Below, piece by piece: positions 1 to 64,000 of a stretch of 64,000 nt of DNA. This DNA is from Jiella marina. Lineage in GTDB: Bacteria > Pseudomonadota > Alphaproteobacteria > Rhizobiales > Rhizobiaceae. The notes beneath the pieces are model-generated. The model saw only the letters and a list, made by a program, of their open reading frames with translations. It made no database searches and was not told the origin of the DNA. Both the position numbers and the translations under genes were made by a program. The number at the start of each line of letters is the position of its first letter. The stretch's first letter is position 1. The stretch is taken from positions 124,001 to 188,000 of the forward strand of contig NZ_JAKQZG010000003.1 of the NCBI RefSeq assembly GCF_024359545.1, given 5' to 3'.

Positions 1-1
1 C

Positions 2-397
2 GTGCGTTATGCGTTCGGCGGTGCGGAAGGCGTCGTCGGCGATGCCGGTGCGAACCTGATCGCGCGGCCGACCGACTATCTGACCTTCAAGCTCGGACCG
101 ACGGTCAGCTTCGCCTCCGAAAGCTACATGGACGATTATTTCTCCGTCAGCCCGGCGGAATCGATCGCCAGCGGCGGACGCTTCGGCACCTATGATGCCG
201 GCGGCGGCTTCAAGTCGGTCGGCGTGGCGGCATCCGCCCGTTACGAATTCTACACCGACTGGTTCCTCAACGCCGACGCATCCTGGGACAAGCTGGTGGG
301 CGACGCGGCCGACTCGCCGATCGTCGAGGCTGGCGACGACGACCAGTACACTTTCAGCCTCGGCATCTCGAAGCGCTTCTCGCTCGACCTCTTCTGA
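2..397 (+). CDS. MipA/OmpV family outer-membrane protein, C-terminal part
   Basis: The reading frame is open from the left edge, so this is the last 131 codons of a gene that starts outside the window. The visible part has alternating aromatic and polar residues typical of beta-strands (YLTFKLGPTVSF, SVGVAASARYEFYTDWFLNADASW) and ends in the run SKRFSLDLF; a terminal Phe is the usual outer-membrane barrel insertion signal. The pattern matches the C-terminal half of the MipA/OmpV family (MltA-interacting scaffolding protein), which lies in the outer membrane. It converges on the SDR gene downstream. The family call is fairly secure; a role in murein assembly is known only for the E. coli member. 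Confidence 0.75.
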   Translation: MRYAFGGAEGVVGDAGANLIARPTDYLTFKLGPTVSFASESYMDDYFSVSPAESIASGGRFGTYDAGGGFKSVGVAASARYEFYTDWFLNADASWDKLVGDAADSPIVEAGDDDQYTFSLGISKRFSLDLF

Positions 398-410
398 TCA
401 GCGTCGGCGC

Positions 411-433
411 GGGCGGCGACCACTTCGCCGCCC
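411..433. terminator. hairpin between convergent genes
   Basis: A perfect 9-bp stem (GGGCGGCGA / TCGCCGCCC) with a 5-nt loop lies in the 48-bp gap between the convergent MipA-type and SDR genes. It has no T-run on either side, so termination is an inference from position and stem strength. Confidence 0.35.
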
Positions 434-445
434 CTGACGTTCTGC

Positions 446-1243
446 TCACGGCACGATCGAATCGACCACCCCGCCATCGACGCGCAGCGCGCCGCCGGTG
501 GTGGCGGATGCCTCCTTCGAACAGGCATAAACGATCATGTTCGCGACCTCCTCGACGGTCGCGGGGCGCTGCAGGATCGAGCTCGGGCGCTCGGACTGCA
601 CGAAGGCCTTGCCGGCCTCCTCGATCGAGACGCCCTGTTCCTCCGCCATCTCCTTCAGCATCCCCTTGACGCCTTCCGACATTGTCGGTCCGGGCAGCAC
701 GGAATTCACCGTCACGCCGGTTCCCGCCGCCAGCTTGGCGAGGCCGCGGGAGAGCGACAGGACGGCGGTCTTGGTGAAGCCGTAATGGATCATGTCGGCC
801 GGAATGTTGAGCGCCGATTCCGACGACAGGAACACGACGCGTCCGAAACCGCGCTCCATCATTCCCTTCATCGTCGCGCGGGCCAGCCGCACGCCTGACA
901 TCACATTGAGCTGGAAGAACTTTTCCCAGGTTTCGTCGTCCACCTCGAAAAAGGGCTTTGGCCCGAAGATCCCGACATTGTTGACGAGAATGTCCGGTTC
1001 GGGAACCGCCTGGAGCAGCTTGTCGCAGCCTTCGGCCGTGGCGAGGTCGCTCGCCACACCGGAAACGTCGGAGCGCGGCACGGCGTCGAGAACGGCGCGG
1101 ATGGCGGTCTCCACGCGGTCGGAATCGCGGCCGTTGACGACGACGCGGGCGCCGGCTCGTGCGAGGCCGATGGCGGCCGCAAGGCCGATGCCGGCGGTCG
1201 AACCGGTGACGATGGCGGTCTTGCCGGAAAGATCGATCTGCAT
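446..1243 (-). CDS. SDR family oxidoreductase
   Basis: A 265-residue classical short-chain dehydrogenase/reductase, expected to be an NAD(P)-dependent cytosolic oxidoreductase; the substrate cannot be read from the sequence. The Rossmann glycine motif TGSTAGIG is at about residues 13-20, NNVG (the NNAG equivalent) at 88-91, the catalytic Ser at 140-141, and Tyr154-x3-Lys158 in HYGFTK. The length is normal for the classical subfamily. The ATG follows an AGGAC ribosome binding site. It stands alone, convergent with the MipA-type gene and divergent from the penicillin-binding protein. Confidence 0.9.
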   Translation of the reverse strand: MQIDLSGKTAIVTGSTAGIGLAAAIGLARAGARVVVNGRDSDRVETAIRAVLDAVPRSDVSGVASDLATAEGCDKLLQAVPEPDILVNNVGIFGPKPFFEVDDETWEKFFQLNVMSGVRLARATMKGMMERGFGRVVFLSSESALNIPADMIHYGFTKTAVLSLSRGLAKLAAGTGVTVNSVLPGPTMSEGVKGMLKEMAEEQGVSIEEAGKAFVQSERPSSILQRPATVEEVANMIVYACSKEASATTGGALRVDGGVVDSIVP

Positions 1244-1589
1244 GTCCTGTCTCGTTCGTTGTTTCGATGTTGAGCACGAGACGTAAGGACCGATCGGCGC
1301 CGAGACAGGGGCGAGGCTTGCAACGGCGCGTTCACGAGGGCGTCGACCCCGCCGACATTCCTTAACGCCCCGTTAAATCGCCGCATTTAAGTTCGACATT
1401 CCAGCCTGCCGAAGCCGGCTTGGCATGATCCGAGCCGGCCCGGCGGCGTCTTTGTGGGGACAGGCGCTTGGAGGAGTCGATCGGCCTTGCGGTCACGGCT
1501 CCGGCATTGTGGGGAAAATCGAGGGGGACCCGGCCGCGGCTTCGCTAGCCTTGTGGCCCGTCGCCCCGATGCGATGATGGAAGTCTGGC
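1244..1589. other. intergenic region between divergent SDR and PBP genes
   Basis: This 346-bp stretch between divergent genes has no supported gene. It must hold the promoters of both neighbours; the only recognisable site is the TTAA-N7-TTAA palindrome at 1362-1376. Confidence 0.5.
1362..1376. promoter_or_regulatory. candidate CtrA binding site (TTAA-N7-TTAA)
   Basis: The sequence TTAACGCCCCGTTAA fits the full CtrA consensus of alphaproteobacteria (TTAA, seven bases, TTAA) and is also an inverted repeat with a CCC centre. It lies between the SDR gene and the class A PBP gene, about 214 bp before the latter's start. Cell-cycle control of a cell-wall synthase would make sense, but one match in a GC-rich intergenic region is only suggestive. 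Confidence 0.45.
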
Positions 1590-3857
1590 ATGGCGGCACG
1601 GCGGCAAGAGCGGATCGAACCGAGCTTCGAGCGCCCCGAAGAGGTGAGGGCGGACGAGTTCTCGATCAGCCCGGATGATCGGGCGGTGCCGTCCGCTGCG
1701 AACGATGCGCGTCGCAAGTCGAAGAAGTCGAAGCCCGCCGCAAAGCCTTCCCGTGCCTCGTCGAAGTCCTCGGCCAGCCGTCGCTCCGGTCGAGGCTCAG
1801 GGGCCTCGGGAGGCGGCAATGGCGGAGGTTCCGGGCGCCGTCGGCGGCGCCGCAGCTTCCTTGGTCATATCTTCCGGCTGGGATTTGCCGGTGCTCTCTG
1901 GGGCGGCCTCGCGGTCGCGGCCGTCATCGGCTATTTCGCGATCAAGCTGCCGCAGGAGGCCTGGGCGATCCCGGATCGTCCGCCCAACGTCAAGATCGTT
2001 TCGGTCAGCGGCGAGCTCATGGCCAATCGCGGCCTCACGGGTGGCAAGGAAGTCTCGCTCGACGAGATGAGCCCCTATATTCCCCAGGCCGTCATCGCCA
2101 TCGAGGACCGGCGCTTCTTTGACCATTGGGGCGTCGACCCGATCGGCATCACGCGTGCCTTCATCGAGAACTGGCAGGCGGGCGCGACGGTTCAGGGTGG
2201 TTCGACCCTGACCCAGCAGCTCGCCAAGAACGTCTTCCTCAATCCGGATCAGACGATCCAGCGCAAGATCCAGGAAGCAATCCTTTCGCTCTGGCTCGAG
2301 CAGAAGTTCACCAAGAACCAGATCCTCGAAATGTATCTGAACCGCGTCTATTTCGGCTCCGGCGCGACGGGCGTGGAGGCAGCGGCGCGGCGCTATTTCA
2401 ACAAGTCGGCGAGCGAGGTGAGTCTGGCCGAGGCGGCGTTGCTGGCCGGTCTCCTCAAGGCGCCCTCGCGCCTGTCGCCGGCGCGCGACCCGGAGGCTGC
2501 AAAGGAGCGTGCCGAGGTGGTCCTGGCCGCCATGCACGACCAGAACCTCATCGACGCGCAGGAATATGCCGACGCGGCTGCGCAGAAGGCGACCAAGGCC
2601 AAGAGCTACTGGACCGGCGCCGAGCACTATGCGGCCGATCTCGTCATGCGCGACATCAAGTCTCTCGTGGGCGAGGTGAAGGAAGACGTGGTCGTCGAGA
2701 CCACGATCGACCTGTCGCTGGAAAAGCTCGGAGAGAAGGTGGTCCGCCAGACCGTCGACGGCGCGAAGCAGAATGTCAGCCAGGGGGCTCTGGTGGCGCT
2801 GGACGGGACCGGTGCGATCCGCGCGCTCGTCGGTGGACGAGACTACGCCCAGAGCCAGTTCAACCGCGCGGTCGATGCCAAGCGGCAGCCGGGCTCGACC
2901 TTCAAGCCCTTCGTCTATGCGACCGCCATCGAGCATGGCTGGCGGCCGGAAAGCGTGATCGAAGACGGTCCGGTGCGGATCGGCAAATGGACGCCCCAGA
3001 ACTACGACAACAAGTATCGCGGGCCGGTGATGATCGCCGATGCGCTGCGCCAGTCTCTGAATACGGTGGCGGCACGGCTGATCGACGATGTCGGCACCGA
3101 CGCCGTGATCGAGACCGCCCATCGCATGGGTATCGAATCGGAGCTCGTGAACAACCCGTCGATCGCGCTCGGCACGTCGGAGGTCTCGCTTCTGGAACTG
3201 ACCGGTGCCTTCGCCCCCTTTGCCAATGGCGGCTATCGGGCGACGCCGCATCTGGTGAACCGTATCACCACCGAAGACGGCCGGGTGCTCTGGGAGCGCG
3301 GGGCCGAAGTGCCGCCGAAGATCGTCTCGGAAGACGTGGTTGGCATGATGAACGCGATGCTGAAGCGCGTGGTCAGCGCCGGCACCGGGCGACGGGCCGC
3401 GATCGATGGCTGGGAGGCCGCAGGCAAGACCGGCACGACCCAGGATTTCAAGGACGCCTGGTTCGTCGGTTACACGGCCGATCTCGTGGCCGGCGTCTGG
3501 CTCGGCAACGACAATGGCGCCAAGATGCGCCGCGTGACCGGCGGTTCGCTCCCCGCCGAGGCCTGGCACGACTTCATGGCCGCCGCGCATGAGGACACGC
3601 CGGTCATCCCGCTGCCGGGCAATTACCGCGTCGGTGATCCGGAGGCGCCGCTCGTCGCCGAGGGTGCCGATGGCGAGTACTACTACGACAGCGAACTGCC
3701 GACCGAGGACGGTCAGTATTACAGCCCGGCGCGGGAGGAAAATCCGCAGGGCCGGGTCATCTACCGCCGCCCGCCACCGGGGGCGGTGCTTGAAGGCCGG
3801 GTACCGCCGCCGCGCGAAACCGACCGCAGCCTGTTCGAGCGTATCTTCGGTGGATAG
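1590..3857 (+). CDS. class A penicillin-binding protein (PBP1A family)
   Basis: A 755-residue bifunctional peptidoglycan synthase. A basic, Ser/Gly-rich cytoplasmic tail with a run of six Arg (about residues 83-89) precedes one membrane anchor (about 90-118). The glycosyltransferase (GT51) domain follows, with the catalytic Glu of EDRRFFDHWGVD at about 172 and the motif GGSTLTQQLAKN. The transpeptidase domain has the nucleophile in STFK (Ser about 436), an SxN-type motif (SLNT), and KTGTT at about 613. All hallmark motifs are intact. The ATG has a GGAAG ribosome binding site six bases upstream. The C-terminal tail after about residue 690 is acidic and then Pro/Arg-rich. The family name is certain; which paralogue (PBP1a, 1b or 1c) it is remains open. 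Confidence 0.93.
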   Translation: MAARRQERIEPSFERPEEVRADEFSISPDDRAVPSAANDARRKSKKSKPAAKPSRASSKSSASRRSGRGSGASGGGNGGGSGRRRRRRSFLGHIFRLGFAGALWGGLAVAAVIGYFAIKLPQEAWAIPDRPPNVKIVSVSGELMANRGLTGGKEVSLDEMSPYIPQAVIAIEDRRFFDHWGVDPIGITRAFIENWQAGATVQGGSTLTQQLAKNVFLNPDQTIQRKIQEAILSLWLEQKFTKNQILEMYLNRVYFGSGATGVEAAARRYFNKSASEVSLAEAALLAGLLKAPSRLSPARDPEAAKERAEVVLAAMHDQNLIDAQEYADAAAQKATKAKSYWTGAEHYAADLVMRDIKSLVGEVKEDVVVETTIDLSLEKLGEKVVRQTVDGAKQNVSQGALVALDGTGAIRALVGGRDYAQSQFNRAVDAKRQPGSTFKPFVYATAIEHGWRPESVIEDGPVRIGKWTPQNYDNKYRGPVMIADALRQSLNTVAARLIDDVGTDAVIETAHRMGIESELVNNPSIALGTSEVSLLELTGAFAPFANGGYRATPHLVNRITTEDGRVLWERGAEVPPKIVSEDVVGMMNAMLKRVVSAGTGRRAAIDGWEAAGKTGTTQDFKDAWFVGYTADLVAGVWLGNDNGAKMRRVTGGSLPAEAWHDFMAAAHEDTPVIPLPGNYRVGDPEAPLVAEGADGEYYYDSELPTEDGQYYSPAREENPQGRVIYRRPPPGAVLEGRVPPPRETDRSLFERIFGG

Positions 3858-3890
3858 GCCGGGCCTCGCTGATCGATCGACACACAAAAA

Positions 3891-3919
3891 GGGCGCTCCG
3901 CGACAATCGCGGGGCGCCC
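3891..3919 (-). terminator. rho-independent terminator between convergent genes
   Basis: A 13-bp stem (GGGCGCTCCGCGA pairing with TCGCGGGGCGCCC, with one G-T pair) has a CAA loop. On the minus strand it runs into a TTTTT tract, so it best serves the small membrane gene at 3947-4024; it can also stop the PBP transcript from the plus strand. Confidence 0.75.
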
Positions 3920-3946
3920 TTGAGTTTCAGCGATCGGGTTGTCGGA

Positions 3947-4024
3947 TCAGACGACGCCGAGCAGCGACAGCACGATGACGATGACCACGATGAGTCCGAT
4001 CAGATAGATGATGTTTCTTGCCAC
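3947..4024 (-). CDS. 25-residue single-span membrane peptide
   Basis: This is a GTG-started gene of 25 codons with a good AAAGGA ribosome binding site six bases upstream. The product begins MARNIIYLIGLIVVIV and ends LSLLGVV, so it is almost entirely one transmembrane helix with a short basic N-terminus. Very similar tiny hypothetical proteins (M-x-RNIIYL-type) are, as far as I recall, widespread in Hyphomicrobiales. It is followed directly by a strong terminator with its T-run on this strand, which supports real expression. Function is unknown. Confidence 0.7.
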   Translation of the reverse strand: MARNIIYLIGLIVVIVIVLSLLGVV

Positions 4025-4371
4025 GTCTTTTCCTTTCCCGATGCTTCGACCCGCTGCGTGAGTTGCTCGGGCCTTTGCTTTGAAGCATTAGCGCGCGAGC
4101 GGCCTTGCGGTTCCCATCGGGCAGGGAATTTCTGTTGACGCGGCCGGTCGCAGGCTCCCTTGCCCAACCGAAAACCTCGCCTCACGAAAGCGTCAGAAGG
4201 CGCCTTGCGCCGTAACTGGGCCATTCATATATAGCCGCCATCACCGCTCGGCCGGACGACTTTCTGAACGCGACCGGCCTTTTGAGATTTTGAGACGCTG
4301 CGCGGGGGTCGCCCAGCGGGAACGCCTCGACGAGGGTCCCGGGCGGCTCGCTTGAAAAGGAGAGTATGAAT
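4025..4371 (+). other. dnaK upstream region
   Basis: This gene-free stretch of 347 bp lies between the tiny membrane gene and dnaK. It should carry the promoter of each; a heat-shock-like candidate is at 4204-4232. No other gene is supported here. Confidence 0.5.
4204..4232 (+). promoter_or_regulatory. candidate heat-shock (RpoH) promoter of dnaK
   Basis: CTTGCG at 4204-4209 and CATATAT at 4226-4232 are separated by 16 bp. This resembles the alphaproteobacterial sigma-32 pattern (CTTG in the -35 box and an AT-rich -10 beginning with C) and sits about 140 bp before dnaK. The match is partial. Confidence 0.3.
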
Positions 4372-6300
4372 ATGGCGAAGGTTATCGGTATCGACCTTGG
4401 CACGACCAATTCCTGCGTCGCCGTCATGGACGGCAAGAACGCAAAGGTCATCGAAAACGCCGAAGGCGCGCGTACGACGCCCTCGATGGTGGCGTTCACG
4501 GATGATGACGAGCGGCTCGTCGGCCAGCCGGCCAAGCGCCAGGCCGTGACCAATCCGGAAGACACATTGTTTGCCGTGAAGCGCCTGATCGGCCGCCGCT
4601 ACTCCGATCCGACGGTGGAGAAGGACAAGGGCCTCGTTCCCTACAAGATCGTCGAAGGCGGCAACGGCGACGCTTGGGTCGAAGCGTCCGGCGAGAAGTA
4701 TTCTCCGTCGCAGATTTCCGCGATGATCCTTCAGAAGATGAAGGAAACCGCTGAATCCTATCTTGGCGAGAAGGTCGAGAAGGCGGTCATTACCGTTCCC
4801 GCCTACTTCAACGACGCCCAGCGTCAGGCCACCAAGGACGCCGGCAAGATCGCGGGCCTCGAGGTTCTGCGCATCATCAACGAGCCGACCGCGGCGGCAC
4901 TCGCCTACGGTCTCGACAAGTCCGACGGCAAGACCATCGCCGTCTACGACCTTGGCGGCGGCACGTTCGACGTCTCGGTGCTCGAGATTGGCGACGGCGT
5001 CTTCGAGGTGAAGTCGACGAATGGCGACACCTTCCTGGGCGGCGAAGACTTCGACATGCGTCTGGTCGACTACCTCGCCTCGGAGTTCAAGAAGGACCAG
5101 GGCATCGATCTGAAGAACGACAAGCTCGCCCTTCAGCGGCTCAAGGAAGCGGCCGAGAAGGCCAAGATCGAGCTTTCCTCCGCCTCGCAGACCGAGGTGA
5201 ACCTGCCCTTCATCACCGCCGATCAGACCGGCCCGAAGCACCTGAACATCAAGCTGACGCGTTCCAAGTTCGAGTCGCTGGTCGATGAGTTGGTGCAGCG
5301 TACGGTCGGCCCGATGCAGGCTGCCCTCAAGGACGCCGGCATGTCGGCCAACGAGATCGACGAAGTGGTGCTCGTCGGCGGCATGACGCGCATGCCGAAG
5401 GTGCAGGAGACGGTGAAGAAGTTCTTCGGCAAGGAGCCGCACAAGGGCGTTAATCCGGACGAGGTCGTCGCCATGGGCGCTGCGATCCAGGCCGGTGTGC
5501 TCCAGGGCGACGTCAAGGACGTTCTGCTTCTCGACGTGACCCCGCTGTCGCTCGGCATCGAGACGCTCGGTGGCGTGTTCACCCGTCTGATCGACCGCAA
5601 CACGACGATCCCGACCAAGAAGTCTCAGACCTTCTCCACGGCCGAAGACAACCAGAACGCCGTGACCATCCAGGTCTTCCAGGGTGAGCGCGAGATGGCG
5701 GCCGACAACAAGCTGCTCGGCCGGTTCAACCTCGAGGGGATTCCGCCAGCACCGCGCGGCGTGCCGCAGATCGAGGTTACCTTCGACATCGACGCTAACG
5801 GCATCGTCAACGTCTCGGCGAAGGACAAGGGCACCAACAAGGAGCAGCGGATCACGATCCAGGCTTCCGGTGGTCTGTCCGACGACGACATCGAGCAGAT
5901 GGTCAAGGACGCCGAGGCCAACGCCGAGGCCGACAAGAAGCGGCGCGAGGGCGTCGAGGCCAAGAACCAGGCCGAAAGCCTCGTTCACTCGGCCGAGAAG
6001 TCGCTGGCCGACTATGGCGAGAAGGTCTCCGAGGAAGACCGCACTGCCATCCGCGCGGCGATCGACGATCTGAAGGCTGAACTCGAGAAGAGCGACGCCG
6101 ATGCCGATGCCATCAAGGCCAAGAGCGAGACCCTCGCCCAGGCTTCGATGAAGCTCGGTCAGGCCATGTACGAGGCGGCCCAGGCAGAGCAGGGCGCCGA
6201 GGGCGATGGGTCCGAGGAGGCCTCGAGCGAGGCGAAGGACGATGTGGTCGACGCCGATTACGAGGAAGTCGACGACGAGCAGAAGAAGAAGTCTGCCTGA
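4372..6300 (+). CDS. dnaK: molecular chaperone DnaK (Hsp70)
   Basis: A 642-residue Hsp70 chaperone of the cytosol. The N-terminus [14 protein letters not shown] is the phosphate-1 loop of the ATPase domain; further ATPase signatures are [13 protein letters not shown] and the [11 protein letters not shown] segment. The interdomain linker region ([13 protein letters not shown]) is followed by the substrate-binding domain and a charged helical lid ending in an acidic then Lys-rich tail. There is an in-frame ATG six bases upstream at 4366, but the AAGGAG ribosome binding site lies only 3 bases from it and 9 bases from 4372, so 4372 is preferred. A strong terminator follows and there is no dnaJ downstream, so dnaK appears monocistronic here. 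Confidence 0.98.
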
Positions 6301-6329
6301 TCCTTCGGACCTGAAGTCCACGCAACAAG

Positions 6330-6361
6330 AAACCCCGGTGCGGAATGGCACCGGGGTTTTT
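6330..6361 (+). terminator. rho-independent terminator of dnaK
   Basis: The stem AACCCCGGTGC pairs almost perfectly with GCACCGGGGTT around a short GGAATG-type loop and is followed by a TTTTT tract, 30 bp after the dnaK stop. Confidence 0.9.
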
Positions 6362-6428
6362 CATGTCGACCGTCTGGATGATCGAAACCGTTCCTCTGGC
6401 AAAGCGCCGGGGGTGATACGCGGCGGCG

Positions 6429-6617
6429 CTATCCGCTCTCGGCTGCAGGCGCGGGCTCAGGCGGATCGGGGCGGGTGCCCTCGTCCGGTGTTCCGGTGAA
6501 GAAAATGAAATAGGCGATCGCAGCGAGAACGACGACGGCGACCGTCACCCAGAGTGCGTGGCGTCCGCGGCTGCGCGCCTCGGGTCCGCGCGACGGGGGA
6601 CCGGGATTGGGGGCCAA
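6429..6617 (-). CDS. small single-span membrane protein
   Basis: A 62-residue protein with a Pro/Arg-rich N-terminus, one hydrophobic helix (about residues 21-43, ALWVTVAVVVLAAIAYFIFF) and an acidic, Pro-rich tail. The start is TTG with a strong GGGAGGAAG ribosome binding site five bases upstream, which settles the start in the absence of an ATG. It lies 90 bp downstream of the start-less side of purB's end, convergent with dnaK. No family is recognised and function is unknown. Confidence 0.6.
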   Translation of the reverse strand: MAPNPGPPSRGPEARSRGRHALWVTVAVVVLAAIAYFIFFTGTPDEGTRPDPPEPAPAAESG

Positions 6618-6707
6618 TTCTTCCTCCCATGGTTCGGTTCGACAAGGACGGGGTCCAAGCCGCCGCCTCTGTCAGACGAACCGAGCAGGAAGCCCGAGAG
6701 TTCCGAC

Positions 6708-8039
6708 TCAGCTCTCGCGGCCGAAAACCCGCTTGAAGATCGTGCCGACCTGTTTCGTGTGATAGCCGAGATCGAAGCGCTTGCGGATTTCCTCCTCGGA
6801 CAAGGCCTTGCGGACCTCTTCGTCCTTCAGAAGCTCTTCGAGGAAATCGACCGTCGCCGAACCGGCGACGTGATAGCTCTCCCAGACCTTCATCGCGTTG
6901 CGCTGCACGAGGCGATAGGCGTCCTCGCGGCTGACACCGGCCTGGGTCAGCGCCAGCAGGATGCGCTGCGAGTGCACGAGGCCGCCGAGCCTGTCCATGT
7001 TGTTGACCATGCGCTCCGGATAGACGAGCAACTTGTCGACGACGCCGGTGAGGCGCGCGAGGGCGAAGTCGAGCGTGATCGTCGCGTCCGGCCCGATATA
7101 ACGCTCGACCGAGGAGTGCGAGATGTCCCGCTCGTGCCAGAGCGCAACGTTCTCCATCGCCGGCAGGGCGTAGGAGCGAACCATCCGCGCAAGGCCGGTG
7201 AGGTTTTCCGTCAGCACGGGATTGCGTTTGTGGGGCATCGCCGAGGAGCCCTTCTGACCCGGCGAGAAATACTCTTCGGCTTCCAGAACCTCGGTGCGCT
7301 GCAGATGGCGGATCTCGGTCGCAAGGCGCTCGATCGACGAGGCGATGACGCCCAGCGTCGCAAAGTACATGGCGTGCCGGTCGCGCGGAATGACCTGGGC
7401 CGAGACCGGTTCGGGCTTCAGCCCCATGGCTTCTGCCACGTGCTCTTCCACGTAAGGATCAATGTTGGCGAAGGATCCGACAGCACCGGAGATCGCGCAG
7501 GTAGCCACCTCCGCACGGGCCGCAACGAGGCGCTCGCGGCAACGCTGGAACTCGACATAGGCTTGGGCGAGCTTCACGCCGAACGTGGTCGGCTCGGCAT
7601 GGATGCCGTGCGAGCGGCCGATCGTGACCGTGTCGCGGTGCTCGAAGGCGCGCCGTTCGAGCGCCGCAAGCAGAGCGTCGAGATCGGCGAGCAGAATGTC
7701 GGAAGCCTTGGTGAGCTGGACATTGAAACACGTGTCGAGCACGTCGGACGACGTCATGCCCTGATGGACGAAGCGGGCATCCGGTCCGACGATTTCCGAC
7801 AGATGGGTGAGGAAGGCGATGACGTCGTGCTTGGTCTCGCGCTCGATCTCGTCGATCCGATCGATGTCGAAGGTCGCCGCTCCACCCTTTTCCCAGATCG
7901 TCTTCGCGGCCTCTTTCGGGATCACCCCAAGCTCGGCCAGCGCGTCGCAGGCATGGGCCTCGATCTCGAACCAGATACGGAACTTCGTCTCCGGCGACCA
8001 GACAGAGACCATTTCGGGGCGGGCGTAGCGTGGGATCAT
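6708..8039 (-). CDS. purB: adenylosuccinate lyase
   Basis: A 443-residue fumarase/aspartase-superfamily enzyme of purine synthesis. It cleaves SAICAR to AICAR and adenylosuccinate to AMP, releasing fumarate each time. The N-terminus MIPRYARPEMVSVWS is typical of PurB; TSSDVLDT carries the conserved catalytic-region Ser/Asp, and the superfamily signature GSSAMPHKRNP holds the mobile loop. The length is normal for the bacterial short form. No other pur genes adjoin it. Confidence 0.97.
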   Translation of the reverse strand: MIPRYARPEMVSVWSPETKFRIWFEIEAHACDALAELGVIPKEAAKTIWEKGGAATFDIDRIDEIERETKHDVIAFLTHLSEIVGPDARFVHQGMTSSDVLDTCFNVQLTKASDILLADLDALLAALERRAFEHRDTVTIGRSHGIHAEPTTFGVKLAQAYVEFQRCRERLVAARAEVATCAISGAVGSFANIDPYVEEHVAEAMGLKPEPVSAQVIPRDRHAMYFATLGVIASSIERLATEIRHLQRTEVLEAEEYFSPGQKGSSAMPHKRNPVLTENLTGLARMVRSYALPAMENVALWHERDISHSSVERYIGPDATITLDFALARLTGVVDKLLVYPERMVNNMDRLGGLVHSQRILLALTQAGVSREDAYRLVQRNAMKVWESYHVAGSATVDFLEELLKDEEVRKALSEEEIRKRFDLGYHTKQVGTIFKRVFGRES

Positions 8040-8288
8040 CGAGAATTTCCGGGAAATTGAAGCCGAAGCGATTGTCGTCCGCTCTAACAGAGCCCGCCGG
8101 GCGCCTCAATCTGCAGGAGAGGGGTGGTCACATTGCGGGCGTGGAAAACCCGCCCGCCTCAAGAGAAATTTTGCGGCGCACCATTCGGCTGAGGATTGAT
8201 GCTCGCTCCCCATTCCCGTCGGTCAACTTATCCTCTAGAAGGCTGGTGCGTTCAGGGACAATCGACGCCTATCGAGGAACACACAATC

Positions 8289-9104
8289 GTGTCGAGAAAC
8301 GACTTAAAGAGCATCGTAGGGGGGCTGAAACGGGTCGGTCGGTACGGCTTCAGGCGTCTTCGGAGAGGCCAACTCAGTGCTCCCGTGTCACCGCAACCCA
8401 TTCCTCCCAGCAACCCACAGGAAGCATCAATGTCCGTATTCGAAACCGAGTTTCACAAGTTTGCCGCCCGTTTCGGCTACACCAGACAGGCAGAGTTGTT
8501 TAACCCCTTTTACCTTCAGGGGCTCCAACTCGGACCGAATTCGATCATCGATGTTGGGGTTCGTCAGGGTACGAAGCCGTTGTACCATGCTTACCCGGAA
8601 CTCGACTTCCTGCTGATCGACCCGCAAGCGGGTGGCGAAGACGTTCTGCGTCTCAAGCCTGAAAAATACAAGTTCATCAACAAGGCGATCGGTCGCGCGC
8701 CGGGACGTATGGAAATCAGCGATGATGACGCCAAGTCGACGCTTCTCAAGCGTACCAGCCTGACAGGTGGAGCGGACGCTAAGACCTATACGGTTGATGT
8801 GACGACCCTTGATGCCGTCATCGACGAGTACAAGCCGAAGCCGAAGATCGGCATCAAACTCGATATCGAAGGCTTCGAGATGGATGCAATCGAGGGGCTG
8901 GACAAGCACCTCCCGGACGTTGCCTTCATCATCGCGGAGGTCTCGGTCCGAGAGCGTTTCGAGGGTGGTTATACCTTTTCCCAGATGATTACGCGGATGC
9001 AGGAAAAGGGCTTCTGGTTCTACAACATCATGAACTACCTGCAGAGGCGGCCGTTGTTCTACGACGTGCTCTTCCTGCCGGCAGGACATCCGCTGTTCAA
9101 ATAA
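8289..9104 (+). CDS. FkbM family methyltransferase
   Basis: A SAM-dependent methyltransferase of the FkbM type, 271 residues from the chosen start. The SAM-binding motif is IIDVGVRQGTKPLYHAYP, with LDFLLIDPQ as the following acidic strand, and IGIKLDIEGFEMDAIEGL is the conserved FkbM motif near the middle. FkbM enzymes mostly O-methylate sugars or polyketides, so a role in modifying a surface glycan is plausible but not shown. The frame is open from 8196; GTG at 8289 is preferred because GAGGAA lies nine bases upstream. The neighbouring purB and metC do not point to a pathway. Confidence 0.8.
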   Translation: MSRNDLKSIVGGLKRVGRYGFRRLRRGQLSAPVSPQPIPPSNPQEASMSVFETEFHKFAARFGYTRQAELFNPFYLQGLQLGPNSIIDVGVRQGTKPLYHAYPELDFLLIDPQAGGEDVLRLKPEKYKFINKAIGRAPGRMEISDDDAKSTLLKRTSLTGGADAKTYTVDVTTLDAVIDEYKPKPKIGIKLDIEGFEMDAIEGLDKHLPDVAFIIAEVSVRERFEGGYTFSQMITRMQEKGFWFYNIMNYLQRRPLFYDVLFLPAGHPLFK

Positions 9105-9235
9105 GTGCAAGTGCGCCTGGCGCTGGCCGGTCCTCCGGGCGGCGCCAAGCTGCATGATCTCTCGTCCGCGATGGATTTCTACCTCGTCAGAGAAGCGACC
9201 CCGCAGCGCCGCTCTCTCTTCTGCAGCGGCGTCAT

Positions 9236-10426
9236 CTACGACGGTAGGCCAGCCTCTGCCATGGCGGCAAAGCCCAGCTCCAGATCGGCCTTCAAGTCTT
9301 CCACGTCCTCCAATCCTACCTGCAGCCGGATCAGCGTGCCGGTTTCCGGACCCGTCGCGATCGTTCGATCGGACAGGTCGACGATGACGGCAAGACTCTC
9401 GTGGCCGCCCCAGGAATAGCCGAGACCGATCAGGGTCAGCGCATCGAGAAACGCACTGGCCTCTCGGAAGCCGACCGGCAGCACGAAGGAGAAGAGGCCG
9501 CTGGCGCCCGAGAACTGCTTCTTCCACAACTCGTGCTCAGCGAAGGAAGGGAGGGCGGGGTGCATCACGGCGGAGACGTCGTCGCGGCCTTCTAGCCATT
9601 CGGCGATCGCCATGGCCGACGCCATGTGACGCTCCAGCCGGACACCCATGGTCTTGAGTCCGCGCAGGACGAGAGAGCAGTCGTCCGGCGCCGCGTTGAC
9701 GCCGATCTGCATCTGCGTCTTGCGAAGCTCGCGTGCGGTGGCTTCGTGGGCCGAGACGCTGCCCATCATCAGGTCCGAGTGCCCGCCCGGATATTTAGTC
9801 AGCGCGTGGATCGAAAGATCCACCCCATGTTCGAGCGGTCGGAAGAAGAGGGGGGTGGCCCAGGTGTTGTCCAGCATGGTCACTGCTCCGCCCTTGCGCG
9901 CGGCTGCGGCGACGGCTGCCACATCCATCATCTCGAACGTGTTGGAGCCCGGCGCTTCGAGGAATACGACTTTGGTATGAGGGCGCATCAGTTCGGCGAT
10001 GCCGGCGCCGATATGCGGGTCGAAATACTCGACCTCGACGCCCATGCGCGTGAGCGTGCCGTTGCAGAAGGTGCGCGTCGGCGAATAGACGGAATCGACC
10101 ACGAGGCAGTGGTCGCCAGCGCCCAGAAAAGCGAGCAGCGGGATCGAGATCGCGGCAAGGCCCGAGGGAACCAGAATGGTATCGGCGGCGCCTTCCAACT
10201 CGCTCAGCGCGTCCTCAAGCGCCTTTGTCGTAGGCGTTCCGCGCAATCCGTAGGTAAAGGGGAGCTCCGACCGGCGACGCATTTTCTCGGTTGACTCGAA
10301 CAGCACCGTCGAGCCGCGCACCACCGGCGGATTGACGAAGCCATGGGTGGAATGGGGATCGTAAGGCGGGTGTGAAAGGCGCGTGTTCACGCCGTTTCGC
10401 GGCGCGTTTGGGCGATCTTTGTTCAA
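9236..10426 (-). CDS. metC: cystathionine beta-lyase
   Basis: A 396-residue PLP enzyme of the Cys/Met metabolism family. It would cleave cystathionine to homocysteine, pyruvate and ammonia in methionine synthesis. TRLSHPPYDP and the GRxxTPT-type motif (GLRGTPTTKALE) are at the N-terminus, the cofactor-binding SGLAAIS segment follows, and the PLP lysine sits in HALTKYPGGHSD. MetC and gamma-synthase/gamma-lyase members share these features; MetC is chosen from overall sequence and because metC is the usual divergent neighbour of aapJ in rhizobia. Confidence 0.88.
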   Translation of the reverse strand: MNKDRPNAPRNGVNTRLSHPPYDPHSTHGFVNPPVVRGSTVLFESTEKMRRRSELPFTYGLRGTPTTKALEDALSELEGAADTILVPSGLAAISIPLLAFLGAGDHCLVVDSVYSPTRTFCNGTLTRMGVEVEYFDPHIGAGIAELMRPHTKVVFLEAPGSNTFEMMDVAAVAAAARKGGAVTMLDNTWATPLFFRPLEHGVDLSIHALTKYPGGHSDLMMGSVSAHEATARELRKTQMQIGVNAAPDDCSLVLRGLKTMGVRLERHMASAMAIAEWLEGRDDVSAVMHPALPSFAEHELWKKQFSGASGLFSFVLPVGFREASAFLDALTLIGLGYSWGGHESLAVIVDLSDRTIATGPETGTLIRLQVGLEDVEDLKADLELGFAAMAEAGLPS

Positions 10427-10638
10427 GGGAAGGGCCTTCTGCTCATTTTGTCTGCAGTCACGGTCTCTTGCGGCGAAAATGGTCGGGAAAACGCGGTGGC
10501 TGCTTGACCTGCATAAAATTTTGTCATGGAATTGAATTGGTTGAAGACGGCACTCGCAACGAAGGGCCGTTTCGGTGCGTGCCTTGGGGTACGCGCCACC
10601 GCACTAACAATCAAAACCCAGATGGGGAAGGCTTCCTG

Positions 10639-11658
10639 ATGAAATCAAAGCTCCTGACCGCCGTACTTGGTCTATCGATTGCGGGCCTCGCCGCCGGAAC
10701 GGCATCGGCGCAGACGCTTGAGACCGTCAAGGACCGCGGGATGCTTCGCTGCGGCGTGAACACCGGTCTGCCGGGCTTCGCTTCTCAGAACGATCAGGGC
10801 GAATGGCAGGGCCTCGATGTCGACTACTGCAAGGCGGTCGCGGCAGCTGTCTTCGGCGATGCCTCGAAGGTGCAGTATTCGCCGCTCTCGGCGGTCCAGC
10901 GCTTCCCGGCGCTGCAGAACAACGAGATCGACCTGCTCGCCCGCAACACGACCTGGACGATGGACCGCGACACGACGCTCGGCCTCGCCTTCGCCGGCGT
11001 CAACTACTATGACGGCCAGGGCTTCATGGTGAAGAACGATCTCGGCGTGAACTCCGCGCTCGAACTGTCCGGCGCGACGGTCTGCGTTCAGTCCGGCACC
11101 ACGACGGAGCTGAACCTCGCGGACTATTTCCGCGTCAACAACATGGAATACAATCCGGTCGTCATCGAATCCCAGTCCGACGTGAACTCGGCCTATGATT
11201 CCGGTCGCTGCGACGTGCTGACGACCGACGCTTCGGGCCTCGCCGCTTCCCGTCTCGAAATGGCCAACCCGGACAACCACACGATCCTGCCGGAGATCAT
11301 CTCCAAGGAGCCGCTCGGACCGGCCGTGCGCCAGGGCGACGACCAGTGGCTGAACATCGTCCAGTGGACCCATTTCGCGCTGCTCGACGCCGAGGAACTC
11401 GGTGTCACGATGGACAATGTCGACGAGATGATGGAATCCGAGAATCCGGAAATCCGTCGCCTGCTCGGTCAGGACAAGAACTTCGGTGAGGCGGTCGGCC
11501 TTTCGGCGGACTGGGCTGCGAACGTCATCAAGGCCGTGGGCAATTACGGCGAGATCTTCGAGCGCAATATCGGCGTCAACACGCCGCTGAAGATCCAGCG
11601 TGGCCAGAACGCCCTGTGGACCGACGGCGGCCTGCAGTACGGCATGCCGATCCGCTAA
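10639..11658 (+). CDS. aapJ: general L-amino acid ABC transporter, periplasmic binding protein
   Basis: A 339-residue solute-binding protein of the polar/general amino-acid type, first gene of aapJQMP. A signal peptide ends in GTASAQ at about residue 22. The mature protein begins TLETVKDRGMLRCGVNTGLPGFA, the family signature, and continues with GLDVDYCKAVAAAVFGD. The ATG has a GGGGAAG ribosome binding site upstream. A GC-rich hairpin directly after the stop separates it from aapQ and probably raises its level relative to the membrane subunits. Confidence 0.96.
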   Translation: MKSKLLTAVLGLSIAGLAAGTASAQTLETVKDRGMLRCGVNTGLPGFASQNDQGEWQGLDVDYCKAVAAAVFGDASKVQYSPLSAVQRFPALQNNEIDLLARNTTWTMDRDTTLGLAFAGVNYYDGQGFMVKNDLGVNSALELSGATVCVQSGTTTELNLADYFRVNNMEYNPVVIESQSDVNSAYDSGRCDVLTTDASGLAASRLEMANPDNHTILPEIISKEPLGPAVRQGDDQWLNIVQWTHFALLDAEELGVTMDNVDEMMESENPEIRRLLGQDKNFGEAVGLSADWAANVIKAVGNYGEIFERNIGVNTPLKIQRGQNALWTDGGLQYGMPIR

Positions 11659-11674
11659 GATCGGTTGAGGCTTT

Positions 11675-11701
11675 CCGCGGGCGTCCTCCCGGCGCCCGCG
11701 G
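11675..11701 (+). terminator. intercistronic hairpin between aapJ and aapQ
   Basis: A perfect 9-bp stem (CCGCGGGCG / CGCCCGCGG) lies 17 bp after the aapJ stop. There is no T-run, so it looks like an RNA-stabilising or partial attenuating element rather than a full terminator; such elements often boost binding-protein expression in ABC operons. Confidence 0.5.
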
Positions 11702-11810
11702 ATCACGCCGACTTCGGCAATCTGTCAGGACGCGCTGTCTGTCGCGCGCGGCAGGGCCGGCCTGAACTTCCATTCCGCATGAAAGCCGTTTGTCGGAGGA
11801 GTCCGTCGTC

Positions 11811-12998
11811 ATGAGCGTCGAGACGCAACCGATGCCGCGCGAAAGCGGGTCGTCCTGGCTGACGAACCCCACCGTCCGCAGCATCGTCATCCAGGTTTCC
11901 CTCATCGTCGCCCTGGTGGCGTTCACCTGGTGGATCATCGACAACACGGCCCGCAATCTGGCCGCGGCCAATATCGCGTCGGGTTTCGGCTTCCTGTGGT
12001 CGCGCGCCGGCTTCGACATCGCCATCACCCCCATCCCGTACACGTCGAACGACACATACGGCCACGCGATCATCGTCGCCATCATCAACACGCTGATCGT
12101 GGCGAGCACCGGCATCGCTCTGGCGACGATTCTCGGCTTCATCGTCGGCATCGGCCGGCTTTCGCGTAACTTCCTGATCCGCATGCTCTCGACCGTCTAT
12201 GTCGAGACCTTCCGCAACATTCCGCCGCTCTTGGTCATCCTGTTCTGGTATTTCGGCGTGTTGTCGGTCTTGAGCGGGCCCCGCGGGGTCGAGGAAAACG
12301 TCTTCGGCGTCTACCTCACCAATCGCGGCCTGCAGATTCCGAGCCTGATCTTCGAGGCGCTCGCCTACGCCTCCGTCTTCGCCTTCGTGATCGGTGTCGC
12401 CGGCGCGATCTATCTCGCCCGGCGAAACAAGAAGATCCAGCTTGCCACGGGCGAGCGCAAGCCCACACTCTGGCCCACCGTCGGCCTCGTCGTCGGCCTC
12501 CCGATCCTCGCCTTCCTGCTCACCGGTCTTCCGGCGACGCTGGAATATCCGACGGCGAACCGCTTCAACCTCGCCGGTGGTTTCCAGGTTCGGCCGGAAT
12601 ACATCGCCCTGTGGCTGGCGCTGTCGATCTACACCGGCGCCTTCATCGCCGAGATCGTGCGCGCCGGCATCCTGTCGGTTTCCAAGGGGCAGAACGAGGC
12701 GGCGTCGGCACTCGGGCTGAAGCGGGGCCACGCTCTTCGCCTCGTCGTCGTGCCCCAGGCGTTCCGCGTCATCATCCCGCCGCTCACCAGCCAGTATCTG
12801 AACCTCACCAAGAACTCGTCTCTGGGTCTGGCCATCGGCTATCCCGAACTGGTGGCGGTCGGTTCGACGGTCCTCAACCAGTCGGGCCAGTCGATCGAGA
12901 TCGTGGTGATCTGGATGACGGTCTACCTGACGATCAGCATTTCCGTGTCGATATTCATGAACTGGTTCAACGCCAAGATGGCGTTGGTCGAGCGTTGA
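11811..12998 (+). CDS. aapQ: general L-amino acid ABC transporter, permease AapQ
   Basis: A 395-residue inner-membrane permease with several transmembrane segments. The conserved permease loop reads EIVRAGILSVSKGQNEAASALGLKRGHALR, the EAA motif that contacts the ATPase AapP (key residues E, A, A, G, L). The ATG at 11811 has GGAGGAG nine bases upstream; a TTG at 11790 would extend it by seven residues but lies within or before that site. It is second in the aap operon, 14 bp before aapM. Confidence 0.95.
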   Translation: MSVETQPMPRESGSSWLTNPTVRSIVIQVSLIVALVAFTWWIIDNTARNLAAANIASGFGFLWSRAGFDIAITPIPYTSNDTYGHAIIVAIINTLIVASTGIALATILGFIVGIGRLSRNFLIRMLSTVYVETFRNIPPLLVILFWYFGVLSVLSGPRGVEENVFGVYLTNRGLQIPSLIFEALAYASVFAFVIGVAGAIYLARRNKKIQLATGERKPTLWPTVGLVVGLPILAFLLTGLPATLEYPTANRFNLAGGFQVRPEYIALWLALSIYTGAFIAEIVRAGILSVSKGQNEAASALGLKRGHALRLVVVPQAFRVIIPPLTSQYLNLTKNSSLGLAIGYPELVAVGSTVLNQSGQSIEIVVIWMTVYLTISISVSIFMNWFNAKMALVER

Positions 12999-13012
12999 GG
13001 AGAGCCTGACAG

Positions 13013-14512
13013 ATGGAAGAACAGGTTTTCCAATACGTCTCGAAAGACCACAAATCGGCATTGCCGCCGCCGCCCAGCGAGACCGGCGCCTTCGGCACGG
13101 TGAAGCGCAATCTGTTTTCGACGCCGGTCGATTCCGTCCTGTCGATCCTTGCCGGCATATTCATCGTCTGGGCGGTGTGGAACATCTTCAACTGGGCCGT
13201 CGTCGATGCCGTCTTCTCCGGCTCGGACCGTGAAGCCTGCCTCGTGGAAGGCGGCGGCCACGGCGGCGCCTGCTGGGCCTTCATCGGCGCCAAGTTCGGC
13301 CAGTTCGTCTATGGCGTCTATCCGCTGGACGAGCGGTGGCGGATCGATCTCTCCCTGATCATGCTGGTCATCCTTGTGGCCGGGATCGCGATCCCATCCT
13401 TGCCCTACAAACGTTTGAACGCGGTTCTCCTCTTCGCCGTCTTTCCGGTCGTCACGCTGGTGCTTCTCACCGGCGGGCGTTTCGCCTTCTCCGGCGGTGA
13501 ACTCGCGCTTCTGTTCTTGATCGCCGCTGCGGTGACGATCAGCGACGTCTCGGCCGAACCCGAGGTCGGTTTCCATTCGATGGCGGTGAAGATCGGGATC
13601 GGGGCGGCGCTCCTCTCACTGGTGGCGATTCTCATTTCGAACTTCGTGTCGGCGGGAACAATCGTCTTCCTCGACTTCCGCTTCTCGCCGCTGTCCTTGA
13701 TCTCCTTCCTGGCTGCCGTGGTCTCGCTCGGCGCGGTCGTCTATGCCGGCTTCATGGCGCGGCGGGACGGTGGCAATCTCGCGCGGCTGTTCATTCCGGC
13801 CGGAGCGGTGATCCTCTTCGTCTTCGTCATGTCGACGAATTTCGGTCTGCCGCCGGTGCCGACCAATCTCTGGGGCGGCCTGATGCTGACCCTCGTGGTC
13901 GCGCTGACGGGTATTGCCGCCTCGCTGCCATTGGGGGTGATCCTTGCGCTCGGCCGGCGCTCCGACATGCCGGCGGTCAAGCTTCTCTGCGTCATCTTCA
14001 TCGAGTTCTGGCGCGGCGTGCCGCTGATCACCGTCCTGTTCATGGCGAACTTCATGCTGCCGCTGTTCATGCCGGAAGGGGTGAGCTTCAACCAGCTTCT
14101 CCGCGCCCTTGTCGGCGTGGCGCTCTTCTCGGCCGCCTACATGGCGGAAGTGATCCGCGGTGGTCTGCAGGCGATCCCCAAGGGCCAGTACGAGGGCGCT
14201 GACGCGATGGCGCTCACCTATTGGCAGAAGATGCGGATGATCATCCTGCCGCAGGCGCTGAAGCTGGTGATCCCGGGCATCGTCAACACCTTCATCGGCC
14301 TCTTCAAGGACACGAGCCTTGTCTACATCATCGGCCTCGCCGATCTCCTGGGCACGGTGCGCCGGGGCTTCAACGATCCCAACTGGATCACGCCGTCGAC
14401 CCCGGCCACGGGCCTGATCTTCGCCGCCTTCATCTATTGGGTCTTCTGCTTCGGCATGTCGCGCTACTCGATCTACACCGAGCGACGGCTCGACACCGGC
14501 CACAAGAGCTAG
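13013..14512 (+). CDS. aapM: general L-amino acid ABC transporter, permease AapM (enlarged)
   Basis: The partner permease of AapQ. The EAA loop is present ([23 protein letters not shown]) and the C-terminal transport domain from about residue 285 ([10 protein letters not shown]) is complete. At 499 residues it is about 110 longer than the usual AapM of roughly 385. The extra sequence lies between the usual N-terminal part (ending near GGRFAF, about residue 158) and the transport domain and is rich in hydrophobic helices, perhaps three or four additional membrane spans. The frame is continuous, so this is not a sequencing break. It is followed 18 bp later by aapP. Confidence 0.94.
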
Positions 14513-14530
14513 ATTTCAAAGGAACCGACC

Positions 14531-15325
14531 ATGAGCGTTCAAGCCGAAGCCGCCGTTTCCGAAGCGCCGAAGAAGAAGCTGCAGATCTCCGATGAGGTCG
14601 CCGTCGAGATGATCGGCGTGAACAAGTGGTTCGGCGAATTCCACGTCCTGCGCGACATCAATCTGACCGTCCGGCGCGGCGAGCGGATCGTCATCTGCGG
14701 TCCGTCCGGCTCCGGCAAGTCGACCACGATCCGCTGCATCAATCGCCTCGAGACTCATCAGAAGGGCAAGATCATCGTCGACGGGATCGAGCTCACCGAC
14801 GATCTGAAGAAGATCGACGAGGTGCGGCGCGAAGTCGGGATGGTGTTCCAGCACTTCAATCTCTTCCCGCACCTGTCGATCCTCGAAAACTGCACCCTCG
14901 CGCCGATCTGGGTGCGCAAGATGCCGAAGAAGAAGGCCGAGGAAATTGCCATGCACTACCTCTCGCGGGTCAAGATCCCCGAGCAGGCGCACAAGTATCC
15001 GGGCCAGCTTTCCGGCGGTCAGCAGCAGCGCGTGGCGATCGCCCGCTCGCTCTGCATGAACCCCAAGGTGATGCTCTTCGACGAGCCGACGTCGGCGCTC
15101 GATCCCGAGATGATCAAGGAAGTGCTCGACGTGATGGTCGGGCTCGCCGAAGAGGGCATGACCATGCTGTGCGTGACCCACGAGATGGGCTTTGCGCGTC
15201 AGGTCGCCAATCGCGTGATCTTCATGGATCAGGGTCAGATCGTCGAACAGAACGAACCACACGCCTTCTTCACCGATCCGCAGCATGAGCGCACCAAGCT
15301 GTTCCTGTCGCAGATCCTGCACTGA
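14531..15325 (+). CDS. aapP: general L-amino acid ABC transporter, ATP-binding protein
   Basis: A 264-residue ABC ATPase of the amino-acid import type. Walker A is GPSGSGKST, the Q-loop is in [11 protein letters not shown], the signature is [15 protein letters not shown], Walker B is [14 protein letters not shown], and the switch His is in CVTHEMGFA. Length and motifs match GlnQ/AapP. It is last in the operon and drives AapQM with AapJ as receptor. Confidence 0.97.
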
Positions 15326-15480
15326 GCGACACCGCCAGGAGCGAATCCGAGACTCCGCGTTACCAAGCTTGCGGTTGCGATTAACGCGGACGAAATGGCG
15401 TTGCCGGGGGAGTGTGCTTCTCTCGCGGGAACTTGGTCGGCAAATCGTTCGTTACAGGGCGACACTGAGAAGGGGTGAGA

Positions 15481-16653
15481 GTGTCGTCCGAGAAAGACCC
15501 GCATCGACGCCAGGAGCGCTCGTCGATTTCGCCCACGATCGGCCTGATCAACAGCCAGAGCTTCCACACCGGCCCGCGTTGGGCGGTGATCGGCATTTTC
15601 TTCATCCTCTTCTTCGGGGCTCTTTACCTCACGTCGAGCTTTCTCCTGCCGGTGATCCTCGCCCTGCTGTTTGCCCTCGTCATGAGCCCGATCGTCCGCT
15701 TCCTGCGACGCCGCCTGAGGATCTGGGAGCCGATCTCCGCGCTGGGGCTGGTCCTTGGAGCGCTGACTACCCTCGTCTTCGGCTTCTACATGCTGAGCGA
15801 TCCCATCACCAATCTCGTCAATGACTCACCGCGTTATATCGCTGCCGTCGATTCCGAGCTTCGGTCGATCCGCGATCGCTTCGATCGCCTGGAAAGCGCG
15901 CAGCGGCAGGTCGAGCAAGTGGCCGAACAGGACAATGCGGGACCGCCATCCTCGGACGAACCGCAGGAAGTCGTGGTGCGCAATCCCGGACTGCTGGACA
16001 ACGCCACGGTCGTGGTCCCGCAGGTGCTGGCGTCGATCGCCTTTGCCTTGATCTTCCTGTTCTTTCTTCTCGCCTCGGGAGACCTCTTCTATCAGAAGCT
16101 CGTGCGGGCCATGCCGACGCTCGCCGACAAGAAGCGGGCCCTCCACATCGCCCACGACATCGAACGCGAACTCTCGCGATATTTGTTCACGATCACCGTT
16201 ATCAATATCGGCCTCGGGATCGCCGTCGGCACCTGCCTTTGGTGGGTCAACATGCCGACACCGGCGGTATTCGGGGCTCTGGCGACGCTGCTGAATTTCA
16301 TTCCCTATCTCGGTTCGCTGGCAGGCATGGCCTTGGTGGGGGTGATCGCGCTCGCCGAGTTCGGAAATCTCGGCAATGCGGCCGTGCCGGTGCTTCTCTA
16401 TCTCGCCTGCACGACCATCGAGGGCCAGTTCCTGACGCCGATGATCGTCGGGCGCCGCCTGGAGATGAACGCCGCGGCGGTTTTCCTGTCGGTGGCCTTC
16501 TGGGGCTGGATATGGGGTGGCGTCGGCATGTTTCTCGCCGTGCCGCTGATGGTCTGCATCAAGGTGTTCGCGAGCTATGTCGAGCCGCTTTCGGCCTTTG
16601 GCGACTTCCTTTCCGCCGAACATCCCCGGCACGCCGAGGATGACGAGGACTGA
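15481..16653 (+). CDS. AI-2E family (PerM-type) membrane transporter
   Basis: A protein of about 390 residues with the layout of the AI-2E/PerM family: two or three N-terminal spans, a soluble segment of about 110 residues (DSPRYIAAVDSELRSIRDRF onward), then a C-terminal block of spans including LLNFIPYLGSLAGM and GRRLEMNAAAVFLSVAFWGWIWG, the most conserved family region. Substrates of most members are unknown. GTG at 15481 is preferred over GTG at 15475 because AAGGGG lies six bases before it. It follows the aap operon by 155 bp and probably has its own promoter. Confidence 0.85.
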   Translation: MSSEKDPHRRQERSSISPTIGLINSQSFHTGPRWAVIGIFFILFFGALYLTSSFLLPVILALLFALVMSPIVRFLRRRLRIWEPISALGLVLGALTTLVFGFYMLSDPITNLVNDSPRYIAAVDSELRSIRDRFDRLESAQRQVEQVAEQDNAGPPSSDEPQEVVVRNPGLLDNATVVVPQVLASIAFALIFLFFLLASGDLFYQKLVRAMPTLADKKRALHIAHDIERELSRYLFTITVINIGLGIAVGTCLWWVNMPTPAVFGALATLLNFIPYLGSLAGMALVGVIALAEFGNLGNAAVPVLLYLACTTIEGQFLTPMIVGRRLEMNAAAVFLSVAFWGWIWGGVGMFLAVPLMVCIKVFASYVEPLSAFGDFLSAEHPRHAEDDED

Positions 16654-16850
16654 CGTTCGTTCCGCGTTCTGATCGTCGCCACCTTGAAGCATACCTCACG
16701 GTCAGTTGTGCGGAGCGTCTGGTGCCTCGAGCGGCAGCCGACCCTACGTGGGCGGGCAGTTGGAACACTGGCTGAGCCTCTCTCGCAAACCTGAAATCAG
16801 ATGCGCGAGAGATCGGCTGGGCCACGGGCCGGACCAAGCGAAGGATAGAA

Positions 16851-17258
16851 ATGATGACACGCCGCAACGAGATTCGAGCCGCCATGATCGCTGCCAGCCT
16901 GGTCGGGGCAGCGGCTGTGCCGCTGACGGCCTACGCCCATCATGGCTGGTCCTGGACCGAAAGCGAGGAGAGCCGGCTCTCCGGCGAGATCACGGAACTT
17001 TCTCTCGGCAATCCCCATGCACATCTTCAGATCGTCAATGACGAGGGGAGATGGGAAGTCGACCTGGCTCCGCCCTATGCCACGTCGCGCGCCGGCTTCG
17101 TCGAAGGCGTGGCTCAAGTCGGCGATACGGCGTCCTTCACCGGCCATCGTTCCAGCGATCCCGGCGAATTGCGTTTCAAGGCGGAGACCATCACCGTCAA
17201 CGGCAAGACCTATGACGTCTATCCCCGGCGGGAGAAGAGCCTGAAGCCGCAGGCCTGA
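16851..17258 (+). CDS. secreted DUF6152-type protein
   Basis: A 135-residue protein with a cleavable signal peptide (AAASLVGAAAVPLTAYA) followed at once by HHGWSWTE, the hallmark start of the DUF6152 family. The rest looks like a small beta-rich periplasmic domain. No catalytic motif is evident; the N-terminal paired His could bind metal, which is inference. The gene is 11 bp upstream of a membrane protein on the same strand, an arrangement I recall for DUF6152 genes, so the two likely work together. Confidence 0.75.
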   Translation: MMTRRNEIRAAMIAASLVGAAAVPLTAYAHHGWSWTESEESRLSGEITELSLGNPHAHLQIVNDEGRWEVDLAPPYATSRAGFVEGVAQVGDTASFTGHRSSDPGELRFKAETITVNGKTYDVYPRREKSLKPQA

Positions 17259-17269
17259 GTGTTCGAGCG

Positions 17270-17749
17270 TTGTTGGAGGACGTCCTCGCCGCCATTGCCG
17301 GCTCCACGCCGGCTCTGGCGTTGAGGACATCGCTCGTCGCCTATCCAGTCCTCAATGCGGTGCATATCCTGGCCTTCGCGACGCTCTTCGGATCGATCCT
17401 CGTTCTTGATCTGCGATTGGTCGGCGCGTTGCGGAGCATCCCGGTCGAAGCGCTGGCGCGATATGTGCCGAGGATCGCGGCAACGGGGCTGATGCTCGCT
17501 CTCGTGACCGGGGCGCTCTTGTTCGCGGTCTCCCCGCAGGACTACGCCGTGAACCGCCCTTTCCAGATCAAGCTCCTGCTCGTCGGTTTGGGCACGGCGC
17601 ATGCCATTTTCGTCCACCGGAGTTCGGACTGGCGACGGCTTCGCGCCGAGGGAAGCATCAGCGCCGGACTGGCGGTCTCCGGCGCAATCTCGATCGTCAT
17701 CTGGGTGTCGGCGATCCTGGCCGGCCGGTTCATCGCCTTCGTGGAATGA
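17270..17749 (+). CDS. polytopic membrane protein paired with the DUF6152 gene (DUF6644-like)
   Basis: A 159-residue protein with about four hydrophobic segments (around residues 25-48, 68-88, 100-115 and 133-155), containing NAVHILAFATLFGSILVLDLRL. It resembles the DUF6644/DUF2214-like membrane families that sit next to DUF6152 genes. Only TTG codons (17270 or 17273) are available as starts in this frame. It begins 11 bp after the DUF6152 stop, so the two are probably cotranscribed. Function is unknown. Confidence 0.65.
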   Translation: MLEDVLAAIAGSTPALALRTSLVAYPVLNAVHILAFATLFGSILVLDLRLVGALRSIPVEALARYVPRIAATGLMLALVTGALLFAVSPQDYAVNRPFQIKLLLVGLGTAHAIFVHRSSDWRRLRAEGSISAGLAVSGAISIVIWVSAILAGRFIAFVE

Positions 17750-17874
17750 TGAGGCCCCGAACCATGCGACGGCCTCGATGCGCGTTTGCAGGCGGGAACG
17801 ATCGACTTCCCGCTTGGCATCACGCCGGGATCGGCCCATCCTGACCGATGTTTCGGGTGGGAAGGATGCGGACG

Positions 17875-18414
17875 ATGCGTCAACTGGTGGGGCTCATGCG
17901 CGGTACGTTCGCGATTCTGGCGCTCATTCTCGTTGTTTCCACGGCCCGCGCCGAGATCCCGGGTCTGAATGAACTGATCACCGGCGTCTTGGGGGACGCT
18001 GCGCTGGTCGAGACATTTTCCGGCCGACGGTTTCAAGGGGTCTACAGTGACGGCAGCTTCTGGCACGAGAGCTACGACACGGGTGGTGCCCTGACCTACC
18101 GCGACGCGGCTGGGCAATGGGCGGGCGACTGGAGCGTCAGGAACGCACGGTTGTGCACCTTCTACCGCTCGGACGAACTGGTCGGCGGCTGCTTTCTCGT
18201 CGCCCGGCGTGGCAAGAACTGCTTCGACTTTTATGCGGCGAGCCTTGCCCATGAGCCGATGGCAAGCGGCGAAGACATACGCCGCGGGCGGAACTGGACA
18301 GCGCGCGGGTGGACCGTCGACGGCGAGCAGACCTGTCCGGACGATACTCTGGATCTGGCGTTCCGCACCGAGTGGACAATTGTCGTGACGGGGGTATCCT
18401 TCACACACCGCTGA
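17875..18414 (+). CDS. secreted protein of unknown function
   Basis: About 179 residues, with a signal peptide ending VVSTARA. The mature part has repeated short aromatic motifs (GVYSDGSFWHESYDTGG, AGQWAGDWSVRNARLCTFYR) and four Cys, which suggests a periplasmic beta-rich domain with disulfides. I do not recognise a family. The frame is open from 17848; ATG at 17875 is preferred because GGAAGG lies nine bases upstream. It may belong to the same cluster of small envelope proteins as the two genes before it. Confidence 0.6.
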   Translation: MRQLVGLMRGTFAILALILVVSTARAEIPGLNELITGVLGDAALVETFSGRRFQGVYSDGSFWHESYDTGGALTYRDAAGQWAGDWSVRNARLCTFYRSDELVGGCFLVARRGKNCFDFYAASLAHEPMASGEDIRRGRNWTARGWTVDGEQTCPDDTLDLAFRTEWTIVVTGVSFTHR

Positions 18415-18459
18415 ATTCGGCCCAGAGCAACGATAAAGGGCCAGGGTAATCGGGTGAGT

Positions 18460-18696
18460 TCACGCGGCTGATATGACGGTTTTGAGGAATGTTTCGTCCC
18501 AGCTGGCGGTTATTCGCTTGAGATTGTTCGAATCCTTGCCGGGCGCCAGACGCAGAAAGTCTGCGGCGACTGGCCGACCGTGCCACCCCTCTTGACGAAC
18601 CGCGCGGTCTCGGAGTTGCATAAGGAACGATGTCACTATCCCAGCAGTGGCAAGTTTGAATTCGTCTGACTGCACCCGAAAATTCACGGTGCACAT
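18460..18696 (-). CDS. possible 78-residue hypothetical protein
   Basis: An open frame begins MCTVNFRVQSDEF and ends LKTVISAA in an otherwise empty 321-bp gap. Its composition is ordinary for a soluble protein and it does not shadow another gene, but there is no good ribosome binding site and no family is recognised. It could be a gene remnant. Confidence 0.25.
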   Translation of the reverse strand: MCTVNFRVQSDEFKLATAGIVTSFLMQLRDRAVRQEGWHGRPVAADFLRLAPGKDSNNLKRITASWDETFLKTVISAA

Positions 18697-18735
18697 GGTG
18701 ATACGAGATATTGTCTCAACACTGCGAGGTCTCGC

Positions 18736-19752
18736 ATGTTTCGATTGCTCGTTCACACGCTCGCCTTTCTCAGCCTCGTCCAGACCGTCTTCGCGGAGGG
18801 CTGGGAGGACCGGATCGCCGACGCGCGGTCACGAGCTCGCGCGATTGAGACGTGGGCAGAAGGGTACGGGTGGGACTACAACAGCGTTGGACGGATGATA
18901 CGCTCCGTCGACGTGTCGGCCATCCGATGCCAGGTCCTTGCCGAGATGATGGGGATCGGCGATATTTCAGAGTATATGAGATATGTCAGTCCGCGGCCGG
19001 ACGAAATTCACAGTCCGCCGGCGGGTTCGATCGATCCGGACGCCTATGACTTCAACCAGATCCTGGGATATTCGTGGAATCTCAACACCTGGGTGATCGC
19101 GGTTGAAGAGTTTCGGTCCATGAACGGCGATCAGCGCGCCGAGGTCTGGGAATTGTCCTGCCACGGACAGCACGGTATTCCAGAAGGACTGCTTGGGCCC
19201 GATTGGAATACGTCGGCGAGCTTTCGCGTTGATGACGGAATTCTATACGTGCTGGGCGATATCGTGCCTGGGTTCTTCAAAGAGTTTGAGGCGGTTCTGT
19301 CGAAACACGAGATCCGTGTCATCAACCTCGGCAGCCGCGGCGGAAGCGTCAAGGACGCGATGCAGGCGGGCGAGCTAATCCGGGAGCGAGGGTTAATCAC
19401 TGCTCTCTACGCCGATTGCGAATCCGCCTGCCCGCTGATTTTCATGGCCGGCGTCCCACCGCGCATCCTTGTTAGTCCGAAACAAGTCTACCGGATCGGT
19501 TTTCACCAAATCTCGGCTAACGGCGTCGCGATCCCGCTCGACAGTCCAGCCTACAGGATCATCGGGGCCTATGTGAAGAGGATGGGGGTGGATGATGGGT
19601 TCGTCCTCAAAGCGATGCGTAGCACTCCGCCGGACGGTATGTATTTTCCCGAGCTCGGGACGCTGTGCGCAGCAGGTCTGATCACCTATACGACCCAGAA
19701 AGTGTCGTATGATTGCCCCATGCCCGCCTCGGAGAACGCGGAAAATCGGTAA
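18736..19752 (+). CDS. secreted ClpP-like (COG3904-type) protein
   Basis: A 338-residue protein with a signal peptide (residues 1-20, ending TVFA). Its C-terminal half has the features of periplasmic ClpP-like proteins: LGSRGGSV at about 198-205 in place of the usual SPGG, the nucleophile-type motif CESAC (Ser230), and IGFHQ (His257). The first 165 residues after the signal match nothing I recognise. The ATG has GAGG six bases upstream. Two more proteins with the same C-x-S-A-C and G-x-HQ motifs lie at 54022-55113 and 55209-56939. Proteolysis in the periplasm is inferred from the fold and has not been shown. Confidence 0.7.
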   Translation: MFRLLVHTLAFLSLVQTVFAEGWEDRIADARSRARAIETWAEGYGWDYNSVGRMIRSVDVSAIRCQVLAEMMGIGDISEYMRYVSPRPDEIHSPPAGSIDPDAYDFNQILGYSWNLNTWVIAVEEFRSMNGDQRAEVWELSCHGQHGIPEGLLGPDWNTSASFRVDDGILYVLGDIVPGFFKEFEAVLSKHEIRVINLGSRGGSVKDAMQAGELIRERGLITALYADCESACPLIFMAGVPPRILVSPKQVYRIGFHQISANGVAIPLDSPAYRIIGAYVKRMGVDDGFVLKAMRSTPPDGMYFPELGTLCAAGLITYTTQKVSYDCPMPASENAENR

Positions 19753-19958
19753 CCGGGCGAGGACCGACCTGGAACGAAGTGTCCCAGCGGGGCCGTGCGG
19801 ACCGGGCCAAACACCGGGACCAAATAGCTACCCCACCAATAGCGGCGCCGAAATTCTCGTCGAGGTCGAAGAGACGGCGAAGAAGGGTACGCGTCCTGCC
19901 GACTGATTCAGACTCTCAACGTCCTCTCACCACAAAACGCACCCGATTGCTCTAGAGA

Positions 19959-19990
19959 AAGGGCCGGCTCACCTTCCGGAGCCGGCCCTT
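19959..19990 (-). terminator. hairpin terminator after the small basic gene
   Basis: A perfect 12-bp stem (AAGGGCCGGCTC / GAGCCGGCCCTT) has an 8-nt loop. On the minus strand it is followed by TTTCTCT and lies just past the stop of the 37-residue gene at 20014-20127. Confidence 0.65.
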
Positions 19991-20013
19991 CTCTTGTCTT
20001 GATATGTCGAAGG

Positions 20014-20127
20014 TCAGACGCGCCGGGGCGCGTGCGACGGCGCGCGGCGACGCCGCGACGGTCCGCGGTGCAAGAATTTCTTGGCGACCCAACCGACAAA
20101 AAGTGACTTCAGAATGCTTCTGATCAT
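20014..20127 (-). CDS. 37-residue basic small protein
   Basis: The ATG is preceded by a textbook TTGGAGG ribosome binding site six bases upstream. The product starts MIRSILKSLFVGWVAKKFLH, an amphipathic or membrane-surface helix, and then becomes very Arg-rich (RGPSRRRRAPSHAPRRV). A strong hairpin follows the stop. Gene signals on both sides make expression likely. I recall similar short proteins in other Hyphomicrobiales, but function is unknown. Confidence 0.65.
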   Translation of the reverse strand: MIRSILKSLFVGWVAKKFLHRGPSRRRRAPSHAPRRV

Positions 20128-20296
20128 GTTTGCCTCCAATTCTATCTTGGAAAAGACAATGCATGAATCAGAGGATTGGTTGCGGCGGCGGGACCGTTTC
20201 GGCCCGAGAATGAGAATAGTTCGGTCACTTGACGGAATTTGCGCATGGATCAGTTAGCTTGGAAATCATCGCAACATCCCTGCTCGCGAGGTTCCT

Positions 20297-21949
20297 TTGG
20301 CTACAACCGAGAACGATTACACGCGCGGAGTGGAAACCGGCCGACTGGGTCCGTTTCCCAGTGTCAGTCCTCCGGTTTTCCTGACATCCGCGGGTTTGAT
20401 CCTCGGTTTCCTCTTGTTCGGCGTGATTTGGCCGGAGTTCGCCAACACGGTCTTTCAGGGCGCCAAGACGGCGATCGCTGATTATTTCGGCTGGTTCCTG
20501 ATCTGCGTGACGAACCTCGCCTTCGTGTTGACGGTCTATCTGGCATTCAGCCGCTATGGCGACATCCGGCTCGGCGCCCAGACCGAGACGCCGCAATACG
20601 GGCTTCTGTCCTGGATGGCGATGCTGTTTTCCGCCGGAATCGGCATCGGGCTACTCTACTGGGCGGTGGCCGAACCGCTTTATCACTTCTTCGCCCCGCC
20701 GCTCGGCGAACCGGAATCCGTCGAAGCAGCGAAGCAGGCCATGGTGCTGTCCTTCTTCGACTGGGGCCTGCATGGCTGGGGCATCTACTGCATTGTCGCC
20801 CTGTCGCTCGCCTATTTCCACTATCGTCAGGGCCTCCCGCTCTCGATCCGCTCGGTGCTCTATCCGCTGATCGGCGAGCGCATCTACGGCCCGTGGGGGC
20901 ATGCGGTCGATATCCTCGCCGTCTTCGGGACGATGTTCGGCGTGGTCACCTCGCTCGGCCTTGGCGTGATGCAGATCAGTTCCGGGCTCGAGACCTTTCT
21001 CAGCACTCCCGACAATGTCATCGTCCAGTTGATCCTGATCGCCATCATCACGGGCTTTGCGACGATTTCGGTGATGCTCGGGCTCGACGGCGGGATCAAG
21101 CGCATCTCCACCCTCAACATCTATCTGAGCTTCCTGCTTCTCGCCTTCGTGGTGATCGTCGGGCCGACGCTCTACATTCTCGACAGCTTCGTCGAGAATG
21201 TCGGCAATTACATCACCGGCTTCGTGCAGTTCTCGTTCTGGGTCGAGGCCTATTCCGATACCGACTGGCAGGTGGACTGGACGCTGTTCTACTGGGCTTG
21301 GTGGATTTCCTGGTCGCCTTTCGTCGGCATCTTCATCGCGCGCATTTCGCGCGGGCGCACGGTTCGCGAGTTCCTCCTGGGCGTGCTCCTCATTCCCACG
21401 ACGATCCTGTTCTTCTGGTTCACCGCCTTTGGCGGGACCGCCGTGAAGATGGAACTCGACGGCAATCCCGGCCTGATCGAGGCCACCAAGGAAAGCTATG
21501 GCAGCGCGATCTTCAAGCTGATCGAGTTCTTCCCCGGCACGCCGCTGATCGGTCTCATCATCATCGTGATGATCGTCGTGTGGTTCGTGACCTCTTCGGA
21601 CAGCGCGAGCTTCGTGATCGACATGCTCACCGCCGGCGGTCACGCGGACCCGCCGCGCATCCAGCGCCTGTTCTGGGCGATCGCCGAAGGCTGCATCGCC
21701 GCGATGCTGCTCGTCGCCGGCGGTCTGCAAGCACTGCAGGCGGCGGCCGTCGTCGCCGGTTTCCCCTTCGCCTTCGTGCTTCTCATCATGATGTACAGCC
21801 TGTTGCGCGGGCTCGGGCGCGACAAGCTGGTGCTCTATCGATACGAGCAATGGTATCGGACGGAAAAGGAAACGGACGTGAACACGCCCGACCCCTATCG
21901 CGACGAGCACGCGCTGAAAGGCCCGCCACAGGTCGCGAGTGGCGGGTAG
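20297..21949 (+). CDS. BCCT family transporter (betaine/carnitine/choline type)
   Basis: A 550-residue inner-membrane secondary transporter with twelve predicted spans. The family signature lies in the stretch WWISWSPFVGIFIARISRGRT, and the preceding FYWAW gives aromatic residues of the substrate box. BCCT carriers import quaternary ammonium compounds such as glycine betaine or choline for osmoprotection or catabolism. The C-terminal tail is short. The start is TTG with GAGG five bases upstream; no ATG in frame fits the conserved N-terminus better. A Fae homologue lies 192 bp downstream on the same strand. Confidence 0.92.
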   Translation: MATTENDYTRGVETGRLGPFPSVSPPVFLTSAGLILGFLLFGVIWPEFANTVFQGAKTAIADYFGWFLICVTNLAFVLTVYLAFSRYGDIRLGAQTETPQYGLLSWMAMLFSAGIGIGLLYWAVAEPLYHFFAPPLGEPESVEAAKQAMVLSFFDWGLHGWGIYCIVALSLAYFHYRQGLPLSIRSVLYPLIGERIYGPWGHAVDILAVFGTMFGVVTSLGLGVMQISSGLETFLSTPDNVIVQLILIAIITGFATISVMLGLDGGIKRISTLNIYLSFLLLAFVVIVGPTLYILDSFVENVGNYITGFVQFSFWVEAYSDTDWQVDWTLFYWAWWISWSPFVGIFIARISRGRTVREFLLGVLLIPTTILFFWFTAFGGTAVKMELDGNPGLIEATKESYGSAIFKLIEFFPGTPLIGLIIIVMIVVWFVTSSDSASFVIDMLTAGGHADPPRIQRLFWAIAEGCIAAMLLVAGGLQALQAAAVVAGFPFAFVLLIMMYSLLRGLGRDKLVLYRYEQWYRTEKETDVNTPDPYRDEHALKGPPQVASGG

Positions 21950-22141
21950 GGCGCTCTCTCTCCGTTTGTCCGCTGCTTCTGGCGTCGGGGCCACTAGGGC
22001 CGGCGCCGCAATTGGCGGCAATCCATGACGCAAATCGATCTTCGTTTTCTTCGCTGTTGATCTACAGACGGCATGGCACCCCATTTGCGGGCCCTTGAAC
22101 CGTATCGCCGCGGGCCCCGATCTCTTCGAAGAGGACATTTC

Positions 22142-22681
22142 ATGACCGAAATCATCATGCGCGCCGGCGAGGCGACGGTCTTTGCGGCCGAGGGCCAGGC
22201 GACCGACGCCATGCCGGAAGTCGTCATCGGCTCCGTATCCGGTCCGGTGGGCCATGCCTTCGCCGGCATGCTCGGCCAGACCGTCGGTCACACCCGCATG
22301 TTCGTCGTGCGCGACTGCAACCAGATGGTCCGCCCGGCCACCATGATGACCACCAAGGCGACGATCCATTCGGAAGCCTATGTCGAACTGCTCGGCGGCG
22401 TGGTGCAGGCGGCGACGGGCGACGCGATCGTCGATTGCGTGATCGACGGCGTCATTCCGAAGGGGCTCATCGACGACATCTGCATGATCGTCACCATCTG
22501 GCTCGATCCGCGCTGCGCCGAGGACGAGAATCTCGACAGGGCCGATCTCTACCGCACGAACTACGAGGCGACGAAGCTCGCCATCGCCCGCGCCATGACG
22601 GGCGAGCCGACGATCGACACGCTGATCGAAAACCGCAAGACCGTTAAGCACTACGCTCTCGACGGCGTGGTCGAGTATTGA
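22142..22681 (+). CDS. Fae-family (formaldehyde-activating enzyme) homologue, active-site His replaced
   Basis: A 179-residue protein homologous to Fae, which condenses formaldehyde with tetrahydromethanopterin. The match is clear across the C-terminal half: NYEATKLAIARAMTGEP and ENRKTVKHYALDG correspond to NYEATKLSIQRAVNGEP and EQRKSATHPFA of methylotroph Fae. In the N-terminal segment the residue aligned with the catalytic His17 of Fae (AHIDLIIG) is Met (AMPEVVIG). The family is secure, but ordinary Fae activity is doubtful. The ATG has GAGGA seven bases upstream. No methanopterin pathway genes are near; a BCCT transporter precedes it and a TSUP permease follows. Confidence 0.8.
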   Translation: MTEIIMRAGEATVFAAEGQATDAMPEVVIGSVSGPVGHAFAGMLGQTVGHTRMFVVRDCNQMVRPATMMTTKATIHSEAYVELLGGVVQAATGDAIVDCVIDGVIPKGLIDDICMIVTIWLDPRCAEDENLDRADLYRTNYEATKLAIARAMTGEPTIDTLIENRKTVKHYALDGVVEY

Positions 22682-22824
22682 GACGACGCGCCGGCCTCTT
22701 GTGTCGATTGGCACGGGGGCCGGCGCGATGACCTGCGGGCGGGCACGAATTTTCGCGCGCCGCAGGCGAAACCGCCGCCGCGATCGCGTATGAGACGCCA
22801 AATGTCTCTGCGCTGATTCCCGCC

Positions 22825-23580
22825 ATGTCCCTTCTCGTCATTCTCCTCCTCTTCCTCGCCGGCTTCGCCACGGGCGCGATCAACGCGGTGGCCGGCGGCG
22901 GCACCTTCATCTCCTTCGGCGCCCTGTCATTGATCGGGGTGCCGCCGATCTCCGCCAACGCGACCTCGTCGATCGCCGGGCTTCCCGGCTATTTCACCTC
23001 GACGCTGCCCTATCTAAAGGACATCCGCACGATCTGGCGCGGCATTCTCGTCTTGGCGGTGGTGTCGATCCTCGGCTCGCTGCTCGGTGCGCTGATCCTC
23101 CTGTGGCTGAACGATGCGCAGTTCTCGGCGGCCGTCCCCTGGCTGCTTCTCGGCGCGACGGGTCTCTTTGCAGCCGGGCCGTGGCTGAAGCCGAAGCCGC
23201 GCGAGGCGGCCGAGCGGACCGAGCGCCGCGGTCTCGCCGCACCGCTGATCCAGTTCGTGACGTCGATCTACGGCGGCTTCTTCGGCGCCGGCATGGGGAT
23301 CATGATGCTGGCGACGCTGGGCCTCACCGAAAGCGGCGACTATCACCGCCTCAACGCCATCAAGAACGTGCTGGCCAACGTCATCGCCCTCGTCGCGATC
23401 GTGGTCTTCGTCTCGGGCGGGGTGGTGAACTGGGCGGGGGCGCTCGCGATGATCCCAGGCGTCGCGCTCGGCGGCTATTGCGGCGTGTGGATCGCCAAAC
23501 GCGTGGCGCAGATCGCGGTGCGCATCTTCGTCATCGCGGTGGGGCTGTTTCTGGCGGGCTATTATTTCGTGACGGGCTGA
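22825..23580 (+). CDS. TSUP (TauE/SafE) family membrane permease
   Basis: A 251-residue protein with about eight spans and the duplicated family motifs: GAINAVAGGGTFISFGALSLIGVPPISANATSS-type sequence near residue 17 and YGGFFGAGMGIMMLATLG in the second half. TSUP members move sulfur oxyanions or small organosulfonates and anions across the inner membrane, and direction and substrate vary. It lies 143 bp after the Fae homologue on the same strand; a functional link is possible but unproven. Confidence 0.88.
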   Translation: MSLLVILLLFLAGFATGAINAVAGGGTFISFGALSLIGVPPISANATSSIAGLPGYFTSTLPYLKDIRTIWRGILVLAVVSILGSLLGALILLWLNDAQFSAAVPWLLLGATGLFAAGPWLKPKPREAAERTERRGLAAPLIQFVTSIYGGFFGAGMGIMMLATLGLTESGDYHRLNAIKNVLANVIALVAIVVFVSGGVVNWAGALAMIPGVALGGYCGVWIAKRVAQIAVRIFVIAVGLFLAGYYFVTG

Positions 23581-24221
23581 GGCCCTTCCGATCGGCGGAC
23601 GCGCCGCATCGTTTCCGCGCCGGATCGCCCGGCCGGGCTTTGAGGGACCGCCCGAAGGCAGCAGGGGTCGCCGTCCGGCGGGACGGCGGGATGCCGGAGG
23701 CAGACCCTCCGAACTTGTGTTTGTACGGTCCGCCTCCGGCATCCCGCGCGGCGTCTTACGGTCTCGAATGGATCGCTCTTTCCCGCTGTCTTGCGACTTC
23801 CGGAACGCTGCCACGTTCCGGGCGGGCTGTCGCGACGGCGGCTGGCGCATCCCGGGTGCCCCCGGTTAAGCGGCCCATTCCCGCGCATCTCCCGGTAGGG
23901 AGCTGGGTCCAGCGGCGCCTCGAAACCGTCCGCTCCGTCCCGCCCTCCGGAAGAGCAGGGCGTCCCGGACACCGCCCGCCGGCCCCCGAACGATCCCGGT
24001 GATCATTCGCGCCCGTTCCGTGGGCCGGCGGTGGCGGGATGATAGGCGAGGGGGACGGGGTGGGGATAAGTTTTTCGGAAGTGAGGCGGCGGCATTGGGT
24101 CAAAAGGGGAATTTCGGTTTCTTAGGTGTGTCTTGGTGGAGAGCGGCACATCGGCCAACACGCCTCCTGGATACTTTGTCCGGAGGCGGCAAGGCTCGAT
24201 GTGTTTAGAAACCATGCCAAG
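23581..24221. other. 641-bp gene-free stretch with an inverted repeat
   Basis: There is no supported gene between the TSUP permease and the GIY-YIG-type gene. The stretch is GC-rich on the left, with the 19-bp inverted repeat at 23688-23745, and becomes more AT-rich towards 24100. The open frames here are Arg/Pro-rich and have no ribosome binding sites. Confidence 0.5.
23688..23745. repeat. inverted repeat with 19-bp arms
   Basis: GGGATGCCGGAGGCAGACC and GGTCCGCCTCCGGCATCCC pair over 19 bp with one mismatch, around a 20-bp AT-richer centre. It lies about 110 bp after the TSUP gene. It has no T-run and its length suggests a dispersed palindromic repeat rather than a terminator. Confidence 0.7.
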
Positions 24222-24656
24222 CTAAGTCGTCTTCTGCACGCTCGATTCCTGCATCTTAAACTTTGAGAGGGTTAGGTTCTGGCGATCCATTTCAGTCACA
24301 AATTCGACCATGCCCTCGTTATACCAATAGATAAAATCTACTGAATTGCGGTCGGGATTATCGTCGGCGAAGGCGCCAAACCCGTCTAAAAAGTACTGCT
24401 CCATTTCGTTGTCGTCGTCGAATTTGAACCATTCGCCAGAGTACCAGTGGCGGACGAGAGCAGTGTGCAAGCAACGTTCATGATGACTGATTCCCCACAA
24501 CGGCTTGCGTGCAATAAGCTTCATGTCTGGGAGCCAAGTCTTGGCAGCCTTCAGCCTGTCCTTTTCCGTTTTCGTTTTGCCAAGCTTGTACCGGCCGTTG
24601 TCCTCAATGAGGTAAAGATAGCCTGGATCAAGGCGCTGGATCTGCCAAACCGGCAT
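24222..24656 (-). CDS. GIY-YIG-type (T5orf172/MUG113-like) protein
   Basis: A protein of 144 residues. GYLYLIEDNGRYKLGKTK is the GIY-YIG core in its T5orf172/MUG113 form (YLYLI then YKLGKT), and GEWFKF supplies the conserved Glu late in the domain (RHWYSGEWFKF). Such domains occur in phage and mobile-element proteins with presumed nuclease activity. The ATG at 24656 has AAGGAA five bases upstream; the frame is open further to 24707. Base composition is clearly less GC-rich than the neighbours, with codons such as AAA, TTA and ATA, which suggests recent acquisition. It is flanked by a repeat array. Confidence 0.65.
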   Translation of the reverse strand: MPVWQIQRLDPGYLYLIEDNGRYKLGKTKTEKDRLKAAKTWLPDMKLIARKPLWGISHHERCLHTALVRHWYSGEWFKFDDDNEMEQYFLDGFGAFADDNPDRNSVDFIYWYNEGMVEFVTEMDRQNLTLSKFKMQESSVQKTT

Positions 24657-25472
24657 GACAGTTCCTTCTCCGCTGAAAATCACTCGCATTCCTCTCGACT
24701 CAGTCATGCATTCGGTGGCTTAAAATTCCCGGGCTCCACAGCGCGGTGAGGCTTCGTGTAGCCTTGGAAGATTCCCTTATTGCATTAGCATAGACGGTAT
24801 TCGATCGGCTGTTTCGTCGGTCCTGTATAGTAGCCGTCTGCGTAGCACGGCATCTAGACGGCAGCTTCCAGCATCGCCTCTTCCCTCGTCCTTCGACAGG
24901 CTCAGGATGAGGGAAGAGGGGTTGCGGCAAGTCGCGGGCTTTGGTTTGGCGCTTGGGGGCGCGGTGGAGGGGAACAGGCGCTGTCGCTGCTGGGGCTTTC
25001 GCACAACGTCTCAGTAGACCCTCATCCTGAGCCTGTCGAAGGACGAGGGGCGCTTGGCGCAGACTGAAGCATTGCCCTCGTGGTTCGCCCTTCGACAAGC
25101 TCAGGGCCTCAGGATGAGGGAAGAGACGGGATGCGGCAAGTCGCGATCGCTGCTCTGGTGCGTGGGTCGGCGCTGGCCCCTTGCGAATGGTGGCTTTCGA
25201 TGCAGGGCTTTCATGCAGCGGCGTTGCAGTAGTCCCTCATCCTGAGCTTGTCGAAGGGGGAGGGACGCTTGGCGCCGTGTTGCCTTTTCCCTCCTCCTTC
25301 GACAGGCTCAGGATGAGGGAAAAGGGGGTGCGGCAAGTCGCGGGCGTGGTGGTTTGGTATCTGGGATTGGATGGTGGTGAGGGGTGAGAGGAGGTGTTGC
25401 CGCAGCCGGCTGCGTCCCAGTAGCCCCTTATCCTGAGCCTGTCGAAGGGGGAGGGGCGCCTGGCCTGGCCCC
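24657..25472. other. gene-free stretch holding the repeat array
   Basis: This stretch of 816 bp has no supported gene. The first 220 bp is of mixed composition and is the promoter side of the GIY-YIG-type gene; the rest is the repeat array at 24884-25456. All open frames in it are translations of the repeats. Confidence 0.55.
24884..25456. repeat. array of about 205-bp repeats made of inverted modules
   Basis: Six copies of a module with core CCTGAGC(C/T)TGTCGAAGG alternate in orientation: reverse at about 24884-24914, 25088-25122 and 25288-25320; forward at about 25020-25050, 25233-25264 and 25424-25455. Each reverse copy is followed by a related GCGGCAAGTCGCG segment and each forward copy by CGCTTGGCG or a close variant, so the whole reads as three direct repeats with a period of about 205 bp, each bounded by an inverted pair. 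The second reverse copy has a small internal duplication (CTCAGGGCCTCAGG). It ends 17 bp before the lepA stop codon. Confidence 0.85.
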
Positions 25473-27293
25473 TCAACTATCCATCTTCAGCGCCGCAATG
25501 AACGCCTCCTGGGGGATCTCGACCTTGCCGAACTGGCGCATGCGCTTCTTGCCCTCTTTCTGCTTTTCGAGGAGCTTGCGCTTGCGGGTGGCGTCGCCGC
25601 CGTAGCATTTGGCGGTGACGTCCTTGCGGAGCGCTGAGATGGTCTCGCGGGCGATGACCTTGGCGCCGATCGCCGCCTGGATCGGGATCTTGAAGAGGTG
25701 CTGGGGGATCAGCTCCTTCAGCTTCTCGCACATGGCCCGGCCGCGGCGCTCGGCCTGGGTGCGGTGGACGAGCATCGACAGGGCGTCGACCGGTTCGCCA
25801 TTGACGAGGATCGACATCTTCACAAGGTCGCCCTCGCGATATTCGATCATCTGGTAGTCGAAGGAGGCGTAGCCCTTGGAGATCGATTTCAGCCGGTCGT
25901 AGAAGTCGAAGACGACTTCGTTGAGGGGGAGCTCATAGGTCAGCATGGCGCGCTTGCCGACATAGGTGAGGTCGGACTGGATGCCGCGCCGCTCCTGGCA
26001 AAGCTGCAGGATATTGCCGAGATAATCGTCCGGGGTGAGGATCGTCGCCCGGATCCAGGGCTCTTCGATATGATCGATCCGGACCACGTCCGGCAGGTCG
26101 GCCGGGTTGTGGAGCTGGAGCATCGAGCCGTCGTTCATGTGGACGTCGTAGACGACGGACGGCGCCGTCGCGATGAGGTCGAGATCGAACTCGCGGGAGA
26201 GGCGCTCCTGGACGATTTCGAGATGCAGAAGGCCGAGGAAGCCGCAGCGGAAGCCGAAGCCGAGCGCTGCCGAGGATTCCATCTCGAAGGAAAAGCTCGC
26301 ATCGTTGAGGCGAAGCTTGCCCATGGCAGCTCTGAGATCGTCGAAATCGGCGGCGTCGACCGGGAAGAGGCCGCAGAAGACCACGGGCTGGGCCGGCTTG
26401 AAGCCGGGCAGCATCGTCTCGGTCTGGCGCTTGTCCTCGGTGATCGTGTCGCCGACGCGGGTGTCGGCGACTTCCTTGATCGAGGCGGTGATGAAGCCGA
26501 GCTCGCCGGGGCCGAGCGCATCCACCAACACCATCTTCGGGGTGAAGACGCCGACCCGGTCGACCGGATAGCGGGCGTCCGTGCCCATCATGCGGATGGT
26601 CTGGCCCTTCTTCAATTCGCCGTCGATGATGCGCACCAGCACGATGACGCCGAGATAGGCGTCGTACCAGCTATCGACCAGCATCGCCTTGAGCGGCGCC
26701 TTGCGGTCGCCTTCCTTGGGGGCGGGGAGGCGATGGACGATGGCTTCGAGCACGTCCTCGATGCCAAGATTGTTCTTGGCCGAGATCATCACCGCGTCGG
26801 AGGCGTCGAGGCCGATGACCTCCTCGATCTGCTCCTTGATCCGGTCGGGCTCGGCCGCCGGCAGGTCGATCTTGTTGAGGACCGGCACGATCTCGAGATC
26901 GTTGTCGAGGGCGAGATAGACGTTGGCGAGCGTCTGAGCCTCGACGCCCTGCGCCGCGTCGACGACGAGCAGTGCGCCCTCGCAGGCCGAGAGCGAGCGC
27001 GAGACCTCATAGGCGAAGTCGACATGGCCGGGCGTGTCGATGAGGTTGAGGACATAGGTCTCGCCGTCCTTCGCCGTATAGTGCAGGCGGACGGTCTGGG
27101 CCTTGATGGTGATGCCGCGCTCGCGCTCGATATCCATCGAATCGAGCACCTGATCCTTCATCTCGCGGGTATCGAGCCCGCCGGTGTTCTGGATCAGACG
27201 GTCGGCAAGGGTCGACTTCCCGTGGTCGATATGGGCGACGATCGAGAAGTTGCGGATGCGCGAAAGCGGCGTGTCGGCGGGCATGGTGCTCAT
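25473..27293 (-). CDS. lepA: elongation factor 4 (LepA), translational GTPase
   Basis: A 606-residue EF-G-like GTPase that acts on ribosomes, thought to aid elongation or biogenesis under stress. G1 is [14 protein letters not shown], the G2 region is [10 protein letters not shown]3 is DTPGHVDF, G4 is NKIDLP and G5 is SAKNN. The LepA-specific C-terminal domain is complete and ends [10 protein letters not shown]. The length is normal. The stop lies next to the repeat array, and ruvC is upstream on the same strand. Confidence 0.98.
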
Positions 27294-27384
27294 GCGCCGC
27301 GATATAAAGACAGTTAACGCGTCTTGGAAGCGTCAGAGAGCCCGCGGGGGGATAGATTTTGCCGCATGGTGGAGGGCGGGGGGC

Positions 27385-27903
27385 CTATCGCCCGGCGAAG
27401 GCGGCCCGCGCGGTTGCCGACTGGCGGTGATGGCTGTGGCAGATGGCGATGGCCAGCGCGTCCGCCGCATCGTCCGTGTCGAAGCTCGCCTTCGGCATCA
27501 GCACCTTCACCATCATGTGGATCTGCTTCTTGTCGCCATGGCCGACGCCGATCACCGCCTTCTTGACCGCATTCGGCGCATATTCCGCCACCGGCAGGCC
27601 AGCGAGAGACGGCACGAGAAGGGCGATGCCGCGGGCCTGGCCGAGCTTCAAGGTCGCCACCGCGTCCTTGTTGACGAAGGTCTGCTCCACGGCGGCTTCG
27701 TCCGGGCGGTGATGGTGGATGATTTCGGAGAGGCCGTCATAGAGCTGGCGGAGGCGGGAGGGCAGATCGCATTTGGCATCGGAGGTGACCGTGCCGCTGG
27801 CGACAAAGCGCAGCGAGTTGCCGAGGGTCTCGACGATGCCCCAGCCGGTCCGGCGAAGGCCCGGGTCGATGCCGATAATGCGGATGGGAGCCTCCGTTAA
27901 CAT
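27385..27903 (-). CDS. ruvC: crossover junction endodeoxyribonuclease RuvC
   Basis: A 172-residue Holliday-junction resolvase of the RNase H fold. Catalytic acidic residues are visible in [14 protein letters not shown] (first Asp), [10 protein letters not shown] (Glu) and [11 protein letters not shown] (paired Asp), with the His of the last helix in CHSHH. ATG at 27903 has GGAAGG ten bases upstream; a TTG three codons earlier is too close to that site. ruvA and ruvB, usually next to it in alphaproteobacteria, are not in this window. Confidence 0.96.
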
Positions 27904-28111
27904 TTTATTCAATCCTTCCTCTACCCGAATCGGCGGTCATTGGATAGACGAAACGTGAACAAACGGGAAACTTCGTCGTCGAAGGGCGTTCTCCCCTACC
28001 CCGGCGCTCCTCAAGCGGTCAGATGAATGCGATTCCAGGGATGGCGGGGCCGCCGGCCTCGAGGTCGTGAGGTCGCGTCTTTGGCGATCGGCATCGAATG
28101 CGCGTCGTCGC

Positions 28112-28498
28112 TCATTTGCGGTAATAGACGGCGTCGTTTCCGCGGGTCTGGCCCAGGGCCTGCAATTGGGCGGGGGTCGCCTTCATCGCCTGGCTGGCAA
28201 ACTGCAGACCGGCCAGGTTGCCCGACAACCACGCCAGCGACCCGACCTGGAACGTCTTGTCCGAGACTTCGAAAACGATGATCTTCTTGGGCAGGGGCCG
28301 GTCTGAATGCCGGCTAAGCCGCATGCCGCCACTCGAGACGTCGACGCACAGGCAGTCTTCGATGAATTGACCGTGAATGGTCAGGAGTTTCACAGGCCGC
28401 AGGCGCGTGCGTCGTCGTTGCCAGCGGCGCCGATTACTCGGATCTGGGATGATCTCGTCTTCCATCGGATGGGGCACTCTGCATGGTTTTTCATGCAC
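28112..28498 (-). CDS. PilZ domain protein
   Basis: A 128-residue protein with a single PilZ domain, the cyclic-di-GMP receptor fold. The binding motifs are the Arg-rich RRRWQRRRTR (RxxxR) and DVSSGGMRL (the D/NxSxxG motif), separated by the normal spacing of roughly 30 residues. No output domain is attached, so it probably acts by binding a partner. The start may be GTG at 28498 or ATG at 28465; neither has a strong ribosome binding site. Confidence 0.85.
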   Translation of the reverse strand: MHEKPCRVPHPMEDEIIPDPSNRRRWQRRRTRLRPVKLLTIHGQFIEDCLCVDVSSGGMRLSRHSDRPLPKKIIVFEVSDKTFQVGSLAWLSGNLAGLQFASQAMKATPAQLQALGQTRGNDAVYYRK

Positions 28499-28802
28499 TT
28501 AAGTCTTGTTCTCAAACGTTAAATTATGCCGAACTTATATCGTTACCGTTAGCTGGCTAAAATATCGGTGCAGTCTAGATTGAGCTATTCCAAGTTGAGT
28601 CTTGTCGAAATTATCTTAAATTTGAACAACGCGACGAAAGAGGACTTCGAAAGCTGATTTGTACCTCGAGGCGGGGAGCTGCCGGTATCGCCGCGCGGGC
28701 AGGGGTTGCAGAGGTACGAGGATCGATACGTCTTGCGCGGGCCCTCGCAAGCAGGGCATGACGGTATCAGAAGAGATTTCGATCAGGCCGAGGTCCAGTG
28801 CG
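28499..28802. other. AT-richer intergenic region
   Basis: This stretch of about 300 bp lies between the divergent PilZ gene and a small plus-strand gene. The left 130 bp is notably AT-rich for this window (for example TTATCTTAAATTTGAACAA at about 28612) and likely holds both promoters. No gene is supported. Confidence 0.4.
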
Positions 28803-29024
28803 ATGAGTTCGGAGAACCCAGCGGTCAGGATTGTCGGTCTGAATCACGATCTCGACCGGCAGCGGTCCTTCGTCGTGCTCGTCTGGGAAGACGATCCCGA
28901 GAAGCGGCTCTCACTGCCCGTGCGTTTCGGATGCGAGTTGGGCGACTTGGCGGGTGAGGCCGAAAAGGCTGTCCGCGACTTGTCGGTCGAGCTCGCATCG
29001 TTGCGGATCGCGCCCGGAGCTTGA
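28803..29024 (+). CDS. small hypothetical protein
   Basis: A 73-residue protein from ATG 28803 with GAGG nine bases upstream. It begins MSSENPAVRIVGLNHD, has an acidic, probably mixed alpha/beta core (FVVLVWEDDPEKRLSLPVRF) and ends in a helical, charged segment. It has no signal peptide or membrane span. I recognise no family. The frame is open further upstream, but that part has poor composition. Confidence 0.45.
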   Translation: MSSENPAVRIVGLNHDLDRQRSFVVLVWEDDPEKRLSLPVRFGCELGDLAGEAEKAVRDLSVELASLRIAPGA

Positions 29025-29298
29025 CGCGAACCTCGGCGTAGCGGCGACCGCTTCCTGACTTTATGTCGGGAGCGCGTGCTGACGGCGGTGCCCTGCGTTC
29101 GAACTGAGCGCGCGCATCGGCTGTTGACTGGCAACCAAAGCATTGCGGCGCTTCGGCCCCGCTGCAGGTGGCGCTGAACCTTTCTCGCCCCAAGGCGGTC
29201 TCTTGGGAGTGTCGCTCGAGCGGTTCGGATTTGACCGCCACGGGCTCGCATGCGTCCGCCCGATGGGGATCAGGCCGGTCTGCGCTGGTGATCCGCTG

Positions 29299-30048
29299 TC
29301 AGGCAGCCGAAAGCTTCGCCATCACCTCTTCGTCGACCTCGAAATTGGCATAGACGTTCTGGACGTCGTCGTCGTCGTCGAGATTGCCGATCAGCTTGAG
29401 GACGCTCTGGGCCTTGTCCTCGTCGACCGGGGTGCCGGTCTGCGGCTTCCAGATGGCGCGCACGCTCTCGGCCTCGCCGAGCGAGGATTCCAGGGCGGTG
29501 GAGACGTCATTGAGGTCCTCGAACGCCGTGACAATCGTGTGGCCGTTCTCGTCGGAGACGACGTCCTCGGCGCCGGCCTCGATTGCGGCTTCCAAGACTG
29601 CTTCGGCATCGCCCACCGAGGCCGGGTAGACGATCTCGCCGACCTTGTCGAACATGAAGGAGACCGAGCCCGTCTCACCCAGCGACCCGCCGGACTTGGT
29701 GAAATAGGAGCGGACGTTCGAGGCCGTGCGATTCCGGTTGTCGGTGAGAGCCTCGACGATGACGGCGACGCCGCCCGGGCCGTAGCCCTCGTAACGGACT
29801 TCCTCGTAGTTTTCGCTGTCGCCGCCGGCCGCCTTCTTGATGGCACGGTCGATATTGTCCTTCGGCATCGACTGGGCCTTGGCGTTGTTGATCGCCAGGC
29901 GCAGGCGCGGGTTCATGTCCGGGTCTGGCATGCCCTGCTTGGCCGCGACGGTAATCTCGCGGGCGAGCTTGGAAAACAGCTTGGAGCGGGCGGCATCCTG
30001 CCGGCCCTTGCGATGCATGATGTTCTTGAACTGTGAATGGCCGGCCAT
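29299..30048 (-). CDS. YebC/PmpR-type regulator (TACO1 family)
   Basis: A 249-residue protein starting [23 protein letters not shown], the invariant N-terminus of the YebC/PmpR family, with [21 protein letters not shown] in the middle domain. Members act as transcription regulators or as translation factors that ease ribosome stalling on proline-rich stretches. The length is normal. In many alphaproteobacteria yebC sits just upstream of ruvC; here about 1.4 kb with PilZ and a small gene separates them. Confidence 0.95.
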
Positions 30049-30167
30049 GCGGGCACCTGCTTCTGGATCGTCGACGGCGATGAGGAGTTGCCGTCATATA
30101 AAAAATGTTGTCGCAAAGGTCCAGATTCCCGTCGGGCCAAGCCTCGCGCCCGACAACCCGATTCCCT

Positions 30168-31211
30168 TCAGAGAAAATTGCCGTCAGCGAGAAAATCGTC
30201 TCGAAGCGGCCAGCGTTGATCCGAGAGCGAGACTGCCTTGTGAAAGGGGAAGGCTTCGAAAAGCGGCTTTTCGTCGAAATCGTAGAAGGATCGCTGCTTT
30301 TCACACCAGTCCAACACCACCTGCCAGTCCATGAGGCGTTGACGCGGCCAGATGACGGCCGGGACGGTTTCGCGACCGAGGATCGAGTAGAGATCGCGCA
30401 TGCGGTGGTCCAGAACGCGCGGCTCCGTCATGGTGATTTCGCAAGGGCCTCGCGTGAAGCCGGGACCGAAGAAGAAAGAAGGGATGCCCAGGCTTTCGGC
30501 AATGACGAGACCATGCAGCGAGGTCGAGAGGATCGTGCGACACCGGCCGATCTGACGGACCACCTCGCCGACGCCTTCCACCGAGCGGTGGGCAATCGGA
30601 TTGATGAAGCAGACTCGCTGCTTCAGGGATTGCGGGAGATGGTAGCGTTTCAGTTCCGGCTTGACCTGTGCGTCGGGCCGCTTTGCCGTCCACTCGGTAA
30701 AATGAAGGACGACGCCGATGTCGTAACTCTTCTCCTGGTTCGCGTGCTCGGGCCAGATGCGGTTTGCAAACCAACCGGGATCACCGAAGGCATCCTGAGT
30801 GGTCATGGCATGATCGGCGAGGGTTGCCTGTGTCATGCGGCCCCGGCAGGCGGCGAGATGAAACCGGGTATCGGGCGGAACCCGGTATCCGTCTTCCCCG
30901 ACATTCGGCCCGTGGCGAACGGTGTCGATTCCCGTGCCCCAGAAATACACCGTGCCCCCCGCGAAGTTCTGGGCAATCGTTCCGATTCCGGAGAGGCGGA
31001 TCTCATCCGAAACGAAAGGCACCTTTCGAATCCGGTGACCGGAAATCGCGCTGACGACGATCGGGCTGAGCGCGTCTCCGAAATTCACATAGGGATCTTC
31101 TTGCGGCATGCTCGCCCAGGTCAGGCTTATCTCGTCTTTTGCTCTGGACCTTGCAACGTGAACTGCTTTCTGAAAGCGGGAGGACAGCGGGCCGCGAGAA
31201 ATCGAAATCAT
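30168..31211 (-). CDS. polysaccharide pyruvyl transferase family protein
   Basis: A 347-residue protein of the family that transfers pyruvate from phosphoenolpyruvate to sugars of exopolysaccharides. NFGDALSPIVV near residue 43 and the conserved C-terminal STSLHGLVIAESLGIPS are the characteristic motifs. The ATG has GAGG four bases upstream. It diverges from a sulfotransferase gene, which suggests a small cell-surface glycan decoration locus. The exact acceptor sugar is unknown. Confidence 0.85.
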   Translation of the reverse strand: MISISRGPLSSRFQKAVHVARSRAKDEISLTWASMPQEDPYVNFGDALSPIVVSAISGHRIRKVPFVSDEIRLSGIGTIAQNFAGGTVYFWGTGIDTVRHGPNVGEDGYRVPPDTRFHLAACRGRMTQATLADHAMTTQDAFGDPGWFANRIWPEHANQEKSYDIGVVLHFTEWTAKRPDAQVKPELKRYHLPQSLKQRVCFINPIAHRSVEGVGEVVRQIGRCRTILSTSLHGLVIAESLGIPSFFFGPGFTRGPCEITMTEPRVLDHRMRDLYSILGRETVPAVIWPRQRLMDWQVVLDWCEKQRSFYDFDEKPLFEAFPFHKAVSLSDQRWPLRDDFLADGNFL

Positions 31212-31429
31212 GTCACCTCAAGCGCGGTGGGACGCACGAACCGCTTCTAGCCATCCCCGCATTCTCCTGTCCAGCGAGAGCCCACTCGTCACTCTGCCGT
31301 CGGGGTTTGGGGAAAGCGCGGTCAACGGGTCCGATCGGCGGTGTCCGGCGTCGGCGCGCGCATTCCTCCAAACATTTGATTTTGCCTGTCCGGAAAGTTA
31401 GGCGTCCGTGCCCAGCGCTTTGCTCCGCG

Positions 31430-32527
31430 ATGACGACGACCCCGGAGCGGCCCGCAGGCTGTGAAGAAATCGCATTCGGATTTGTCGTAACAATGCTTGA
31501 TCCCCTTCGGATGGACGCCCGCGCCTGGGTCGACAGGTTGCATCGTCGCTTCGGCGAAATGACGATCGCCGTCCCAGAGGCGTTGCGAGACGATTTCCCC
31601 GGTACGGTGGACTATTCGCCTTCGGCCGATGCTCTTCTGTTCGATCGGGCCATGCTGAATATTGTCCCTGTCGAGGTTCTGCAGGAAATCGCTTCCTGGA
31701 CCCTCGTCTTCCGCAATCCGCGTTTCGTTCTTTTCGTCCGCGATCCCGGCTTTGTCCCGCCATCCCTGCGTCGCCTCATCCCATCGCGGGAATTGCTTGA
31801 TCGAAGGTTTGTCAGACGGTTGCGGGCCTACCTGGATGACATTTCGAATGGACGATATTCGGGCCAGCAGACAGTTTTCCTGCACATCCCCAAGACGGCC
31901 GGGACCTCGATTTCCCATGCTGCCTGGCGCCGATTTCACCGAAGCCTGCAGTTGCGATCGGTCGACGAACTTCGCCGGGCCGTTCCCCATCTTTCGGCAT
32001 ATGACTTCATTTCCGGGCACGTCACGTTCGAGGCGGCGAAAGCCGTTCTGCCCGACGCACAATATGTCACGCTCTTGCGGGATCCGCTCGATCGCCTGAT
32101 CTCGGCGGCGGGTCATGCACGGCGGCCCTCCGAAGACGAACAGAGTCTCGGCCCTGGCATGCGGGCCATGCGTGAAACACGCCTGAAGGCGTTCCTGGAT
32201 ACGCGGGGCGGCCGTTTGGAGGTGTTCATGCAGAACTGGATCATCGGAGGCAACGCAGGGCCTCTGCCAGAGGCGCACATGCGAGAAAAGCTGGATCAAA
32301 TCGCGGCGGGGACGGTCGAGGATCTCGACGGATTCCTCGCGCGGCACGGGCACCACCTCAGGATCGGGCCCGGAGATGTCCCTCGAAAGAATGTCACCGC
32401 AAACCGCGATGCGCTCGTGCCTCAGGAAGAGGTCGACGAGGCGTTGGAGGCGCACGGGGACATGCTGGAAGAGGCGCGGGAGATCTATCGCATGGTCCGG
32501 CAGCGCGAACTCGCTCTGGCCAGGTGA
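31430..32527 (+). CDS. sulfotransferase family protein
   Basis: About 365 residues. The PAPS-binding 5' loop is VFLHIPKTAGTSI at about residues 153-165 and the 3' phosphate motif is VTLLRDPLDRLIS, both typical of carbohydrate sulfotransferases (sulfotransfer family 2). The N-terminal 140 residues contain RNPRFVLFVRDP and are not a family hallmark. ATG 31430 has no clear ribosome binding site and the frame is open upstream, so the start is uncertain. It is divergent from the pyruvyl transferase gene. Confidence 0.8.
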   Translation: MTTTPERPAGCEEIAFGFVVTMLDPLRMDARAWVDRLHRRFGEMTIAVPEALRDDFPGTVDYSPSADALLFDRAMLNIVPVEVLQEIASWTLVFRNPRFVLFVRDPGFVPPSLRRLIPSRELLDRRFVRRLRAYLDDISNGRYSGQQTVFLHIPKTAGTSISHAAWRRFHRSLQLRSVDELRRAVPHLSAYDFISGHVTFEAAKAVLPDAQYVTLLRDPLDRLISAAGHARRPSEDEQSLGPGMRAMRETRLKAFLDTRGGRLEVFMQNWIIGGNAGPLPEAHMREKLDQIAAGTVEDLDGFLARHGHHLRIGPGDVPRKNVTANRDALVPQEEVDEALEAHGDMLEEAREIYRMVRQRELALAR

Positions 32528-32550
32528 TGTCGCGAGCCCCGACCGTTCGA

Positions 32551-33864
32551 TCATGACGAATTGGAGTGCTCTTCCTGGCCCGGCGAGCGAGGCTCATTCG
32601 AGGGGCCCCACGGTCGCTCGCTGATCCCAGCGAAACTCGTCAGGGCGAGGCCCGCGAGCGCCGTCATCAAGATCAGCACGAGGTCGTAGCCGCCGACCGT
32701 CCAGATCAGCGATCCCAGGAAGGGCGCGAGCGCGACGCCCAGCGTGTAGACACGGGCCATGCGGCCGCTGATCGCGCCGAAATTGGCATCGCCGAGCGAT
32801 TCCCGGAGCATGACCGGACGCATGATGCTGATCGTGCCGTAGCCGCTGCCTTCGAGAAGGACGAAGAGGATGACGAGGACCGGCCAGAAATGCGTGCCGA
32901 GGAGGCACAGCGCGGCCAGGCCGACGGCGATACAGGCGGAAAAGGCGATCCAGCGGCTCGTCACATGGCGTTCCACACCGAGAATGCCGAGCCGGCCGAC
33001 CACCTGCATCGGGCCGACGGCGGCGGCCGCGAACACCGCCATCGCCTCGCTGAGCCGGGCGGCATCGAGGATCGGGAGGAGATGGTTCATCATCAGCGAA
33101 TGCACGCTGCCGAGAAGCGCGAAGCCCATGGTCAGGCGCCAAAAGGTTTCGCGCTTCCACACGCCCTGCAGGGAAGGCGGCGAGGCGCCCCGTGACGGTC
33201 GGGGCGCGGCCGTGTGCCGGGCGTCCTGGCGCGCCTGTCGCTCCAGCCGCACGCTGCCGAACCAGAGCAGCGGCAGGCCGCCGAAGAACACGAGGAGGGC
33301 CGTGGTCCGGCAGGCAAGACGCCAGTCTCCGGCCTCGGCCACCACATGGATCAGCGGAAAGGCGAGGGTGCCCGCCAGACCGGCAACGAGGGTGACATGG
33401 GTGATCGCGCGGCGCGCATCCTTGCCGAGCGCACGGGTCATCAGCGCGAAGCAGGGCTCATAGAGGGTGCCCGCCATGACGACGCCGAGGCCGAGCCAGA
33501 CCAGGGCGAAGTGGAATGGACTCTCCACCTCGGCCAGGAGGAGCAGCAGGATCGCGCCGGTCGCGGCGCCGAGCGTCATCAGCAGCGGCCCGCGCCCACG
33601 GTCGATGAGCCGCCCGGCCAGGGGGGCGGTGAGGGCCGAGAGGATGATCGCGCCGGCAAAGCTCGCCGTCAGAAACGGCTTGCCCCAACCCTCCACCTCG
33701 CCCCAGCGCAGGAGCAGGGCAGGGAATGAATAGTAGAACGCTGCCCAGACGATGGTCTCGCCGAAGGCGAGAGCCGCGACGGTCAGGCCGAGCACGGCGC
33801 AAACGGCTTGTTTCTGCGGATCATTCCAGGGTCTCGGCCGGGATCGGCGCCGGGCGGCCTTCAT
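32551..33864 (-). CDS. MFS transporter
   Basis: A protein of about 437 residues with twelve hydrophobic segments. The loop motif GRLIDRGRGPLLMTLGA is the MFS signature after span 2, and a basic cytoplasmic loop lies in the middle (RLERQARQDARHT). It resembles oxalate/formate-antiporter-like or small-molecule MFS permeases; no substrate can be assigned. The frame is open to 33951, but ATG 33864 keeps the overlap with the upstream thioesterase gene to 44 bp. The two are probably cotranscribed. Confidence 0.8.
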   Translation of the reverse strand: MKAARRRSRPRPWNDPQKQAVCAVLGLTVAALAFGETIVWAAFYYSFPALLLRWGEVEGWGKPFLTASFAGAIILSALTAPLAGRLIDRGRGPLLMTLGAATGAILLLLLAEVESPFHFALVWLGLGVVMAGTLYEPCFALMTRALGKDARRAITHVTLVAGLAGTLAFPLIHVVAEAGDWRLACRTTALLVFFGGLPLLWFGSVRLERQARQDARHTAAPRPSRGASPPSLQGVWKRETFWRLTMGFALLGSVHSLMMNHLLPILDAARLSEAMAVFAAAAVGPMQVVGRLGILGVERHVTSRWIAFSACIAVGLAALCLLGTHFWPVLVILFVLLEGSGYGTISIMRPVMLRESLGDANFGAISGRMARVYTLGVALAPFLGSLIWTVGGYDLVLILMTALAGLALTSFAGISERPWGPSNEPRSPGQEEHSNSS

Positions 33865-34219
33865 CGTCGATCGCCACCATGACGAAGGTCCCTTCGGTGA
33901 CCTTGGTGCGCTCCTTCGAGGTGCGCTGGCGCGCCCACGCCTCGATCGCAAGGGTGATCGACGTCCGGCCGACCTTCTCGATCGTCGTGTAGACGCAGAG
34001 CGTGTCGCCGATCTTCACCGGCTTCTTGAAGACGAGCGCGTTGATCGCGACCGTTGCGACGCGTCCGCGGGCCCGCTCCGCGGCGCGAACGCCGGCGGCG
34101 AGATCCATCTGCGAGACCACCCAGCCGCCGAAGATGTCGCCATTGGCGTTGGCGTCCGCCGGCATGGCCGGGATCCGCACGGTCAGTTCGCCCTTCGGCA
34201 AGGCGTCGCTTTCGTCCAT
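33821..34219 (-). CDS. acyl-CoA thioesterase (hotdog fold)
   Basis: A 132-residue thioesterase of the YciA/BACH type that hydrolyses acyl-CoA to acid and CoA. NANGDIFGGWVVSQMDLAAG contains the catalytic Asn/Asp region (NxxGDIFGGW), and KKPVKIGDTLCVYT is the conserved second strand. The ATG has GAGGAA seven bases upstream. Its 3' end overlaps the start of the MFS gene. Confidence 0.92.
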   Translation of the reverse strand: MDESDALPKGELTVRIPAMPADANANGDIFGGWVVSQMDLAAGVRAAERARGRVATVAINALVFKKPVKIGDTLCVYTTIEKVGRTSITLAIEAWARQRTSKERTKVTEGTFVMVAIDDEGRPAPIPAETLE

Positions 34220-34450
34220 CGCTGGTTTCCTCGGTCATCCCACGATTCGGCCTTGCGACCGCGCGGCTATAGGAAGCCCCGAAGGTCGCGGCTGCAAGGG
34301 CTGTTCGATGCCCCTGGATCATTTGCCGGCACGACCGCGCAGAGATTGTCACGACCGCTCTTCTTGATTCTCTCCCCCGTGCAATCTGGCGGAGGCCGGA
34401 TTATATGCGGCGTCGATCAGACGATACCGCTAGCCAGAAAGAGGCACGCC

Positions 34451-35542
34451 ATGTCCGAGACCGCCAACACCGCCGAGCAGATCCCCGTAACCGTTCTCAC
34501 CGGCTATCTCGGCTCCGGCAAGACGACGCTGCTGAACCGCATCCTTTCCGAGGATCACGGCCGCAAATATGCGGTCATCGTCAATGAATTCGGCGAGATC
34601 GGCATCGACAACGATCTGATCGTCGAATCCGACGAAGAAATCTACGAGATGAACAATGGCTGCGTGTGCTGCACTGTCCGCGGCGATCTCGTTCGCGTGG
34701 TGCAGGGGCTGACACGCCGCCGCGGCCGCTTCGACGCGATCGTCGTCGAGACGACCGGCCTCGCCGATCCGGTTCCCGTCGCGCAGACCTTCTTCATGGA
34801 CGAGGATGTGCGGGCCAAGACCGCGCTCGACGCGGTGGTTGCCCTGGTCGACGCCAAGCATCTGCCGCAGCGCCTGAAGGATTCCCGGGAGGCGGAGGAC
34901 CAGATCGCCTTTGCCGACGTCGTGCTTCTGAACAAGACCGACCTCGTGACGCCGGAGGAGCTTGCCATCGTCGAAGCGACGGTGCGCACGATCAATCCGC
35001 ACGCCGTCATCCACCGCACCGAGCGCGCCGGCGTCGATCTGGGCAAGATCCTCGGCCAGCGCGCCTTCGACCTCACCCGTGTGCTCGACAATGATCCGGC
35101 CTTCCTGGAGGACGTGCATCACAGCCATGAGGATCATGTCTGCGGGCCGGACTGCGACCATGATCATCACCACCACCATCACGGTCACGAGCATCATCAC
35201 CACGACCATGGGCCGGCCGAGATCCACGACGTGACGGTGAAGTCCATCTCGCTGAGGGGCGGCGAGATCGATCCGAAGAAGTTCTTCCCCTGGATCCAGG
35301 CGCTGACTCAGGAGCAGGGGCCGAACATCTTGCGGCTCAAGGGCATCATCGCGATCGCCGACGATCCCGACCGCTATGTGGTTCAGGGCGTGCACATGAT
35401 CATCGAGGGCGACCACCAGCGGGCCTGGAAGCCGGACGAGCCGCGTGTGAGCCGGCTGGTCTTCATCGGCCGCGACCTCGACGCGGAGACGCTGGAGGCC
35501 GGCTTTGCAGCCTGCGCGGCGCGCGCGAAGGCGCCTGCCTGA
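34451..35542 (+). CDS. COG0523 (CobW/ZNG-like) GTP-binding metallochaperone
   Basis: A 363-residue G3E GTPase. The P-loop is GYLGSGKTT (about 18-26), the family metal site CVCC is at 71-74 in NNGCVCCTVRGDL, and NKTD is the guanine-specificity motif. A very His-rich stretch (about residues 222-258, more than 15 His plus Cys and Asp) precedes the C-terminal domain, as in zinc-handling members. The likely role is zinc allocation under limitation. I saw no clear Zur operator in the 230 bp before it. The stop overlaps the start of the WD40 gene (TGATG), so the two are translationally coupled. Confidence 0.92.
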   Translation: MSETANTAEQIPVTVLTGYLGSGKTTLLNRILSEDHGRKYAVIVNEFGEIGIDNDLIVESDEEIYEMNNGCVCCTVRGDLVRVVQGLTRRRGRFDAIVVETTGLADPVPVAQTFFMDEDVRAKTALDAVVALVDAKHLPQRLKDSREAEDQIAFADVVLLNKTDLVTPEELAIVEATVRTINPHAVIHRTERAGVDLGKILGQRAFDLTRVLDNDPAFLEDVHHSHEDHVCGPDCDHDHHHHHHGHEHHHHDHGPAEIHDVTVKSISLRGGEIDPKKFFPWIQALTQEQGPNILRLKGIIAIADDPDRYVVQGVHMIIEGDHQRAWKPDEPRVSRLVFIGRDLDAETLEAGFAACAARAKAPA

Positions 35543-36519
35543 TGCCGTCGATTGCGGCCTATGATTTCGGCGAGTTCGTCGAAACCGCCTGCTTCCTGAA
35601 GGATCAGCCGGCGTTTGCGCTGGCCGACGGGACGCTGCGGCTGCCCGCCGGCGGCGAGACGGTCCTGGCGCTTCACGAGGGCGGGCTTCTCTGCGCGACA
35701 CCCGACCCGTTCGGCAAACGCCTTCTCACGGGAGGAGAAGACGGGCGCGTTGTCTCGGTCGCGGCTGACGCGAGTTTCGAGGAGGTTGCGTCGATCGGGC
35801 GCAAATGGGTCAGTGCCGTTGCCGGCGGGCCGCAGGGCGCGGTGGGCCTCGCCTCCGGGCGCAGCGCCTATGTCCATCGGCCGAAGAGCGAGCTCAAGGA
35901 AATCAGGCACGAGCGCACCGTCGAGGGCCTCGCCTTCGCGCCCAAGGGGCTGCGTCTCGCGATCGCGCGCTATGACGGGGCGTCGCTCTATTTCCCGGCG
36001 ACGGACGCGGAGCCCGTTTCGCTCGAATGGAAGGGCGCGCATCTCGATGTCGCCTTTTCGCCGGACGGGCGTTTCCTGGTGACCACGATGCAGGAAAACG
36101 CCCTGCATGGCTGGCGGATCGACGATGGCCGGCACATGAAGATGACCGGCTATCCGTCCAAGGTGAAGGACTGGTCCTGGTCGGCCAAGGGCAAGTATCT
36201 GGCGACTTCCGGCGCCCCCGCGGCGATCCTCTGGCCGTTCTCCGGCAAGGACGGGCCGATGGGCAAGGCGCCGCTGGAGCTTGGCACGCGCGGCGACACG
36301 ATGGTCACGGCCGTTGCCTGTCATCCGGCCGAGGACATGCTCGCCATCGGCTATCAGGACGGCATGATCCTCGCCGTGCGATTTCTCGATTCCAAGGAAG
36401 CTCTGCTGCGCCGTGGTGGAGGTGGCCCGGTCCAGACGATGGCCTGGGACGAGGGCGGCCGGCTTCTGGCCTTCGGGGCTGAGACGGGTGAGGCCGGCGT
36501 CATCGACATCGCGGGATAG
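35542..36519 (+). CDS. WD40 repeat protein coupled to the COG0523 GTPase
   Basis: A 325-residue protein with degenerate WD40 repeats: recurring short motifs such as RLLTGGEDGRVVSV, LDVAFSPDGRFLVTT and DWSWSAKGKYLATSG fit a seven-bladed propeller of about 40-residue blades. There is no signal peptide, so it should be cytosolic. The gene starts inside the stop codon of the COG0523 gene (ATG sharing its A), which implies coupled expression and probably a shared complex or pathway. I recall the same pairing in other alphaproteobacteria. Confidence 0.85.
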   Translation: MPSIAAYDFGEFVETACFLKDQPAFALADGTLRLPAGGETVLALHEGGLLCATPDPFGKRLLTGGEDGRVVSVAADASFEEVASIGRKWVSAVAGGPQGAVGLASGRSAYVHRPKSELKEIRHERTVEGLAFAPKGLRLAIARYDGASLYFPATDAEPVSLEWKGAHLDVAFSPDGRFLVTTMQENALHGWRIDDGRHMKMTGYPSKVKDWSWSAKGKYLATSGAPAAILWPFSGKDGPMGKAPLELGTRGDTMVTAVACHPAEDMLAIGYQDGMILAVRFLDSKEALLRRGGGGPVQTMAWDEGGRLLAFGAETGEAGVIDIAG

Positions 36520-36634
36520 GGCGGTGGCGAAGTCGCCCGTTGCGTAACTGCTTGCGAGTTGGCTGCGGTTGCCGGTCAATCCCTCAAGGCGGGCTATCCC
36601 GCCGACCACACGGGCGTGTCGATCCACGCCAGAT

Positions 36635-36652
36635 ATGGAATATTCGTTCCAT
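36635..36652. promoter_or_regulatory. IolR operator upstream of iolR
   Basis: ATGGAA-TATTCG-TTCCAT is a perfect 6+6 palindrome 51 bp before the iolR start. It matches the GGAA-N6-TTCC site reported for IolR of Sinorhizobium meliloti, and the same site occurs before iolC at 37564, pointing to autoregulation. Confidence 0.75.
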
Positions 36653-36703
36653 TTACCTCGCATCCCGTTATAACGGCGTCTGGCGAGGCAGGTGGAGACG
36701 GCC

Positions 36704-37540
36704 ATGACGCGATCGTTGGATCCGGCGATCCAGGCACCGGAAAGCGTATCGGAGCTTCTCGAAAGGCTCGACCGGATTGCCGGCACGCTGCCGAAGCGGC
36801 TCGGCCAGTGCGCGGATTTTCTGCGTCACAACATCCATCTCGTCGCCGTGTCGACGGTGGCCGATCTTTCCGCGGGTGCGGGCGTCCAGCCATCGGCCTT
36901 CATGCGCTTTTGCCAGGCTCTCGGTTTCTCGGGATTCTCCGAGATGCAGGCGTTGTTTCGCGCGGAGTATCGCGAGTTCCGTCCCGACTATTCCGAGCGG
37001 CTGTCGCAGTTGCGGCGGGGCGGCGATGACAGTCCGGCATCGCTGGCGGCGAGCTTTGCCGAGGCGGGGCACAAATCGCTGGTGAATTTGGTGAATACGC
37101 TGGATCATCGGGCTCTCGCCCGTGCCGCGGAGATTCTTGCTGACGCCGGAACGATCCATCTGGTCGGGCTTCGGCGCGCCTTCGCGATCGTCAGTTCCAT
37201 GGGATACCTCCTGGACAAGATGACGGTCCCTGCGGTGGTTCATCGCACCTTCGGCCAGATCGAAAGCGATCACGCCATCCGCTCCGGCGACGCCCTCTTG
37301 GCGGTCACCTTCGCTCCCTATTCCCCGGAGACGCTGGAGCTCGCAATCCGGGCGGCCGAGCGCGGCATACCCGTGATTGCCCTCAGCGATACGGCAGAGT
37401 GTCCCTTGCGAGATGTCGCGGAGGCGCTGCTCGTGGCGCGCGAGATGGAAGTCGGCGCGTTCCGGGTGCCGACGGCGGCCTTGACGCTTGCCACCTCGCT
37501 GGCAGTCGCCGTCGCGCAGAGGCGCGAGAGTCGCGATTGA
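36704..37540 (+). CDS. iolR: RpiR family transcriptional repressor of inositol catabolism
   Basis: A 278-residue regulator with an N-terminal RpiR-type helix-turn-helix (about residues 15-85, with QPSAFMRFCQALGFSGFSEMQ as recognition region) and a C-terminal SIS sugar-phosphate-binding domain (about 115-255). The position directly before iolC and iolD, together with the palindromes in front of iolR and iolC, supports IolR. The repressor is expected to release DNA on binding a phosphorylated inositol intermediate. ATG 36704 with GGAG six bases upstream is preferred to GTG 36692. Confidence 0.88.
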   Translation: MTRSLDPAIQAPESVSELLERLDRIAGTLPKRLGQCADFLRHNIHLVAVSTVADLSAGAGVQPSAFMRFCQALGFSGFSEMQALFRAEYREFRPDYSERLSQLRRGGDDSPASLAASFAEAGHKSLVNLVNTLDHRALARAAEILADAGTIHLVGLRRAFAIVSSMGYLLDKMTVPAVVHRTFGQIESDHAIRSGDALLAVTFAPYSPETLELAIRAAERGIPVIALSDTAECPLRDVAEALLVAREMEVGAFRVPTAALTLATSLAVAVAQRRESRD

Positions 37541-37563
37541 CAAGCCGGCGTCGCAAGGTCCAA

Positions 37564-37581
37564 ATGGAATAAATCTTCCAT
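37564..37581. promoter_or_regulatory. IolR operator upstream of iolC
   Basis: ATGGAA-TAAATC-TTCCAT is the same perfect palindrome as the one before iolR, here 24 bp after the iolR stop and about 170 bp before iolC. Two identical half-site pairs in one locus make this a strong operator candidate. Confidence 0.75.
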
Positions 37582-37749
37582 ATCGGGTGGCATGCCTGGG
37601 CCGCGATCGGAAGAGCGGAGGATTGCCGCAGAGGGGCGGACTGGGCGCAAAGACGCCCGGCAAAATATCGACGGGCGCGAATGGTGGGACACAATGGGTG
37701 GCGTCGTGAAGATGCCCCGGTTCAAACGGCCGTTGGAGGGAATAGTCTG

Positions 37750-39663
37750 ATGCCAAAGACACTCGACGTGATCACCATCGGCCGCTCGTCGGTCGACCTC
37801 TACGGCGCGCAGATCGGCGGCCGGCTGGAGGAGATGGGCTCCTTCAACAAATATATCGGCGGCTCGCCGACCAATATCGCCTGCGGCACGGCACGGCTCG
37901 GCATGAAGTCGGCGGTCATCACCGGTGTCGGCGACGAGCATATGGGCCGCTTCATTCGCGAACAGCTCGAGGCCGAAGGGGTCGATACGCGCGGCGTCAA
38001 GACCGATCCCGAGCGCCTGACCGCGCTGGTGCTGCTCGGCATCCGCGACGACGAACAGTTTCCGCTGATCTTCTATCGCGAGAACTGCGCCGATATGGGC
38101 CTGTGCGAGGACGATATCGATGAGAGCTTCATCTCCGAGGCCCGCGCCGTGGTCGCCACGGGCACGCATCTCAGCCATGAACGCACGGAGGCTGCCGTCA
38201 AGAAGGCGCTGACGCTCGGCCGACAGCATGGCGCGCGGACGGCGCTCGACATCGACTATCGCCCCAATCTCTGGGGCGTGGCGGGTCATGGCGAAGGCGA
38301 GAGCCGCTTCGTCGAGAGCCGGGCGGTGACGGAAAAGCTCCAGTCGACACTGCACCTCTTCGACCTGATCGTCGGCACGGAAGAGGAATTCCACATCGCC
38401 GGCGGCTCGACCGACACGCTCGAAGCGCTGAGAGCGGTCCGGAAGGTCTCGGAGGCGACGCTGGTCTGCAAGCGCGGCGCGGCCGGCGCGGTCGCCTTCA
38501 CCGGCGCGATCCCCGACAGCCTCGATGACGGCGAGGCCGGACCCGGCTTTCCGATCGAGGTCTTCAACGTGCTGGGCGCCGGCGACGGGTTCTTCTCAGG
38601 TCTCCTGAAGGGTTGGCTCACGGATGAGGACTGGCCGACGGCGCTGAAATACGCCAATGCCTGCGGCGCCTTCGCCGTCTCGCGCCATGGCTGCACGCCG
38701 GCCTATCCGAGCTGGGAGGAACTGCAGTTCTTCTTCAAGCGCGGCATCGTGCGCAAGGATCTTAGGAATGACCGTGAGCTCGAACAGGTGCACTGGGCGA
38801 CCAACCGCAAGGGCGATTTTTCGACCATGCGGGTCTTCGCCTTCGACCACCGCATCCAGTTGGAGGAAATGGAAGGGGCGAGCCCCGAAAAGATCGGCGC
38901 CTTCAAGGAGCTTTGCCTCCAGGCGACGCTGAGGGTCCAGGACGGGCGGTCCGGCTACGGCCTGTTGTGCGACTCGCGCCTCGGCCGCAAGGCGCTGTGG
39001 CAGGCGGCCGGTACGGGGCTATGGATCGGGCATCCGGCCGAATGGCCGACATCGCGGCCGCTGACATTGGAGCCGGAACTCGGCCTCGATTTCGGCGGCC
39101 TTGCCGAATGGCCGAAAAGCCACGTGGTCAAGGTGTTGTGCTTCTGCCACCCCGATGACGATCCGGCGATGTGGGTGGATCAGGAAACCACGGTCATGCG
39201 GCTCTTTTCTGCCGCCCGGCGCAACGGGCTGGAAATGCTGCTGGAGATCATCCCCTCCAAGGTCGGGCCGGTCGATGACATGACCAACGCCCGGATCATC
39301 CAGCGCTTCTACGATCTTGATGTCTATCCCGACTGGTGGAAGCTCGAACCCTTCACGACGCAAGCGGCCTGGAAGAACGCGGTCGACACGATCGAGCGGA
39401 ACGATCCCCATACGCGCGGCATCGTCGTTCTCGGCCTCGACGCGCCGGAGGCGGAACTGGCCGCCTCCTTCGAACTCGCGGCGAAGTTTCCCCTGGTCAA
39501 GGGGTTTGCCGTGGGACGCACGATCTTCGCGCAGACCGCGCGCGACTGGCTGGCCGGCAAGGTTTCCGATACCGAGGCGGTCGAGACGATGGCAGCGAAT
39601 TTCGCGCGGCTTTGCGCCATCTGGGATGCGGCCCGCGGCAAGGCAGAGGAGAATGCGGCATGA
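37750..39663 (+). CDS. iolC: 5-dehydro-2-deoxygluconokinase fused to DUF2090
   Basis: A 637-residue two-domain protein. The N-terminal PfkB kinase (about 1-330) begins with ITIGRSSVDLYG, has the ribokinase motif GGSPTNIACGTARLG and the catalytic loop GAGDGFFSG. It phosphorylates 2-deoxy-5-keto-gluconate in myo-inositol breakdown. The C-terminal half (about 335-637) is a DUF2090 domain with an aldolase-like barrel, a fusion usual in proteobacterial IolC. ATG has GGAGGG nine bases upstream. It overlaps iolD by four bases (ATGA). Confidence 0.95.
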   Translation: MPKTLDVITIGRSSVDLYGAQIGGRLEEMGSFNKYIGGSPTNIACGTARLGMKSAVITGVGDEHMGRFIREQLEAEGVDTRGVKTDPERLTALVLLGIRDDEQFPLIFYRENCADMGLCEDDIDESFISEARAVVATGTHLSHERTEAAVKKALTLGRQHGARTALDIDYRPNLWGVAGHGEGESRFVESRAVTEKLQSTLHLFDLIVGTEEEFHIAGGSTDTLEALRAVRKVSEATLVCKRGAAGAVAFTGAIPDSLDDGEAGPGFPIEVFNVLGAGDGFFSGLLKGWLTDEDWPTALKYANACGAFAVSRHGCTPAYPSWEELQFFFKRGIVRKDLRNDRELEQVHWATNRKGDFSTMRVFAFDHRIQLEEMEGASPEKIGAFKELCLQATLRVQDGRSGYGLLCDSRLGRKALWQAAGTGLWIGHPAEWPTSRPLTLEPELGLDFGGLAEWPKSHVVKVLCFCHPDDDPAMWVDQETTVMRLFSAARRNGLEMLLEIIPSKVGPVDDMTNARIIQRFYDLDVYPDWWKLEPFTTQAAWKNAVDTIERNDPHTRGIVVLGLDAPEAELAASFELAAKFPLVKGFAVGRTIFAQTARDWLAGKVSDTEAVETMAANFARLCAIWDAARGKAEENAA

Positions 39664-41504
39664 GCGAGACGATCCGGCTGACCGCCGCACAGGCCATGGC
39701 GAAATGGCTCTCGGTGCAGATGACCGAGGACGGCGAACGCTTCATCGAAGGCGTCTGGGCGATCTTCGGCCACGGCAATGTCGCCGGCCTCGGCCAGGCG
39801 CTGCAGGAAGCCGGCGACGCGCTGCCGACCTGGCGCGGCCAGAACGAGCAGACCATGGCCCATGCAGCGATCGCCTATGCCAAGGCGAGCCGCCGCCGCC
39901 GCGCCATGGCGGTGACCTCGTCCATCGGCCCGGGCGCCACCAACATGGTGACGGCGGCGGGCCTCGCCCATGTCAATCGCCTGCCGGTGCTCCTCATTCC
40001 CGGCGACGTCTTCGCCAATCGCCAGCCCGACCCGGTGCTCCAGCAGGTCGAGGATTTCGACGACGGCACGGTTTCGGCCAATGACTGCTTCCGGCCGGTG
40101 TCCCGCTATTTCGACCGCATCGCCCGCCCCGAACATCTGCTCACCGCTCTGCCGCGGGCGCTGCGCGTGATGACCGATCCGGCCAATTGCGGCCCGGTGA
40201 CCCTCGCCTTCTGCCAGGACGTCCAGACAGAAGCCTACGACTATCCGGCGGCGTTCTTCGAGCGGCGCGTCTGGCGCATCCGCCGGCCCGAGCCCGATCC
40301 GCGCGACGTCGCCGATCTCGCCGGGATGGTCCGCGAGGCGAAAAATCCGGTGCTCGTCTGTGGCGGCGGCGTCATCTATTCGCAGGCCGAGGAGGCGCTG
40401 GCCGATTTCGCCAGCCGCCATTCGATCCCGGTCATCGAGACCCAGGCCGGCAAGGCGGCGCTCGCCCAGAGCCATCCGATGAATTTCGGCGCTGCGGGCG
40501 TCGACGGTTCGGCGGCCGCCAATCTCCTGTCGGAAAAGGCCGATCTGGTGATCGGCGTCGGCACGCGGTTTCAGGATTTCACCACCGGCTCCTGGGCGCT
40601 GTTCAAGAACCCGTCGCTTCGCCTCGCCGCAATCAACGTCCAGGCCTATGACGCCGACAAGCATGGCGCCTTCGGGGTCGTCGGCGACGCGAAGGCGGCG
40701 CTCGAAAAGCTCTCGGCCCGTCTGGGCGATCATCGCGCGCCTGAACCCGATCCGCAGTCGCGGCTCGACTGGCTCGCCGCCGTCGACGCCCATTGCGCCG
40801 ATCCGGGCAACAAGCCGGAAGACTATCGCCCGACCGACGCGCAGGTGATCGGCGCGGTCCAGCGCGCTTCGACCGAAAACACGGTCGCCATGTGCGCCGC
40901 CGGCACCATGCCCGGCGCGCTGAAGCTCCTGTGGCAGCCGGCACAGGGCGGCTATCACATGGAATATGGCTATTCCTGCATGGGCTACGAGATCGCCGGG
41001 GCAATGGGCATCAAGCTCGCCACCCCCGACAAGGAGGTGATCTGCTTCGTCGGTGACGGCAGCTACATGATGGCGAACTCCGAACTCGCGACGGCGGTGA
41101 TGCGGCGCATCCCCTTTACCGTGGTCCTGACCGACAATCGTGGCTATGGCTGCATCAACCGGCTGCAGCAGGCCTGTGGGGGCGAAGAGTTCAACAATCT
41201 CTATGCATCGAGCAATGTCGAGGTGCAGCCGGAGATCGACTTCGTCGCCCATGCTGCCGCGATGGGGGCCCATGCGGTCAAGGCGCGCAGCATCGCCGAT
41301 CTGGAGGCCCAGATCGTCGCGGCGCGCAAGCGCGACATGCCGTCCGTGATCGTGGTCGAGACCGATCCGACAGAGGGCCCCGGCGAAGCGGGTGGCGGCC
41401 ACTGGTGGGACGTCGCGGTCCCGGAAGTCGGCGCCACCGACAAGCTGAAGAAGGCCTATGCCGACTATCTCGACAACAAGGCCCGCCAGCGGTTGGTGAA
41501 TTAG
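39660..41504 (+). CDS. iolD: 3D-(3,5/4)-trihydroxycyclohexane-1,2-dione acylhydrolase
   Basis: A 614-residue thiamin-diphosphate enzyme that opens the inositol-derived ring dione. The ThDP-activating Glu is in RGQNEQTMAHAA (Glu63), the N-terminal PYR domain has SSIGPGATNMVTAA, and the cofactor-binding GDGSYMM starts near 465 and continues to the Asn of DNRGYG. The start ATG is inside the iolC stop (ATGA). iolE and iolB, which would follow in many rhizobial operons, are absent; an opposite-strand gene ends 13 bp downstream. Confidence 0.96.
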   Translation: MSETIRLTAAQAMAKWLSVQMTEDGERFIEGVWAIFGHGNVAGLGQALQEAGDALPTWRGQNEQTMAHAAIAYAKASRRRRAMAVTSSIGPGATNMVTAAGLAHVNRLPVLLIPGDVFANRQPDPVLQQVEDFDDGTVSANDCFRPVSRYFDRIARPEHLLTALPRALRVMTDPANCGPVTLAFCQDVQTEAYDYPAAFFERRVWRIRRPEPDPRDVADLAGMVREAKNPVLVCGGGVIYSQAEEALADFASRHSIPVIETQAGKAALAQSHPMNFGAAGVDGSAAANLLSEKADLVIGVGTRFQDFTTGSWALFKNPSLRLAAINVQAYDADKHGAFGVVGDAKAALEKLSARLGDHRAPEPDPQSRLDWLAAVDAHCADPGNKPEDYRPTDAQVIGAVQRASTENTVAMCAAGTMPGALKLLWQPAQGGYHMEYGYSCMGYEIAGAMGIKLATPDKEVICFVGDGSYMMANSELATAVMRRIPFTVVLTDNRGYGCINRLQQACGGEEFNNLYASSNVEVQPEIDFVAHAAAMGAHAVKARSIADLEAQIVAARKRDMPSVIVVETDPTEGPGEAGGGHWWDVAVPEVGATDKLKKAYADYLDNKARQRLVN

Positions 41505-41517
41505 AGGGCGCGGCGCT

Positions 41518-42609
41518 TTACTCAGTCTTGAACTCGCCGCCGGTCAACGCATCGGCCGTCTCGACCGCGTGTCGCAACTCTTCGATGTCGTGCCGGGTCG
41601 GCGAGGGGGCGTGTTGCCGGTCTGCCAAGCCGGACGAAAGACAGAGTTCGGCCATGACGGGATAATGGTCGGAGCCGACGGCGGGGAGTTTTCGAAAGGT
41701 CTGAAGGCCGATCGCGTCCTGAAACAGGATGTGATCCAGGGGCCAGGCCATGGCCGGATTGGTGGCGTCGTAGGTCGGGAACAGGCCGCGCCCGACCCTT
41801 GGATCGAGCAGGCCGCCGACACGCATGGCGCGGCGGAAGATGCGTTCCCAGGACACGGCGTTGAAGTCGCCCGCGACCACCATCGGCCGGTCCGCCTCGG
41901 CCGCGGCGAGGGCCATCTTGGCCATCGTCCCGTCGCGCAGGGCCGACGGCTGGTCGAAATAGAGGGGCGGACGGGGATGAATCCCGAACAGGGTGAAGGT
42001 GCCGTCTGGCAGCTGAACCTCGGCGCGGACCGAGGGCGTCCGCTCGGCAAAGAAGAATTCTATTTCCGGATCTGAAAGGGGATATTTCGACATCAGATGC
42101 AGGCCGAAATACTCCGCCTCCTGCGGAATGCTCTGGATCGTCTCGGGAAACCGGTCGGCGAAGACCTTGAGCTTGTCGTCCCACCATTCGTCGGTTTCGA
42201 GAGCGAGGAGAATGTCGGGGTCCGCATTGCGGACAACATCCGCAAAAGCCTCGAAGTTGCGATTGCCCTTCTGGACATTCGACACCATCACGGAGAACGA
42301 ACGGCCTTCGGGGCATGTCTCGGCCTTGACGGCCATCGGTGTCACGACAGGCGCGTAGGGGTAGAGCTTGTAGAGCTGAAAGCCCAGTGCGATGGCACAG
42401 AGGGCCATGGCCAACGCGCCCCATCGGCTGTGCCAGGCTTGAAGAAGGCCGGCGGCGGCCAGGATGATCAGGAGTGCGATCGCAGCCTGCAGGCGGACGA
42501 AATCCAGATATCGGATCCACCAGATATTGGTCTCGATCAGCGGCAGAAGGCTGATGGCCGCAAGAAAAACCGCCGACAGAACGAGAGACGCAAGACCGGC
42601 GGTTTTCAT
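41518..42609 (-). CDS. membrane-anchored endonuclease/exonuclease/phosphatase family protein
   Basis: A 363-residue protein with three N-terminal membrane spans (about 1-95) and a C-terminal EEP domain in the periplasm or outside. Catalytic-type motifs are SVMVSNVQKGN (Asn), LALETDEWW (metal-binding Glu), VAGDFNAVSWE (Asp and Asn) and GSDHYPVMAE (Asp and His). ATG 42609 follows GAGGAG by six bases. Such proteins may be nucleases or phosphodiesterases, and no substrate is implied by context. It is convergent with iolD. Confidence 0.82.
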   Translation of the reverse strand: MKTAGLASLVLSAVFLAAISLLPLIETNIWWIRYLDFVRLQAAIALLIILAAAGLLQAWHSRWGALAMALCAIALGFQLYKLYPYAPVVTPMAVKAETCPEGRSFSVMVSNVQKGNRNFEAFADVVRNADPDILLALETDEWWDDKLKVFADRFPETIQSIPQEAEYFGLHLMSKYPLSDPEIEFFFAERTPSVRAEVQLPDGTFTLFGIHPRPPLYFDQPSALRDGTMAKMALAAAEADRPMVVAGDFNAVSWERIFRRAMRVGGLLDPRVGRGLFPTYDATNPAMAWPLDHILFQDAIGLQTFRKLPAVGSDHYPVMAELCLSSGLADRQHAPSPTRHDIEELRHAVETADALTGGEFKTE

Positions 42610-42826
42610 TTCAGACTCCTCAGGCTCCTGCCACTCCTTTCGGGCGGAAAACGCCTGAGGCGAACGCAAGCTGCCGGTTTTGGTTCGGCGCCACGGTACT
42701 ATGGGCGGGAGAGAGAGCCTGCCCGGCTAACGACTGCCGCTGCGAGAGATGCAGGGACCGCCGGTCAGCGGGCGCACGCGCGACAGGACGCACAAAGCAT
42801 GGTGCTATCGCTGGCGGAGATGAGAA

Positions 42827-43060
42827 TTACGCGGTGGCCTTGACCTTGGTGCGACGCGCCCGCGTCTTCTTCGGGGCGGGCTCTTCAGCCACGGCGGCTT
42901 CCTCGCGGGCAAGACGCGCGGCGCGAAGGCGGGCGGTCTTTTCCTGGACAGCAGCCGCGTCGGCGCGGATGAGGCCCATGGCGGAGCCTTTTTCGTGGCG
43001 GTCGGGCTGCTGCCCGAACACGGCATTGGCGCGCTTCTGGGCGCGTTCGGAATCGGTCAT
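42827..43060 (-). CDS. small basic hypothetical protein
   Basis: A 77-residue protein starting MTDSERAQKRANAVFGQQPD with an alanine/arginine-rich helical centre (about 38-60) and a Lys/Arg-rich tail (PAPKKTRARRTKVKATA). It has no membrane span. The N-terminal sequence resembles small conserved hypotheticals of Hyphomicrobiales from memory. The basic tail suggests nucleic-acid contact, which is inference. Confidence 0.6.
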   Translation of the reverse strand: MTDSERAQKRANAVFGQQPDRHEKGSAMGLIRADAAAVQEKTARLRAARLAREEAAVAEEPAPKKTRARRTKVKATA

Positions 43061-43450
43061 GGAGAGGACTTTCGGTCGGCCGAGGGTGTGATCGCATCAC
43101 GCAGAGGCGTGGAAAACTCGGCGGCGGAGCGCTCCGTCCCAATCAGATATAGGGGCCGGTCGGCGCAAAGAAAGCGCGGTGGCCTGGGCGAATAGGAAAC
43201 GGTCGGGCTCTTGCAGAAGGGGAGGCCATGTGGCGGAGTGCGCTTGGCGCTTTCCGCGCGGGCCATGTTGGCTGAAAGCGGGGCTCCGCGGCCAGCCGCG
43301 GTACACCTATGCCTGCCATAAAAAACGACCCGCCTTCGTCGGAAGGCGGGACGGTCGGTGTCGGCATCGAGGGCGGGGCCGCCAGTACATCCGTGGTCGA
43401 CCCGCCCCTGATGCGCACCACCTGCGACCGCGCGGGTCGCAGGGAATGTC
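43061..43450. other. intergenic region with the csp terminator
   Basis: There is no supported gene in these 390 bp. The right half holds the terminator of the cold-shock gene at 43320-43350; the left part is GC-rich and should include the promoter of the small basic gene. Confidence 0.45.
43320..43350 (-). terminator. rho-independent terminator of the cold-shock gene
   Basis: On the minus strand CCCGCCTT pairs with AAGGCGGG around a 6-nt loop and is followed by TCGTTTTTT, about 100 bp after the csp stop codon. Confidence 0.75.
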
Positions 43451-43663
43451 TTAGGAAGCCAGCGACAGATTGTCGGCGGACTTCTTGCCGGTGCGGCGAT
43501 CGGAGACGAGCTCGTAGGACACTTTCTGTCCGTCGGCGAGTTCGCTCAGACCAGCGCGCTCAACGGCGCTGATATGGACGAAGGCATCCGCGCCGCCATC
43601 ATCGGGCGCGATGAAGCCGTAGCCCTTTTGAGAATTAAACCACTTTACGGTTCCCGTCGTCAT
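43451..43663 (-). CDS. cold-shock domain protein (CspA family)
   Basis: A 70-residue RNA/ssDNA-binding beta-barrel. GTVKWFNSQKGYGFIAPDDGG contains RNP-1 (KGYGFI) and DAFVHISAVE contains RNP-2 (FVHIS). ATG 43663 has GGAAAGGG six bases upstream; a start seven codons earlier is possible but unlike the family. It has its own terminator and is probably monocistronic with a leader of some length. Confidence 0.96.
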   Translation of the reverse strand: MTTGTVKWFNSQKGYGFIAPDDGGADAFVHISAVERAGLSELADGQKVSYELVSDRRTGKKSADNLSLAS

Positions 43664-43958
43664 GGGAAACCCTTTCCAAGTCAAAGTTCACTTGGCCTGC
43701 AAACGCTGCAGACCCTTCTAGATCGACTATTGAGAAGAGAGATTTGAACTGGGCGCTGATCTTCAGCGCAAGGCCCAATACCCGGCCGTTCATCGATGAC
43801 TTACATATATGGAATGCTTCGGAAAACACAAGGCGTCTTGCGCAAGAGTTTTCGGGCTCGCCGGATAATTCTTGTGTCCGGCAATCGGCCACCCGCATTT
43901 TCGGGTCAGGCCCGGCGGGCTTCGTCATCACCGAAGCCCGCCGGGCCTGCTGCGCCCG

Positions 43959-44552
43959 TCACGCCGCCAGTTCGACGAGAGTGACCGCCGCGCGCTCGAC
44001 CCGACCCGTCGGCGTGATCAGCCCCTCGGCGCCGTCGAGTGCGCTGCCCTGAAGCTCCAGAGCGAGCAGCCGGAGCGGCTCGAAGGGGCCGGGCATGGCG
44101 AGCCAGCCGGTCTTTTGCGCCGAAAAGCCGAAGCGGACGTAATATTCCGGGTCGCCAACGAGCAGGATGGCGCCGTGGCCGAGACGCGCGGCTTCGGCGA
44201 TCGCGTGGCGCATGAGAAGACCGCCGAGGCCCGTGCCCTGCGCCTCGGGCGCGACGGCGAGCGGGCCGAGCAGGAGGGCCGGAACATCGGCGCCGTTTTT
44301 CGTGCCCGCAGAGACGTTCCACAGCCGGACGGTTCCGACCAACGTGCCGTCCGGCCGCGTGGCGGAGAAGGCGAGACCTTCGGCCGGCAGGCGGCCGCGC
44401 CGGATCGTCTCGGAGGATTTGCGGGTGCGGCCCGGGCTCATGGCGGCGTCGAGCAGCGCCTCGCGCGCCGGCACATGGTCGTCGCTCTCGGCGACGATGG
44501 CGGCGAAAGGCAGGGCCTCGGTGAAGGCGGTGGCGGAGACGAAAGCGGTCAT
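43959..44552 (-). CDS. GNAT family N-acetyltransferase
   Basis: A 197-residue acetyl-CoA-dependent acyltransferase. The pyrophosphate-binding segment LAVAPEAQGTGLGGLLMRHAI carries the QxxGxG/A motif (QGTGLG), and GDPEYYVRFGF is typical of the YhbS-like (COG3153) subgroup. ATG 44552 has GGGAGG five bases upstream. It lies downstream of the ornithine decarboxylase gene on the same strand, a neighbourhood I recall as common in rhizobia; acetylation of a polyamine is a possible but untested role. Confidence 0.88.
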   Translation of the reverse strand: MTAFVSATAFTEALPFAAIVAESDDHVPAREALLDAAMSPGRTRKSSETIRRGRLPAEGLAFSATRPDGTLVGTVRLWNVSAGTKNGADVPALLLGPLAVAPEAQGTGLGGLLMRHAIAEAARLGHGAILLVGDPEYYVRFGFSAQKTGWLAMPGPFEPLRLLALELQGSALDGAEGLITPTGRVERAAVTLVELAA

Positions 44553-44667
44553 GAAAACCTCCCTGAAACGCTGGCAGGAGGTTGAGAGGACACGTGCCGG
44601 AAGCGGCGCGCGGGCGGTGGCCCGGCGCCGCACCGCAACGCGTCATGCGTTGCGGGAGCGCCGGATC

Positions 44668-44687
44668 AGAAGGGCCTTCGCCCTTCT
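44668..44687 (-). terminator. hairpin between the decarboxylase and GNAT genes
   Basis: AGAAGGGC and GCCCTTCT form a perfect 8-bp stem with a 4-nt loop, 48 bp past the decarboxylase stop on the minus strand. It lacks a T-run; it may end or attenuate the upstream transcript before the GNAT gene. Confidence 0.4.
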
Positions 44688-44735
44688 CGTCGTCGGATGA
44701 ACGCGTGTCTCATCATCATGCTCGGGTCCGCGTCT

Positions 44736-45869
44736 TCAGATCACGTAGGACTTCAGCGGCTCGAAGCCGTTGAAGGCCACCGAGGCGTAGGTGGTCGTAT
44801 AGGCGCCGGTACCGTCGATCAGGAGCTCGTCACCCACGGTCAGCGAGATCGGCAGCGGATAGGGCGCCTTCTCGTAAAGCACGTCCGCCGAATCGCAGGT
44901 CGGGCCGGCGAGCACGCAGGGCTCGGTCTTCTCGCCGTCGCGATGGCTGACGATCGGGTAGCGGATCGCCTCGTCCATCGTCTCGGCGAGACCGCCGAAC
45001 TTGCCGATGTCGAGATAGACCCAGCGGTTCTCGTCGGCGGCGGACTTCTTCGAGACGAGGACCACCTCAGTCTTGATGACGCCGGCATCGCCGACCATGC
45101 CGCGGCCGGGCTCGATGATCGTCTCGGGCAGGCGGTTGCCGAAGTGGCGGGTCAGGCTCTGGAAGATCGCCTGGCCGTAGGCGGCGGCGGCCGGAACGTC
45201 CTTGAGGTAGCGCGTCGGGAAGCCGCCGCCCATGTTGACGAGGGTCAGCACGATGCCGCGCTCGGCCAGCGCATCGAACACCATCTTGGCGTCGGCGATC
45301 GCCGAATCCCAGGCTTCGGTGTTGGTCTGCTGCGAGCCGACATGGAAGGAGACTCCCGTCGCCTTGAGGCCGAGGCTCTGGGCCTCGGTCAGAACGTCGA
45401 TCGCCATCGCCGGCACGCAGCCGAACTTGCGCGACAGCGGCCATTCGGCGCCTTCGCCGGTGGTCAGGACGCGGCAGAACACCCGGGCACCGGGTGCGGC
45501 GCGGGCGATCTTCTCGACCTCTTCGATGCAATCGACGGCGAACAGTGACACGCCATACTCGTGGGCGCGAGCGACGTCGCGCTCCTTCTTGATGGTGTTG
45601 CCGTAGGAGATGCGCGACGGATCGGCACCGGCGTCGAGCGCCATCTCGATCTCGGCGACCGAGGCGCAGTCGAAGTTCGAGCCGAGCGAAGCCAGAAGCT
45701 TCAGGATCTCCGGGGCCGGATTGGCCTTCACGGCGTAGAAGATCGAGGAATCGGGGAGCGCGCGGCGGAAGGCGCGGAAGTTCTCTTCCACCACGTCGAG
45801 ATCGACGACGAGGCAGGGGCCGTCCGGACGGCGGGTAGCGAGGAAGTCGATGATGCGCTGCGTGACCAT
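44736..45869 (-). CDS. type III PLP-dependent decarboxylase (ornithine/lysine decarboxylase)
   Basis: A 377-residue fold-III decarboxylase of the eukaryote-like ODC family, making putrescine from ornithine (or cadaverine from lysine). The PLP lysine is in FYAVKANPAPEIL near residue 52, the phosphate-binding glycine loop in MGGGFP, EPGRGMVGDAG binds the cofactor, and the active-site Cys lies in GPTCDSADVLYE. The length fits short alphaproteobacterial forms (Odc2 type). Choice between ornithine and lysine cannot be settled by eye. Confidence 0.92.
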   Translation of the reverse strand: MVTQRIIDFLATRRPDGPCLVVDLDVVEENFRAFRRALPDSSIFYAVKANPAPEILKLLASLGSNFDCASVAEIEMALDAGADPSRISYGNTIKKERDVARAHEYGVSLFAVDCIEEVEKIARAAPGARVFCRVLTTGEGAEWPLSRKFGCVPAMAIDVLTEAQSLGLKATGVSFHVGSQQTNTEAWDSAIADAKMVFDALAERGIVLTLVNMGGGFPTRYLKDVPAAAAYGQAIFQSLTRHFGNRLPETIIEPGRGMVGDAGVIKTEVVLVSKKSAADENRWVYLDIGKFGGLAETMDEAIRYPIVSHRDGEKTEPCVLAGPTCDSADVLYEKAPYPLPISLTVGDELLIDGTGAYTTTYASVAFNGFEPLKSYVI

Positions 45870-46395
45870 GGAAGCCTCCGAGGGACCAAATCGGGGTCGA
45901 CAAGGAACGTGCGCGAAGCCAGCCCGAGAAGCGCAAAGCCGTTCAGGACAGGCGTCAAACGCGACGCGACGTGGCCGGACTCCCGCGATGGACGCGAGTG
46001 TGCCGATGTTCGTCTGCCATGGATTGGAGGGCTTGAACCCGCCGCACTTCAGGCAAGGAAGGTGTGCCTCTTCGATATTCCCGGCTTTGGAGACCGGGAG
46101 AGACCGTGAAAGGCCCGGACCGTCGTTGCTTCAAGGCGTCCTCGGATATCGCGCGGCTCGCGAAACCGACTGGGTGTGTTACGTCCAGGTACCTGCCCGG
46201 CTACCCTCGCATCTGAGGACCGGTGGACGCCCACAGGCACGTGCGACATGGGGCGAGGCGGGAGATAATTCCAACCTTTGTCATGTGCAAGGGCAAATTC
46301 GCACGCGGTTGATTTTTTGGCGCCTACGCATGAAGGAAAGGCGTCGGCCGTGGATTGCCGGCAACAATCACAGGGTTGGAGCAAGCTCGGAACCG
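45870..46395. other. 526-bp intergenic region between divergent genes
   Basis: No gene is supported here. The frame of the downstream LysR regulator happens to stay open through this stretch, but its sequence is Arg/Pro-rich and without a ribosome binding site. It must hold promoters of the decarboxylase and the regulator; I recognise no specific operator. Confidence 0.4.
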
Positions 46396-47343
46396 ATGGA
46401 CACGCTCACCAGAATGCGGGCCTTCCTCTCCGTGGTGGAGAACGAAGGCTTCTCGGCAGCCGCGCGCAAGACCGGCCGGTCCAAGGCGCTCCTGTCGAAA
46501 TATGTGCGCGAGCTCGAGGACGAGCTGGGCGTCCTGCTCATCAATCGCACGACGCGCCAGATCGCGCTGACGGCGGCCGGCGAGGTCTATGTCGCGCGGG
46601 CGGCGACGCTGCTCGCCGATCTGGAGAGCCTCAACGAGGAAGCGCGGGAAGCGACGGGAGAGGCCAAGGGCCGCATTCGCGTGTCGGCCGCGCGCACCTT
46701 CGGCGACGCCGAACTCGGTCTCAGCCTGATCGACTTCGCCAAGGCCTATCCCGACATCGCCCTCGACATCCATCTCGACGACAATTTCGTCAATCTCGTC
46801 GAGGAGGGCTTCGACGTGGCGATCCGCATGACGCGGCTCGACGATTCGGCGATGATCGCGCGGCGTCTCGCCTCGCTCGACTTCGTCATCACCGCCAGCC
46901 CCGATCTCATCCGCCGGGTCGGCAGGCCGGAACATCCAAGCGAGATCGGGAATTTTCCGGCCGTGATCGATTCGAATTCGCGGCTGTTTTCAAACTGGGT
47001 GTTCAGGGACCCGCAGACCCAGGAGCAGATCACGGTACCCGTTTCCGGGCAGTTCAGTGCCAACAGTCCGGTGACCGTTCGCGCAGCGGCACTTGCCGGT
47101 CTCGGATTCGCGCTCAGCCCTGCCTTCGTCGTGCGCGACGAGTTGAAGAGTGGGCAACTCGTCACCGTGCTCGACGAGTACATGTCGAGCGAGGCCGGCA
47201 TCTACGCGGTGTTTCCCCATCGCCGGCATCTGCCGACGCGGGTGCGGGTGTTCGTGGATTTCCTGGCCGAATGGTTCAAACAGTGTAAACGCAAGAACGG
47301 CGATCATCAGGTGAAGGATCTGGAGCGCGCCGAGAGGGGATGA
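46396..47343 (+). CDS. LysR family transcriptional regulator
   Basis: A 315-residue regulator. The N-terminal winged helix-turn-helix is evident (MDTLTRMRAFLSVVENEGFS, then KALLSKYVRELEDELGVLLINRTTR), followed by the type 2 periplasmic-binding-like effector domain (about 90-295). It belongs to the CrgA/DmlR-like subgroup by its SAARTFG start of the effector domain. ATG 46396 sits at the expected place. It is divergent from the decarboxylase gene, which makes that gene one candidate target. Confidence 0.92.
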   Translation: MDTLTRMRAFLSVVENEGFSAAARKTGRSKALLSKYVRELEDELGVLLINRTTRQIALTAAGEVYVARAATLLADLESLNEEAREATGEAKGRIRVSAARTFGDAELGLSLIDFAKAYPDIALDIHLDDNFVNLVEEGFDVAIRMTRLDDSAMIARRLASLDFVITASPDLIRRVGRPEHPSEIGNFPAVIDSNSRLFSNWVFRDPQTQEQITVPVSGQFSANSPVTVRAAALAGLGFALSPAFVVRDELKSGQLVTVLDEYMSSEAGIYAVFPHRRHLPTRVRVFVDFLAEWFKQCKRKNGDHQVKDLERAERG

Positions 47344-47464
47344 CCTCGTAGCCCTGCGTGGGTCAGGAAGGCAGAATTTTCGGCGTTGCGAGCCCTGGAG
47401 TGTTTCAAAACGCGACCGGCATGCGAAGATGCTTTTCGGGGCAGACATCGCAAGGAGACCGATG

Positions 47465-47854
47465 ATGACCGGATCGCGACTTCGACTTCATGCCGCCACC
47501 CTCACTGCAGCCCTGTTCGCTCTGGCGCCGGGCGCCATGGCCGAGACGCTGAAAGAGGGACGTTTCTCCGGCGCCAGCGGCCATTCGGTCAGCGGCCTCG
47601 TCACCGTCGAGACCGACGGCGGTGAAACGATCCTGCGGTTTTCGGAGGATTTCAGCTTCGACGGCGCGCCCGATCCGAAGATCGCCTTCGGCAAGGATGG
47701 CTACGACGCGGAGACGTTGCTCGGACCGCTGAAGAGCGACAGCGGAGCACAGCAATACGCCGTGCCGGCCGGGCTCGACGTATCGGCCTACAACGAGGTC
47801 TGGATCTGGTGCGAGGAATTTGCCGTGCCCCTCGGCATGGCGTCGATCGAATAG
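47465..47854 (+). CDS. secreted DM13 domain protein
   Basis: A 129-residue protein with a signal peptide ending PGAMA. The mature part is a single DM13 domain: EGRFSGASGHSVSGLVTVE at its start, LRFSEDFSFDGAPDPKIAFG in the middle and YNEVWIWCEEFAVPLGMA at the end, with the conserved Cys of the IWC motif. DM13 resembles DOMON-type domains and may bind redox cofactors; the function in bacteria is unknown. ATG 47465 lies seven bases after AAGGAG, with another ATG three bases earlier. Confidence 0.85.
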   Translation: MTGSRLRLHAATLTAALFALAPGAMAETLKEGRFSGASGHSVSGLVTVETDGGETILRFSEDFSFDGAPDPKIAFGKDGYDAETLLGPLKSDSGAQQYAVPAGLDVSAYNEVWIWCEEFAVPLGMASIE

Positions 47855-48019
47855 GCGGGACGCCATCACGAGCTTCGCGCGGGCGGCGTGGCGCAGCCGC
47901 ATCACGCCCCTGTCAAACCTGCGCGAAGGCTGGGCCGCGAGATTGAAGTCCGCCGGGAATCGTGGCCCAATCATGGCAGTTCGCAGGCCGGCTCGGGTCG
48001 CCCTTTAAGGGAAGATTCA

Positions 48020-48568
48020 GTGCCGACGAGTATCGGTGTTGTCATGCGTCATTCCGTCTCCTCCGTCGCCGTGGCCGTTATTGCCCTGTGTTTCGCTCTG
48101 TTCGCCGGGGCGCCCGCCGGGGCGCGAACCTCCGGCCCGCAGGAAGTGTCTTTCCACGCCGAGGCGGATCCCGGCACGATCATCATCCGCACGTCCGAAC
48201 GCCGGCTCTACCTCTTGACCGGCAAAGGCAGAGCGCTTGCCTACGACATCGCGGTCGGACGGCCGAGCGAGCAGTGGTTCGGCCGAAGCTGGGTTTCGAA
48301 GAAGCGGCCGAAGCCGACCTGGACCCCGACGCCGAGCATGCGGGCGAAGAATCCGAGCCTTCCGCGCTCCGTCGGGCCGGGACCGCGCAATCCGCTCGGC
48401 GTGCGCGCGATCAATCTCGGCTGGACGGCCTATCGCATCCACGGCACCAATTCGCCGAACTCGATCGGCCGGGCCGCGTCTTCCGGCTGTTTCCGGATGC
48501 GCAACGCCGACGTCTCCGACCTTTACGACCGGGTGAATGTCGGTGCGCAGGTGATCGTCGAGCGCTGA
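48020..48568 (+). CDS. L,D-transpeptidase (YkuD domain)
   Basis: A protein of about 182 residues with a signal peptide (ending FAGAPAGA). The YkuD catalytic motif is complete: His141 in RIHGTNSPNSIG, and SSGCFRM with the nucleophile Cys157. It would form 3-3 peptidoglycan cross-links or attach proteins to murein in the periplasm. GTG 48020 has AAGGGAA upstream; ATG 48044 is the alternative and would leave a shorter signal peptide. Confidence 0.92.
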   Translation: MPTSIGVVMRHSVSSVAVAVIALCFALFAGAPAGARTSGPQEVSFHAEADPGTIIIRTSERRLYLLTGKGRALAYDIAVGRPSEQWFGRSWVSKKRPKPTWTPTPSMRAKNPSLPRSVGPGPRNPLGVRAINLGWTAYRIHGTNSPNSIGRAASSGCFRMRNADVSDLYDRVNVGAQVIVER

Positions 48569-48681
48569 GGCGCCCGGCAGTCGGCGCGAAGGATCGAGGC
48601 TGACCGACGACCACCGTCGTTCCTTTCAAACTTCGGCCATTCTTCTCAGGTTTGAGGAATCGGCTTGAGAGGGGAACTGCC

Positions 48682-49356
48682 GTGATCGATCGTCTCGTTG
48701 CTGGATCGCTGGCGATGGCCGGCATGGTGCTGGTGTCGTCCGAAGCGTTGGCGCATCCGCATGTCTTCGTCGAACCGCATGTCGAGATCGTTGGGTCGTC
48801 CGAGGGACGCTTCACGGCGATCCGCAATGTGTGGCGCATGGACGAGCTGTTCTCGTCTTCCGTGGTCGTGGATTTCGACAAGAACGCCAATGGCGTGCTG
48901 GACGAGGACGAACTCGACGCGGTGGGCGAGACGGTGCGCACCTCGATCGCCGAATGGGGTTTCTACACCTTTGCCGAGGTGGGTAGCCGCGACGTCGCGC
49001 TTTCGCCGCCGGAAAAGATGCACACGCTGTTCGAGGACGGACAGCTCATCTTCTTCTTCGAGATGCCCGTCGCCGAGGAAATCGACCTCACCGATCAGCC
49101 GGTGAAGGTCTCGAATTTCGACGAGAGCTTCTTCGTCGCCTTCGATTTCCAGAGCGCCGACAATTTCCAGCTCGTCGACCTGCCGGCCGGTTGCCGCAAG
49201 GCGCTGAACGCCCCCGACGAGGACGAGGCGGCCAAGGCATGGATGAGCTCGATCGCGGCTCTGGGCCCGGACGAGGCCGTGCCGGAAGGTCAGGCCGACG
49301 CCTTCGCCGACGTGCTCGCCACGCGCTTGGAGGTGACATGCGCGCCCTCCAGCTGA
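48682..49356 (+). CDS. DUF1007 family periplasmic protein
   Basis: A 224-residue secreted protein. The signal peptide ends SSEALA, and the mature start HPHVFVEPHVEIVG is the DUF1007 hallmark with its paired His. An acidic segment (DFDKNANGVLDEDELD) resembles a calcium-binding loop. DUF1007 proteins accompany NicO-type nickel/cobalt permeases, as here, and probably act as metal-binding partners. GTG 48682 has GAGGGG seven bases upstream. It overlaps the permease gene by 19 bp. Confidence 0.88.
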   Translation: MIDRLVAGSLAMAGMVLVSSEALAHPHVFVEPHVEIVGSSEGRFTAIRNVWRMDELFSSSVVVDFDKNANGVLDEDELDAVGETVRTSIAEWGFYTFAEVGSRDVALSPPEKMHTLFEDGQLIFFFEMPVAEEIDLTDQPVKVSNFDESFFVAFDFQSADNFQLVDLPAGCRKALNAPDEDEAAKAWMSSIAALGPDEAVPEGQADAFADVLATRLEVTCAPSS

Positions 49357-50453
49357 CCGAGCGTGGCCGACCGCTGTTGGCGTGCGGGCTCCTCGCAATC
49401 GCGATGATGGTTGCCGGGCCGGCCCTGGCGAAATCCTCGATCGGCATCGGCAGCGCCGACACGATGACGGCGCCGTCCGGCGGGATGTTCGGCGATGTCT
49501 TTCTTCAGATCGCGGTCTGGCAGCGGGAGTTCTTTTCCGCCCTGCGTGAAGCGCTGGTGGCGCTGAAACGAGACGGGTCCGGTTCGCTCGTCTTCCTGGT
49601 CGGTCTGTCCTTTGCCTACGGGATTTTCCATGCTGCCGGGCCCGGTCACGGCAAGGCGGTGATCTCCTCTTACGTGCTGGCGAGCCGCGCCGAGCTGAAG
49701 CGGGGCGTATTGCTGGCCTTCGCCTCGTCGCTCGTTCAGGCCATGACGGCGATTGTGGCAGTCGGCGTGGGATGGTTCGTGCTGCGCGGTACGAGCGTGT
49801 CGATGACCGAGGCCACCGACTGGCTGGAGATCGCGTCCTATGCGCTCGTCATCCTCTTCGGGCTCTATCTCCTGGCCAAGGCGCTGACGCGCCTGATGCG
49901 GATGGTGCGACCGCTGGAGAGGCTGCGGAGCCTGGCAGCGCGTGGTTCGAACGGTTCCCAGGGCGGGGGCGGGGCCATGGGGGCACTGGCCTTCGCCGCG
50001 CCGGGAGAGGCGGGCCGGCCGACCATGGCCGCGGCAGAGGCGCTTCCCGCCGGAGCGGTCTGTGCGTCGACGGCTGAAGACTGCCGCTGCGGGCGGACGC
50101 ACATCGCCAGCCCCGAGCAGCTTCGCGGGCCGATGAACCTGCGCACCGCGCTGGCGGCGATCTTCGCGGTCGGATTGCGGCCCTGCGCCGGCGCAATCGT
50201 CGTCCTGACCTTTGCCCTGTTGAACGGGCTTTATGCCGGTGGCGTGCTGTCGGTGTTCGCCATGGCCCTCGGTACGGCCATCACCGTGTCCGCGCTCGCT
50301 TCGCTGACGGTGCTCGGCCGTGGGGCGCTGGAGGCGGCGGGTCGCCGGACAAAGCAGCTTGCGGCCGTGACGATTGCGCTGGAACTCGTCGGCGCGGGGC
50401 TGCTGACGCTCGTTGGTGTCGGTCTGCTGGGTGGAGCACTGGTCGCCCTCTGA
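49338..50453 (+). CDS. NicO/RcnA-type nickel-cobalt permease
   Basis: A 371-residue inner-membrane protein with a cleavable N-terminal signal and about six spans. HAAGPGHGKAVISSYV carries the conserved His-rich transport motif of the NicO family, and GLRPCAGAIVVLTFAL is the second conserved span. The loop between spans holds Cys and His residues (CRCGRTH), a possible metal site, rather than a long His run. The gene overlaps the DUF1007 gene, so the two form a transport unit for uptake or efflux of Ni or Co; direction cannot be read from the sequence. Confidence 0.88.
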   Translation: MRALQLTERGRPLLACGLLAIAMMVAGPALAKSSIGIGSADTMTAPSGGMFGDVFLQIAVWQREFFSALREALVALKRDGSGSLVFLVGLSFAYGIFHAAGPGHGKAVISSYVLASRAELKRGVLLAFASSLVQAMTAIVAVGVGWFVLRGTSVSMTEATDWLEIASYALVILFGLYLLAKALTRLMRMVRPLERLRSLAARGSNGSQGGGGAMGALAFAAPGEAGRPTMAAAEALPAGAVCASTAEDCRCGRTHIASPEQLRGPMNLRTALAAIFAVGLRPCAGAIVVLTFALLNGLYAGGVLSVFAMALGTAITVSALASLTVLGRGALEAAGRRTKQLAAVTIALELVGAGLLTLVGVGLLGGALVAL

Positions 50454-50497
50454 TCGCAAGAGGCGACGGCGTCTGATACGGTCCGACGGGGGCTGCC

Positions 50498-50692
50498 TCA
50501 CTTGGTGAGAATGAGCTTTCCGGCCTTCGTGATCCTCAGGCGGTAGATCTTGCCGCCGTGAGAGATGCCGACTTCCTTCGCCTCGCCGTTCCTGAAGAGC
50601 TCCGAAGCCGGGATGATGCATGGCGGCTGACTGCGTTTTCCTTTTTCGCCAAGGGGCAAATCTGCAGCCGGGTCAAAGTCCTCGTCTTCCAA
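50498..50692 (-). CDS. hemP: hemin uptake protein HemP/HmuP
   Basis: A small protein (64 residues from TTG 50692) ending in the HemP signature: IPASELF, then ISHGGKIYRLRITKAGKLILTK read as KIYRLR and GKLILTK. In rhizobia HmuP is needed for expression of the heme receptor. TTG 50692 has GGAAGG eight bases upstream; an ATG at 50743 would have no ribosome binding site and lies eight bases from the iron box. It diverges from the TonB-dependent receptor gene, its likely target. Confidence 0.85.
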   Translation of the reverse strand: MEDEDFDPAADLPLGEKGKRSQPPCIIPASELFRNGEAKEVGISHGGKIYRLRITKAGKLILTK

Positions 50693-50750
50693 TTTAGAGA
50701 CCTTCCAAAAACGCCATTGAAAACAGGCTGTTAAACCTCCCATTTATTGT

Positions 50751-50765
50751 TGACTCTGATTATCA
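50751..50765. promoter_or_regulatory. RirA-type iron box between hemP and the heme receptor
   Basis: TGACTCTGATTATCA matches TGA-N9-TCA, the iron-responsive (IRO) box bound by RirA in rhizobia, and overlaps the 13-bp palindrome TCTGATTATCAGA. A TTGACT (-35 like) overlaps its left edge, reading towards the receptor gene. Repression of both divergent genes under iron sufficiency is the expected outcome. Confidence 0.6.
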
Positions 50766-50897
50766 GAATATCTAAACCCGTCAACGATGCTGCTGCAGCC
50801 GGGGGGCTTTAGGCAGCGATTGGGGGCGTTAGCGAGACCGGCTGCCGCGGGCAGTCCCAGCCAGGTCCCATTCCACGAACATTCGAGGGGACCCAAA

Positions 50898-53126
50898 ATG
50901 GCTCGCTACAAGCGTCGCCTTGCCGGCACTGCGTCCGGCATGGCAATCATGTTGATGACGATGTCGAGTGGATCGGCCCAGGTGATCGACGAGGACGGCA
51001 GCGTCCAGCTCATGCCGGTCGTCATCGAGGGCTCGGCCGACGAGGGCGGGGCTGGCGAAGGCGATCAGGTCGCGCCGGCGACCAGCGCCGAGACCGTCCT
51101 GACGACCCGCGTCACACGCGCCGAACTCGACGCCGCCCAGATCGACGATCCGGACGACATCAGCCGGCTCGATCCCGGCGTTTCGTACAATGAGGCGACC
51201 CGAAGCTTCAATGTGCGGGGCCTCGACTCCAGCCGCGTTCTCACGACCATCGACGGCATTCGCGTGCCCTGGCTGGAAGATGGTGCGCGGGGCGTCACGG
51301 GCGGCCCGTCCTCCTTCGACTTCGACACTCTGTCCGGACTCGACATCGTCAAGGGGGCGGATTCGAGCGTGTTCGGCGCCGGCGCACTCGGCGGTGTCGT
51401 CGCATTGCGCACGCTCAATCCCGAAGACCTTCTGAAGGACGGCAAGAATTTCGGCGGGCTCTCGCGGCTCAGCTATGACAGCAAGGACGACAGCTGGGGC
51501 GTCGATCAGGCCCTCGCGGCCCGCTTCGGCGAAACCTATATGATGATCCAGGGCGGCTACCGGGACGGCCACGAGATCGAGAACCAGGGGACGGTCGACG
51601 TCTACGGCGCCGATCGGACGGCCGCCGAGCCGCTGGACTACGACCAGAAGAACCTGCTCGTGAAGCTGCGCCAGCACATGGGCGTCGATCAGGTCCTGGG
51701 CTTCACGGTCGATATCTACGACCGCGAGGACGACATCGACTCGCGCACCAGTTCGGCGACGACCTACGCTCCGGGGTCGGCCCGCAACGTCCAGGTCGAA
51801 AAGCGCAAGCGGGTGTCGGCGAACTACGAACTCGGTCCCGATGCCGGCCTCTGGCTCGACGCAGCCGACGTCGTGATCTACTGGCAGCGTCAGGATCTGG
51901 CGGACGACTTCTACGGCACCCGGCTGACGACCCCGGCCGGCGACTATGCCCGTCTCAGCGACATTCAGGAGACCAATGTCGGCATCGCCGGCAGCGTTCT
52001 GAAGCGCTTCGACTTCGGCGGCGTGACGCACGGTGTCAGCGTCGGCGGCGAACTCTTCGAGAGCCACACCGAGCAATATGCGGCCGGCGAGGACAGTTGT
52101 CCGCCTCCGCCCTATTCCTTCGCCTTCTACACCTGCAACTTCCTGCACACCAATCAGGCCGACATGCCCGAGGTCGAGGGCACGACGCTCGGCCTGTTCA
52201 TCCAGGACGAGATCGCTCTGACCGAGCGGTTCCGCCTGACGCCCGGCGTGCGCTTCGACTATTACGAGGAGAACCCGCAGGAAACGGCGGCCTATCTCGC
52301 CAATCCGACCGTGACCGGGCTTCCCGCCGCGTCGAGCGACAGCGCGATCTCGCCGAAGCTGCGCGGCGAGTACGACGTCTTCGACGGCGTTTCGATCTAT
52401 GGGCAATGGGCGCAGAGTTTTCGCGCGCCGACCGCGGCCGAGCTTTATCTCAGCTATGGCGGGCCGGGCACCTATCTCGCCCTCGGCAATCCGGATCTGG
52501 AGCCCGAGACCAGCAATGGCTTCGAGGCCGGCATCGAACTGGGCGACGCGGTTCTGGGCGGAAAGGTCGCCGGGTTCTACAATCGCTACAAGAACTTCAT
52601 CGACCAGGTGTCCGTGGACCCTGCCTCGGTCGGCATTCCGGCCGGAGCCTATCCCTTTGGTATCACCCAGTACATCAATCGCGCCAGCGTCGAGATCTAC
52701 GGCGTGGAAGCATCCGCCCATTGGCAGATCACGCCGGAATGGCATACCGGGGCGAGCTTTGCCGCCTATGTCGGCCGGGATCGCGAAACGGACGAGCATC
52801 TCAACTCGATCCCGGCGATGAAGGGCATCCTCAATCTCGGCTATGATAACGGCATGCTGGGTGCGGACGCCTATCTCACGCTTGCGGCGGCGCGCGACGA
52901 TGTCGAAAGCGACATCAACCGCACGCCGAGCTACGCGCTTCTCGACCTGACGGCCTGGTACAAGCCCACCCAGATCGAAGGGCTGAAGCTGAGCGGCGGC
53001 GTCTACAATGTCTTCGACGAGACCTATTACGACGCACTCGACATTCCCGACAGTGCCACCCAGCAGCGGGAATTCTACAGCGAGGCCGGGCGCACCTTCA
53101 AAGCCGCGCTGACCTACGAGTTCTGA
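50898..53126 (+). CDS. TonB-dependent heme/hemoglobin receptor
   Basis: A 742-residue outer-membrane receptor. A signal peptide ends GSAQ; a plug domain follows (about 60-180) with FNVRGLDSSRVLTTIDGIR, and a 22-strand barrel ends in TFKAALTYEF with the terminal Phe. The barrel motif SFRAPTAAELY followed by NPDLEPETS is typical of the hemoglobin/heme (TonB-hemlactrns) receptors such as HmuR/ShmR. ATG has GAGGGG seven bases upstream. The hemP gene and iron box in front support heme uptake; no hmuSTUV genes adjoin it. It overlaps the convergent hydrolase gene by 13 bp. Confidence 0.92.
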   Translation: MARYKRRLAGTASGMAIMLMTMSSGSAQVIDEDGSVQLMPVVIEGSADEGGAGEGDQVAPATSAETVLTTRVTRAELDAAQIDDPDDISRLDPGVSYNEATRSFNVRGLDSSRVLTTIDGIRVPWLEDGARGVTGGPSSFDFDTLSGLDIVKGADSSVFGAGALGGVVALRTLNPEDLLKDGKNFGGLSRLSYDSKDDSWGVDQALAARFGETYMMIQGGYRDGHEIENQGTVDVYGADRTAAEPLDYDQKNLLVKLRQHMGVDQVLGFTVDIYDREDDIDSRTSSATTYAPGSARNVQVEKRKRVSANYELGPDAGLWLDAADVVIYWQRQDLADDFYGTRLTTPAGDYARLSDIQETNVGIAGSVLKRFDFGGVTHGVSVGGELFESHTEQYAAGEDSCPPPPYSFAFYTCNFLHTNQADMPEVEGTTLGLFIQDEIALTERFRLTPGVRFDYYEENPQETAAYLANPTVTGLPAASSDSAISPKLRGEYDVFDGVSIYGQWAQSFRAPTAAELYLSYGGPGTYLALGNPDLEPETSNGFEAGIELGDAVLGGKVAGFYNRYKNFIDQVSVDPASVGIPAGAYPFGITQYINRASVEIYGVEASAHWQITPEWHTGASFAAYVGRDRETDEHLNSIPAMKGILNLGYDNGMLGADAYLTLAAARDDVESDINRTPSYALLDLTAWYKPTQIEGLKLSGGVYNVFDETYYDALDIPDSATQQREFYSEAGRTFKAALTYEF

Positions 53127-53932
53127 TGCAGGGGCTCCGCGCGGGCGAGTTCTTCGCCCGCGCGGAGCCGACTTGCGCCTTCGGTTGATGCCTCGCCTCG
53201 GCAGGCTGCGCCGAAGGCCTTGAAGATCGCGGCCGACGGAGCGTCGGTCTCGGCCCAATATTCCGGGTGCCACTGAACGCCGAGCGCGAAAGCCGGTGCC
53301 CCTTCGACGGAAACCGCCTCGACGATCCCGTCCGGCGCCATCGCCTCGACGCGCAGCCCATCGCCCAACCGGTCGATCGCTTGCCGATGAAGCGAATTGA
53401 CCCGGATCGGCCCCGGCCCGACGATCGTTTCGAGCAGGCCGCCGGGCGTGATCGCGACGTCGTGGCGTGTGGCGTAGCGCTCTCGCTGATCCTCGTGAGT
53501 GATCGCCCGGTGATCCATGCGGCCGGGCAAGTCCTGAACCTCGGTGGCAAGCGTGCCGCCGAAGGCGACGTTCAGTTCCTGATGGCCCCGGCAGACACAA
53601 AGCAGCGGCAGCCCGCGATCGATCGCCTTGCGGATCAGCTGTTCGCTCGCGCTGTCGCGGGCCGGGTCATAGGGCTCGTGGGCCGGGCTCGGGGAAACGC
53701 CGTAGCGATCGGGATGGACGTTGGAGGCCGAGCCCGTGGTGAGCACTCCATCGACGCGATCGAGTACGGCGTCGAGATCGAGTTCGTCCGCCATGGACGG
53801 CACGATCACCGGCGTCGCCCCGGCCACTCTCACCAGCGCTTTCAGATAGGTGTCGGGCGTGGCGTGCCAGCGATATTTCTCGTAGTCGCGAACGTCGGCC
53901 GGCACGGCGACGAGGATGGGGGCAGGGGACAT
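53114..53932 (-). CDS. gamma-glutamyl-gamma-aminobutyrate hydrolase family protein (peptidase C26)
   Basis: A 272-residue class I glutamine-amidotransferase-like hydrolase. The nucleophile Cys lies in PLLCVCRGHQELNV (about residue 114) and the catalytic His in LGVQWHPEYWAE, with Glu two residues later. PuuD-type members cleave gamma-glutamyl-GABA in putrescine breakdown; the ornithine decarboxylase in the window is 8 kb away and not obviously linked. The C-terminal 25 residues extend into a strong hairpin shared with the receptor gene's end. Confidence 0.88.
   Translation of the reverse strand: MSPAPILVAVPADVRDYEKYRWHATPDTYLKALVRVAGATPVIVPSMADELDLDAVLDRVDGVLTTGSASNVHPDRYGVSPSPAHEPYDPARDSASEQLIRKAIDRGLPLLCVCRGHQELNVAFGGTLATEVQDLPGRMDHRAITHEDQRERYATRHDVAITPGGLLETIVGPGPIRVNSLHRQAIDRLGDGLRVEAMAPDGIVEAVSVEGAPAFALGVQWHPEYWAETDAPSAAIFKAFGAACRGEASTEGASRLRAGEELARAEPLHQNS
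53133..53169. terminator. 16-bp perfect hairpin at convergent gene ends
   Basis: GGCTCCGCGCGGGCGA and TCGCCCGCGCGGAGCC form a perfect 16-bp stem with a 5-nt loop, 6 bp after the receptor stop and inside the last codons of the convergent hydrolase gene. There is no T-run. Confidence 0.6.
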
Positions 53933-54021
53933 GGCAGGCCTTCGATGATGTTTCCCGCGATCTAGGCGCTTTCCGCGTCATCGCCAAAGGCGCGGCCTGC
54001 CGGAACGAAGAAATTTTCCGC

Positions 54022-55113
54022 TCAGCCGATGCAGTTCGCTTCGTTCACCGCCAGACGGTAGGCCTGATCGAAATTATCGGCATTGAATGGCGCGACCCAA
54101 TAGCTGCGGCGGCCAAGTTCCAGGCTGCTCTCCATGAAGTAGAGCCCGCCGAAGGCCGCTTCTTCCGGCCGGGGTGTGCCCTCGAAGGGCGCGATGAAGG
54201 ACAGCTTGTCCTCGTCGGTGCGCACGACGACCCGCTCCCTGTCGATGGTCATGCCGAGAAGCTTCAGATGCGACTGGTCTTCGATGACCGTCGCGAGATA
54301 GCCCCACTCGTCGGCCGGCCATTGCGTCATCATGAACTGGCCTCTGCCCCTCAGGCAGAAGACGACCTCTCTCCGGGTCTCGTCGCGCGAGCGGCTGACG
54401 GCGATCAGCCCCTCGCCGTCCATTTCGATCGTCCAGGGCGTGAAGGCGTTCGGGTCCCAGGACACCCGCAGGTCGACCAGTTCGTCTTCCGACAGGATAT
54501 GCATGGTCCTCGGTGCGTTGCGGCCGACCAGCGTCATGAAGCCGGCTTCCGCACCCATGTCGACGACATATTGCAGAATGTCGGCGCTGATGCGCTGGAG
54601 CTCGGAGAAATCGAGCGGGGTATAGGCCTTCTCGGTCGGATCGAAGAGGCCCTCCGAATTGAAGAACTGGTGGACGCCGACCTTCGAGCCTGGGGAGACA
54701 TCGCGCTCGACACCGCCGAGAACGGTGAAGGCGCAGGCCGACAGGCAGTGGCCCGGCTTCTGCTCGTAGAACGTCGTGCCGGGCCGTACTTCGCTTGCCG
54801 CCACGACCGTCTTCAGATTGCTCTTGCGGATCAGACGCCCGAGTTCGACCGCCGCCTTGAGATTGCCGCCGGGCGAATCGAGCACGACCGTGCCGAACGT
54901 CGTGCCGCCGAACTGCGCGGCGAACTTTTCGGCCGTATCAGGCTCGATCACGCCCGTGGCCGCGATCCATTCGCACTGGTCGCAATTGCCGCCATTGCCG
55001 ACGAATTCGAAGGTCATCGGCGCGGCCTGCGTCTTCGTAGCGAGACACAGCCAGACACTCAGCATTGCGAAGAAGACGGACGCACGCATCGAAAAGGGAC
55101 TCCCTCCGGTCAT
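54022..55113 (-). CDS. secreted ClpP-like (COG3904-type) protein
   Basis: A 363-residue protein with a signal peptide (about 1-30, ending TKTQA). The ClpP-like domain shows VVLDSPGGNLKAAVELG (oxyanion strand, SPGG at 80-83), the nucleophile motif CLSAC (Ser125) and VGVHQF (His148). After about residue 215 a C-terminal domain with no family I recognise follows, ending in NEANCIG. An additional CDQCEW pair of Cys is near the start of the mature protein. ATG 55113 has GGAGG six bases upstream. A second paralogue follows on the same strand upstream (55209-56939), only 95 bp away. Confidence 0.8.
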   Translation of the reverse strand: MTGGSPFSMRASVFFAMLSVWLCLATKTQAAPMTFEFVGNGGNCDQCEWIAATGVIEPDTAEKFAAQFGGTTFGTVVLDSPGGNLKAAVELGRLIRKSNLKTVVAASEVRPGTTFYEQKPGHCLSACAFTVLGGVERDVSPGSKVGVHQFFNSEGLFDPTEKAYTPLDFSELQRISADILQYVVDMGAEAGFMTLVGRNAPRTMHILSEDELVDLRVSWDPNAFTPWTIEMDGEGLIAVSRSRDETRREVVFCLRGRGQFMMTQWPADEWGYLATVIEDQSHLKLLGMTIDRERVVVRTDEDKLSFIAPFEGTPRPEEAAFGGLYFMESSLELGRRSYWVAPFNADNFDQAYRLAVNEANCIG

Positions 55114-55208
55114 GCCGGGCCTCCTCGTCATTGTGGATCGGGTCAAAGGGTGTTGGACGTTTGGAACAACCGGCAACCGGCCGTCTCCGGCGGGAACGGC
55201 GAACGCGA

Positions 55209-56939
55209 TCAGCTCCGCCCCAGCCGCCGCAGCTCCTTTCGAGCGTCTTCGTGGCCCTGTTCGGCGGCTTTTCTGTACCAGCGCGCGGCCTCGTCGATGT
55301 TCTTCGTCACGCCGCAACCGCAGGCATACAGCCAGCCGAGATTGTATTGCCCGTGAACATTACCGTTCTCCGCGGCCTTGCGATACCATTCCGCGGCCGT
55401 CCGATCGTCCGCCTTCACGCCCCAGCCATTGCGGTAATGCCGGCCAAGTTCGTTCTGGGCGTTCGCGTGACCCTGATCCGCGGCCTTGCGATACCAGTCC
55501 AAGGCGGCTCGCTGGTCCTTTCTGACGCCCTCACCATTGGCATAGGCCCAGCCGAGATTGTTCTGCGCGTGGACACTGCCGTTGTCGGCGGCGAGGCGGT
55601 ACCACCGGACCGCTTCGCTCTGATCCTTCTTCACGCCCCAGCCATTGGCGAAGAACCGGCCGATCTCGTTCAATGCGTCCGAATCGTTTTGCTCGGCGGC
55701 CTTGCGATACCAGGTGAGGGCGGTCTCGTAGTCCTGTTCCACACCCCGGCCGTTGGCATACATCCAGGCGACGTTGTACTGCGCGGTCGCATTGCCGTTC
55801 TTCGCCGCAAACAGATACCATTTCGCGGCTTCCCTGTCGTTCGTGTCCACGCCCCAGCCGAACTGATAGAACCGGCCCATCTGGTTCTGGGCGTTGACGT
55901 CGCCGAGGGCGGCTGCCTTCTCGAACGCCTCCAGCGCTTTCGTATAATCCTGGGCGACGCCGTCCCCGTCCCGGTAGAGGGTGCCGAGATTGTTGAAGGC
56001 GGCCGCATGATCCTGCTCGGCGGCCTTGTTGTACCATTGGAAGGCTTCGTCCCAGCGTTTCGCCTTGTCGAGCGCGCGGGCGAACTGAAACTGCACCCTC
56101 GCATCCTCGGGCTTCGCGGCCAGCGCCTTCTCGCACTCCTCGACGGCCTGGGCGGGGTCGAGATCGTTCCAGGCGACGCCGACAATACCGGCAGGTTTGG
56201 CGGGATCCTGCGGGTAGGCCGCGAGTTCGTCGCAGGAGCGAACGGCCAAAAGGCTCGCCCCGTCAAGGGTCGAGGCGGGGGCAAGGGCCGGGGGTGGAGA
56301 GACGACCGGATTCGTCGGGCGGGCCAGCGCCACGCGTGGCACGGTCCCGGGCGGGACGATCTCCGTGCCAGGACCGAGCCGGTTGATGGCCAGTCTCTCC
56401 AGTTCCTCTTCGCTGAAGACATGCATGGCGTTGCTGGGCGTCGCCAGCATGATGGCCAGGACGTCCGGTGCGGTGTCCGTCTTCTGCAGAAACCGCACCG
56501 CACGGGAAAGGACGGCCTGGGCGAAGCCGAAGTCGCGCGATTCCGTCGAGGCGACCTGATGGACGCCAAGCTTGCCGCGCGCCTCCCGGTCCTTGCCAGC
56601 AAAGAACAGGAAGGAGCAGGCCGAATAGCAGCGCGCATCCTCCGGAACGACGGTCGAAAAGCCCGCCCGGCGCATATCCTCTGCGATGCCGAGGGCGATG
56701 ATCAGGCTGCCGCCCGGACTGTCGAGCAGGATCGTCCGCGCGTCGGGCGCGGCTTCGGTCGCATCGACGAAGTTGAACCGCTCCAGCGCACCGATCTCGC
56801 CTTGCAGGCGAATGACATCCGGCTGATCGCTGTCGACGACGAAGGACCCGAACTGGCGCGGTGCCGCGCTCGCGGGTGCGATGGCCAGGCAGAAAGCCAG
56901 CGTTACGAAGATACGGGAGATACGGTGCGCCCGGCTCAT
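55209..56939 (-). CDS. secreted ClpP-like protein fused to eight Sel1 repeats
   Basis: A 576-residue protein. A signal peptide (ending APASA, about residue 25) is followed by a ClpP-like domain with LLDSPGGSL (74-77), CYSAC (Ser106) and LGVHQVAST (His127). A Pro/Ala-rich linker (about 205-245) leads to a helical part and then eight Sel1/TPR-like repeats of 36 residues (about 285-576), each of the form A-x-x-WYRKAAxxG-x2-A-x2-NLGxxYxxGxGV. ATG 56939 follows AGGAG by nine bases. Sel1 repeats bind proteins, so the array may recruit substrates or partners to a periplasmic protease-like domain. It lies 95 bp before its paralogue on the same strand. Confidence 0.85.
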   Translation of the reverse strand: MSRAHRISRIFVTLAFCLAIAPASAAPRQFGSFVVDSDQPDVIRLQGEIGALERFNFVDATEAAPDARTILLDSPGGSLIIALGIAEDMRRAGFSTVVPEDARCYSACSFLFFAGKDREARGKLGVHQVASTESRDFGFAQAVLSRAVRFLQKTDTAPDVLAIMLATPSNAMHVFSEEELERLAINRLGPGTEIVPPGTVPRVALARPTNPVVSPPPALAPASTLDGASLLAVRSCDELAAYPQDPAKPAGIVGVAWNDLDPAQAVEECEKALAAKPEDARVQFQFARALDKAKRWDEAFQWYNKAAEQDHAAAFNNLGTLYRDGDGVAQDYTKALEAFEKAAALGDVNAQNQMGRFYQFGWGVDTNDREAAKWYLFAAKNGNATAQYNVAWMYANGRGVEQDYETALTWYRKAAEQNDSDALNEIGRFFANGWGVKKDQSEAVRWYRLAADNGSVHAQNNLGWAYANGEGVRKDQRAALDWYRKAADQGHANAQNELGRHYRNGWGVKADDRTAAEWYRKAAENGNVHGQYNLGWLYACGCGVTKNIDEAARWYRKAAEQGHEDARKELRRLGRS

Positions 56940-58379
<1,440 letters not shown>

Positions 58380-58410
58380 GCGCGGCCTGCCGATCGTCGT
58401 AAGGCTTCGA

Positions 58411-58440
58411 GGCTCGCCGGAGGTTCCGGCGGGCCTTTTT
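58411..58440 (+). terminator. rho-independent terminator after the TRAP receptor
   Basis: GGCTCGCCGGA pairs with TCCGGCGGGCC (one G-T pair) and is followed by TTTTT, about 30 bp after the stop codon. Confidence 0.9.
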
Positions 58441-58575
58441 CGTTGGCTGCGGGGATTGTTCCTGCGTCATTGCGGATCCACCGGCAGCGGACGCGCATCT
58501 TCGCATGTCGCAAATCCGGAACGGGGAATGCGGGCTCACGTTAAGCTCAAAACCAGTTCAACGGAGATTGCGCAT

Positions 58576-58734
58576 ATGGACATCGTCCGCATCATCGTCG
58601 CCATTCTGCTGCCGCCGCTCGGCGTCTTCCTGCAGGTTGGCCTTGGCAAGCACTTCTGGATCAACATCCTGCTGACGCTTCTGGGATACATCCCGGGCAT
58701 CATCCATGCGGTCTGGGTGATCGCGAAGTACTGA
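58576..58734 (+). CDS. YqaE/Pmp3 family membrane peptide
   Basis: A 52-residue two-span membrane protein. IILLPPLGVFLQVG-type sequence (LPPLGVFLQVG here) in the first span and LLTLLGYIPGIIHAVWVI in the second are the Pmp3/UPF0057 hallmarks. Such peptides affect membrane potential and salt tolerance. ATG 58576 lies nine bases after GGAG. Confidence 0.93.
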   Translation: MDIVRIIVAILLPPLGVFLQVGLGKHFWINILLTLLGYIPGIIHAVWVIAKY

Positions 58735-58825
58735 CCGCCGCGGGGGTCGTGCGGCCCCGAGGGCGCCTCTGGAGAGGTTTCCCGTCAGATCTTCGCGGCG
58801 GGCGCCGTGTGCGATCGTCAGCGAG

Positions 58826-58854
58826 TTGACATGGAAGCGGCCAGCCGCTAACAC
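58826..58854 (+). promoter_or_regulatory. strong sigma-70-type promoter, probably of rpsD
   Basis: TTGACA (58826-58831), exactly 17 bp, then TAACAC (58849-58854). The start of transcription would be near 58861, right at the beginning of the hairpin at 58862 and about 170 bp before rpsD. Confidence 0.6.
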
Positions 58855-58861
58855 CCGCCTC

Positions 58862-58894
58862 AACCGGCCAGGGCCCGTCCCCGGCCGGTTTTTA
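58862..58894 (+). terminator. terminator-like hairpin at the start of the rpsD leader
   Basis: AACCGGCC and GGCCGGTT form an 8-bp stem, extended by three G-C pairs after one mismatch, and are followed by TTTAA, giving a run of five T. It begins within a base or two of the predicted transcription start, so it may be a 5' stabilising structure or a premature terminator. Confidence 0.5.
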
Positions 58895-59031
58895 ACGTGT
58901 CCCGTGAGCGGTCGTCGGTTCGTGCCCACGCCGCTCTGTCAGCCTGAAGAATTGGCAGAGGAGGGCGCGTTTCCTTCGAACAGCCTTGCGGCTCCGGTCC
59001 GTGAGGCTTTCCTGACTTTAAGGGAAATGCG

Positions 59032-59649
59032 ATGACAAAGCGCGCATCAGCGAAATACAAGATCGATCGCCGTATGGGCGAAAACATCTGGGGACGTCCG
59101 AAGTCCCCGGTGAATCGCCGCCAGTACGGCCCGGGCCAGCACGGCCAGCGCCGCAAGGGCAAGATGAGCGATTTCGGCCTGCAGCTTCGCGCCAAGCAGA
59201 AGCTGAAGGGCTATTACGGCGAAGTCCGCGAGAAGCAGTTCCGCAAGATCTATGAGGAGGCCGCCCGTCGCAAGGGTGACACCTCGGAGAACCTGATCGG
59301 CCTCCTGGAAAGCCGGCTCGACGCTGTGGTGTATCGCGCGAAGTTCGTCTCGACGATCTTTGCCGCCCGTCAGTTCGTCAATCACGGCCATGTCAACGTC
59401 AATGGCCGCCGCACGAACGTCCAGTCCTATGTCTGCAAGCCGGGCGACGTGATCGAAGTGCGCGAGAAGTCCAAGCAGAACGTTGCGGTCATCGAGGCGA
59501 CCCAGCTCGCCGAGCGCGACGTGCCGGACTACATCGACGTCGATCACCACAAGATGGTCGCGACCTACAACAGGGTTCCGGGCCTCCACGATGTGCCCTA
59601 TCCGGTGCAGATGGAACCGAACCTCGTGGTCGAGTTCTACTCGCGCTAA
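59032..59649 (+). CDS. rpsD: 30S ribosomal protein S4
   Basis: A 205-residue primary 16S rRNA-binding protein of the 30S body. It begins [21 protein letters not shown] in the alphaproteobacterial form and contains the S4 RNA-binding domain [18 protein letters not shown] ... [15 protein letters not shown] (about 95-130). The length is normal. In alphaproteobacteria rpsD often stands alone, as here, outside the alpha operon. Confidence 0.98.
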
Positions 59650-59675
59650 GCGACGGACATCAGATCGAACCTACG

Positions 59676-59702
59676 AAAGGCCGCCTCCGGGCGGCCTTTT
59701 TT
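59676..59702 (+). terminator. rho-independent terminator of rpsD
   Basis: AAAGGCCGCC pairs with GGCGGCCTTT around a TCCG loop and is followed by a run of T, 27 bp after the stop. Confidence 0.93.
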
Positions 59703-59755
59703 GTCGCCTCTCCAGGCTGGAAGCGGCTGGCAACGAGAACTAATGTCATCTCTCG

Positions 59756-60055
59756 ATGAGTTCGGATGAGAACAAGGGGTGGCTTTTGGAAACCTCGCCG
59801 TCTGAGTCGGCACCTGTGGCGGATTTGAGCGAAGCGGGGCGCGAACAGATCAAGCTGCGTTCCAACTGGCTGAACGGTATCTCGATCGCGACTTTTGCCG
59901 TCGGCACGCTGGCACCGATGACGCGGGCATTTTTCGACGATGTTCTTTCCTGGAAGCAGACATTCGCTTCGCTGGCGCTCGCCGTGATTTGTCTTGTGAT
60001 CTCTGGCGTCTTACATTCCGTTGCAAAGCGCAATCTGAGGGAGTTGGATCGATGA
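59756..60055 (+). CDS. small two-span membrane protein
   Basis: A 99-residue protein with an acidic N-terminal cytoplasmic part (about 1-37) and two hydrophobic segments (about 38-60 and 68-92), ending in a charged tail. No family is recognised and there is no clear ribosome binding site before ATG 59756. Its stop overlaps the start of another tiny membrane gene (ATGA), which supports both being real and translationally coupled. Its less GC-rich codon choice suggests accessory origin. Confidence 0.6.
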   Translation: MSSDENKGWLLETSPSESAPVADLSEAGREQIKLRSNWLNGISIATFAVGTLAPMTRAFFDDVLSWKQTFASLALAVICLVISGVLHSVAKRNLRELDR

Positions 60056-60189
60056 ATCTCGCACAGATCATACTTCTGTCGGTTCTGCCGCTAGGCGCGC
60101 TCGCAATGCTGGCTTTTGCCTATTGGGATGACAAGCGCCATCCGCCGGCGCGTCGTCAGCCCGCACCACGTAGCGGTTCTCCTCGCTAA
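60052..60189 (+). CDS. 45-residue single-span membrane protein
   Basis: The gene starts within the stop of the preceding gene (ATGA overlap). The product has one N-terminal membrane helix (MNLAQIILLSVLPLGALAML) and a basic, Pro-rich cytoplasmic tail. The coupling suggests it works with the 99-residue protein. Function is unknown. Confidence 0.55.
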   Translation: MNLAQIILLSVLPLGALAMLAFAYWDDKRHPPARRQPAPRSGSPR

Positions 60190-60291
60190 CCGGGACAATG
60201 GCCGCGGGGGAGGACCTGCCTCTGACTGCGCAGGCTTCCGTTTTATCCGCCAAACCTCTAGACCGGGCCTCGCCAATCTCGCGAGGTGAGA

Positions 60292-61209
60292 ATGCTCGAA
60301 ACACAAGAGCTGACCGCGGTGCACGACGGAAATGCGCCGAGCCAGGAAGCGGATAACGTCTCGGACGTTGACGAGGCGCGAGAGGGCGCCCATCCGCTGT
60401 TTCGCGACGTGCCGTCCTCGGTGGGTTTCAAGAAGCTGCGCAAGCGGCTGTTGCGCGAGATGCGCGAGACCATGGAGCGCTTCGCCATGGTGCGACCGGG
60501 CGCGCGCTGGCTGGTCGCGATCTCGGGCGGCAAGGATTCCTATGCGCTGCTCGCTCTCCTGCACGATCTGAAATGGCGCGGGCTTCTGCCGGTCGATCTC
60601 CTCGCCTGCAATCTCGACCAGGGCCAGCCGAACTTTCCCCAGCACGTGCTGCCCGACTGGCTGTCCGCCCACGGCATTGCCCATCGGATCGAATATCGCG
60701 ACACCTATTCGGTGGTGACCGACAAGGTACCGGAAGGCGCGACCTATTGCTCGCTGTGCTCTCGATTGCGGCGCGGCCATCTCTATCGCATCGCCCGGGA
60801 GGAGGGCTGCGAGGCGCTCGTCCTCGGCCACCACCGCGACGATTGCCTCGAGACCTTCTTCATGAACCTTCTGCATGGCGGGCGGCTCTCGGCGATGCCG
60901 GCGAAGCTCGTCAATGACGAGGGCGACCTGTTCTTGCTGCGTCCGCTGATTCAGTCGGCGGAGACCGACATCGCCCGGTTTTCGGAGGCCATGCGGTTCC
61001 CGATCATCCCCTGCGATCTCTGCGGCAGCCAGGACGGGTTGCAGCGCAATCTCACCAAGCAGATGCTCGACGATATCGAGCGCCGCTATCCCGGACGCAA
61101 GGCTGTCATGATGCGTGCGCTATCCAATGTCCGGCCCGGCCATCTGGTCGACCCGCAGATCTTCGATTTCGCGGGCCTCTCCCTCAACGATCAAGGAACC
61201 GACGTTTGA
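60292..61209 (+). CDS. ttcA: tRNA 2-thiocytidine(32) synthetase TtcA
   Basis: A 305-residue PP-loop ATPase that thiolates C32 of certain tRNAs with a bound iron-sulfur cluster. The PP-loop SGGKDS is at about 78-83; the two Cys pairs are in CSLC (about 155-158) and CDLC (about 243-246). The N-terminal 45 residues are an acidic extension. ATG 60292 has GAGG five bases upstream. Its stop overlaps the start of the next gene, so the two are probably cotranscribed. Confidence 0.94.
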
Positions 61210-62036
61210 CCGCCAATATCGATGTCGCCCGTCTTGCCGATCTCCTGCGCGAGGCGGCTCGCGCGGAGATCATGCCGCGTTTCCGCAATTTGTCGGATGC
61301 GGACATCCGCGAGAAGACGTCCGCCACCGATCTCGTCACCGAAGCCGACGAGGCGGCCGAGCGGTTCATCGCCCGCGAGTGCCGGTCGATCCTGCCGGAT
61401 GCGCTCTTCGTCGGCGAAGAATCGGTCGCAGCCGAGCCGGCGCTGCTCGACCGGTTCGACGAGGCCGATCTCGCCGTGGTCGTCGATCCGGTGGACGGGA
61501 CGGCCAATTTCGCGGCCGGTGTGCCACTCTTTGCCGTGATGATGGCGGTGGTCAGCCGCGGCGAGACGGTTGCGGGCCTGATCTACGACCCGCTCGGAGA
61601 CGACTGCATGCTGGCGGAGAAGGGGGCGGGTGCGCTCCGCCGGTCGGGAGACGGCGAGGCGGCTGTGCTGCGCACCGCCTCCGCCGCGCCGTTGAAGGAG
61701 GCCGTGGGTTGCGTCAGCTACTCCAACTTTCCCGCCTCCGAGAAGACGGCGCTGCTTTCGCGGCTCGACAAGCTCAACATTGCCGCGAACTACCGTTGCG
61801 CCGGACATGAATATCGGCTCGTCGCCTCGGGCGGGGCGCATTTCGCGGTCTATTCGAAGCTCATGCCCTGGGATCACCTGCCGGGCACGCTGATCGTGTC
61901 GGAAGCGGGCGGCCACATCATGAAGGCCGATGGATCGCCTTACACGTCTCGCGACCGAAAGGGCACGCTCATCGCGGCCTGCGACGAAGCGGCCTGGCGT
62001 GCCTGCCGGGACGGTCTGTTCCCGGACGCTGCGTAG
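61206..62036 (+). CDS. inositol monophosphatase family protein
   Basis: A 276-residue Mg-dependent phosphatase. Metal ligands lie in GEES (Glu), [12 protein letters not shown] (DPxDGT motif) and [10 protein letters not shown] (the WDxxxG motif). The family covers inositol-1-phosphatase, histidinol-phosphatase and PAP phosphatase, and no choice can be made here; it is not linked to the iol locus 20 kb away. The start is TTG with AAGGAA seven bases upstream, overlapping the ttcA stop (TTGA). Confidence 0.9.
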
Positions 62037-62078
62037 TCGCGGCTACGGTACGCGAGAACGTGCGGAGATTGCCGGCGG

Positions 62079-63365
62079 CTACTCCGCCGCGCCCTGCCTG
62101 GCCGGCGCATCGGCTTCCGCAAAGGCGGCGTCATCGTCGTATTTCGCGTCGAACAGCCGGCCTTCGGCGAGAAAGACGCACAAGGTCGCTCCTGCGGCGA
62201 GGCCGATGAAGCCGAGGAGCAGCGGGATCAGGGTGCCGTCATAGGTGTAGCCGATGAAGGCACCGAAGAGCCCGCCACCGAAGGTCTGCATGAAGCCGAG
62301 GACGGAGGATGCCGTTCCTGCCACATGGCCGAGCGGGTCCATGGCCAGCGCGTTGAAATTGGTGCCGATGAAGCCGAACAGGCAGAAATTGAGAGTCATC
62401 ACCGGCACGAAGAACCAGAAGGGCGCCGCACCGCCGCAGAGATAGGCGACGATGAGATGCAGGACCGCCAGCCCCATGAAGCCGAGTAGCGCGCCATGGG
62501 AGAGGCGGCGCATGCCGAGCGTCTCGACAAGCCGGGAATTCAGGAACGAGGCCGCGGCCATGAAGATGGCGGTCGCCGAGAAGGCCACCGTGAACAGCGC
62601 GCCGATCCCGTAGGTCTCGGTGTAGATCTGTTCGGCCTGGTTGATGAAACCGAACAGCACGCCGAAGATCAGGGCCGTCGAGATCGTGTAGCCGAAGGCA
62701 ACGCGATTGGTGAGGACGATGCGGAACGCCTCGACGATCCGCTTTCCGGTCAGTTCGCGGCGGTTTTCGGGTGCGAGCGTTTCCGGCAGTCGCAGCATCG
62801 CCCAGATCGCCACGCCCGCCCCGAAGAGGGTCACGACGATGAAGATCTCCTGCCAGGTGCCGAACATCATGATGCCCTGGCCGATATTGGGCGCGATGAC
62901 GGGAATGGCCATGAAGACCATCATGACCAGCGACATCACGCTCGCCATGCGGCGGCCGCCGAAACAGTCGCGAACCACCGAGATGGCCACGACCCGCGTC
63001 GCGGCGGCGCCTATTCCCTGGATGGCACGCAGGGTCAGGAGCATGGCGAAACTGCCGGAGAACGCAGCGACTCCCGCGGCGAGAACATAGACGGCAAGTC
63101 CGAACAGGAGGATCGGCCGCCGGCCGAACCGGTCGCTGAGAGGGCCGTAGAAGATCTGTCCGCCGCCAAAGCCGAGAAGATAGGCGGAAATGACGAATTG
63201 CCGCGTATTGGCGTCGTCGACCTGCAGTGCGGCGCCGATGTCCTGCAGGGCGGGGATGAAGATGTCGATCGCCGCCGCGTTCAATGCCATCAGGCAGGCC
63301 ACCATGAGCACGAGTTCCCAATAGGGAAGACCGTGCGTGTCGGCTTTGGGTGCCGCTTGTGCCAT
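62079..63365 (-). CDS. Bcr/CflA-type multidrug efflux MFS transporter
   Basis: A 428-residue permease with twelve spans. The drug-exporter signatures are GPLSDRFGRRPILLFGLAVY (loop after span 2) and RAIQGIGAAATRVVAISVVRD (motif C-like, span 5), the latter shared by Bcr/CflA proteins. ATG 63365 has GAGGAA four bases upstream; the frame is open further to 63479 but without membrane character. It is convergent with the phosphatase gene. Confidence 0.9.
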   Translation of the reverse strand: MAQAAPKADTHGLPYWELVLMVACLMALNAAAIDIFIPALQDIGAALQVDDANTRQFVISAYLLGFGGGQIFYGPLSDRFGRRPILLFGLAVYVLAAGVAAFSGSFAMLLTLRAIQGIGAAATRVVAISVVRDCFGGRRMASVMSLVMMVFMAIPVIAPNIGQGIMMFGTWQEIFIVVTLFGAGVAIWAMLRLPETLAPENRRELTGKRIVEAFRIVLTNRVAFGYTISTALIFGVLFGFINQAEQIYTETYGIGALFTVAFSATAIFMAAASFLNSRLVETLGMRRLSHGALLGFMGLAVLHLIVAYLCGGAAPFWFFVPVMTLNFCLFGFIGTNFNALAMDPLGHVAGTASSVLGFMQTFGGGLFGAFIGYTYDGTLIPLLLGFIGLAAGATLCVFLAEGRLFDAKYDDDAAFAEADAPARQGAAE

Positions 63366-63718
63366 GAATTTCCTCGAGATGAGCGCCCAGCAAGTTGGTT
63401 GGCGAAAGCCAAAGAGCCCCCATCGGCAGCGATGCCGGGAGGTGCTGGTTCCTCGTGATTGAAAAACGAAACCGGACAAGATCGTCCGTCAGACAGACCA
63501 TTTAACCTGGGAACTGAATTCTTCCAGTCGCAGATTTGCATGTCTGTGTCCCGCCGCATCCGGAAGGCGGGAATTCGGGGCCTCTGAGCGTTTCAAGAAG
63601 CCGTGAATGCCCCACCAGACATTGGTGAGGCGAAGGTTGAGAGAAGAGCAATGGGGGGCGGCCTACGTTCAAGACCGCCCCCTGAAATCGTTTTGCCGGT
63701 TCGTGATCGGCTGGCAGA
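63366..63718. other. intergenic region between exporter and glutaredoxin genes
   Basis: No gene is supported in these 353 bp. It contains the upstream region of the exporter gene and, near 63654-63682, a G-rich hairpin after the glutaredoxin gene. Confidence 0.4.
63654..63682 (-). terminator. hairpin after the glutaredoxin gene
   Basis: GGGGGCGG and CCGCCCCC pair over 8 bp around a 13-nt loop, 37 bp past the glutaredoxin stop. There is no T-run. Confidence 0.4.
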
Positions 63719-64000
63719 TCAGCCGTTGGCGGCCGCCGCCTGATTGGTGGAAACGCCGTTCTCCTCGAAGAAGCCCTTGAGCTCGCTCGCCTGGAACATC
63801 TCGCGGATGATGTCACAGCCGCCGACGAACTCACCCTTCACGTAGAGCTGGGGAATGGTCGGCCACTGGGAATATTCCTTGATGCCCTGACGCAATTCGT
63901 CCGAGGTCAGGACATTCACGCCTTTGTAGTCGACGCCGAGATAGTCGAGGATCTGAACGACCTGGCCGGAAAACCCGCACTGCGGGAAGGACGGCGTGCC
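63719..64000 (-). CDS. grxD: monothiol glutaredoxin, Grx4 family, C-terminal part
   Basis: The frame is open through the right edge, giving the last 93 residues. The monothiol active site CGFS is present ([11 protein letters not shown]), followed by [19 protein letters not shown], the glutathione-binding TVP-like loop and GGCD motif. Grx4 proteins deliver iron-sulfur clusters. The C-terminal tail ([17 protein letters not shown]) is longer than in E. coli GrxD. The start lies outside the window. Confidence 0.95.

Follow-up and report, generated by a model that had tools for sequence, protein, structure and literature searches.

Gene content of the locus

Genes A and B are adjacent on the minus strand of the window, that is, the whole 64,000-nucleotide stretch of Jiella marina DNA analysed here; a third gene of the same family lies on the plus strand. 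The features are as follows:

55209..56939, minus: gene A, 576 aa (signal peptide, ClpP-like domain and TPR/Sel1 repeats)
56862..56939, minus: gene A signal peptide, residues 1-26, with the cleavage site placed by eye between APASA and AP
56376..56861, minus: gene A ClpP-like domain, ~residues 27-188
56709..56720, minus: gene A S-P-G-G, residues 74-77, equivalent of the oxyanion-hole loop
56616..56630, minus: gene A C104-Y-S106-A-C108
56559..56561, minus: gene A His127 codon, in G125-V-H127-Q
55227..56159, minus: gene A TPR/Sel1 repeat region, ~residues 261-571
55114..55208, minus: gap between genes A and B, 95 bp
54022..55113, minus: gene B, 363 aa (signal peptide, ClpP-like domain and C-terminal part of unknown type)
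55021..55113, minus: gene B signal peptide, residues 1-31, ending KTQA-AP (by eye)
54463..55020, minus: gene B ClpP-like domain, ~residues 32-217
54865..54876, minus: gene B S-P-G-G, residues 80-83
54733..54747, minus: gene B C123-L-S125-A-C127
54670..54672, minus: gene B His148 codon, in G146-V-H148-Q
54025..54462, minus: gene B C-terminal region, residues 218-363, low model confidence
18736..19752, plus: third family member, 338 aa, with C-E-S-A-C at 19417-19431 and G-F-H-Q

The initial annotation had described two same-strand neighbours with signal peptides and the motifs S-P-G-G, C-x-S-A-C and G-x-H-Q, and all of this was read again in both genes. The Pfam domain search found eight Sel1 stretches in the gene A repeat region, and no family match in the C-terminal region of gene B (~145 residues). 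A GAGGAGG sequence, read by eye, lies 6 nt upstream of the gene B ATG at 55113. A simple scan of positions 53900-57300 returned no terminator-like site on the minus strand which, together with the short gap, makes co-expression of the two genes plausible.

A fresh tandem duplication was rejected as the origin of the pair: the two domains share 28% identity and fall in different clades of the tree. No recurring A-B operon was found among nine other genomes of the genus, and P0002 has no close relative in them (best E 2.4e-14). We also discarded a defence system, the only PADLOC match being a weak one of the repeat region to PtuA (E 7.1e-5), and a phage origin, since PHROG gave a single match (E 3e-8, function unknown) for the gene A ClpP-like domain and nothing for gene B.

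Spread of the family

We delimited, in the present analysis, an exported C-x-S-x-C ClpP-like family on the basis of an export signal, a ClpP-like domain, Cys at positions -2 and +2 of the Ser, and a downstream x-x-H. Genes A and B carry all of these. Copies per genome reach up to 15, and the source genome has 15 members, the three of the window included. All 15, in rows chosen with the motif in view, keep C-x-S-A-C and G-x-H, and the gene B domain shares 20-33% identity with those of the other 14. A profile with the motif residues masked to X had hits in 87 of the 398 Pseudomonadota genomes sampled and retrieved C-x-S-x-C proteins throughout the class and the phylum. Persistence of the motif at such low identity, together with its recovery by the masked profile, argues for more than chance.

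Among the 176 masked-profile matches, 141 carry C-x-S-x-C, 11 carry C-x-x-x-C without the central Ser and 6 have no Cys pair; the remainder are broken or end before the motif (4), or are ClpP or other relatives (14). A contig scan with motif-bearing patterns and a search for relatives with the unmasked query were given no weight in judging the motif. The initial annotation, which had called the family small, understated its size, the third copy in the window and the missing catalytic acid described below.

The family is widespread in bacteria and functionally unstudied. Indeed, we found no study of an exported C-x-S-x-C ClpP-like family in the literature, judged by title and the start of the abstract, and the label COG3904, which the initial annotation had used for this type of protein, appeared in one paper of a library of 5.39 million, where a table applies it to a hypothetical Vibrio vulnificus protein. 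In the plasmid records listed, relatives carry the annotation "hypothetical protein", "PAN domain-containing protein" or "ATP-dependent Clp protease proteolytic subunit". No common partner gene emerged across four plasmid neighbourhoods of relatives. On pQBR57, a SEL1-like gene lies ~1.1 kb downstream of the relative. Some other family members carry PAN or bacterial SH3 domains as C-terminal modules.

Export of the gene products

By a crude test, 128 of 140 C-x-S-x-C matches have a hydrophobic segment ahead of the domain, versus 0 of 7 ClpP, and the same test gave export-type N-termini in 6/6 members of the clade that lacks the Cys pair. Export of the gene A and gene B products, as the initial annotation had claimed from their signal peptides, is likely. 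By sequence, they do not belong with the cytosolic ClpP fed by ClpX or ClpA, since they have signal peptides and the genome holds a separate strong ClpP match (C23:305532-306071, E 3.1e-83).

ClpP fold and predicted active-site residues

AlphaFold modelled the gene A domain with a pLDDT of 92.6; all structure models were of monomers. In Foldseek searches against the PDB, the best 50 matches listed were all ClpP for both domains, with best E values of 1.8e-7 for gene A and 3.2e-8 for gene B; no family member of solved structure turned up. Coherently, a 29-row family profile matched PDB ClpP chains with E down to 5.1e-7, and the Ser and HQ of ClpP fell under the family Ser and His. The ClpP-like core proposed at the outset is thus well founded. 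The ClpP family of Pfam, PF00574 (MEROPS S14), gave no match for gene A or gene B up to E 1. Its gathering cut-off of 20.2 bits is passed by one member in the genome (L022, 20.5 bits; 22 in the genome search) and by another, L031, when the whole genome was searched (20.9 bits) but not otherwise (18.9).

In the alignment of 155 domains (gene A numbering), Ser106 is kept in 144/155 and His127 in 151/154, and the GG loop is nearly invariant (G76 in 155/155, G77 in 153/155). Ser and His are thus conserved in most relatives, and the lack of such conservation, which the initial annotation had named as refuting its reading, did not show up. An intact ClpP-type active site was not recovered: the ClpP Asp column, as aligned, is occupied by M, I or L in 122 of the 143 domains, and the alignment shows an invariant acid nowhere else. 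A two-residue-gap alignment shifts the Asp position earlier, to SNA in gene A and PRT in gene B, before the Met. An acid stands at most three residues before the Asp column in 98/155 domains, and is absent there in genes A and B. As nothing conserved stands in for the catalytic Asp, the most that can remain is a Ser-His dyad.

From HQ to the FS/LS turn there are 48 residues in gene A versus 52 in one ClpP, and the idea of a shortened ring-forming handle was dropped on this comparison. The length of this region does not exclude a double-heptamer ring formed via the handle.

Some relatives lack the Ser, the His or both. One (L093) has CADAC without His and lies beside an intact CLSAC gene; other Ser-less forms are CDTAC in a second domain and CEREC (L241, L249). 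Such losses imply that some relatives are not enzymes. Loss of Ser with the Cys kept corresponds to four changes on the tree, at least two of them forced by starred branches; this count used 4 representatives of 12 such rows, on a quick tree that leaves 56 of its 107 inner branches open.

The cysteine pair

Among the 158 family matches with a readable motif, the Cys pair is complete in 152 and wholly missing in 6; a lone Cys occurs in none. In the domain alignment, Cys104 is kept in 152/154 and Cys108 in 153/155, slightly better than the nucleophile Ser, and 118 of 151 domains have no Cys beyond the pair. Both Cys persist where the Ser, and sometimes also the His, is lost. This pattern favours a structural disulfide: the pair looks like a bridge across the nucleophile turn and not a catalytic or metal site. 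The initial annotation had suggested a strained disulfide or a gate of the active site; conservation speaks for a probable disulfide with a structural role. The clade without Cys retains Ser and His and is also of export type, so the putative disulfide would be dispensable for some exported relatives.

Comparison with known systems

ClpP is an intracellular compartment protease. The family shares with it the fold, the S-P-G-G oxyanion loop and the alignment positions of Ser and His, and differs from it in being exported, in its extra C-terminal modules, in lacking a conserved Asp, in having no expected ATPase partner outside the cytoplasm and in the two Cys that flank the Ser, absent from the seven ClpP compared.

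NfeD1b/1510-N and SppA are envelope serine proteases of the ClpP superfamily that work without an ATPase. They use a Ser-Lys dyad and are not known to have a Cys pair. The family profile matches 1510-N in the PDB weakly (E 0.006); unlike these enzymes, however, the family has His at the base position and no invariant Lys column. Gene B scored 15.4 bits against PF25145 (cut-off 40), and gene A was not among the matches. Among the "CS-D-HC" tannases and feruloyl esterases, secreted serine hydrolases are known whose catalytic residues adjoin a disulfide. These have an alpha/beta-hydrolase fold and their disulfide links the neighbours of Ser and His, not positions -2 and +2 of the Ser, so that the resemblance is one of analogy only.

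Interpretation

We consider the chances to be about even that genes A and B encode envelope hydrolases with a ClpP fold and a Ser-His active site, operating without an ATPase partner and with a Cys disulfide that braces the nucleophile turn. The proteins would work in the periplasm, and the predicted active site would consist of the Ser-His pair and the S-P-G-G oxyanion loop. Since that compartment is not expected to contain an ATP-driven unfoldase, the substrates would probably be peptides that are short or unfolded, or else loops exposed on proteins. The disulfide would form after export and fasten the end of a strand to the beginning of the helix that follows, taking no part in the chemistry. 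Choice of the target or the site may fall to the C-terminal modules, which vary between members (TPR/Sel1 in A, the orphan region in B, PAN or SH3 in others).

The missing catalytic acid, the members without Ser and/or His and the binding-type C-terminal modules would also suit an exported scaffold, in which a disulfide-braced ClpP fold binds a peptide or partner and Ser and His serve binding or structure only. We regard this as rather unlikely, since Ser, His and the GG loop are retained together across very divergent sequences, a pattern not easily explained unless they have a chemical role, and the Ser losses are scattered over the tree. The position of the Cys around the nucleophile, their both-or-neither pattern and the DsbB encoded in the genome could instead point to a reversible switch that opens and closes the active site in response to the Dsb system or to redox stress in the envelope; this appears improbable, the pair being retained without Ser, or without Ser and His, and so mattering where there is no active site to gate.

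Still further down, and barely credible, is that the two Cys and the conserved His, brought together within one domain, bind a metal or that a Cys is the nucleophile. The co-occurrence pattern led us to reject these roles: His is lost with both Cys kept (L093, the second domain of L237, L239, L241 and L249), the Cys are lost in a clade retaining Ser and His, the His aligns with the catalytic His of ClpP, and the alignment holds no further invariant ligand. An ordinary cytosolic ClpP paralogue wrongly labelled as exported, as the Clp protease annotation of some plasmid relatives might suggest, is just as hard to credit in view of the signal peptides, the hydrophobic segments that none of the seven ClpP had in our test, the separate genomic ClpP and the absence of the catalytic Asp.

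Returning to the hydrolase reading, the fold is already known, and what is new is its exported, Cys-bracketed variant. Set against ClpP as an intracellular protease, this exported branch stands out as widespread, expanded and highly conserved in its Cys pair. More tentatively, and less likely than not, the whole group could be a large and modular set of exported Ser-His hydrolases built on the ClpP fold. They would form a branch of the ClpP superfamily that works in the envelope without ATP and has expanded to 15 copies in one genome; a disulfide across the nucleophile turn would stabilise or switch the active site, and oxidation in the envelope would be needed for, or control, activity. If active, these proteins would represent a sizeable uncharacterised set of envelope hydrolases.

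Two adjoining genes for exported ClpP-like proteins

The initial annotation had described two adjoining same-strand genes, 95 bp apart, for secreted ClpP-like proteins bearing a C-x-S-A-C motif. Re-reading the sequence confirmed their positions, motifs and spacing:

56939-55209, minus strand, gene A, 576 aa, with SPGG at residues 74-77, CYSAC at 104-108 and GVHQ at 125-128
55113-54022, minus strand, gene B, 363 aa, with SPGG at residues 80-83, CLSAC at 123-127 and GVHQ at 146-149

Both proteins carry, by eye, a Sec-type signal peptide at the N-terminus. Downstream of GVHQ, the gene A protein continues with a Pro-rich linker and then TPR/Sel1 repeats (PF08238, E 3.1e-71). For the C-terminal region of gene B no family match was found in Pfam, the best similarity among the other collected ORFs was weak (the relative L098, E 0.12) and model confidence was low. 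Near its mature N-terminus gene B has an extra C44-x-x-C47 (NCDQC; window 54973-54984), absent from gene A. A simple scan of the minus strand of 53900-57300 detected no terminator-like site, which does not by itself prove one transcript.

The model of the gene A domain had a mean pLDDT of 92.6 and a pTM of 0.85, and all 50 PDB matches listed for it were ClpP (best E 1.8e-7, TM about 0.6). The gene B model was good over the ClpP-like part only, and its 50 listed matches were likewise all ClpP (best E 3.2e-8). Furthermore, the family profile retrieved ClpP among PDB sequences (lowest E 5.1e-7), the Ser and His of the two aligning with each other. The region of the ClpP handle is similarly long in the two, spanning 48 residues in gene A and 52 in one ClpP.

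Family members in the genome

In the window's own genome, which comprises 5.08 Mb in 41 contigs, gene B as query gave 10 matches and the domain of gene A gave 16. Fifteen of the latter were long open frames bearing the domain; the sixteenth (on genome stretch C2, E 0.12) was taken as a chance match. Fifteen members were likewise obtained with a profile at E 1e-8. C-x-S-A-C and G-x-H are present in 15/15, and when the members are aligned, the only columns without variation are G, G-G, C-x-S-A-C and G-x-H. One further member lies in the window; its clade mate in the tree, with support 99, is L028, also from this genome:

18736-19752, plus strand, third family member, with CESAC, GFHQ and the ClpP-like domain in the C-terminal half

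The C-terminal modules vary among the 15 members: repeats resembling those of gene A in L024-L027 (by eye), PAN in L030 and bacterial SH3 in L032 and L034, while no Pfam match was found for L023, L028, L029 and L033. L022 lies 0.3 bit above the Pfam cut-off for CLP_protease, and L031 exceeds it in the genome-wide search only (20.9 bits; 18.9 in the single-protein search). The genome-wide search also located a strong ClpP elsewhere (C23:305532-306071, E 3.1e-83) and a further match on C3 (28.9 bits, L270) that is SppA-like by eye. Ten genomes of the genus hold 15, 7, 9, 2, 1, 5, 5, 15, 4 and 7 copies.

Conservation of the motifs

Conservation of C-x-S-A-C was evaluated with a profile of eleven domains of this genome in which the C-x-S-A-C and G-x-H-x residues were masked. 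At E 0.001, with no more than 12 candidates scored per genome, it found matches in 48 of 289 genomes of the class; for the phylum, at E 1e-6 and with no more than 9 candidates scored, the figure was 87 of 398. The window's own genome is counted in both sets. The masked positions, read afterwards, were C-x-S-x-C in 141 of the 176 matched stretches (including L191, CYSAC). Another 11 had C-x-x-x-C without the central Ser (eight C-Q-G-S-C, plus CDAAC, CDTAC and CEREC), 6 lacked the Cys pair, and in 4 the match ended ahead of the motif or was broken, two of them (L245, L248) showing CLSTC later; the remainder were 7 true ClpP and 7 other relatives. Among the matches at E up to 1e-10, C-x-S-x-C occurred in 127/140. 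A literal G-x-H was found at most 70 residues off in 108 of the 140 C-x-S-x-C matches first counted, and 30 of the other 32 have, by eye, a His at that place with a different residue two before.

We then aligned 155 domains, namely the 140 matches at E up to 1e-10 and the 15 of this genome. In gene A numbering, the Gly loop (G76 155/155, G77 153/155) and the Cys pair (C108 153/155, C104 152/154) are nearly invariant, followed by S74 (148/155) and R118 (142/154). The Ser and His of the proposed active site proved to be conserved (S106 144/155, H127 151/154). At the column aligned with the catalytic Asp of ClpP, 122/143 domains have M, I or L. In the PDB profile alignment, which has a two-residue gap, the ClpP Asp is shifted by two residues towards the N-terminus, opposite the D in a stretch of the TPPD type; an acid occurs within the three residues preceding the Met column in 98/155 domains, and the residues there are SNA in gene A and PRT in gene B. 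Thus, there is no conserved acid, and genes A and B have none at that place.

Role of the Cys pair

Judging from the sequences, the Cys pair looks structural, because both Cys or neither are present and never a single one: exactly one Cys of the pair was found in none of the family matches among the 176 stretches read. No further Cys occurs in the stretch of about 140 residues in 118 of 151 domains read, so in most domains each Cys can pair only with the other; Cys makes up 0.28% of the remainder of that stretch.

A structural role is also indicated because Ser is lost while both Cys stay. On the tree this requires 4 changes, of which starred branches force at least 2 (a quick tree, with 12 Ser-less rows thinned to 4). 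In Jiella endophytica (L093:3898-4731), a degenerate CADAC gene without the His, with an intact CLSAC gene (4707-6401) directly downstream, is by its sequence a natural case in which the active site has gone and both Cys remain. Two ClpP-like domains share one open frame in L214, L237, L241, L245, L247 and L248, and in five of these six the second domain lacks Ser and/or His and has the Cys pair: Ser is lost in L214, His in L237 and both in L241, with the Cys kept, L245 and L248 read CLSTC with the His missing from its place, and L247 keeps Ser and His. L249 (CEREC, no His) adjoins an intact frame as a separate one. In the eight C-Q-G-S-C rows Ser is shifted one place on, and His is present in 7/8. 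These rows, outside the class, are L197, L201, L208, L213, L227, L230, L239 and L243.

Conversely, a Cys-less clade (4/110 tree rows, support 99) retains Ser and His, which also argues for a structural pair. The Cys-less members are L119, L144, L147, L149, L246 and L260 (e.g., VRSGAVELFLAG ... VHSW), three of the six with lipoprotein-like N-termini by eye.

In the gene A domain model, Cys 79 (C104) ends a strand and Cys 83 (C108) opens the helix past the Ser turn; a -2/+2 disulfide at that place could brace the nucleophile turn. DsbB is encoded in this genome.

Plasmid relatives and earlier records

The fold is already known, and relatives are already in plasmid records, annotated, among the records listed (40 of 146 and 30 of 307), as "hypothetical protein", "PAN domain-containing protein" or "ATP-dependent Clp protease proteolytic subunit". 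Gene B relatives occur on 131 Pseudomonas plasmid records, e.g., L264 (pQBR57), L265, L266 (pQBR103); the relative on pQBR57 has a SEL1-like repeat gene downstream of it, at a distance of about 1.1 kb. A partly masked Rhodobacteraceae MAG record (L082) has, within about 5 kb, three family frames on one strand and a fourth on the other. Searches of the open-access literature, judged by title and abstract opening, listed no study recognised as dealing with the family.

Possible function

A crude test found a hydrophobic segment upstream of the domain in 128/140 C-x-S-x-C matches, 6/6 Cys-less members, 5/8 C-Q-G-S-C members and 0/7 ClpP; that these proteins are cytosolic ClpP under a wrong label is highly improbable. 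We judge equally remote a metal site or Cys chemistry at the pair, and a redox switch is unlikely, if less so. A role in binding only deserves somewhat more weight, about one chance in four, because the catalytic acid is missing and degenerate relatives exist.

The reading to which we give an even chance is that of an exported ClpP-fold hydrolase. Its putative active site would be the Ser-His dyad, a disulfide between the two Cys would brace the nucleophile turn, the enzyme would work independently of an ATPase, and the interchangeable C-terminal modules may serve targeting. From the fold, our guess is that its substrates would be peptides.
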